NCBI GenBank assembly: GCA_018064755.1
Contig: JAGHUP010000022.1
Coordinates: forward strand, 1-32,626
Reading direction: 5' to 3'
DNA length: 32,626 nucleotides
Source of the DNA: Candidatus Crickella equi
Lineage (GTDB): Bacteria > Bacillota > Clostridia > Peptostreptococcales > Anaerovoracaceae
The notes under the pieces: generated by a model
Told to the model about the DNA's origin: nothing
What the model saw: only the letters and a program-made list of their open reading frames with translations
Database searches by the model: none
Program-made: the position numbers and the translations under genes
In this document: positions 1 through 32,626 of the stretch, piece by piece
How positions within the stretch are numbered: the first letter of the stretch is position 1
Layout of the letters: the number at the start of each line of letters is the position of its first letter

Positions 1-7
1 GTTCCGC

Positions 8-40
8 ATCTTGTTTTTTGAAGGTCAATCTTGTTTTTTG
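8..40. repeat. Short direct repeat, 2 x 13 bp
   Basis: The 13-base word atcttgttttttg occurs at 8-20 and again at 28-40, separated by 7 bases. It lies beyond the terminators of the liv operon at the very edge of the window. No function is evident, and the T-rich content makes chance or slippage a reasonable explanation. Confidence 0.5.
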
Positions 41-49
41 TTGTAACAG

Positions 50-86
50 AAAAGCCCTCCCTCCACGTTAGTGGAGAAAGAGCTTT
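50..86 (-). terminator. Probable intrinsic terminator, distal hairpin after livF
   Basis: Read on the minus strand, CTCCAC-TAAC-GTGGAG (61-76) forms a perfect 6-bp stem. It is extended outward, after an internal loop, by AAAGC/GCUUU (82-86 with 51-55). The RNA then continues with CUUUUCUGUU, a short U-rich tract. It is the second of two hairpins after livF and the one that looks like a true terminator. Confidence 0.6.
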
Positions 87-98
87 GTCTACAGTCTG

Positions 99-124
99 AG
101 GGAAGTCGTAGCAACGACTTCCCT
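99..124 (-). terminator. Hairpin directly after livF
   Basis: A perfect 10-bp inverted repeat, GGGAAGTCGT / ACGACTTCCC with an AGCA loop on the plus strand (100-123), is extended by one A-T pair. It lies 19 bases past the livF stop codon. On the minus strand it is not followed by a U run, so it may act as a 3'-end stabiliser in front of the terminator at 50-86 rather than terminating by itself. Confidence 0.55.
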
Positions 125-142
125 AATCGTATGGATAATTGT

Positions 143-853
143 TTAGCCTCCGAGGTAAGCCTTCTTAACCTGCTCGGATTTAGCTAATTCTTCACCTGTT
201 CCTGACAGCGTAATTCTTCCTGTCTCAATAACATATGCTCTGTCGGCAACGGAGAGAGCCATTTGCGCATTCTGTTCTACTAGGAGAATTGTTGTGCCGT
301 TCTTGTTCAGATTCTTGATGATATCGAAGATCTGGTCTACAAGAATAGGTGCAAGTCCCATTGATGGTTCGTCGAGCATCAGCAGCTCAGGGTCGATCAT
401 CAGTGATCTTCCCATAGCGAGCATCTGCTGCTCACCGCCTGAAAGCGTTCCTGCAATCTGCTTAGTACGCTCCTTCAGTCTTGGGAACTGAGTGTATACG
501 TACTCCAGGTTGTGCTGAATTCTTGATGGGTCTGTTACGAAAGCGCCCATCTGCAGATTCTCCTCAACTGTCATCTGCTGGAAAATTCTACGGCCTTCCG
601 GTACGTGTGAAATTCCCTTAGCAACTATCTTGTGTGCAGGAGTCTTAGCGATTGATTCTCCGAGGAGCTGAATGTCGCCAGTCTTGCTGCGCAGCAGTCC
701 TGAGATTGTGTGCAGTGTAGTTGACTTGCCGGCACCGTTAGCTCCAATCAGAGTTACAATTTCGCCCTTGTTAACGTCGAAGGAGATTCCCTTCAGCGCA
801 TGAATAGCACCATAGTAGACGTTAATGTCTTCAACTGTTAATACTGAACCCAT
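143..853 (-). CDS. livF: Branched-chain amino acid ABC transporter, ATP-binding protein LivF
   Basis: This is the second ATPase of the LivKHMGF importer, which powers uptake of Leu, Ile and Val at the inner face of the membrane. The 236 residues match the usual LivF length. Visible motifs are Walker A GANGAGKST at 37-45, ABC signature LSGGEQQ at 137-143 and Walker B LLMLDEP at 157-163. The sequence VEQNA at 192-196 is typical of LivF, where the usual H-loop histidine is replaced by Gln. The start codon overlaps the livG stop as TAATG (851-855), so translation is probably coupled. It is the last gene of the operon, and two hairpins follow it. The substrate could be wider (other hydrophobic amino acids), but the leader peptide at 5219-5302 supports branched-chain amino acids. 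Confidence 0.93.
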   Translation of the reverse strand: MGSVLTVEDINVYYGAIHALKGISFDVNKGEIVTLIGANGAGKSTTLHTISGLLRSKTGDIQLLGESIAKTPAHKIVAKGISHVPEGRRIFQQMTVEENLQMGAFVTDPSRIQHNLEYVYTQFPRLKERTKQIAGTLSGGEQQMLAMGRSLMIDPELLMLDEPSMGLAPILVDQIFDIIKNLNKNGTTILLVEQNAQMALSVADRAYVIETGRITLSGTGEELAKSEQVKKAYLGG

Positions 854-1902
854 TACTCTACCTCCTTCTGTGCTTGCTCTGCAGCTTCATCTGCCTTCTT
901 GTCTTTCTTCTTTTCCTTACCTCTGCTCTTGCCGAGGTAAGCCTCAATTACCTTAGGGTTGCTCTGAATCTCTTCAGGTGATCCCTTAGCAATTGTACGT
1001 CCATAGTTAAGTACTGCGATACCTTCGCAAATTCCCATTACCAGACTCATATCGTGCTCGATGAGCAGGATAGCAATCTGGAACCTATCTCTGATTTCTC
1101 TGATGACATCCATCAGTTCAGCAGTCTCAGATGGGTTCATGCCGGCAGCTGGCTCGTCGAGAAGCAGCAGCTTTGGCTTGGTTGCGAGCGCTCTCATGAT
1201 CTCCAGTCTTCTCTGAGCTCCGTAAGGCAGTGAGCCAGCAGTAGCATCAGCTAAGTCTTCCATGTTGAAGATCTTAAGGAATTCCATAGCTTCCTTGTGA
1301 ATACGCTTTTCTTCCTTGCGATATTTAGGTGTGTGGAACATTGAGTCAAACAGACCATAATCAGTTGTATGATGCAGTGCAACCTTAATATTCTCTTCTA
1401 CAGTAAGCTTGTCGAACAATCTAATGTTCTGGAAAGTTCTAGCCATTCCCATAACATTGATGTCTCTTGTGTTCTTACCCTTAGTACTCTCGCCATCGAA
1501 GATAATCTCTCCTCTTGTCGGCTCGTATACCTTGGTAAGCATATTGAAGATTGTTGTCTTGCCCGCACCATTAGGTCCGATCAGTCCAACGATCTCAGTT
1601 CTTCCAATTGCAGTACTGAAGTTATCTACCGCTGTCAGTCCTCCGAAGTCGATACCCAGGTTCTTAACTACCAGAATTGGCTCTTTTCCCTGGTCTCTCT
1701 TCTGCAGAATAGTTCTCTCATAATAAGGCTCTTCTGCAGGATAATGCTCTTTGGAGTCTACATAAACTGCAATTCCTCCTACATTACCTGTGTAGTTTTC
1801 CTCAGCCTTCTCTTCGTTATACAGACCTTCCTGCTTAACTGTAACGATCTTGCCGGCGTCTTCCTTCATTTCCCTAATTTTCAGATCACTTTTCTTACTC
1901 AT
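853..1902 (-). CDS. livG: Branched-chain amino acid ABC transporter, ATP-binding protein LivG with N-terminal extension
   Basis: This is the first ATPase of the Liv importer. I place the start at ATG 1902 (349 aa) because a perfect AAGGAGG at 1911-1917 sits 8 bases upstream; a GTG at 1911 lies inside that Shine-Dalgarno sequence and is unlikely. Motifs are Walker A GPNGAGKT at 109-116, the LivG-type signature LPYGAQRR, Walker B LLLLDEP and the H-loop IEHDM. The conserved LivG fold begins only near residue 75 (EPILVVKNLGIDFGG). The first 74 residues are an acidic, charged extension not usual in the family, and the C-terminus carries a Lys/Glu-rich tail. The gene overlaps livM by 8 bases and livF by 3. 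Confidence 0.92.
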   Translation of the reverse strand: MSKKSDLKIREMKEDAGKIVTVKQEGLYNEEKAEENYTGNVGGIAVYVDSKEHYPAEEPYYERTILQKRDQGKEPILVVKNLGIDFGGLTAVDNFSTAIGRTEIVGLIGPNGAGKTTIFNMLTKVYEPTRGEIIFDGESTKGKNTRDINVMGMARTFQNIRLFDKLTVEENIKVALHHTTDYGLFDSMFHTPKYRKEEKRIHKEAMEFLKIFNMEDLADATAGSLPYGAQRRLEIMRALATKPKLLLLDEPAAGMNPSETAELMDVIREIRDRFQIAILLIEHDMSLVMGICEGIAVLNYGRTIAKGSPEEIQSNPKVIEAYLGKSRGKEKKKDKKADEAAEQAQKEVE

Positions 1903-3016
1903 CAGAGCCACCTCCTTCCGTTACAGCTTGGTCACCCTTCCGTTTGAAAGGATTAACCTTGTCAATCAGCATAGAGAATCTAGCTCTAATCTTAGGGTTG
2001 TATGTGCAAATCATAACTACAATCAGTACGATTGCGTAAGTCAGCATTCTGTAATCAGCGAACTGTCTCAGTGCCTCTGGCAGTACTGTCAGAAGAGCAG
2101 CTGCAATCATTCCGCCCCAGATGTTACCGATACCACCAAGTACTACGAATACCAGAACCAGTACGGATGTATTGAAGTTGAACTTAATTGGTGCCAAAGT
2201 GGAGTAGTTCTGTCCGAATACTGCACCAGCCATACCAGCAAGTGCTGCGGATACTACGAATGCCATCAGCTTGTACTTCTTAACATCGATACCGATTGAT
2301 TCTCCTGCGATACGGTTATCTCTAACTGCCATAATTCCACGACCGTGCTTGGAGTTCTTCAGGTTCAGTACTACAAAGAGTGTAAAGAGAACCAGAATGA
2401 TTCCTGCCTCGAACGAAGCAGTTTTCTGAACGCTCGTTGCTCCAATAGCACCAGTGATAATTCTCTGGCTGTTATCAATACCTGGAATTGTATGGTTGAA
2501 TGCAAATCTCAGGCCATTTTCATCCTTAGCGAAATAGAGTACGTTCATGAAGTTTCGAACAATCTCTCCGAATGCCAGTGTTACGATTGCAAGGTAGTCA
2601 CCACGAAGTCCCAGAATAGGAATTCCGATAATGAATCCTGCGATTGCAGCGAAGATTGCTCCAACGATTACTGCAACGAACAATCTCGTATTGCCTGATG
2701 CGAAAACACCTTCAGTCATTCTTGCTGCAATGATTCCTGTGAATGCACCTACAGCCATAAATCCGGCATGTCCCAGTGACAGTTCTCCTGAAATACCTAC
2801 TACCAGGTTCAGAGAAATTGCCAGTGAAACATATACACAGATAGGAACGAACTGTCCCTGTAGATTGAATCCGATAATTCCTGTTGCAGCTCCAAGCTTG
2901 AGCAAGATATATCCGATAATAACAATTCCGTATGAAATGAGCGCTTCCTTACCATATGCGCCCTTGCCCGCCTTCTTGAGCAGCTTCTTAGTGTCCGGTG
3001 TCTTAATCTTTTCCAT
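1895..3016 (-). CDS. livM: Branched-chain amino acid ABC transporter, permease LivM
   Basis: This is one of the two membrane permeases of the Liv importer. The start is placed at ATG 3016 (373 aa, beginning MEKIKTPDTKK) because AGGTGG at 3020-3025 precedes it. Reading further upstream would only add a Cys/Arg-rich stretch overlapping livH. The protein has a short cytoplasmic N-terminus, then about ten hydrophobic segments starting with a helix around ALISYGIVIIGYILLKLG. The family motif GISGELSLGHAGFMAVGAF and the ABC-contacting loop around ALRQFADYR near the C-terminus are visible. The gene lies 7 bases after livH and overlaps livG, as expected for one operon. Confidence 0.92.
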   Translation of the reverse strand: MEKIKTPDTKKLLKKAGKGAYGKEALISYGIVIIGYILLKLGAATGIIGFNLQGQFVPICVYVSLAISLNLVVGISGELSLGHAGFMAVGAFTGIIAARMTEGVFASGNTRLFVAVIVGAIFAAIAGFIIGIPILGLRGDYLAIVTLAFGEIVRNFMNVLYFAKDENGLRFAFNHTIPGIDNSQRIITGAIGATSVQKTASFEAGIILVLFTLFVVLNLKNSKHGRGIMAVRDNRIAGESIGIDVKKYKLMAFVVSAALAGMAGAVFGQNYSTLAPIKFNFNTSVLVLVFVVLGGIGNIWGGMIAAALLTVLPEALRQFADYRMLTYAIVLIVVMICTYNPKIRARFSMLIDKVNPFKRKGDQAVTEGGGSDE

Positions 3017-3023
3017 AGTCCAC

Positions 3024-3908
3024 CTACACTTTCTCGCTGATCTTCTTGCCGAACAAGCCTGTAGGCTTAACAAGAAGAACGATAATCAGACAAGCAAATA
3101 CGATTGCATCTGAAAGCTCTGTTGAGATGTACGCTCTTGCGAAGATCTCGATAACTCCCAGAATAAGTCCGCCAACCATAGCTCCTGGAATGGAACCAAT
3201 TCCTCCGAATACAGCGGCAGTAAATGCCTTGATACCAGGCATTGCACCAGTTGTTGGCATCAGTACTGGATATGCTGAGCACATCAGTACGCCGGCAACT
3301 GCAGCCAAACCTGAACCAATTGCGAATGTCAGCGAAATTGACTGGTTAACGTTAATACCCATCAGCTGAGCAGCTCCGTTGTCCTCGGAAACTGCACGCA
3401 TAGCCTTGCCTGCTTTGGTCTTGTTAACGAAGAGTGTTAACGCGATCATGATGATAACGCAGGCAACAATTGTGAAGAGAGACTCTGGAGTGATAGTCAG
3501 CTTGCCATCAGCGGCATGCATTGTACTGATGCCCTTGAATAAGCTAGTGAAGACTCTTGGATTAGCTCCCCAGATCAGAAGTGCAGTATTCTGCAAGAAA
3601 TATGATACGCCGATAGCTGTAATCAGTACCGCCAGAGAACCTGTACCTCTGAGAGGTCTATATGCCAATCTCTCAATAAGAATTCCGAGCAATGTGCACA
3701 CTGCCATAGCAACGAGCAGTGCGGCCCACCCCGGCATGCCTATATACATAGTCATGCAGAACGAGATGTAGCCGCCTACCATAATTACGTCACCATGGGC
3801 AAAGTTCAACATTTTGGAAATTCCATAAACCATTGTGTAGCCAAGAGCGATGATAGCGTAAACGCTACCAAGGCTCAGGCCAGAAATCAAACTGTTGATA
3901 AAACCCAT
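3024..3908 (-). CDS. livH: Branched-chain amino acid ABC transporter, permease LivH
   Basis: This is the partner permease of LivM. It has 294 residues, the normal length, and is almost wholly hydrophobic. The N-terminal LivH hallmark GLSLGSVYAIIALGYTMVYG is followed by MLNFAHGDVIMVGGY, and a GGIGSIPGAMVGG segment lies near the C-terminus. ATG 3908 is preceded by AAAGGA. It lies 31 bases downstream of livK and 7 bases before livM. LivH and LivM together form the channel that receives the amino acid from LivK. Confidence 0.93.
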   Translation of the reverse strand: MGFINSLISGLSLGSVYAIIALGYTMVYGISKMLNFAHGDVIMVGGYISFCMTMYIGMPGWAALLVAMAVCTLLGILIERLAYRPLRGTGSLAVLITAIGVSYFLQNTALLIWGANPRVFTSLFKGISTMHAADGKLTITPESLFTIVACVIIMIALTLFVNKTKAGKAMRAVSEDNGAAQLMGINVNQSISLTFAIGSGLAAVAGVLMCSAYPVLMPTTGAMPGIKAFTAAVFGGIGSIPGAMVGGLILGVIEIFARAYISTELSDAIVFACLIIVLLVKPTGLFGKKISEKV

Positions 3909-3939
3909 AATTATTCCTTTTTCTTAAATTCTTACGAGA

Positions 3940-5109
3940 TTATTTCTCGATGTACTTGCCACCCTGAATCTCGCAAACCTTAGGTGTCTTGTTAACTTCA
4001 CCTGCAGAATTCCACTGCATGCTGTCACCAGTGAGTCCACCTTCATACTTGAATCCGCCGTTGAATGTCTTGATCAGAGCATCACAGATTTCCTCTGCAG
4101 TGTTGTCAGGACCAACGCCAGCCTCGAGGCATGCATTGTAGAGTGCATATACTACGTCATAAGCATCAGCTGCGAACTGAATTGGCTTCTCGCCATAAGC
4201 TTCTTCGTATGCTGCAACGAATGCCTGTACCTTCTCGTCCTCTGAGTAAGGTGTGAATGGTGTCAGGAGCAGAACGCCCTCTGCCAGTTTAGTATCGAAT
4301 CCTTCCAGATCGAGGATTCCGTCCATTCCGTCAACTCCGAAGTATGTTGGAGCATATCCCATCTTATCTGCCTGAGTCATGATGTTTGAAGCAGGTGTGT
4401 AGTAGATAGGTAAGAACAGCATGTCAGCGCCAGCATCCTTGCAGCTGTTCAGCTGAGCTGTAAAGTCTGCGTTAGCATCATCAGCGAATGCTTCTACAGC
4501 TACAATCTTCTTGCCCTTGCTTTCATACTCGGACTTGAATTTATCAAAAATTCCGGATGAATAGTTGTCTGCGTTGTTGTAGATAACACCAACCTTAGCG
4601 TCTGGATAGTTTGCTGCAATATAGTCAGCTACTGCGATACCCTGGTTAGGGTCTGAGAAGCAGAGCTGATATACGTTATCATTGTCTGCTGTTACAGTTG
4701 GGCCAGAAGCTGATGGTGTCAGAGCGAATACTCTGTTAGCATATGCCTCTGCTGCTACTGCAGTACAAGGAGCAGTTGTTACTGTTCCAGCGAGAACCTG
4801 CATTCCTTCATCCATCAGTTTGTTAAATGCGTTAACTGACTTCTCTGCATCGTGCTCATCGTCCTGCGCAACAAAGCTGAGCTTGAATTCAGGATCAGAA
4901 GCGTTAATCTCATCAACTGCAAGCTGAGCGCCGTTCTTAACAGCTACTCCGTACAGTGCTGCTGGTCCAGTCAGAGGGCCTGCAGTTCCGATCTTCAGCG
5001 TACCATCTTCAAATCCGCTTGATGAAGATCCGCCACCGCATCCTGTCATAGCTACTGCCATCATGCAGGACAGTGCCACGACTACGACTTTCATCCAATT
5101 CTTTTTCAT
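3940..5109 (-). CDS. livK: Branched-chain amino acid-binding lipoprotein LivK
   Basis: This is the extracellular substrate-binding protein of the Liv importer (389 aa, periplasmic-binding-protein fold type I, Leu/Ile/Val-binding family). A signal peptide with lipobox MTGC puts the lipid-modified Cys at position 24, followed by a Gly/Ser linker, as expected for a membrane-anchored binding protein of a Gram-positive cell. The family start LKIGTAGPLTGPAALYG is clear, as is FGVDGMDG in the second lobe. ATG 5109 is preceded by GGAGGAAAGAAC. It is the first structural gene of the operon and lies 32 bases after the intrinsic terminator of the leader region, so its expression depends on read-through of that terminator. 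Confidence 0.94.
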   Translation of the reverse strand: MKKNWMKVVVVALSCMMAVAMTGCGGGSSSSGFEDGTLKIGTAGPLTGPAALYGVAVKNGAQLAVDEINASDPEFKLSFVAQDDEHDAEKSVNAFNKLMDEGMQVLAGTVTTAPCTAVAAEAYANRVFALTPSASGPTVTADNDNVYQLCFSDPNQGIAVADYIAANYPDAKVGVIYNNADNYSSGIFDKFKSEYESKGKKIVAVEAFADDANADFTAQLNSCKDAGADMLFLPIYYTPASNIMTQADKMGYAPTYFGVDGMDGILDLEGFDTKLAEGVLLLTPFTPYSEDEKVQAFVAAYEEAYGEKPIQFAADAYDVVYALYNACLEAGVGPDNTAEEICDALIKTFNGGFKYEGGLTGDSMQWNSAGEVNKTPKVCEIQGGKYIEK

Positions 5110-5141
5110 GTTCTTTCCTCCGTTTTTAAGTAATACATAAG

Positions 5142-5162
5142 AAAAACCTGCATCGCTGCAGG
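5142..5162 (-). terminator. Intrinsic terminator (attenuator) in the livK leader
   Basis: The minus-strand RNA reads CCUGCA-GCGA-UGCAGG-UUUUU: a perfect 6-bp GC-rich stem, a GNRA-type tetraloop and a run of five U. It lies between the Leu/Ile/Val-rich leader ORF (stop at 5219) and livK (start at 5109), so by position it is an attenuator rather than an end-of-operon terminator. Confidence 0.85.
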
Positions 5163-5219
5163 CCGTTTAACAGATTAAGCAAGTTTCACTTAATGCTCTA
5201 CCAGAACAGTCACCGCAGC
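5155..5219 (-). promoter_or_regulatory. Candidate antiterminator pairing in the liv leader
   Basis: The RNA segment GCUGCGG (5219-5213), which begins with the last base of the leader UAG stop codon, can pair over 7 bp (one G-U) with CUGCAGC (5161-5155). The latter comprises most of the terminator's 5' arm plus part of its loop. The two structures exclude each other. A ribosome sitting on the stop codon would cover GCUGCGG and let the terminator form. A ribosome stalled earlier, at the Leu/Ile/Val codons, would leave it free. The complementarity is read from the sequence; the switch is inference. Confidence 0.55.
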
Positions 5220-5302
5220 TAAATAGCATCCTTTCTAAGTCCAATGACCATAAGGATGTTAATCACGCTGATAATGACGATTAAGCTGTTCAGTGTAAAC
5301 AT
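5219..5302 (-). CDS. Leu/Ile/Val-rich leader peptide of the liv operon (27 aa)
   Basis: A 27-codon ORF starts at ATG 5302 behind a strong ribosome binding site (AAAGGGGAG, 6-base spacing) and ends at TAG 5219. Fourteen of 27 residues are branched-chain: 7 Ile, 4 Leu and 3 Val. Most are packed into residues 7-22, LIVIISVINILMVIGL. A promoter lies 31 bases upstream, an intrinsic terminator lies 57 bases downstream, and livK follows. This is the arrangement of the ilv/leu leader peptides of enteric bacteria, placed here before a transporter. The likely role is to measure charging of the branched-chain tRNAs by ribosome stalling. An alternative is a small single-span membrane peptide, since the same residues are hydrophobic; the terminator and the complementarity at the stop codon argue for a leader. 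Confidence 0.8.
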   Translation of the reverse strand: MFTLNSLIVIISVINILMVIGLRKDAI

Positions 5303-5332
5303 CAAGTTCTCCCCTTTCTCAATACATGCATT

Positions 5333-5361
5333 ATAATATCAAACTGAAATATAGGTGTCAA
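5333..5361 (-). promoter_or_regulatory. Promoter of the liv leader/operon
   Basis: On the minus strand a perfect -35 TTGACA (5361-5356) is followed after 17 bases by TATTAT (5338-5333); an overlapping TATAAT lies at 5335-5330. Transcription would begin near 5326, giving a leader of about 185 nt up to the terminator. AT-rich DNA lies upstream of the -35. Confidence 0.8.
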
Positions 5362-5420
5362 CACTTTTTGTTAAAAAATAACAAAAATAATTATTCAAAC
5401 CGTGTGAACACCACAAAACA

Positions 5421-5440
5421 TTTTTGTGATATCACACAAA
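5421..5440. promoter_or_regulatory. 20-bp near-palindrome upstream of the liv promoter
   Basis: tttttgtgat/atcacacaaa is an inverted repeat with one mismatch, and its core TGTGATATCACA (5425-5436) is perfect. It lies about 60 bases upstream of the liv -35 and just beyond the sortase stop. It may be an operator-like site. It overlaps the U run of the sortase terminator, so part of the T/A symmetry may be incidental. The remaining intergenic DNA between 5362 and 5420 is AT-rich with nothing else recognised. Confidence 0.35.
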
Positions 5441-5466
5441 AAACAACCTTGGAATTAGCTCCAAGG
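5437..5466 (-). terminator. Intrinsic terminator overlapping the end of the sortase gene
   Basis: CCTTGGA-GCTAAT-TCCAAGG (5466-5447 on the minus strand) is a perfect 7-bp stem whose loop holds the TAA stop codon of the sortase gene. It is followed by TTGTTTTTTG. It ends the CDF-hydrolase-mutase-sortase operon before the liv promoter. Confidence 0.8.
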
Positions 5467-6195
5467 TGTTAGTTTTCCAATAATTACGTACCTTGCACCT
5501 TCATATTCGTACGCGCAGGTGCTCAGAACGACAATTTTGTCATTTTCTTTAAGTTTTACTTCGGTTTTATATTCAGCCAAATTATTAATTGTTTGGAAGA
5601 ATTCACCTCTTCCATCGCCGGCAATATTCGGATTATAGATATAGCTGTCAGAAGGACAATTAAGGAAGGCTGCAACATCCAGATGGTATTTTGCATCCGG
5701 AGTAATCAGTTCAAATCTACTATGACTATCAGCATAGTCCCTGTCCTTGAACTTCTTCAAGTTATTAAACATACTGCCGTCCTTCATATGATGTCCATAT
5801 ACCACTGTATTGAACTGATTGAAAGGACTATCGGTCTCGCAGTCGACAAATATCGATCCAGAAACACCATATGTTTTGTCAAAGAGTGTAGTTAGATATT
5901 CCTTGTTATCGTGGCTCTTAACGATAGGATAATCAATATTGCTGTCCTTAAGATAAATCCAGCCAACTACATCCTCATTGGTCTTACGAAGTTTGTCCCA
6001 ATCTATATCTCCTGTAAAACCTTCTTCTGCTACTTCTTGTCTTATATCTTTATATGCATTCTGGCTAGACAAATAGCCCGAAACGATAGTGTAAATCTTG
6101 TATCCGGAAACAGCCACAATGCAAAGAAGGCATACGATGATTACATCTAATGCGATTCTATGTATTTTGTTTCTTTCGTCTCCGCGTTTACTCAT
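5455..6195 (-). CDS. Class B sortase
   Basis: This is a membrane-anchored cysteine transpeptidase that joins surface proteins to the peptidoglycan or to each other. Its 246 residues are in the class B range. A short cytoplasmic N-terminus is followed by one membrane anchor at about 14-38 and an extracellular sortase domain. Catalytic residues are visible: His in VVYGHHMKDGSMF (H135), Cys in VLSTCAYEYEG (C227) and Arg in GARYVIIGKL (R235). The start overlaps the mutase stop as TAATG, indicating coupling. No substrate with an NPxTN-like or LPxTG-like tail is encoded in this window. The gene order does not by itself say whether this is a housekeeping or a specialised sortase. Confidence 0.9.
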   Translation of the reverse strand: MSKRGDERNKIHRIALDVIIVCLLCIVAVSGYKIYTIVSGYLSSQNAYKDIRQEVAEEGFTGDIDWDKLRKTNEDVVGWIYLKDSNIDYPIVKSHDNKEYLTTLFDKTYGVSGSIFVDCETDSPFNQFNTVVYGHHMKDGSMFNNLKKFKDRDYADSHSRFELITPDAKYHLDVAAFLNCPSDSYIYNPNIAGDGRGEFFQTINNLAEYKTEVKLKENDKIVVLSTCAYEYEGARYVIIGKLTPWS

Positions 6196-7694
6196 TATTC
6201 AGGTATTTCTATTCCATCGTATTTGCTGAGGAATCCCTTGATAAGAGTCCATGCCTTGTCAACTCCACCTTCAGTATCTGACTCAAGGTTGAGTGGCATT
6301 ACTGGATCGTGCAGAGACTTTCTTAAGAGGAACCATCCCTTAGCTCCATCAATGTTGTAATTAACTCTTACGCCTTCATAGTTAGGGAGTTCGAGCTCGA
6401 GGCCCTCTGTCTCTTCTACCCAGGTTGGCATATCATCAAGGATTGTTGTGCCGAGTGCTACAAAGTCTTCAGCTGTTAGATTAAGTCTGATTTCCTTGGC
6501 CTCGAGCGGTGATTCCAGTCCTTCCAGAAGTGCATTTATTGTCTTTCCTTCCGCTTTGAGCTTGGCTGCTGCAACAACAATCTGAACTGCAAGGAATGCT
6601 CCATCATCCATAAAGAAGTTGTCTGAGTAAGCGCAGTGTCCTGAAGTCTCAATTGCAAGGAAGGCCTGCTCTCCAGCCTCGTTTAATTCCTTAGCCTTGT
6701 TGATTACGTTCTTATATCCTCTCTTGAATCTCAGATGCTTGAGTCCAAGTTTGTTCTCAAGGAAGTCGTGAAGTTCATTGGATGTGATGCTGTCTGTTAC
6801 GACAGTTCCGCCCGGATAATCGTCTGCGCCAAGGGCAGCTGCAAGAGCTACGATTTCGTTGCGAGCGATGGCTTTGCCGTCTGGGCCAACTGCGGCGGAT
6901 CTGTCGACGTCTGTGTCGAAGATGATGCCGAGGTCAGCGCCGTTGTCTACTACTGCCTTGGAGATTGATGCCATTGCTTCCTTATTCTCAGGGTTAGGCT
7001 GATGGTTAGGGAACATTCCATCTGGCTCAAGGAACTGGCTGCCGCTGATGTCGGCCCCGAGTTTCTCAAGAACTTCAGTTGCGAAGAACCCACCGGAACC
7101 ATTTCCAGCATCAACTACGATATGCATACCCTTGAGTTTGTCTGTATATCCTTCAAGTCCATTGCTAATCAGCGAACGCAGATATGTTGCATACATCTCC
7201 ATCAGATTAACAGGCTCACACTCGTACCACTCGCCGATGAACGCATACTTGTAAGCCATGTTCAGAATTTTGGCAATGTCTTCCTTGTCGAGGCATCCCT
7301 CTTTAGTGAAGAACTTAAATCCATTTCTGTTGTATGGCAGATGGCTGGCAGTAATCATTACAGCACCATCGAACTCATAGAAAGGTAGTACCTGTGACAT
7401 GAACATAGCAGGAGTTGAAGCGATACCCGCATCATAACTCTTGGAGCCTGTCATCTGAACACCCATCATGATTCCCTCTTTCATCTCTTCACCCGAGATA
7501 CGAGGATCTCTACCAACGCAGATCTTCAGTGTGAAGATAGGCTTGTCGAGTTTCTGAGCAAGCCATACCATGAAGGCAGTTCCGATTGCGCCTGCCGCAT
7601 TCTTAGTCAGATTGACATCTTCACCCGGTACGCCTTCTACCGCAATACCTCTGATGTCACTACCATTCTGTAATTTTCTGAGATCAAATACCAT
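6195..7694 (-). CDS. Phosphomannomutase/phosphoglucomutase (alpha-D-phosphohexomutase)
   Basis: This cytoplasmic enzyme interconverts hexose-1- and hexose-6-phosphates, feeding nucleotide-sugar and cell-wall polysaccharide synthesis. It has 499 residues with the four-domain family pattern. The phospho-serine loop is MITASHLPYNRNG (Ser117), with Leu where most members have Asn in TASHNP. The Mg-binding loop DTDVDRS is at 260-266, and the sugar-specificity loop ETSGHCAYSDNFF is near 349-361. The start GSDIRGIA matches the family's substrate-entry region. ATG 7694 is preceded by AGAGGAG and lies 12 bases after the hydrolase gene. Whether glucose, mannose or glucosamine phosphates are preferred cannot be told from sequence alone. 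Confidence 0.88.
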   Translation of the reverse strand: MVFDLRKLQNGSDIRGIAVEGVPGEDVNLTKNAAGAIGTAFMVWLAQKLDKPIFTLKICVGRDPRISGEEMKEGIMMGVQMTGSKSYDAGIASTPAMFMSQVLPFYEFDGAVMITASHLPYNRNGFKFFTKEGCLDKEDIAKILNMAYKYAFIGEWYECEPVNLMEMYATYLRSLISNGLEGYTDKLKGMHIVVDAGNGSGGFFATEVLEKLGADISGSQFLEPDGMFPNHQPNPENKEAMASISKAVVDNGADLGIIFDTDVDRSAAVGPDGKAIARNEIVALAAALGADDYPGGTVVTDSITSNELHDFLENKLGLKHLRFKRGYKNVINKAKELNEAGEQAFLAIETSGHCAYSDNFFMDDGAFLAVQIVVAAAKLKAEGKTINALLEGLESPLEAKEIRLNLTAEDFVALGTTILDDMPTWVEETEGLELELPNYEGVRVNYNIDGAKGWFLLRKSLHDPVMPLNLESDTEGGVDKAWTLIKGFLSKYDGIEIPE

Positions 7695-7706
7695 ACTAGT
7701 GCTCCT

Positions 7707-8777
7707 CTATGTATCTTTCTTAATCGTTTCAATGCCGTGTGAAACGAATTGCTTACCGAGTTTCTTGAGCGTCTTCTTGTCGCTCTCATCCATATTCTTT
7801 ACTTCCCTAACGACCTTGGGTGCGGAAGCTGCAATCTTAGCTACGATGTTAGTAGTATCGTCCGCCTCGGTTGCATCCGCCAATCTCTGGACTGTGTCAA
7901 CCAAAGTCCTTCTGTCTTCCTCCGAAGATTCTTCCATAAATTTGTGGAATGTCTTACCTACTACGCGGCTCTTCGCAGAGAGTTTCTCCACATAGTTAAG
8001 ATGAGGTCCATCGAATTTCCAGGTAAACGTATCATGCTGGTTAAATCCCTTGGAAGTTGAGCTGACAACAGCATAATTAGCTCCATATCCTATGATAACT
8101 CCGAATGTTGAGCCTTCCGGAACGATAGTGTGAACTCTCTCTTCAATGTCCGTCCAGTTGTCGTCATAGCTATCTTTATCCAAGCCCGGTCCATCAAGGT
8201 TATAGATCTTAACAATTTTATCTTGATTATTGCAATGTGCCGAGCTATATAGGGCTAAGCTACCGCCCTTGCTGTGGCCGCATACATAGACGCGGTCATA
8301 GCGTTCAAGCGTTGCATTCAGGTAGTCTACAGCGCTCTTCCTTGCCGGCAACAGTCCTTGATGAGCTATTTCCAAGCTCTCCTTCCAGTCTGCCATCGTT
8401 GTATCAGTACCCCTGAACGCAACGACCGCGCAGCCCGGCAGTTCATATGTCGCAACAGCTATCTGTTCATCCTCATCAGTGCTCGGCACGAAGAGGAAAT
8501 CTGCCAGTTTCACATCTGCGAATCTTGGGTACAGAGGTAGCTCCTTCCACATTTTGAAGAGTTTCTTCTGCCAACCTGCAGCCGTTCGTGGCAATTTGCC
8601 ATTAACATATATTCTATTGTTCAGCTCACCCAAAGTCTTGCCCTTGAAATCGCCCTTGAGCTCTTCGAAAGGGTTGTAAGTCAGTGAGCACATCACGACT
8701 ATATCTTCAGTTGTAATCGGCACTATGTCCCAGCCGAGATCACCGCGCCATCTAACATAGTCCTGAATTCTATCCAT
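7707..8777 (-). CDS. Alpha/beta hydrolase of the Mbeg1/DUF2974 type
   Basis: A 356-residue protein with a lipase-like centre. The segment around GCAVVAFRGTDTTMADWKES (near 115-134) resembles the oxyanion region of class 3 lipases. The nucleophile elbow is VCGHSKGG with Ser169, followed by a YNLDGPG motif common in DUF2974 proteins. There is no signal peptide, so it is probably cytoplasmic. The C-terminal 100 residues are charged and probably helical. The start overlaps the CDF gene stop as TAATG without a strong ribosome binding site of its own, so translation is likely coupled. The true substrate is unknown. Confidence 0.78.
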   Translation of the reverse strand: MDRIQDYVRWRGDLGWDIVPITTEDIVVMCSLTYNPFEELKGDFKGKTLGELNNRIYVNGKLPRTAAGWQKKLFKMWKELPLYPRFADVKLADFLFVPSTDEDEQIAVATYELPGCAVVAFRGTDTTMADWKESLEIAHQGLLPARKSAVDYLNATLERYDRVYVCGHSKGGSLALYSSAHCNNQDKIVKIYNLDGPGLDKDSYDDNWTDIEERVHTIVPEGSTFGVIIGYGANYAVVSSTSKGFNQHDTFTWKFDGPHLNYVEKLSAKSRVVGKTFHKFMEESSEEDRRTLVDTVQRLADATEADDTTNIVAKIAASAPKVVREVKNMDESDKKTLKKLGKQFVSHGIETIKKDT

Positions 8778-9898
8778 TAATCACTCATATCTACATCAAG
8801 GTTAACTCTAACCGCATAGCCAGTGTAGAGTTCCTCAACTTCATGCTTAATCTCATCGCAAATAGCATTCATGTCCGGAGCCTCGAACTTTACGACTACG
8901 TCGAAGGAAATCGCTTTGGACTCATCATTCTTGTAGAATCCGTGGAATCCCTTAACGAAGTCATGGGCCAGAGAGAGCTCTGATACCTTGCCACGAGCCG
9001 CAATCTTCTCCGGGTCACTGCTGTTATCTGCATAGATACTGACAGCTGTAAGGACAACGCCAAACTCAGCTGATACAGCATCCATGATGTCGCGTGTCAG
9101 AACGTCGAGTTGCTGGATTGACATATCGTCAGCTACCTCAATGTGAATTGAACCGAGGTAGATGTCTGGTCCATAGTTGTGAAGAACCAGATCGAATGCT
9201 CCCTTAACGCCGTCAAATCCACCAACAAATCTTTTAATCTTAACTGAAAGATCCTTGTCGATACGTTCGCCGAGCAGCTGACTAACAGTCTCACGAAGAA
9301 CGTCAATGCCCGCTTTGATAATAACAATGGAGATAATTACTCCGAGATATGCCTCAAGGCTAATACCCATTGTCAAGTAGATGATTGCCGCGAGCAGAGT
9401 TGACGCTGAAATAATTGAATCATTCAATGCATCCTTGCCAGACGCTTCAAGTGATCCAGAATTAACTTTCTTGCCAACCGACTGCACGTACTTACCGAGA
9501 ACAATCTTAACAACAATAGCTACTGCTACTACAATTAGGGTTGCTGCGGAATAATCAGGAGTCACAGGATCAATAATCTTCTTAACAGATTCAATGCCTG
9601 CGGTAATTCCTGCATACAGAATAATTGCAGCGATTATCATCGCGCTCATATATTCAACACGTCCATGTCCATACGGATGCTTGTAGTCAGGTGACATGCC
9701 CGCAAGCTTGGTTCCGATTACAGTAACAATAGAGCTAATTGCGTCCGTCAAATTGTTAACCGCATCCATAGTAATTGCGATGGAATGGCTAAGAATACCA
9801 ACCAGCGCCTTGAATCCAGCCAGTAATATATTGGCAACAATACCAATAATACTAGTTCTAACTATTTGTTTCTCTCTGTCTAATAATTTCTCATTCAT
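8777..9898 (-). CDS. Cation diffusion facilitator family metal transporter
   Basis: A proton-coupled divalent metal exporter (Zn, Mn, Fe or similar). Its 373 residues comprise about six membrane segments followed by a cytoplasmic metal-binding domain from about residue 210. The TM2 metal site reads ITMDAVNNLTDAISS (D45, N49, D52), followed by the loop motif YKHPYGHGRVE; a second site lies in KDALNDSIIS. An Asn/Asp pattern in place of His/Asp is often seen in Mn- or Fe-type members, but I would not assign the metal. The C-terminal region after the classic domain is somewhat extended. ATG 9898 has no clear Shine-Dalgarno sequence and lies 15 bases after a hairpin that itself overlaps a 10-codon ORF. 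Confidence 0.88.
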   Translation of the reverse strand: MNEKLLDREKQIVRTSIIGIVANILLAGFKALVGILSHSIAITMDAVNNLTDAISSIVTVIGTKLAGMSPDYKHPYGHGRVEYMSAMIIAAIILYAGITAGIESVKKIIDPVTPDYSAATLIVVAVAIVVKIVLGKYVQSVGKKVNSGSLEASGKDALNDSIISASTLLAAIIYLTMGISLEAYLGVIISIVIIKAGIDVLRETVSQLLGERIDKDLSVKIKRFVGGFDGVKGAFDLVLHNYGPDIYLGSIHIEVADDMSIQQLDVLTRDIMDAVSAEFGVVLTAVSIYADNSSDPEKIAARGKVSELSLAHDFVKGFHGFYKNDESKAISFDVVVKFEAPDMNAICDEIKHEVEELYTGYAVRVNLDVDMSD

Positions 9899-9905
9899 GA
9901 TGCTT

Positions 9906-9938
9906 TTAATAAAGAAGTGCAGCCGAGCTGCACTTCAT
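9906..9938 (-). CDS. Possible 10-codon upstream ORF over a hairpin
   Basis: On the minus strand ATG 9938 has AGAGGA four bases upstream and opens ten codons (MKCSSAALLY) ending at TAA 9906, seven bases before the CDF start codon. The ORF runs exactly through the hairpin at 9914-9936. Because the CDF gene has no visible ribosome binding site of its own, this tiny ORF could supply coupled translation or unwind the hairpin. It may also be accidental. Confidence 0.3.
   Translation of the reverse strand: MKCSSAALLY
9908..9936 (-). terminator. Hairpin with short U tract between phosphoribosyltransferase and CDF genes
   Basis: GAAGTGCAGC-TCG-GCTGCACTTC (9936-9914 read on the minus strand) forms a perfect 10-bp stem with a 3-base loop, followed by UUUAUU. 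It fits a terminator for the phosphoribosyltransferase gene or a partial attenuator for the CDF operon. No separate promoter for the downstream genes could be identified with confidence. Confidence 0.6.
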
Positions 9939-9963
9939 GTAATCCTCTATTATTGTTGCTAGT

Positions 9964-10512
9964 TTATTGTGGTTCGCCCTGTGCATTGAAGAGTGGCAGA
10001 TACTCGAGGAATGTGATGTCTTCTCTATCTGCAGCTTCACCTTCTGCGAGAACTGCGAACTTACCAACGATATTTCCATCACAAGCCTCAACGAGCTGCT
10101 CAAGAGCTGCGATAGATTCTCCTGTACTGATTACGTCATCAACAATCAGAATCTTCTTGCCATTCATCGCTGTTCTCTCGTCCTTGCCAAGGCAGAGTGT
10201 TTGGATATGATCTGTTGTAATTGAGTTAACCTGTACCTTTACGATATCCTGCATGTACAGCTTAGCTCCCTTACGAGCTACGATATAAGGTTTGCCAGAC
10301 TGACGAGCCATCTCATATGTCAGAGGAATTCCCTTAGTCTCAGCAGTTACGAGCACGTCGAAATCAGGAGCCTGCTTGAGCAGTGCTTCAGCAGTAGCAA
10401 CTGTAATCTCAACATCATCAAACATAATAAATCCTGCAATGTACAGATCGTCTGTTACCTTGCAAAGTGGGAGGCTTCTTTCACAGCCAGCAATTGTCAT
10501 CTTATAATCCAT
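9964..10512 (-). CDS. Purine-type phosphoribosyltransferase (Apt/Xpt-like)
   Basis: A 182-residue type I phosphoribosyltransferase. The PRPP-binding motif ILIVDDVISTGES (121-133) is intact, with TAETKGIPLTYEMAR upstream and KPYIVARKGAKLYM in the middle region. The pattern most resembles adenine or xanthine phosphoribosyltransferases, which salvage free bases to nucleotides. ATG 10512 follows GAAAGGA. It is separated from the membrane-peptide gene by 89 bases that contain a possible promoter, and is followed by a hairpin terminator, so it may be a single-gene unit. The base specificity is not decided by the sequence. Confidence 0.82.
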   Translation of the reverse strand: MDYKMTIAGCERSLPLCKVTDDLYIAGFIMFDDVEITVATAEALLKQAPDFDVLVTAETKGIPLTYEMARQSGKPYIVARKGAKLYMQDIVKVQVNSITTDHIQTLCLGKDERTAMNGKKILIVDDVISTGESIAALEQLVEACDGNIVGKFAVLAEGEAADREDITFLEYLPLFNAQGEPQ

Positions 10513-10570
10513 AGCTAATTCCTTTCGCTCTATAATTTGTAAGCCAGTTAGCTTCTAAAAGAACATATAA

Positions 10571-10598
10571 AGTATATCACTATTTGCGATTTATACAA
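10571..10598 (-). promoter_or_regulatory. Possible promoter for the phosphoribosyltransferase gene
   Basis: On the minus strand TTGTAT (10598-10593), 16 bases and TATACT (10576-10571) form an acceptable sigma-A-like pair in the 89-base gap between the 44-codon ORF and the phosphoribosyltransferase gene. The -35 is weak. Confidence 0.4.
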
Positions 10599-10601
10599 TA
10601 A

Positions 10602-10736
10602 TTAATCGAACAAGAAAAAGCCTGTCATGATGCTAAATGTAACCACTACAGCAACAATCATAACGATAGCTACAATTCTTGTGGATGTCTTGATATCGCT
10701 CTTCTGATTCTTCTTAGGTGTATTGTTCTTTGCCAT
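10602..10736 (-). CDS. Small single-span membrane peptide (44 aa)
   Basis: A 44-codon ORF with a strong ribosome binding site (GAGGAG seven bases before ATG 10736), 11 bases after rlmH and therefore almost certainly co-transcribed with it. The first 20 residues are basic and polar (MAKNNTPKKNQK...). Residues 21-43 form one hydrophobic helix (IVAIVMIVAVVV, then GFFLFD at the end). The charge pattern predicts a cytoplasmic N-terminus and a membrane-embedded C-terminus. I do not recognise the family. Tiny membrane proteins of this shape occur in many Clostridia and are often left out of annotation. Confidence 0.72.
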   Translation of the reverse strand: MAKNNTPKKNQKSDIKTSTRIVAIVMIVAVVVTFSIMTGFFLFD

Positions 10737-10747
10737 TTCGTTCTCCT

Positions 10748-11224
10748 CTATTTATGGTAAGTTTCGTTGTTGTTTATCTTGAAAGCTCTGTATATCTGTT
10801 CCAAAGCGACCACTCTTGCCAGTTGATGCGGGAGAGTGATTCGACCGAAGGACATGCCGAGGTCGGCGCGGCGCTTGACAGCCGCGCTGAGGCCGAGGCT
10901 GCCGCCAATTACAAAATCGATAGTCGAGTGCCTCATTGCGGCAGCCTCGACCTCGTGGGCAAGCTCAGGTGATGACAGCAGCTTGCCCTCGACCTCGAGC
11001 GCAACTACGTAATCACCATCGCCAATCTTCGACAGTATCTCTTCGCCTTCCTTATTAATAACATTCAGCTCATCAGCAGCACCGGCATTCTTAGGCAGCT
11101 TGGACTCCTTTAGTTCTACAACCTTTAAGGAGCAATATCCGCCAAGTCTCTTGCTGTATTCTTCAATAGCAGCAGTCCAGTACTTCTCTTTGAGTTTACC
11201 TATACAGATAACATTTATATTCAT
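10748..11224 (-). CDS. rlmH: 23S rRNA (pseudouridine1915-N3)-methyltransferase RlmH
   Basis: This SPOUT-class methyltransferase modifies pseudouridine 1915 in helix 69 of 23S rRNA on assembled 70S ribosomes, using S-adenosylmethionine. The 158 residues match the family. Diagnostic features are the start MNINVICIGKLKEKYW, the knot motif FVIGGSLGLS and the C-terminal MSFGRITLPHQLARVVALEQIYRAFKI. It follows walJ by 9 bases; the walJ-rlmH neighbourhood also occurs in Bacillus. ATG 11224 follows an AGAGGAA-type site. Confidence 0.95.
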   Translation of the reverse strand: MNINVICIGKLKEKYWTAAIEEYSKRLGGYCSLKVVELKESKLPKNAGAADELNVINKEGEEILSKIGDGDYVVALEVEGKLLSSPELAHEVEAAAMRHSTIDFVIGGSLGLSAAVKRRADLGMSFGRITLPHQLARVVALEQIYRAFKINNNETYHK

Positions 11225-11233
11225 ATTCTTCCT

Positions 11234-12028
11234 CTATCTTGGTTCGCACAGACCTTCCTTGGCAGCAATGCTAAGATAATAATCTTCATCACGCTCATAG
11301 CCATGCTCACGCAAGATATCTTCTATTGTCATTCTTGCCTGATAAGGCGTATTGTTCTTGTCACTCAGATGCGCGAGCATAATAGTCAGTGGCTCCTTAC
11401 TACTTCTGTCATCCAGCAATCTCGCCAACAACTCCCCTGTACTCACATTAGAGAGATGACCAAGATCACTCTTGATACGCATTTTGACCTTGTAAGGATA
11501 ATCGCCATACATCAGCATTCCCTCTTCATGATTGGCTTCCATTACTAATACGTCAGCGCTACGCATCTCCTGATATATCTCATCTGTAACTGTGCCCGTA
11601 TCTGTAACAACTGTCAGCTGCTCGCCATCGGCAATTACAGAATAACCGACTGGTTCATTCGCATCATGGCTAAGTCTGAAAACTCTCGCTTTGGCATCGC
11701 CGAACTCGATAATATCATGTCTCTTCACTATTTCCAGTCTATTCTCTGGAACATGCTCGAAATTGCTACATCCGGCGACTGTGCCTCGGCTCGCATAGAA
11801 ATCCGCATTCGGACATTTCTTCGCAATGGTCCTAACGCTCTTAACATGATCGATATGCTCGTGAGTTACGAGGACGGCATCAATCTCCTCAGGGTCAATC
11901 TTGCACGACTCAAGAGCAGATATGATTTTGGTTGCGGACAATCCAACGTCAATCAGCAGGTTCTTAGAACCCGCCTGAACAATATATGAATTTCCCGAAC
12001 TGCTACTTCCTATTGATACTATTCTCAT
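11234..12028 (-). CDS. walJ: MBL-fold metallohydrolase, WalJ/YycJ type
   Basis: A 264-residue metallo-beta-lactamase-fold protein with the metal motif THEHIDH (H56, H58, D60, H61), the N-terminal GSSSSGNSYIVQAG and a later LAHLSDKNNT segment. These match YycJ/WalJ proteins, which have 5'-3' exonuclease activity and a proposed role in coordinating DNA replication, repair and the cell cycle. The WalRK two-component genes that usually stand beside it in Bacilli are absent here. The gene follows the AddB-like gene with only one base between stop and start, so the two are translationally linked. Confidence 0.85.
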   Translation of the reverse strand: MRIVSIGSSSSGNSYIVQAGSKNLLIDVGLSATKIISALESCKIDPEEIDAVLVTHEHIDHVKSVRTIAKKCPNADFYASRGTVAGCSNFEHVPENRLEIVKRHDIIEFGDAKARVFRLSHDANEPVGYSVIADGEQLTVVTDTGTVTDEIYQEMRSADVLVMEANHEEGMLMYGDYPYKVKMRIKSDLGHLSNVSTGELLARLLDDRSSKEPLTIMLAHLSDKNNTPYQARMTIEDILREHGYERDEDYYLSIAAKEGLCEPR

Positions 12029-12029
12029 A

Positions 12030-15000
12030 TTATCTACGTCTACAGATATAGCGATAATCGCAATAATTGCAGACTAATTTGTTATTATCGTTATTATCCT
12101 TATATGGATCGATGTCTATCTTGCCGGATGAGATTCCATCGGCTATCTCGCTTATTCTTGCATCGACCGACTCCTTCAAGCTATCGAACAATGCTCTATC
12201 CAACTTGGCACCCTTGAGCTTGTAGGCATCAGATTTGGTCTCATCCTGCTTGGACTTGCCAGTCTTGGAATTAACCTTGGTCTCGTCCTTATCATTATAT
12301 GGCTCAATTGGATCGAATATGTTGAAATAGAACATTCCAGCCGGCTCGTATCCACCCTCTACAACTGACATCATATATATCATCAGCTGCATTTTGTAAC
12401 CTTTAACGAGCTTGTCCAGATCCAATTTATCACTACCTGTCTTGTAGTCGATTACCCTTGCGCTGGCCTCATTCATGAAGTCGACACGGTCAATCTGACC
12501 CTCAATGAAGAACTTTGCTCCATTGACCTCCAGTTCAACGGGCTTGAATGTGCGGCCGCGTCCAAATCCTTCTTCGAATTTCGCACCTGTCACATCCTCT
12601 TCATTGAGCTGAATAGCCATAGCTCTAGCGGCCGCTGAGCAGACCTCCAGAATACGCGTCATACGGTATTCTTCTACCTCATTGGACTCGAATAGGCCTT
12701 CTCTATACTCAGCTGTAATCTTCTTGAGCTCAACTTCGACAATTTTCTGCAGGTCCTCATCACTGCAGTTAATCAAAGCTTCAGCATAGCCCTTGTCAAC
12801 GACTATCCTATTAGCAATTTGCATAAGGCACTGATGGTAAATATCACCAATGGAACGCGCGTCGCCCGCGAAGTCTCTTTCCTCCTCAGGACGCAGTCCT
12901 CTATTAACAAAATACTTAAACGGGCAATCGAAATAATTGCCGATTGAGCTAGCACTCAGTTTGAACGAACCATCCTTGCTCGCATATAATCCCTTCGCGA
13001 GCTCCGCGCCGAGTGCCTTAGGGTTGTTCATGTCTTTGACTGTCTCGAGCATTGGAACATAATCCCTGCTCTTATTATTCTCATACCAAGACATCATAGC
13101 CTCAGTCAAGCCATCCATCTTAGCACCCGTCTTTCTATCTTTAAGGTGATTGAATAGATGTCTCATCGCTTGGCCTTCGGACTGAATCATATCATCCGAC
13201 CAGCCACCACTAATAACATCCTTCTTAACAAGCCCATCCTTCTCAATTCTTGGGAAGAGTTCAACCAGTGCATCAATTACCGACGACGCGGCGGCTTCCT
13301 TGCCGTCAGCATCAGTCATCGCATAGCTGATATACAACTTCTCAGATGGTCTGGACATCATACGATACATTGCCACCTGTTCCTCGTCCATCTTGATATC
13401 ATCAAGTGCTCCGAGTGCAAATCCCTTGTCCTTGAAATAAGCCTTCTCATCCACAGAGAACAATCCTTCAGGACTAGGCTGCATAGGCAGAGTTCCTTCA
13501 TTCGCGCCTAGAATAACAACCGCACGAGGCTCCCTTGGACGGGTTCTAATCATTGTACCCATCGAGAGACCATCAGAAGTTGGCGGAATAACACCGACCT
13601 CCACGTTGGTCAATCCAGTCATATATATATCTACAAATTCAACTATATCCAGCGCCTCATCGCCCATTATCTCAACCATCTGGTCGAGCAAAGCCAGTGC
13701 TGCTTGGTAACTCTCAACACCTCTCTGAGCATCATCAATCAGGCCGCTCTTCACCTGAAGATCAGCCGCATTCTGAACTCTCTCAGCCAGCTGCCACTCA
13801 CTGTTCAGATAGTCTTTAAACGCAGTAACAAACTCAGCAACCGTACCGGAAGTCATGCCATCAAGCTGAGCCAGAGCCTCAACAAGACCAGCCCTCATAT
13901 GCTCAATCTCCGCGAACTTTTCGCCATATGCCTCGGCACCGTATTTGAACGGACGGCTCCACATCGAGCCCTTAATACGATAAGTCCTCGCATAATTCTC
14001 CAGCAGCTCAACCTGCTCACGAGCCACGCCCGCCATGCCTGTCTTGAGCATCGCCATCAGCGCATCCGTCTTCGACTCATATCTCAGGAACCACAGCATA
14101 TTCACGATAAAATTCACTGGTGCCGCATCCGTAATGCTTCTGCTCTGATCCATGAACACCGGCAGACCATACTCCTCGAAAGTTCTGCGAATAATTGGCT
14201 GCATCGTGCCCTCATCGTTCGCAATCACCTGAATATCGCGCATCCTGTAACCAAGATCACGCACCAGATGGTAAATATAGCAAGCCGCAGACTCCGCCTC
14301 ATAATACGGATTGGCCGCCCTCACCATCGTTAGATCGCAAGGCACAAAACCACCATTCTTCTCTCGCTCAGCTTCCGGCAGACCATCGTTAAACAGTCCT
14401 TGCTCGATACGTGAGATAGTCTCACTCTTAGCAAGTGCATATGTCTCAGGAATCTCTTCCAGTTTAACCTCAACACCGCGTGTACTGCCTTCAGCCAGCA
14501 GCGCCTTCACCAGATTCTTATCCAGCTCATAGTCACTCTTATTTACAATGAAGTTAACCTCGTCGCATCTATTAGCCAGTTCGAACATAGCGTTCATGAA
14601 TTTAGGTGTAATGCTATCGTAACCGTAGATCCATACCTTCTTGCCGAGCACCTGCTCTGACTTTCCGATGGCATCCACGTACATTGCAATATAATCTTCA
14701 GAGTCCGTATACTTGCCCTCAATAGCCTTTTCGTACTCTTCAAGTATTACCTCAAGTTCAGAAAGTTTGTCCTTCAGGAGACCTTCAGCATCCGCTGCGG
14801 AAAGCATCTCGCGAACCTCTTCCATGCTGCAATTCTGCTGTTTAAAATCAGAGATGAAATCGTTAACCATAGATGCAAAAGTCAGCTTGCCAACCGAGTT
14901 AGCGAATGTGTTCAGATCATCCCTGTGTGACTTAATAATTCTATTCAGTAGCATAAAACGGCCGTACTGATCCAGCATTCTTGTCGATTCAAGTCCCTGC

Positions 15001-15203
15001 TCAGTCAGCACGCGAAGTCCAAGCCTATTCATAGAGAGCACTTCAACATCGAACAGACACTTTGTCTTAAGATAGCGGATTGCCTGTTCCTCTGCCACCA
15101 GCGTGTATTGATTAGGCACAAGAATAAGCGTCTCCCCTGAAACGTGTTCATAGAGGAAGCGCTCCTTGTCAATATTCTCTCTTGCTGCATACAGTTTTAA
15201 CAT
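12030..15203 (-). CDS. addB: AddB-like PD-(D/E)XK nuclease with iron-sulfur cysteines
   Basis: This 1057-residue protein belongs to the AddB/RexB family, which acts with AddA in processing double-strand breaks. The C-terminal nuclease motif reads GQIDRVDFMNEA (D905, D908) then VIDYKTG (D919, K921), followed by YKMQLMIY. Four cysteines for a 4Fe-4S cluster are present: C760 (FDCPFKYF) and C1045, C1048, C1054, with the CxxCxxxxxC spacing of AddB. The N-terminus differs: where AddB normally has a P-loop such as GRAGSGKS, this protein reads YAARENIDKE, so ATP binding is doubtful. No addA lies next to it. ATG 15203 lacks a Shine-Dalgarno sequence and follows a long hairpin directly. Confidence 0.82.
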   Translation of the reverse strand: MLKLYAARENIDKERFLYEHVSGETLILVPNQYTLVAEEQAIRYLKTKCLFDVEVLSMNRLGLRVLTEQGLESTRMLDQYGRFMLLNRIIKSHRDDLNTFANSVGKLTFASMVNDFISDFKQQNCSMEEVREMLSAADAEGLLKDKLSELEVILEEYEKAIEGKYTDSEDYIAMYVDAIGKSEQVLGKKVWIYGYDSITPKFMNAMFELANRCDEVNFIVNKSDYELDKNLVKALLAEGSTRGVEVKLEEIPETYALAKSETISRIEQGLFNDGLPEAEREKNGGFVPCDLTMVRAANPYYEAESAACYIYHLVRDLGYRMRDIQVIANDEGTMQPIIRRTFEEYGLPVFMDQSRSITDAAPVNFIVNMLWFLRYESKTDALMAMLKTGMAGVAREQVELLENYARTYRIKGSMWSRPFKYGAEAYGEKFAEIEHMRAGLVEALAQLDGMTSGTVAEFVTAFKDYLNSEWQLAERVQNAADLQVKSGLIDDAQRGVESYQAALALLDQMVEIMGDEALDIVEFVDIYMTGLTNVEVGVIPPTSDGLSMGTMIRTRPREPRAVVILGANEGTLPMQPSPEGLFSVDEKAYFKDKGFALGALDDIKMDEEQVAMYRMMSRPSEKLYISYAMTDADGKEAAASSVIDALVELFPRIEKDGLVKKDVISGGWSDDMIQSEGQAMRHLFNHLKDRKTGAKMDGLTEAMMSWYENNKSRDYVPMLETVKDMNNPKALGAELAKGLYASKDGSFKLSASSIGNYFDCPFKYFVNRGLRPEEERDFAGDARSIGDIYHQCLMQIANRIVVDKGYAEALINCSDEDLQKIVEVELKKITAEYREGLFESNEVEEYRMTRILEVCSAAARAMAIQLNEEDVTGAKFEEGFGRGRTFKPVELEVNGAKFFIEGQIDRVDFMNEASARVIDYKTGSDKLDLDKLVKGYKMQLMIYMMSVVEGGYEPAGMFYFNIFDPIEPYNDKDETKVNSKTGKSKQDETKSDAYKLKGAKLDRALFDSLKESVDARISEIADGISSGKIDIDPYKDNNDNNKLVCNYCDYRYICRRR

Positions 15204-15214
15204 ACTTAATTATC

Positions 15215-15310
15215 GCAGCTGATGTGTAAAGCTTTCTTGAAAGGTCGCTATGGGCGCAGGTAAACGGGGCGCCCGAACGCTCAGCTTTCTCGAAAGCTTT
15301 ACACCGCTGC
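15215..15310. repeat. Long imperfect hairpin between prfB and addB
   Basis: Arms gcagc....gtgtaaagctttc..gaaag (15215-15243) and ctttc..gaaagctttacac..gctgc (15285-15310) pair over about 23 bp with small interruptions. Inside the loop a GC-rich sub-hairpin is visible, gggcgc/gcgccc (15252-15274). The outer arm touches the prfB stop codon, and the other arm ends 11 bases before the addB start. No U run follows, so it is not a classic terminator. It may stabilise the prfB mRNA end, limit addB translation, or be a member of a dispersed palindromic repeat family. Confidence 0.7.
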
Positions 15311-16417
15311 TATTTCTTAGCATCAAGTGATAACTTCGCTTTTATAAATAAATCAATATTTCCATCCATAACAGCATTGACATTGGCTGTCTCCGCTTCA
15401 GTTCTAGTATCCTTAACCATTGTGTATGGCTGGAAGACGTAGTTTCTAATCTGGGAACCCCATGTTGCCATGGACTGGTCACCCTTGATTTCGTTCAAAT
15501 TCTCCTTGTGTTCTTCCTCGGCAATACGAGTCAATTTGGACACAAGAATCTTCATTGCAACTTCCTTATTCATGATCTGAGATCTCTCGTTCTGGCAAGT
15601 TACAACGATATTAGTAGGTAGATGTGTAATACGAACTGCAGAATCAGTCGTATTAACATGCTGTCCTCCAGCGCCACCCGATCTATATGTATCAATTTTA
15701 AGGTCTTCAGGGTTGATGGTAACTTCGATTTCGTCAGTCAGCTCCGGTATTACCTCAACTGCTGCGAATGAAGTCTGCCTCTTATTCTGCGCATTGAACG
15801 GCGACAGTCTGACAAGTCTATGTACGCCATTCTCGCTCTTCAAGAATCCATAAGCATTGTCACCTGAAATCTGTATAGTTGAACTTTTAATTCCGTAGTC
15901 TACATCAGCCTGACGATCCAAAATCTTAGTCTTGAACCCCTTGCGCTCACAGTATCTCAGATACATTCTCTCGAGCATCTCTGCCCAATCATTAGCATCG
16001 ACACCGCCAGTACCAGCATGAATACTCAGAATCGCATCATGGCTATCGTACTTTCCTCCAAGCAGCATCTCGAGCTTCATATCCTCGAGACCCTCTTCAA
16101 GCTTCTTGAAAGATCTCACAACATTGTGAGCCTCATCCTCATCACCAAGTTCTTCGGCAATCTCAATCAAATCCGAAATCTCAGCAAATCCAGCTGCCAA
16201 TTCATCATATCTAGCCAGTCTATCCTCAAGGCTCTTCTTCTCCTTGAGCACAGTCTGAGCCGACCTCTGATCATTCCAAAATCCGTCCTCAAGGCTCTTC
16301 TTCTCAAGGTTAGCAATCTTATTCTTTAATCCAGCCGGGTCAAAGATAACCTCCCACTTCATGCAGCCTGTCAAGAGCTGCAGGAAGTTGACCCTTTAAT
16401 TCATCTAACAGTAACAT
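15310..16417 (-). CDS. prfB: Peptide chain release factor 2, with programmed +1 frameshift
   Basis: RF2 recognises UGA and UAA stop codons and triggers peptide release. The coding region opens at ATG 16417 (MLLLDELKGQ...), runs 25 codons, meets an in-frame UGA at 16342-16340 and continues in the +1 frame as DPAGLKNKIANLEKK, giving 368 residues. In the joined numbering the codon-recognition tripeptide SPF is at 205-207 and the catalytic GGQ at 250-252, the same positions as in E. coli. An annotation that begins at an ATG downstream of the shift would lose the first 25 residues. The gene lies 24 bases after the HAD phosphatase gene and before the long hairpin. High RF2 reduces the shift, so expression is self-limiting. 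Confidence 0.95.
16339..16355 (-). promoter_or_regulatory. RF2 +1 ribosomal frameshift site
   Basis: The minus-strand RNA reads GGGAGG-UUAU-CUU-UGA-C. The internal Shine-Dalgarno-like GGAGGU, the UAU, the slippery CUU, the UGA stop and the following C match the classical prfB element, with the stop at codon 26 as in E. coli. Confidence 0.93.
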
Positions 16418-16441
16418 CTGTCTTCCTTTCCTACTGTCCGA

Positions 16442-17089
16442 TTAAGCTTCCATTATATCTAATAATTCTTCCGGTTTCTCTAAATAATATTTCGGTTCAT
16501 ATCCCTGTGACTTGACCGCCTCAATATCTACCAGCGGATTCCATCCGACCAAAATGCTATCTACTCCCGCGTTATTAGCGCAGCCGATATCAAATCTCGT
16601 GTCGCCCAGCATCACGCATTCCTCAGGCTTGGCTCCAAGTCGTTCCATCGCTACGAGGCATGACTCAGGATGTGGTTTGTGATTAGCAACGTCTTCCTTG
16701 GTCAGAACTACATCGAAATACTTGCCAAGGCCGAACATCTCAACGTACTGATCATAACTACCTCTAAGTCTCGAAGTAGCGATAGCCATACGATATCCAC
16801 GCTCGTACAGACAATCCAGCATTTCCTTAACGCCATCGAACAAAGTAACCATCTTCTCGCAATGTGCTGCTTGGAAGTCCTTATAGTAATTCAGAACTTC
16901 CTCTCCATCCTCATTCGGCACACGCTGTGCAATAGTATACTCCAATGTTTCTCCGAATGTACTATACAGCTCCTCTCGAGAGAATGTGTGTCCCAGATAA
17001 TGCTCAAATGTCGCATTCCACGACGCAAAGATTACATCATTCGTATTAATAATAGTTCCATCGAAATCGAATATTACATACTTTTTCAT
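16442..17089 (-). CDS. HAD-superfamily phosphatase (PpaX/Gph-like)
   Basis: A 215-residue haloacid-dehalogenase hydrolase with a helical cap. Motif I is FDFDGTIINTND (nucleophile D8, acid D10), motif II is ATSRL, motif III is the Lys in VLTKEDVANHKPHPE, and motif IV is MLGDTRFDIGCANNAG. This pattern fits pyrophosphatase PpaX or phosphoglycolate phosphatase-like enzymes; the substrate is not determined. ATG 17089 lies downstream of the hairpin after secA, and 24 bases separate its stop from the prfB start, so it is probably co-transcribed with prfB. Confidence 0.85.
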   Translation of the reverse strand: MKKYVIFDFDGTIINTNDVIFASWNATFEHYLGHTFSREELYSTFGETLEYTIAQRVPNEDGEEVLNYYKDFQAAHCEKMVTLFDGVKEMLDCLYERGYRMAIATSRLRGSYDQYVEMFGLGKYFDVVLTKEDVANHKPHPESCLVAMERLGAKPEECVMLGDTRFDIGCANNAGVDSILVGWNPLVDIEAVKSQGYEPKYYLEKPEELLDIMEA

Positions 17090-17116
17090 GCCGTACTTTT
17101 GTCCTAATAATTACAT

Positions 17117-17142
17117 AGAAGCGGGAAATAATTCCCGCTTCT
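17117..17142. terminator. Hairpin after secA
   Basis: AGAAGCGGGAA-(4)-TTCCCGCTTCT is a perfect 11-bp stem lying 13 bases past the secA stop codon. On the minus strand the RNA continues AUGUAAUUAUUAGG, which is U-poor, so termination may be partial and allow read-through into the HAD-prfB genes. Confidence 0.65.
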
Positions 17143-17155
17143 GTTTCTCGAAATA

Positions 17156-19909
17156 TTACAGGTTCTTACCGCAGCAGTTCTTATACTTCTTTCCGGATCC
17201 GCATGGGCATGGATCGTTACGTCCTACCTTAGGTGCGTCTCTATGAATTGTCTCCTGCTTACCTGTTTTCTCAGCCTTAGGTGCTGCTTCCGGACCTGCT
17301 GACATAGCCTGTGCAGTGTCGTCCTTGTAGTCTTCCTTGCTGGCCTTGCTAGGTCCGCTTACTACATTACGTCTTCTGCTGTCTGTTGTAACAGTTACGT
17401 TGTAACAGAACTTAACAGTTTCTTCTCTGATATCGGCAACCATCTCGTCGAACATTGCGAAGCCTTCCTTAGCATAAGCCATTGCAGGATCCTGCTGTCC
17501 ATATCCTCTGAGTCCGATACCTTCCTTGAGCTGATCCATTGCATCGATGTGATCCATCCAACGGTTATCTACAACTCTTAAGAGGATCATACGCTCAACT
17601 TCACGCATCTGCTCTTCACCGATTTCGGCTTCCTTCTCAGCGTAAATCTCATCGAATACAGCCTTGATATCTTCAGCAAGCTGAATCTCATCGATAGATT
17701 GCTTGTATTCATCAGTAAACTCAAGTCTACCTCTGAAAGCAGGTGTAATCTGTGACAGGCCTTCTGTAATTCTGTCCATATCCCACTCTTCAGCGTACTT
17801 GGACTCCATCACAACTGGTTCAACAATACCGTCAATCAGTTCGTATACCATGTTGCGGATATATTCAGAAACATCCTCGCCATCGAGAACCATTCTTCTC
17901 TGTTCGTAGATAATCTCACGTTGCTTGTTCATTACATTGTCGTACTGAAGAACGTATTTACGGATAGCGTAGTTCTTTCCCTCTACCTTCTTCTGTGCGT
18001 TCTCGATTGACTTGGACAGAATGCCTGCCTCGATAGGCGCATCCTCATCCATTCCAACTCTTGTAACAAGTCCCTGCATTCTCTCTCCACCGAAGAGTCT
18101 CATCAGATCATCTTCGAGTGACAGGAAGAACTGAGTGCATCCAGGGTCTCCCTGACGTCCGGAACGTCCACGGAGCTGGTTATCGATACGTCTTGATTCA
18201 TGTCTCTCAGTACCTATGATGCAAAGTCCGCCGAGCTCTCTTACTTTCTCCTGCTCGCCAGCTCTCTCCTGCTTGAACTGCTTGTGAAGAGCGTTGAACT
18301 TATCTCTTGCCTCGTTCATTTCAGGGTCACTGGACTTCTCGAATCCTGTTGCGAAGCTAATCTGTTCTGCTGTATAACCAGCCTTCTTCATTTCCTTCTT
18401 AGCTTCGAATTCAGGGTTACCACCGAGGATGATATCGGTACCACGGCCGGCCATGTTAGTTGCGATTGTTACCGCACCAAGACGACCTGCCTCAGCAACG
18501 ATTTCGGCTTCCTGCTCGTGATGCTTCGCATTCAGTACGTTATGCTTAACGCCGCGCTTCTTCAGCATATCACTGATTAGCTCGGAAATTTCGATTGAAA
18601 TTGTACCAACCAGTACAGGCTGTCCGATTTCGTGAGCCTGAACAACTCTCTCAACGATTGCTTTGTACTTGCCCTTCTGCTTGGCATATACGGAATCATC
18701 GAGGTCCTCTCTTGCGATAGGTCTGTTAGTTGGAATTACTACAACGTCCATGTTGTAGATGTCTCTAAATTCCTCTTCCTCTGTCTTAGCCGTACCAGTC
18801 ATACCAGCCAGCTTGTTGTACATACGGAAATAGTTCTGTAGTGTGATTGTAGCAAGAGTCTTAGACTCGGAACGAACCTTAACATTCTCCTTAGCCTCGA
18901 TAGCCTGGTGGAGTCCGTTACTGAAACGACGGCCATACATTAGACGTCCAGTGAATTCATCTACGATGAGGATCTCGTCGTCCTTAACGATATAGTCAAC
19001 GTCCCTCTTCATCAGATAGTTCGCACGCAGTGCCTGATTAACATAGTGGTTAAGCTCCATGTTATTAGGGTCAGAGAAGTTATCAATATTGAAGTACTTC
19101 TCGCAGACCTTAACACCTTCATCTGTCAGTGCAATCTGATTATCCTTCTCGTCAATCTTATAGTCAGTCTCGTTAACTAATGTCTTAACGAAAGCATTAG
19201 CGCTTCTATACATACTGGAGGAATCAACGCCTCTACCAGAAATGATAAGAGGTGTTCTCGCTTCATCGATGAGGATTGAGTCGACCTCGTCGACGATAGC
19301 ATAGTTGAGCTCTCTCTGAGTGAGCTCTTCCTTGTATGTAACCATGTTGTCACGCAGATAGTCAAAACCGAACTCGTTGTTAGTTCCGTATGTGATATCT
19401 GCCATGTACTGCTCGTGTCTTGCAGGTCCTTCAACAGCGTGAATAACGCAACCAACTGTAAGTCCGAGGAAGCTGTACAGCTTGCCCATCCACTCAGCGT
19501 CACGCTTTGCCAGGTAGTCGTTGACTGTTACTACGTGAACGCCACGTCCTTCCAGAGCGTTCAGATAAGCAGCCAGTGTTGCTACCAAAGTCTTACCTTC
19601 ACCAGTCTTCATCTCGGAGATGCGTCCCTGATGGAGAACTACACCACCGATGAGCTGAACTCTAAAGTGCTTCATACCGAGGCTACGCCATGCACCTTCA
19701 CGGCATACCGCAAAAGCTTCAGGCAGGATGTCATCCAGAGTCTCTCCCTGTGCGAGTCTGTCCTTAAACTCCTGAGTTTTGCCACGGAGCTCGTCATCTG
19801 ACAGCGCCTGCATCTCTTCGTCCAGAGCCTCAATCTTGTCTACTATTTTCTCAACCTTCTTAATCTCCTTGGCATTAAGATCACCAAAGATTTTCTCTAA
19901 TACACTCAT
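17156..19909 (-). CDS. secA: Preprotein translocase ATPase SecA
   Basis: The motor ATPase that drives secretory proteins through SecYEG. With 917 residues it is full length. Walker A reads MKTGEGKTL (100-108) and Walker B VDEVDS (206-211). The preprotein-crosslinking region, the helicase motifs ([17 protein letters not shown], then [13 protein letters not shown]) and the helical scaffold are in place. The C-terminal zinc site has the SEC-C form [13 protein letters not shown] (C901, C903, C912, C913), which contacts SecB-like partners or the ribosome in other bacteria. ATG 19909 follows AAGGAAAAACACTA. It lies 28 bases after the CBS-protein gene and upstream of HAD and prfB; the secA-prfB proximity is common in Bacillota. 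Confidence 0.97.
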
Positions 19910-19937
19910 TAGTGTTTTTCCTTTCTTGCTTTATATA

Positions 19938-21200
19938 CTAATCTTCCTTGTCCGGCTTGTCCTCAACCTTGATTCTAGTGGTGAGGGCTCTCTTGCCGTC
20001 AGCCTTGGTGACTGTAACATGGAATAATTTATGTCTTGATTCATAGTCGAACTTGTCGCCTACCTTAGGCATTCTATCCAGTTCAACCATTACCCATCCG
20101 TTGATAGTAGTGACGTTATCCACATCAATTTCTTCATCGAACAGGTCGAAGAAGTCCTCGAGATTGGCACTTCCGCTAACGCAGTAAGTTGTCTTTCCAA
20201 CCTTGATAACATCTTCAGATTCAACAGTGTCATGTTCATCGTAAATATCTCCTACAATCTCCTCGATAATGTCCTCGAGTGTTACAAGACCTGTTGTTCC
20301 ACCATACTCATCAACTACGATAGCGATATGTGTCTTCATCTTCTGCATCTTCTTGAGAAGTACTGCAGCCTTAAGACTCTCGGCTACATAAGCTACCGGT
20401 TTGATAATCTTCTCTACATCCTTCTTATTCTTAACTTCGTTGTTGTGGAAGTCCTTCTGGTTGATAACACCGATGATGTTATCCAGGTCATCCTCATACA
20501 CAGGAAGTCTTGAAAGTCCGGACTCCTTGAACATCTTTCTGATGTCTGCAACTGTATCTTCCTTGTCGATAGCGATAATATCTACTCTTGGAGTCAGAAT
20601 ATCTATTGCCTCAACATCATTAAAGTCGATTGCATTGGCAATCAGCTCACTCTGTTCCTCAGAGATTGCGCCACCAGCCTCAGCCTCTTCAACGATAGTC
20701 AGAAGTTCGTCTTCAGAGAACTCTGGTTCATCATTAGCACCGATAATCTTCTTGAGTAATCTCTTCAAGCCAGAGAAACAAATTGTTATAGGCTTGAGAA
20801 TTATCATAAGAGCATTAATCATCGGAGCAAGGAAAAGTGCCGATGTTTCCGGAATCTCTCGCGCGATGATCTTCGGAGATACTTCTCCGAAGACCAGCAC
20901 GATAATAGTAATTCCGATTGTAGCGATGGTAGGTCCTAATTTGGCACCCCACATCTGAATACTGAATACAGTTGCTACTGTAGTCATCGCAATGTTGGAA
21001 ATATTGTTTCCAACAAGGATGGTTGTAATTAAATTGTCGAAATCCTCATCAAGTTTGAGTACCAGTTCTGCTCTCTTGTTATCATCAGCTGCAAGATTCT
21101 TCATCTTAATCTTGTTGAAGCAAGAGAACGCTGTCTCTGTCGATGAGAAAAACATTGAACAAAATACTAGAAATATAATCGCGATTATATACCCGGCCAA
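19938..21200 (-). CDS. CNNM/CorC (HlyC) family membrane protein with CBS pair
   Basis: A 420-residue protein of the hemolysin-C/CorC type, now linked to magnesium (or cobalt) export. It has an N-terminal CNNM membrane domain (about 1-190, four hydrophobic segments beginning GYIIAIIFLVFCSMFFSSTETAFS). A pair of CBS domains follows (ILTPRVDIIAID... and IIKPVAYVAESL...), with the typical DEYGGTTGLVTLEDIIEEIVGDI, and then a C-terminal CorC_HlyC domain. The start is TTG 21200, supported by AGGAGG at 21209-21214 with 8-base spacing. The gene lies 25 bases after the giant repeat-protein gene and 28 bases before secA, so all three may share a transcript. Confidence 0.87.
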   Translation of the reverse strand: MAGYIIAIIFLVFCSMFFSSTETAFSCFNKIKMKNLAADDNKRAELVLKLDEDFDNLITTILVGNNISNIAMTTVATVFSIQMWGAKLGPTIATIGITIIVLVFGEVSPKIIAREIPETSALFLAPMINALMIILKPITICFSGLKRLLKKIIGANDEPEFSEDELLTIVEEAEAGGAISEEQSELIANAIDFNDVEAIDILTPRVDIIAIDKEDTVADIRKMFKESGLSRLPVYEDDLDNIIGVINQKDFHNNEVKNKKDVEKIIKPVAYVAESLKAAVLLKKMQKMKTHIAIVVDEYGGTTGLVTLEDIIEEIVGDIYDEHDTVESEDVIKVGKTTYCVSGSANLEDFFDLFDEEIDVDNVTTINGWVMVELDRMPKVGDKFDYESRHKLFHVTVTKADGKRALTTRIKVEDKPDKED

Positions 21201-21225
21201 ATAGTTGTCCTCCTATCCGTTCGAG

Positions 21226-24200
21226 CTACTGCTCGTCTCTTAAGATCTCCCACTCGATACTAGTATCGATATCTGGAGCATTGTAATTATCCCTGTTGTA
21301 TGTCAGATAAGCCTTAGCTGTATATGAACCAATTTCTGTTGCCTTGTTGTCCATATATCTAACATCAATATTAGTTGGCAGATTCTTCAGACTAACCTTC
21401 TTAGGTTCTCCGTCATATACGAATGGCTTGTTGTAATCCCAAGCAACCCTGCCTATATCAAAGTTTGCCTTCTCAATTGTCCATACGAGATCTGGAATCT
21501 CATCAGCTGCATAGTTGCGAGTGTCATAGACGAGCTTAGCCTTAGCTGCATATGTGCCAGCGCCAGCCTTGCTATTGTTGACATAAACAACCTCTACATC
21601 ATCAGGAACTCCAAGAAGAGTAACTTCCTTGACTGTTTCGTCATATACGAATCTTGCCATATCATTGTAGTTCCAAGTGATATTGTCCGTATCAATTCTC
21701 TTCTTGTGAATTCTCCATCTCAGAGGTTCAATCTCAGGCATGTTGTAATTCTCGTGATCATGATATTTGAATGTAACATCGGCAGTGTATGTTCCTGCAT
21801 CAACAGCCTTATTGCCTCTGTAGTGTTCAACCTCCACGCCTTCAGGTAATCCAGCAACAGCAACAACTTGTTCCTTGCCATCGTATACCAGGTCATCGTT
21901 GTATACCCACTGAGCATCGTCCATATCGTAGGATGCCTTATCAATCTGCCACATGCATCCACCGAGTGTTCTTGGCTTGTTGTAATTCTTCTCATCAACT
22001 AATTCGAAATTAGCATAAGCCTCATACTTGCCAGCTTTAGTAGCAACATTGTCTAAGTATGTTACTTTCAGCTGTTCTGGAACACCAAGGAGCTTAACAG
22101 ACTTTTCTGTTCCATCGAATACAAAGCTCTTCTCATAATCCCATCTTACATTAGAAAGATTGATGTTAGCCTTTCTAATTTCCCACTTGAAATCTCTTAC
22201 AACGTGGTCATTATAGTTATCATTTCCGATTGGCTTGATTACTGCCTTAGCGTAATAAATGCCAACTTCTGTCTTCTCATTCTCGCTGTATACAACCTCA
22301 AATCCTTCTGGAACACCTTCAAGTCTTGGTGCAAGTTCTTCAGGAGCTGGCTCTTCCTTTGCTTTGTTAGAAGAGAACAGTCTGCCAAAGAGTGATCCTT
22401 CGCTATTGTAGTAATGTGATCTACTACTTGCCTTAGCAAGCTCAACGCTCTGTGGATTTCCTGTATATGTGAATGGTTCTGTGTATGTCCATACCAGTTC
22501 CTCATCTCTTACAGGAATCTCTGCTTTCTCAATCTTCCACTTGCAGCCTCGGAAGGATGGATGCTCATAGTTATGCTCATCATAAGCAAATCTTACTTCT
22601 GCAAAGTATTCACCAGCATCAATCGCTGTATTGTTCTCGTAAATTGGTCTAATACCGTCTGGCAAATTAACAAGCTGTACGCCCTGAACTCCGCCGTTGA
22701 ATACCAGTGATGAATTGTAATCCCAGTATGTTCTTGACAGGTCGTAAGCACTCTTCTTAATAGACCATGCATATCCAGCATAAGTAGGCTCATTATAGTT
22801 TTCAGTATCATATTCGAATCTTACTGTTGCTCTATACTCACCAACATCTATAGCTTCATTATCACTGTAAATAGCAGTAATATTCTGAGGATATCCCTCG
22901 AGTACTACAGACTTAGCCCTGCCATCATACTCAAACATATTGTCCATAGACCATCTTGCTCTTGAGAGGTCATAGTCTGCCTTAGCGATCTCCCAAACAG
23001 TATCAAGTGATGCAGGAACGTTATAGTTGTCTGGATCCATAGGTACAAATTCAGCATGTGCCTCATAAGATCCTGCTCCTACTGCAGTATTGCCGGTATA
23101 GACAACGTTCATATTTCTTGGAACGCCCGCAAGCTCAACGACCTTCTCAGTTCCATCGTATACGAAATTCTGAGAATAATCCCATCTTACATCACTGATG
23201 TCCGCATTAGCCTTATTAATAGTCCACTCACATCTAATTGACTCTGGGATGTTGTAATTCTCTGCGTCTGTTGAGAATCTTGCAATTGCTTCATATACGC
23301 CCGCATCAATATTCTTATTGTTCTCGTAGTTAACGGTTACATTAGCAGGCAGGCCTTCAACTTCTACGCAATGGAGATTGCCATCATATGTGAACTCACT
23401 TGTATAGTTCCATCTAACCTGACTCATATCGCAGTCAGCTTTCTCAATAGACCAATTGCAAGTTGTGAGTTCAGGTGTATTGTAGTTCGATGACTTTGTA
23501 ACAAACTCCGCTGTTGCAGAATAATCGCCTGCACCTACCGCCTTATTACCGTTGTATCTTACTTCAACTTCCCTAGGAACATTAATAAGTTCAATCTGCT
23601 TATCCTGTCCGTCGTAAACGAACATATCTGCCTCGTAATTCCATCTTGTCTGTGATACGTCAATGTCTGCAGGAATAATTTCCCATTCACAGTCTGCTAC
23701 TGATGGTGTATTAAAGTTAAGTCCATCCAGGACATCAAGAGTTGCCTTTGCAGTGTACTTTCCTGCATCTACCGCTTCATTGCCACTATATCTAACAACA
23801 ACACCGTTAGGCAGATTCTCGAGGAATACACCTTGTTCTCTTGTGTTGAATGTCTTAGCTGTATCGTAATCCCAATAAACGAGAGACATATCGTAATCAG
23901 CCTTAACAATCTCCCAGTTGCAATCCGGAACTTGTGGAGTATTGTAATTCGTATTATCGTACAGCACGAGATCCGCGCTAGCATGATAGATACCTACGTT
24001 AGTCTCGCAGTTGCCTCTATAGACAGCTTTTATTCCTGCAGGCAATCCTGCAAGTGCAATCTCATGCATTCTGCCGTTATAAACAACCTTGTCATCGTAA
24101 TCCCATGTTACGTCAGACATGTCAATGTCCGCCTTGTTAATCTGCCATCTGCAAGGCTTGAACGTTGGAATGTTATAGTTGTAGCTATCCGCGATTGCGA

Positions 24201-27200
24201 AAGTTGCATTTGCTGTATACTCTCCAGAATCAACCGCCTGGTTGCCACTGTAAATAGGTGTTACTCCTTCAGGCAAACCTCTTAACAGAATTCTTTGCTC
24301 TGTTCCGTCATACTTGAGTGGCTGATTATAGTCCCAGTAAACCTCGGACATATCGTATTCGCCCCTCACAATCCTCCAAGTGAAATCCTCGACTCTCGTA
24401 GCAATATAATTATCATCATTATCCGGAACGATTACTGCACTAGCATAGTAGATTCCCGCATTAGTTGCAGTTGCATTGTCGTAGAGAACTGACGCACCTT
24501 CCGGGATATTAATCAAGCCAACTGAATGTGCCGTTGCATCATATATGAATGTCTGCTGTGATTCCCATCTAACCTCGGAAATGTCGAATGATGCCTTCTC
24601 AACGCTCCATCTGCACTCACGGAATACAGGCTTTTCGTAATTTTTCTCATCATATTTAAATTCAACTGTTGCAAGATAATCGCCTGCATTAGTGAATCTA
24701 TTATTAAGATAAACAGGAGTTATGCCCTTAGGCAGGCCCTTAATAACAACGCTCTTCTCATTTCCGTCATATGTAAAGTGTCTATCTTCCTGCCACTCCG
24801 CCTCAGACATATCGAATGTAGCCTTATGAATACCCCATCTCAGCATTACTGGCTCGAGTTCGTTATAGTTGTCCGCGTCCTGAATCTGGAATCTTGCAAT
24901 TGCAGTATATTCTCCCGCCTCAGTTGCTGTGTTATTCTCGTAAGCAACATTTACACCTTTTGGGAGATTATCAAGCTTAACTGTTTTGGCAGTTCCATCA
25001 TATGTAAACTCTGAATTGTAATTCCATGAAATCATGCCAAACTCAAAGTCTCCCTTTCTGATTGTCCACTTGTAGTGAATTGCCTCAGGTGCTTCATAGT
25101 TATTGACATCTGTTGGGTAGAATGTTGCAATTGCTTCATGTACTCCGGCATTTACTGCAGTCTCACCTGAATACTCAACTCTAATCTTGTCGTTGATGTC
25201 ACTGATGATTTTTACCGACTTCTCCTTACCGTCGTATACAAACTCGTCGTCGCTTGACCACTGAATGTCGACTCTGTCGAGAACAGATTTCTTGATTGAC
25301 CATGCGCAACCATTTATTTCAGGTACTTCGTAGTTCACAAGATCGGATGGTGTCAGTTTGGCAGTAGCAACATACTTGCCTGAATCGATCTTAGCATTAT
25401 CTGTATATTCTACATTGATGCCCTCTGGAACATTGAGCAGTTTGATTGACTTGCTAGTGCCATCATAAACAAATGACTCATCATAACTCCATGTAACATC
25501 TGATATGTCGAATTTAGCCTTGTTAATCTGCCACTGGCAATCTGCAGGCTGTTCAACAATGACATTGCGCTCATCATACTTAAGATTAGCATGTGCAACG
25601 TAAATGCCTGCGTTAGCAGCGCTACCATTCTCAATAACGGCATAGACGCCAACAGGGAGTCCTACCAAATCAACTGACTTGGTTTCGCCATCATATACGA
25701 ATGGTTCTGTATAACTCCAATGAACATCGCGCATATCCGCAACAAGCTTCTTAATGCTCCATGTGAGAATTTTGTCCTCAGGAGTTGCGTAGTTGTGTGG
25801 GTCCAAGCAAGCAAACGTCGCTCTTGCGATGTAATCACCAGAGTCTGTCTTAACATGATTCTGATACTGTACAGATACGCCTGTTGGAACTCCTGTCAGG
25901 AATACTTCGTGAGCCTCTCTGTCATAAGAGAATGGTGCACTATAATTCCAGTGAACACCAGACATATCGTATCTAGCCTTCTTAATTTCCCACTCATATT
26001 CAATTGGCAGATTGGAATAATAATTTCCAGTCAATCTTGCTGTTGCAAGGTACTTGCCTGCCTGAGTTTCCTCAACTTCAGTATATTCAACCTGAGCATC
26101 TTCAGGCAGATTAGTAATAGCAACAGACTTAACGAATCCATCAAATACATATTCGCTATAATCAGACCATTCTAGGTTTCTCGCATCTATTACCTGTTTC
26201 TCAATCTCCCAGATACAAGGCAGAATCATTTCTGGCTTCTCATAGTTGCGCTCATCATATTCGAAAACAGCTGTTGCTGTTCTTATTCCAGCATCAACTG
26301 CTGTATTACCGGAATATACAATATTAAGGTTCTCAGGAACATTAGTCAGTGAAACGCATCTCTCAGTTCCGTCATAAACGAAAGCCTCTGTGTAATCCCA
26401 TGCCACTTCAGACATGTCGAATCTTGCCTTCTTAATTGTCCATTCGTGGTTCTTAACTCTTACAGGGATGCTGTAATTGTCGTTATCATACTCGAGTTCT
26501 ACTGACGCGCTGTAGTTACCAGCCTCTGTAGCTCTATTATCTCCATACTTAGCGGTTACGCCTTCAGGAAGTCCTTCAAGCCACACTTCTTTAACTCCAC
26601 CATCGTATGTCATATCCTGAGTCTCTGTCCAACGAACCATGGACAGGTCAACCCCTGCTTTCTTTATCTTGATAGGGACAATATTGGAATAAGATGTACC
26701 GCATTTATTAGTTGCGCACAGTCTTAGCATATAGCCGTTGCAAGCAACCGGAAGGATTGCATTTCTTTCGATAGGTTTCCATGTACCTTCCTCGCCTGTA
26801 GGGCTAATCTCAAAGTATCCATATACGGATGGGTCATTCTCAGAAATTACTTCAGGGACTTTAAATGGCAGTGGCTGGCCATACGAGAATACTGGCATTG
26901 GTTCAACTTCGCCAATCTTAGGTGGGCATACCCAGATAGCATAGAGGTCTAAATCATCATCGATTGATGTCAGTTCCTCGCCAGGAATGTACATCCTACC
27001 TGTTCCATCGCACTCAGTATTCCAGCCAAGGAACTTATACTCCTCAGATGGTCTGTCGAATACGATATCCTCAATAGTGTACGCAAAATCTGAGAGAGTT
27101 TCTCTCTCAATCTTGGATCTTCTGCCGCGGTTCTCGTAGTATGTTACAGTGCCGCCCTTGTAGTTCAGGACTTTGGCCATTCTGTATTTACCAGTATCTC

Positions 27201-27735
27201 TAATTGCAAGATTGCCACAGTCAGTATTGCCATTACCATCAGTACTGAATCCGTCGCCGATGCACAGGCCCTGGAGCTTGGTGCATCTCTGGAACATATT
27301 ACGCATGTTGCTGGTTCTTGTTGTATTGAAAGATGTCAAATCTGCTGCTGTGAGATTGCGACATCCCGAGAACATTCTTGACATATTCAAAGTGTTGTAA
27401 GTATTGAATCCGGAAAGATCAACCTCAGACAAGCTAACGCAATTCTCAAACATAGAAGCCATATCCGTAACTTCAGATGTATCGAGTCCCATCAGCTTAA
27501 CTTCTGTCAGATTAATGCAATCCTTGAACATTCCTGCAAGCGATGCTCCGCGCAGCAATGAAACACGACCGTTAACGGATACCGATGTAATCTTCTCCTT
27601 AACGTCGTCCCATGGAGCTGGATTTACTTCGTCAATTGACTTAGCTGTTCCCTCTCCAATTACAAGGAAGCCTGTCTCATCAATGCCCCAGAGACATGTT
27701 CCCCATTCTCCTGATTTAATAATATTCTGTCCCAT
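21226..27735 (-). CDS. Giant BspA-like protein with 23 tandem MBG-like repeats
   Basis: The protein has 2169 residues. Residues 8-70 begin SGEWGTCLWGIDETG, the usual opening of BspA-type proteins. Residues 70-160 hold DUF285-type leucine-rich repeats (MASMFENCVSLSEVDLSGFNT and two more). Residues 190-270 resemble a Listeria-Bacteroides repeat (YKFLGWNTECDGTG...LYAIWV), and 275-360 an Ig-like region. From residue 360 to the end, 23 copies of a roughly 78-residue unit run without gaps, on the pattern FDMSxVxWDYxxxFVYDG...GLPxGVxVxYxxNxAxxAGxY...NYxxP...CxWxIxK, like MBG/YDG-type surface repeats. There is no signal peptide, an in-frame TAA lies 7 codons before ATG 27735, and the C-terminus has no LPxTG/NPxTN anchor, so location and export are unknown. 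The role could be adhesion, but this is not shown. Confidence 0.85.
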   Translation of the reverse strand: MGQNIIKSGEWGTCLWGIDETGFLVIGEGTAKSIDEVNPAPWDDVKEKITSVSVNGRVSLLRGASLAGMFKDCINLTEVKLMGLDTSEVTDMASMFENCVSLSEVDLSGFNTYNTLNMSRMFSGCRNLTAADLTSFNTTRTSNMRNMFQRCTKLQGLCIGDGFSTDGNGNTDCGNLAIRDTGKYRMAKVLNYKGGTVTYYENRGRRSKIERETLSDFAYTIEDIVFDRPSEEYKFLGWNTECDGTGRMYIPGEELTSIDDDLDLYAIWVCPPKIGEVEPMPVFSYGQPLPFKVPEVISENDPSVYGYFEISPTGEEGTWKPIERNAILPVACNGYMLRLCATNKCGTSYSNIVPIKIKKAGVDLSMVRWTETQDMTYDGGVKEVWLEGLPEGVTAKYGDNRATEAGNYSASVELEYDNDNYSIPVRVKNHEWTIKKARFDMSEVAWDYTEAFVYDGTERCVSLTNVPENLNIVYSGNTAVDAGIRTATAVFEYDERNYEKPEMILPCIWEIEKQVIDARNLEWSDYSEYVFDGFVKSVAITNLPEDAQVEYTEVEETQAGKYLATARLTGNYYSNLPIEYEWEIKKARYDMSGVHWNYSAPFSYDREAHEVFLTGVPTGVSVQYQNHVKTDSGDYIARATFACLDPHNYATPEDKILTWSIKKLVADMRDVHWSYTEPFVYDGETKSVDLVGLPVGVYAVIENGSAANAGIYVAHANLKYDERNVIVEQPADCQWQINKAKFDISDVTWSYDESFVYDGTSKSIKLLNVPEGINVEYTDNAKIDSGKYVATAKLTPSDLVNYEVPEINGCAWSIKKSVLDRVDIQWSSDDEFVYDGKEKSVKIISDINDKIRVEYSGETAVNAGVHEAIATFYPTDVNNYEAPEAIHYKWTIRKGDFEFGMISWNYNSEFTYDGTAKTVKLDNLPKGVNVAYENNTATEAGEYTAIARFQIQDADNYNELEPVMLRWGIHKATFDMSEAEWQEDRHFTYDGNEKSVVIKGLPKGITPVYLNNRFTNAGDYLATVEFKYDEKNYEKPVFRECRWSVEKASFDISEVRWESQQTFIYDATAHSVGLINIPEGASVLYDNATATNAGIYYASAVIVPDNDDNYIATRVEDFTWRIVRGEYDMSEVYWDYNQPLKYDGTEQRILLRGLPEGVTPIYSGNQAVDSGEYTANATFAIADSYNYNIPTFKPCRWQINKADIDMSDVTWDYDDKVVYNGRMHEIALAGLPAGIKAVYRGNCETNVGIYHASADLVLYDNTNYNTPQVPDCNWEIVKADYDMSLVYWDYDTAKTFNTREQGVFLENLPNGVVVRYSGNEAVDAGKYTAKATLDVLDGLNFNTPSVADCEWEIIPADIDVSQTRWNYEADMFVYDGQDKQIELINVPREVEVRYNGNKAVGAGDYSATAEFVTKSSNYNTPELTTCNWSIEKADCDMSQVRWNYTSEFTYDGNLHCVEVEGLPANVTVNYENNKNIDAGVYEAIARFSTDAENYNIPESIRCEWTINKANADISDVRWDYSQNFVYDGTEKVVELAGVPRNMNVVYTGNTAVGAGSYEAHAEFVPMDPDNYNVPASLDTVWEIAKADYDLSRARWSMDNMFEYDGRAKSVVLEGYPQNITAIYSDNEAIDVGEYRATVRFEYDTENYNEPTYAGYAWSIKKSAYDLSRTYWDYNSSLVFNGGVQGVQLVNLPDGIRPIYENNTAIDAGEYFAEVRFAYDEHNYEHPSFRGCKWKIEKAEIPVRDEELVWTYTEPFTYTGNPQSVELAKASSRSHYYNSEGSLFGRLFSSNKAKEEPAPEELAPRLEGVPEGFEVVYSENEKTEVGIYYAKAVIKPIGNDNYNDHVVRDFKWEIRKANINLSNVRWDYEKSFVFDGTEKSVKLLGVPEQLKVTYLDNVATKAGKYEAYANFELVDEKNYNKPRTLGGCMWQIDKASYDMDDAQWVYNDDLVYDGKEQVVAVAGLPEGVEVEHYRGNKAVDAGTYTADVTFKYHDHENYNMPEIEPLRWRIHKKRIDTDNITWNYNDMARFVYDETVKEVTLLGVPDDVEVVYVNNSKAGAGTYAAKAKLVYDTRNYAADEIPDLVWTIEKANFDIGRVAWDYNKPFVYDGEPKKVSLKNLPTNIDVRYMDNKATEIGSYTAKAYLTYNRDNYNAPDIDTSIEWEILRDEQ
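21229..26658 (-). repeat. Array of 23 coding repeats (about 235 bp each)
   Basis: These are the DNA-level extents of the 23 repeat units in the giant gene. Each unit ends in a W-x-I-x-K motif and starts with a D-x-S/D-x-V-x-W motif, 73-80 residues long except unit 19. Copies are clearly diverged from each other, so the array is old rather than freshly expanded. Unit 19 carries an insertion of about 38 residues (near 22320-22440) rich in Ser, Lys, Glu and Pro. Confidence 0.85.
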
Positions 27736-27826
27736 ATTGTTTGCCCTTTTTGTTTATATTTAGTTAAGCGCATAATACGCAAATATACATAATGAATTAT
27801 ATAACAAAACCACTTGCAAACTCAAT

Positions 27827-27850
27827 AAAAAAGGCGCCTTTTCGGCGCCT
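27827..27850 (-). terminator. Intrinsic terminator of the metNIQ operon
   Basis: The minus-strand RNA AGGCGCC-GAAAA-GGCGCCU followed by UUUUU forms a 7-bp GC-rich stem with a U run, 35 bases past the metQ stop codon. It separates the methionine operon from the giant gene. The remaining DNA (27736-27826) is AT-rich and should hold the giant gene's promoter, but I could not choose a convincing -35/-10 pair. AAGGG lies before ATG 27735. Confidence 0.88.
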
Positions 27851-27884
27851 CTTAATGTGAAGTTTTCTTCAACTTATATGCGAA

Positions 27885-28709
27885 TTAGAAAGATACCTGT
27901 ACGGATCCCTGATATTTCTCTTCGATGAATGCCTTAACTGCATCTGTCTGAAGAGCCTTAACGAGAGCCTGTACCTTGTCGCTGTTCTCATTACCAGCTG
28001 CGCAAGCGATGATATTAGCGAATGTTGTAGCTGCCTCAGAATCTGCTGCCTCGAATTTAATAGCATCATCAGCTGTGAGTCCACCGCCAATTGCATAGTT
28101 TCCGTTGATTACTGCAAGTGCGCACTCTGGCAGTGCACTTGGAAGAGTTGCTGCTTCGAGCTCCTTGAACTCAAGTCCAAGCTTGTTCTCAACGATATCG
28201 AGAGGAGTAGCTTCGAGGCCAACACCTTCCTTAAGTGTGATAACGCCGTTATCAGCGAGGAGCTGAAGTGCTCTTGCTTCGTTAGTTACGTCGTTAGGAA
28301 CAGCAATCTTATCGCCCTGTTCGAGAGCTTCGAAAGAATCCTTAGTTCCCTTGTAAACGCCAAGTGGCTCATAATGGATTGCAGCTGCAGTTGCGATATC
28401 TGTTCCGTTCTCCTCGTTGTACTGGTCGAGGTATGGCTGGTGCTGGAAATAGTTAGCATCGCACTCTCCGTTTACTACGGCCTCGTTAGGCTGTACATAG
28501 TCTTCGAACTCGATTACTTCGAGAGTCCATCCATCCTCTGCGAGAGCATCTGAAATCTCGTTCAGAATCTCTGCGTGTGGAGCCGGAGTAGCTGCTACCT
28601 TGATAGTCTTGTCTCCGTCTGATGAATCACTGCCACCGCAAGCTGTACAGAATGTGAGAGTGAATACGAGAGCAAGAACGACTACTAATACCTTCTTCAA
28701 ATTCTTCAT
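27885..28709 (-). CDS. metQ: Methionine-binding lipoprotein MetQ (NlpA family)
   Basis: The extracellular binding protein of the MetNIQ importer. Its 274 residues include a lipoprotein signal peptide ending at Cys24 (FCTAC, a slightly unusual lipobox with Cys at -3). The NlpA-family features KVAATPAPHAEILNEI, NYFQHQPYLDQYN and IAVPNDVTNEARALQLLADNGVI are visible. ATG 28709 follows GGGAGACACAAC. It is the last gene of metN-metI-metQ and is followed by a strong terminator. NlpA proteins can bind L-Met, D-Met or Met-dipeptides; the Met-rich leader upstream of the operon supports methionine. Confidence 0.93.
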   Translation of the reverse strand: MKNLKKVLVVVLALVFTLTFCTACGGSDSSDGDKTIKVAATPAPHAEILNEISDALAEDGWTLEVIEFEDYVQPNEAVVNGECDANYFQHQPYLDQYNEENGTDIATAAAIHYEPLGVYKGTKDSFEALEQGDKIAVPNDVTNEARALQLLADNGVITLKEGVGLEATPLDIVENKLGLEFKELEAATLPSALPECALAVINGNYAIGGGLTADDAIKFEAADSEAATTFANIIACAAGNENSDKVQALVKALQTDAVKAFIEEKYQGSVQVSF

Positions 28710-28758
28710 GTTGTGTCTCCCTTCGTTAAATAGTTATATCTTAGTTAAAATTAATCAC

Positions 28759-29421
28759 TTAGTTAATACGATTGTCGAGCTTGGCCGCAATCTTAAGTCC
28801 AATTTCCTGCATTATCTGTACCAAGATAACCAGGACGATAACTGTAATCCACATGATTGCCGGTTGGAATCTGTAAAGTCCATATCTGATAGCGATATCT
28901 CCGAGTCCACCACCGCCGATTGATCCTGCCATTGCCGAGTAGCCAAGAATTGTAATTGTTGCTACAGCGGCTCCGTTGAGAAGTGATGGTCTTGCTTCGA
29001 GCAGCATTACCTTGCGGATAATCTGCATATTGCTAGCACCCATCGACTGAGCTGCTTCGATAACGCCTGCGTCTACTTCGAGCAGTGACTGCTCTACCAT
29101 TCTTGCTACAAATGGTGCCGCTGCTACAATCAGTGCAGCTGTAGTTGCCGAAGTTCCAATTCCCGTGCCGATGATCTTACGAATATATGGCATCAGTGCA
29201 ATCATCAGAATCAGGAACGGTACGGATCTTACTACGTTAACGATAAATCCCATGATTTTGTTATACCAACCAACAGGCTTGATTCCGTTGGATGAAGTAA
29301 CAATAAGCGATACGCCAATTGGAAGTCCAATAACGTATGACACGAACGTTGCCACCAGTGTCATGTACAGAGTCTGGACAAGTCCCTCGCCGAGAAGGCC
29401 AATAAGTTGTGATGTTTCCAT
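28759..29421 (-). CDS. metI: Methionine ABC transporter permease MetI
   Basis: The membrane permease of the MetNIQ importer (220 aa). About five transmembrane helices are visible, with the ABC-contacting EAA-type loop VIEAAQSMGASNMQIIRKVM near 130-150 and the family motif GGLGDIAIRYGLYRF near the C-terminus. The start codon overlaps the metN stop as TAATG, so the two are translationally coupled; metQ follows after 49 bases. Confidence 0.93.
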   Translation of the reverse strand: METSQLIGLLGEGLVQTLYMTLVATFVSYVIGLPIGVSLIVTSSNGIKPVGWYNKIMGFIVNVVRSVPFLILMIALMPYIRKIIGTGIGTSATTAALIVAAAPFVARMVEQSLLEVDAGVIEAAQSMGASNMQIIRKVMLLEARPSLLNGAAVATITILGYSAMAGSIGGGGLGDIAIRYGLYRFQPAIMWITVIVLVILVQIMQEIGLKIAAKLDNRIN

Positions 29422-30446
29422 TATTCGACCTCCCCTTCTACTTCAAGTTCTGTAAATACTACGTCCTCTTTTATCAAGAACGCTCTCTGTTTTTCAGCAA
29501 TTTCTGGATCATCTGACAAACAGATTACCATTGTTCCCTTCTGAACGCCGTCAACAACATCCATGTCCGCATAGAGGAAGTTAACCGGTGCCTTGAGCTC
29601 CATTATCATCCTGGAGATGATTGGCTTGTGTGCATCCTTGCCATCAAACACAAGTCTAAGCCTGCTCTTGGTCGATGTCTTTCCCGTCAGTTCCTTCTGT
29701 CCATCCGGGAAGAAGAGCTTCTTAGCTGCCGGAGTTTTAGGGTGTGCGAATATCTCCTGTACATCGCCCTTTTCTACGATTTCTCCGCTCTCGATGATGG
29801 CTACATCCTTGCAGATCTGCTTGATAACGTCCATCTCGTGAGTGATTACTACCAAAGTGATGCCGCGTTCCTCGTTAATTTTCTTGAGGAGAGCCAGGAT
29901 TGCTCTTGTAGTCTTCGGGTCGAGTGCTGAAGTTGCCTCATCGCAGAGGATTACTTCAGGATCGCTAGCCAGAGCTCTTGCAATTGCTACTCTCTGCTTC
30001 TGTCCTCCAGACAGCTGCGATGGATAGGAGTGTGCTCTCTCCTCTAGGTCTACAACCTTGAGAAGTTCCATTGCTTTGGCCTCGGCTTCCTTCTTAGGAA
30101 CGCCTGCCAGCTCCAGTGGGAAACAAACATTACCGATTGCGTCCCTCTGCATCAGCAGATTGAACTGCTGGAATATCATTGAAATCTTGTGTCTCTTCTG
30201 GTTGAGCTCGCTCTGCTTGAGACTCATCAGGTTCTCACCGTCGAAGATGACTTTGCCCTCAGTTGGCGTCTCCAGCAGGTTGATTGTTCTGACCAAAGTG
30301 GACTTGCCTGCTCCGGAGAGTCCGATGATACCATAAGCATCGCCAGCCTTGATGTCCAGATTGATGTCCTTCAGTGCAACTACCTTGCCGCTCTTGGTCT
30401 CGAACTCCTTGGTAACGCCCTGAAGGCTAATAATAGTGTCGCTCAT
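29421..30446 (-). CDS. metN: Methionine ABC transporter ATP-binding protein MetN
   Basis: The ATPase of the MetNIQ importer. ATG 30446 (341 aa, MSDTIISLQG) is preferred: AAAGGA precedes it, and a longer reading would run into the leader terminator. Motifs are Walker A GLSGAGKST (42-50), signature LSGGQKQR (145-152), Walker B ILCDEATSALD (166-176) and the switch His in VVITHEMD (H203). Residues 261-335 form the C-terminal NIL domain, which in E. coli MetN binds methionine and stops transport when the cell is replete. It is the first structural gene, 28 bases after the leader terminator. Confidence 0.94.
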   Translation of the reverse strand: MSDTIISLQGVTKEFETKSGKVVALKDINLDIKAGDAYGIIGLSGAGKSTLVRTINLLETPTEGKVIFDGENLMSLKQSELNQKRHKISMIFQQFNLLMQRDAIGNVCFPLELAGVPKKEAEAKAMELLKVVDLEERAHSYPSQLSGGQKQRVAIARALASDPEVILCDEATSALDPKTTRAILALLKKINEERGITLVVITHEMDVIKQICKDVAIIESGEIVEKGDVQEIFAHPKTPAAKKLFFPDGQKELTGKTSTKSRLRLVFDGKDAHKPIISRMIMELKAPVNFLYADMDVVDGVQKGTMVICLSDDPEIAEKQRAFLIKEDVVFTELEVEGEVE

Positions 30447-30466
30447 ATAATTCCTTTCAATAATCA

Positions 30467-30501
30467 ATAAATAAGGGAGGCGGTCCAACGACCTGCCTCC
30501 C
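30467..30501 (-). terminator. Intrinsic terminator (attenuator) in the metN leader
   Basis: The minus-strand RNA GGGAGGC-A-GGUC-GUUG-GACC-GCCUCCC (30501-30475) makes an 11-bp stem with one bulged A and a tetraloop, followed by UUAUUUAUU. It is the most GC-rich element of the region. It lies between the Met-rich leader ORF (stop at 30556) and metN (start 30446), so it should control entry of polymerase into metNIQ. Confidence 0.82.
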
Positions 30502-30546
30502 GTGATTAACATTCAATCGAAAGCATCATAGTATGCCGTTATGACC
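30482..30546 (-). promoter_or_regulatory. Candidate alternative pairings in the metN leader
   Basis: GGUC-AU-AACGGC (30546-30535), 10 bases past the leader stop codon, can pair over 10 bp with GUCGUU-G-GACC (30492-30482), the inner stem and loop of the terminator, with one small internal loop and one G-U pair. This would act as an antiterminator. A competing 8-bp helix joins AUUAACAU (30560-30553, over the stop codon) with AUGUUAAU (30512-30505) just before the terminator. The pairings are read from sequence; which one acts in the cell is not clear. Confidence 0.4.
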
Positions 30547-30555
30547 TATCCTATG

Positions 30556-30624
30556 TTAATTGTTTGCAGCGCACATGCACATGCCCATCATTTCCATGTT
30601 CATCATCATAATGCTATTTCTCAT
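30556..30624 (-). CDS. Methionine-rich leader peptide of metNIQ (22 aa)
   Basis: A 22-codon ORF starts at ATG 30624 behind AAAGGAG (9-base spacing) and ends at TAA 30556. Nine residues are Met, eight of them internal: residues 5-18 read IMMMNMEMMGMCMC, and two Cys alternate with Met at 15-18. It lies on a transcript from a good promoter 37 bases upstream and is followed by an intrinsic terminator and then the methionine importer genes. By analogy with trp, his, leu and ilv leaders, the clustered Met codons would make the ribosome pause when elongator Met-tRNA is scarce. The Cys codons might add a response to cysteine. An alternative, a metal-binding Met/Cys micropeptide, is less likely given position and terminator. 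Confidence 0.82.
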   Translation of the reverse strand: MRNSIMMMNMEMMGMCMCAANN

Positions 30625-30660
30625 GTGAATGTGCTCCTTTCATAGAATAAGTACACATTG

Positions 30661-30689
30661 AATATAGCAACTGCATCTATAAAAGTCAA
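30661..30689 (-). promoter_or_regulatory. Promoter of the metNIQ leader/operon
   Basis: On the minus strand TTGACT (30689-30684), 17 bases and TATATT (30666-30661) form a near-consensus sigma-A promoter. Transcription would begin near 30654, giving a leader of about 187 nt to the terminator, almost the same as in the liv leader. The DNA from 30690 to 30746 is AT-rich and shows nothing else I recognise. Confidence 0.8.
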
Positions 30690-30746
30690 GGGAAAATCAC
30701 AAAGTTAATTGATAATTTTGTTATTTTTCCCAAATTTTGAGTTTCG

Positions 30747-31346
30747 TTATTTCTTGTTGGACTTTTCAAGTTTGCCCTTAACGGCATCGTCCATCTCAGC
30801 ATCGACGCACTTTTCAGCCAGATACTCGTAAAGTCGATCCTTCTCCTCATCACTATCGAAAGCTCTTACCGGCAGCTGCAGTGCCATTGCATCGCTCAGC
30901 CAGATATATATAGCCTTCTCTGTACGAGTTACTTTAACGACCTCTTCATAAGTGAAGTCTTTTTCCTGACCCTTGTAGCAAGCGTCGAATCCATCGTCAT
31001 TAAAGTCCAGCGTAGTAGGCTCTGCGTGAATCTCATCCAGTGTATATCCACTACGCTTGATCTCTGCCTCCTGACGGTTGAGTGTAATCTTCTCTGCAGC
31101 CAAACCATATCCTACAGCCATTGCAAGGATGAATCCGCCAAGATAGTAGATTGGCTTGGAGTGGAATCCCATTACCAGAGCCAGGATGACATATCCAACG
31201 AATATTGCAGGGAATACCATTCTCTGCTGCCATACAACCTTTCTACCTTTCTTAGTATTCTGAATGTAATAGCGGTTAAACTCAATTGTATCGTCTTGAG
31301 TTAGTGTGTATTTAGGATGTAAATAGTTGCTTTTCTTTCTTGCCAT
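30747..31346 (-). CDS. YcxB-like membrane protein
   Basis: A 199-residue protein with two adjacent hydrophobic helices (about 43-60 and 65-84) between a basic N-terminus and a soluble C-terminal half. The order of polar N-terminal segment (YTLTQDDTIEFNRYYIQN), helix pair and then a beta-rich part (YTYEEVVKVTRTEKAIYIWLSDAMALQLPVRAF) matches the YcxB-like family, whose function is unknown. ATG 31346 follows AAAGGGAAAAGAT. It has its own promoter, divergent from gpsA, and no obvious operon partner; the metNIQ promoter begins 58 bases past its stop. Confidence 0.75.
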   Translation of the reverse strand: MARKKSNYLHPKYTLTQDDTIEFNRYYIQNTKKGRKVVWQQRMVFPAIFVGYVILALVMGFHSKPIYYLGGFILAMAVGYGLAAEKITLNRQEAEIKRSGYTLDEIHAEPTTLDFNDDGFDACYKGQEKDFTYEEVVKVTRTEKAIYIWLSDAMALQLPVRAFDSDEEKDRLYEYLAEKCVDAEMDDAVKGKLEKSNKK

Positions 31347-31372
31347 ATCTTTTCCCTTTCTTTTATGATGTT

Positions 31373-31401
31373 ATTTTATTGACTATGCGTTTATTTTTCA
31401 A
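31373..31401 (-). promoter_or_regulatory. Promoter of the YcxB-like gene
   Basis: On the minus strand TTGAAA (31401-31396), a 17-base spacer and TAAAAT (31378-31373) form a good sigma-A-like promoter 27 bases upstream of ATG 31346. Confidence 0.65.
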
Positions 31402-31412
31402 GGGAATTAAAG

Positions 31413-31418
31413 TATAAT
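31413..31418 (+). promoter_or_regulatory. Probable -10 element of gpsA
   Basis: A perfect TATAAT lies 43 bases upstream of the gpsA ATG. The matching -35 position holds only a weak T-rich hexamer, so the promoter assignment is tentative. It lies back to back with the promoter of the YcxB-like gene. Confidence 0.5.
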
Positions 31419-31461
31419 ATATTCAACTTTTATTGACTTAACTATACAAGGAGATAAATTC

Positions 31462-32454
31462 ATGAAAACAGTTTGTTTTATTGGTGCCGGTAGTTTCGGT
31501 ACAGCACTTTCAACAGTAGTAGCTTCCAAGGGATGCAGAGTTAACATCTTCGACGTTGATGAACCACATCTCAAGAGAATGGAAGATGCAATGGAGAACA
31601 CTGATTATCTGCCAGGCGTTAAGCTGAGCGGAGACTATCATTTCTATACTAACAATGAAGAAGCAATCAAAGATGCTGATGTAGTAGTATTCTCACTTCC
31701 TGCACAGATCTTCAGAGTTGCTCTTAAGGCGGCTGTTCCTTTCATTAGAGAGGATGCACTCGTAATGAACATCGCCAAGGGAATTGAGCAGAAGACACTC
31801 AAGAGAATGTCTGAAATCGCTGAAGAGATGTTCGACATGGACAGATATGTAATGATTTCTGGTCCTTCCCACGCTGAAGAAGTTGGAATCGGAGTTCCTA
31901 CTACAATCTCTGTTTCATCAAGAAACATCGAGTCAGCCAAGGCTATCCAGGAGCTCTTCGGAACTAACAGACTGAGACTCTACACTAACGACGATATGAT
32001 TGGTATGGAGCTCGCTGGCTCACTCAAGAACGTTATGGCCGTAGGCTCTGGTATTATCGGCGGACTTGGTTTTGGTGATAACGCAAGAGCGGCTATGATG
32101 ACTAGAGGTCTCGCAGAGATGACAAGACTCGGCGTTAAGCTCGGCGGCAAACCAGAGACTTTCGCAGGACTTGCAGGTGTTGGCGATATGATCGTAACTT
32201 GCACATCAATGCACTCACGTAACTTCCGTTGCGGTAAGCTCATCGGCGAAGGAATGGATCCTGAAGAGGCACGCAAGTCAATCGGAATGGTAGTAGAGGG
32301 AATGTTTACAGCAGAAGCAGCTGTAGAACTTGCTAAGAAGGCTGACGTTGAGATGCCAATCACCGAAGCAATCTACGCAGTAATCACCGGCAAGCTCGAC
32401 GTTAAGACCGGCGTTGAGATGCTCATGGGAAGACCTCTCAAGGCTGAAATGTAA
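31462..32454 (+). CDS. gpsA: Glycerol-3-phosphate dehydrogenase [NAD(P)+]
   Basis: This cytoplasmic enzyme reduces dihydroxyacetone phosphate to sn-glycerol-3-phosphate, the backbone for phospholipid synthesis. The 330 residues match the family. The nucleotide-binding loop is FIGAGSFGTAL (6-16); SLPAQIFR, the catalytic-region GPSHAEEV, the Lys-containing ELAGSLKNVMAVGSGIIGGLGFGDNARAAMMTRG, and AGVGDMIVTCTS all follow in order. ATG 31462 has AAGGAG seven bases upstream. It is the only complete gene on the plus strand and stands alone. No clear terminator was found before the IS-like sequence that follows. Confidence 0.96.
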   Translation: MKTVCFIGAGSFGTALSTVVASKGCRVNIFDVDEPHLKRMEDAMENTDYLPGVKLSGDYHFYTNNEEAIKDADVVVFSLPAQIFRVALKAAVPFIREDALVMNIAKGIEQKTLKRMSEIAEEMFDMDRYVMISGPSHAEEVGIGVPTTISVSSRNIESAKAIQELFGTNRLRLYTNDDMIGMELAGSLKNVMAVGSGIIGGLGFGDNARAAMMTRGLAEMTRLGVKLGGKPETFAGLAGVGDMIVTCTSMHSRNFRCGKLIGEGMDPEEARKSIGMVVEGMFTAEAAVELAKKADVEMPITEAIYAVITGKLDVKTGVEMLMGRPLKAEM

Positions 32455-32482
32455 AACCGGGCCGGTCCATTTCTGTCAAAAT

Positions 32483-32626
32483 TGTCAAATTGGGGACACT
32501 CCTCATACAAAAAGCGGTTCGCATAATGATATGCTCCCTTTATGAGAGACAGTGAAAAACAAAACTGTTAATCATGAAGGGAGTTTTCATATGGGCCGAA
32601 AAGGAGTGAAAGTTTCAGCAGAGCAA
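32483..32626 (+). mobile_element. Left end of a probable IS3-type insertion sequence (cut by the window)
   Basis: The sequence from about 32483 (tgtcaaattggggacactcc) looks like the terminal region of an insertion sequence. It is followed after about 90 bases by a start codon with AAGGGAG and a short reading frame like an IS3-group OrfA. The exact end is uncertain because a similar tgtcaaaatt begins at 32474 and the right end is outside the window. It lies about 30 bases after gpsA. The short stretch 32455-32482 holds only a small GC-rich palindrome (accgggccggt). Confidence 0.4.
32591..32626 (+). CDS. Start of a probable transposase OrfA (partial, 3' end outside window)
   Basis: ATG 32591 follows AAGGGAG at a 9-base distance and opens a frame of at least 12 codons (MGRKGVKVSAEQ). 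This resembles the first residues of helix-turn-helix transposase subunits of IS3-family elements. Only 36 bases are visible, so the call rests mostly on the terminal-like sequence before it. Confidence 0.4.
   Translation, partial: MGRKGVKVSAEQ

Follow-up and report, generated by a model that had tools for sequence, protein, structure and literature searches.

Leader-peptide attenuators responding to amino acids are known for trp, his, leu and ilv, and a partial pairing of the ribosome binding site (RBS) is also known for trp leaders. In mycobacteria, attenuators built on poly-cysteine leaderless ORFs have reportedly been described (by Canestrari in 2020, going by the title), and these would share with the locus considered here the sensing of a sulfur amino acid by translation of a short ORF, theirs being cysteine and leaderless. 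In Bacillota, His leaders have been predicted before hisS/hisZ in bacilli (PMC2965389), and the ilv-leu genes of S. aureus are preceded by a leader for Leu/Ile (PMC5794164). A leader for methionine itself, termed 'metL', was predicted in 2021 upstream of metNIQ in Streptomyces lividans TK24; it is a peptide of 29 aa with two internal Met and the ending CMCRRMCAF, is carried on a leaderless transcript, is proposed to be methionine-dependent, has no typical terminator according to its authors and comes from one genome (PMC8079986). It is the only earlier Met leader peptide found in the open-licence literature searched, a body of text that leaves most subscription journals outside. The preliminary description of the present locus, which knew of no described Met leader of this kind, is to be amended in this respect.

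Other sensors also act at methionine genes. A Met-T-box stands before the met transporter operon of L. lactis (PMC7058034), and the Met T-box of metICFE-mdh in S. aureus prefers initiator tRNA (PMC3771891). The SAM (S-box) riboswitch RF00162 likewise controls methionine genes, but senses SAM.

The locus presented here lies in a gut Clostridia bacterium, Candidatus Crickella equi, within a contig stretch of 32,626 nt that is referred to throughout as the window. Positions 30467-30689 very probably attenuate the transcription of metNIQ by means of a translating ribosome that responds to how far elongator tRNA-Met is charged, a reading based on the anatomy of the region and its conservation. Like the amino-acid attenuators above, the clostridial leader comprises a short ORF enriched for the amino acid under control, an RBS of its own, an intrinsic terminator immediately ahead of the operon and a putative competing antiterminator; unlike them, its amino acid, Met, doubles as the initiator, its target is an importer, and its RBS pairs with its own control codons. 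With metL it shares a position before metNIQ and a CMC..MC run, in a comparison drawn from the quoted peptide, and the sequence evidence for it is much stronger than that for metL, itself a weaker prediction. With the Met-T-box it would share the coupling of Met-tRNA charging to a terminator ahead of methionine transport or synthesis genes; the T-box, however, binds uncharged tRNA directly, whilst the internal Met codons of the clostridial leader are read by elongator tRNA. Given the initiator preference described for the S. aureus T-box, T-box and leader peptide would respond to separate tRNA pools. Methionine is the sole amino acid whose starvation should hit initiation too, such that the signal also governs ribosome loading. 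A Met leader would thus probe ribosome-based sensing where the signal controls loading, with the difference between initiator and elongator pools directly testable, and would extend to methionine the small number of leader-peptide systems put forward for Bacillota.

Anatomy of the metNIQ leader region

The features of the region are collected in Table 1. The promoter matches the consensus at 10 of 12 positions and has a TG ahead of the -10 element; the same leader in locus L189 has TTGACA, 17 nt and TATATT upstream. All eight internal Met of the leader ORF fall within residues 6-17. The terminator hairpin comprises 7 + 4 = 11 bp with one bulged A (-22.5 kcal/mol), and the metN ATG, at 30446, follows 28 bases 3′ of it. 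A simple terminator scan called no terminator at 30475-30501, probably because of the bulge. The promoter, RBS, 22-codon ORF with nine Met, 11-bp terminator and metN 28 bases on had all been set out in the preliminary description, correctly in every detail.

Table 1. Features of the metNIQ leader region and its neighbours in the window, with one metY leader from another locus
Feature	Position	Strand	Remarks
YcxB-like protein gene	30747..31346	-	PF14317; directly upstream of leader, same strand
metNIQ promoter	30661..30689	-	-35 TTGACT 30689-30684, 17-nt spacer, -10 TATATT 30666-30661
Strand A CTTATTCTATG	30641..30651	-	Near expected transcript 5′ end; partner is strand B
Shine-Dalgarno site AAAGGAG	30634..30640	-	9 nt 5′ of leader ATG
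P2 5′ strand GCACATTCACATG	30622..30634	-	Shine-Dalgarno end, spacer and start codon; pairs with MCMC codons
Leader ORF MRNSIMMMNMEMMGMCMCAANN	30556..30624	-	ATG 30624 to TAA 30556; 22 aa, 9 Met, 2 Cys
P2 3′ strand CATGTGCATGTGC	30571..30583	-	MCMC codons inside leader ORF; compensatory changes
Strand B CATAGGATAG	30546..30555	-	Immediately 3′ of leader stop codon; partner is strand A
Strand D AGGTCATAACG	30537..30547	-	5′ strand of putative antiterminator; partner is strand E
Strand E CGTTGGACC	30482..30490	-	Terminator loop and inner 3′ arm; 3′ strand of putative antiterminator
Intrinsic terminator hairpin	30475..30501	-	T-rich tail TTATTTATTG at 30474-30465
metN, MetNIQ importer ATPase, C-terminal NIL domain	29421..30446	-	TIGR02314 best; PF09383 above cut-off
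metI, permease	28759..29421	-	NF008049 MetI best, 201.9 bits against cut-off 212; PF00528
metQ, NlpA-type substrate-binding lipoprotein	27885..28709	-	MetQ best, 171.4 bits against cut-off 374
Met/Cys-rich leader with terminator before metY	L265 1403-1489		

The best family for the metN product, TIGR02314 (MetN), is reached at 354.9 bits against an NCBI cut-off of 499.7, and the metQ product passes the Pfam family PF03180 (261.2 bits, cut-off 27). As MetN, MetI and MetQ are all under their NCBI cut-offs, methionine is the presumed substrate of the importer.

The density of Met was scored as the number of internal Met per 12 residues of a short ORF, with a cut-off of 5 for divergent loci. Within the 450 nt preceding metN, the best short ORF scores 8 on this measure, whilst 3000 dinucleotide shuffles of that stretch gave a maximum of 5, seen 9 times, and none attained 8; the window's Met-rich ORF is therefore not due to chance. 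Amongst control windows from related loci, 1 of 1805 attains 5 Met in 12, and shuffles of all metN upstreams, close and other, yielded no Met-dense ORF (0/3560).

An Rfam scan of the window matched no family, neither the T-box (RF00230) nor the SAM riboswitch (RF00162). In the genome as a whole, a draft of 1.39 Mb that is 82 % complete, no T-box was found at the curated score for RF00230, and one SAM riboswitch was matched (C11:71748-71856), placed not at metNIQ but before metK (TIGR01034, 557.7 bits, cut-off 309.4). That riboswitch is present in 44 of 47 same-genus genomes. SAM and Met-tRNA thus appear to be read at separate genes, metK and metNIQ, within the same cell. For metY, there was no match in this genome at the threshold used.

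Conservation in the genus and close set

The core motif ATGGGNATGTGYATGTGY, allowing at most one mismatch, occurs in 45 of the 47 same-genus genomes, and the two without it (G007 and G012) gave no metN match either, at E 1e-80. Twenty-two of the 45 motif loci, the window included, were reached via metN; the other 23 were taken by the motif itself, and metN lies downstream in 22 of them, the contig of L240 coming to an end. Across 391 class-sample genomes the exact motif is found in one, the window's own, at metN. Three draft genomes (G017, G018 and G019) carry two metN loci each, both with the leader motif, and may be mixed strains; the extra exact copy of the motif in G017 marks its other metN locus, which lies where a contig stops.

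A close set was defined by a metN at least 71 % identical to that of the window, every other metN being no more than 64 % identical. It contains 38 distinct upstreams, 35 of which have at least 400 nt and were counted, with L012, L021 and L065 omitted as cut by contig ends. All 35 have a Met-dense ORF upstream of metN. A typical leader in this set reads M..MMMEMGMMGMCMCRADE and is preceded by GAAAGGAG, with the core MEMGMMGMCMC nearly invariant. At each of the six core ATG columns all 58 rows retain ATG, and the two core Gly codons are identical in 57 and 58 of 58; for comparison, the commonest third base at the invariant Gly columns of metN has a mean share of 0.51. The core is therefore fixed even at synonymous positions, which points to constraint on the RNA as well as on the peptide.

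This bears on what the preliminary description had expected of relatives, namely a short Met-rich ORF with a terminator conserved upstream of metN, and drift in the underlying DNA. The first is found, both within the genus and, as shown below, amongst clearly divergent leaders from other families, and lends support to its reading of Met attenuation. The second is not seen within the genus, where the core codons are fixed even synonymously and the MCMC codons have the leader RBS as a pairing partner.

A nearly invariant peptide core would also suit an arrest by the nascent chain, in which, as with arrest peptides in general, it would be the Met/Cys-rich product that halts its own ribosome in response to methionine or SAM, without tRNA starvation. 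The synonymous positions are fixed too, however, in keeping with a constraint on RNA, and the property common to divergent leaders is Met richness rather than a sequence, such that arrest of this kind is improbable.

A strict terminator scan missed 15 of the 35 close loci, although by eye the hairpin is present in all of these except L014. In L014 the 3′ half of the terminator is missing, and L023 and L061 are missing the antiterminator strand D; either may be an assembly error. L012, L013 and L016 hold a second, decayed leader copy or remnant between terminator and metN (ATGATGATGGAATTGAGAATGATGGACATGTGCATGTGC in L013), as if duplicated.

The plus strand of the window contains a His-rich frame at 30541-30645 (MTYPMLIVCSAHAHAHHFHVHHHNAISHVNVLLS), and the Met-rich ORF might be taken as merely its mirror, particularly as chance Met/Cys frames of a mirror-like kind occur elsewhere. 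Were this frame the real ORF, its His codons (CAT or CAC) would let ATG drift to GTG, yet all six core columns remain ATG in every row. Moreover, an antisense start codon with a Shine-Dalgarno-like stretch exists in 1 of 33 sequences, and the promoter, the terminator and metN are all on the minus strand, leaving a His-rich gene with practically no credibility at this locus. The frames in question elsewhere, in L193 and L274, are short, rich in Met and Cys and resemble the reverse of His-rich genes, a trap for searches by Met content only. Amongst matches to the core motif with one mismatch, those in G436, G001 and G010 were rejected as lying inside long open frames, and that in G011 (C23) as a Met-rich frame of 30 residues with the look of a His-rich gene read in antisense.

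RNA pairing and the proposed switch

Pairing was assessed in an alignment (A1) of 33 close-set leaders. The terminator covaries: both partners have changed in 18 cells, of which the outermost pair accounts for 12, and 0 of 500 shuffles score as high. Strands A and B are paired in 95.1 % of cells over the 33 sequences, against 28-64 % when slid, and show 2 double changes. The P2 helix, between the Shine-Dalgarno end, spacer and start codon on one side and the MCMC codons on the other, is paired in 96.2 % of cells, again with 2 double changes and with no more than 3 of 33 rows breaking an outer pair. In L011, L047 (equal to L231), L230 and L248, where a Cys codon has become one for Arg, the spacer is altered to match and P2 pairing is retained. 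The Cys to Arg change occurs in 5 of 58 close-set rows (some rows duplicate one contig), with Met codons and RNA pairing kept.

For D:E, 89.2 % of cells are paired, compared with 12-45 % when slid; there are 4 double changes, and 25 of 500 shuffles scored as high. The duplex has an energy of -15.4 kcal/mol in the window; of nine leaders tried, seven were parsed, with values of -13 to -16 kcal/mol in six and -10.5 in L068. A conserved antiterminator strand complementary to the terminator is thus predicted across the close set apart from L023 and L061, with weak covariation. Together with the compensated helix between RBS and MCMC codons, this putative antiterminator supports the notion of a switch.

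In the order of events proposed, a ribosome would load on the leader before the distal Met/Cys codons are transcribed. With Met-tRNA plentiful, it would complete the ORF and depart, whereupon the leader would close, A upon B and the RBS upon its own MCMC codons, hindering reloading and favouring the terminator. With Met-tRNA scarce, the ribosome would wait on the Met run and the leader would stay open, allowing D to pair with E, which spans the terminator loop and 3′ arm, and RNA polymerase to read into metNIQ. The direction of control, i.e. more uptake when Met is scarce, is the one suggested by the function of the genes. An empty leader is predicted to terminate, meaning that read-through would be confined to conditions in which initiation works and elongator Met-tRNA is short.

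The scheme was compared with a ribosome-footprint folding model of 43 leaders in which no pairing is permitted across the ribosome, a set that includes L023 and L061 (without D) and L241 (not parsed). At the moment E emerges, D:E prevails whatever the ribosome is doing; even an empty leader has on average 7.0 D:E pairs against 0.9 for the terminator. With the terminator half made, mean pairs in D:E and terminator, respectively, are 1.2 and 6.4 for the empty leader, 4.0-5.2 and 4.0-4.7 (an even balance) for a ribosome stalled on Met codons, and 5.7 and 3.4 for a ribosome at the stop codon. Unlike in textbook attenuators, masking of the second strand by a ribosome at the stop codon is not reproduced in this model, because D is free in 32 of the 43 leaders; it is fully masked in L042 and L232, which have a later stop codon. 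As D:E fares at least as well with a ribosome at the stop codon as with a Met stall, the contrast between plenty and scarcity would depend on the ribosome leaving. In a variant of the model where A:B closes around the stalled ribosome, stalls at early Met codons leave D unfreed (L022, L001), and the terminator, once fully emerged, wins at equilibrium in every state amongst those listed. Overall, the modelling fits read-through while a ribosome lingers, termination once it has gone, and a helix of RBS and MCMC codons that would hinder a second ribosome; the exact order of pairing as proposed has about an even chance of being right.

Divergent leaders at other metN genes and at metY

Leaders of other sequence but of the same Met-rich composition stand before metN elsewhere in Clostridia, for example in L076 (MMNMMDMCMGMCMCTF), L087, L089 and L091, and that of Herbinix hemicellulosilytica (L082, Lachnospiraceae; MCNMCDMCGMCNMYDM) contains four MC pairs. 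The class sample comprises 95 of the metN matches listed, mostly the best-scoring, and provides 94 upstreams, two of them identical, with L161 omitted as too short. ORFs with at least 5 Met in 12 residues precede metN at 9 of these 94 loci, a proportion that, given so selected a sample, is no estimate for the whole class, and at 10 of 49 other loci; the other 85 class-sample upstreams have no such ORF, and none of 2860 corresponding shuffles of class-sample and other loci passes the cut-off. Class-sample genomes with divergent metN leaders include G229, G355, G288, G391, G278, G327 and G400. L082, L200 and L222, with a Met density of 4, lie below the cut-off and outside the 19 counted.

In 19 of 19 divergent cases a terminator lies between leader and metN; leader-less loci have one in 68 of 124, scored over the last 300 nt, a different stretch that makes the two figures not strictly comparable. 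The ORFs are mostly preceded by a purine-rich Shine-Dalgarno stretch. Across the 22 divergent leaders, which were selected for Met content, internal ATG triplets fall 161 times in frame and 10 times out of frame, and a chance ATG repeat was rejected on this ground. Neither T-box nor SAM riboswitch was found, at Rfam curated scores, at any of 20 divergent leader loci (17 of the 19 together with L082, L200 and L222), where only tRNAs matched; from the close set, the locus scanned was that of the window. Of 60 class-sample loci without a leader, a T-box was seen at five, a sense-oriented SAM riboswitch at four, and neither at 51.

These observations also weigh on whether the region is a translation-independent riboswitch, i.e. 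a ligand-binding RNA in which the ORF is incidental. The long conserved helices A:B and P2 and the conserved terminator loop would accord with this, but no riboswitch family is seen in the window or at the 20 divergent loci, the ATG triplets are overwhelmingly in one frame and mostly behind a purine-rich Shine-Dalgarno, and by eye the RNA sequence is not retained in distant leaders. As it is a Met-rich ORF, and not an RNA, that the divergent loci have in common, the riboswitch reading was rejected as highly improbable.

A looser Met/Cys leader pattern matched in 18 of 391 class genomes. Judged by the printed frames alone, those kept were the window, G229, G185 and G078 with its equal G283, whilst the matches in the remaining 13 genomes were dismissed as coding sequence or accidental. 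The leader in G229 is at metN, and that in G185 has a terminator, its contig stopping before the gene. G078 and G283, with an identical locus that is counted once, have an RBS, MIIELVISMDMCMCSMDMHAKKCMSAVF and a terminator, followed by metY, a gene of methionine synthesis encoding an O-acetylhomoserine sulfhydrylase (TIGR01326, 633.8 bits, cut-off 495.1). When 30 metY upstreams were viewed, the best-scoring among 179 matching genomes, leaders were seen in the G078/G283 rows and in L299, the latter reading MTTHIFVIIMMCMCVMCALSFYGMQCLLRIYHSFKE, with a Met density of 4 (below the cut-off), a terminator, and a promoter matching the consensus at 12 of 12 positions. L301, behind which no terminator was seen, was left out of the metY leaders. 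An Rfam scan of 14 metY loci, both leader lineages included, found no family. Because the same arrangement is found at metY, the leader seems to go with methionine genes rather than with metN as such, the metY support being two lineages, and an annotation rule is gained for short ORFs upstream of metN and metY.

The recurrence of this arrangement likewise bears on the peptide being a functional small protein, for instance one binding metal through Met and Cys, with an unrelated terminator. Its Met- and Cys-rich composition does resemble that of metal-binding peptides, yet a terminator intervenes between peptide and gene in the 19 divergent metN cases and the two metY cases, and the genus motif is confined to one of the 391 class genomes, at metN, so a small protein has only a very slim likelihood.

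The place of cysteine is less clear-cut. The leader may sense Met and Cys jointly, with both as control codons, through a link in sulfur metabolism, given that Cys makes up 9.1 % of residues in the 22 divergent leaders, with MCMC, repeated MC or CC patterns (as in Herbinix), and that both metY leaders contain Cys as well. On the other hand, the leaders of L091 and L032 are without Cys, and the Arg substitutions in the close set leave Met codons and RNA pairing in place; joint sensing is accordingly a tentative and rather unlikely reading beside the attenuator that answers to Met-tRNA.

More broadly, judgement is evenly divided on whether these leaders form a widespread, fast-diverging class of Met/Cys attenuators at metNIQ and metY of Clostridia, which would replace the Met-T-box and read elongator rather than initiator Met-tRNA; in some members the control codons would seal the leader RBS, so that no ribosome after the first on a given transcript would report, and SAM would be read separately at metK in the same cell. 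Sequestration of the RBS by the leader is not universal: in a chosen subset, no more than 5 of 100 shuffles scored as high in 5 of 6 close leaders and in 5 of 10 and 3 of 10 other leaders. Amongst the divergent leaders, L141, L164, L177 and L262 make up a subfamily with a CCSHIAFCSYL-like end, and in L141, L164 and L262 the start region ATGAGAAC has its complement, GTTCTCAT, in the distal part of the ORF.
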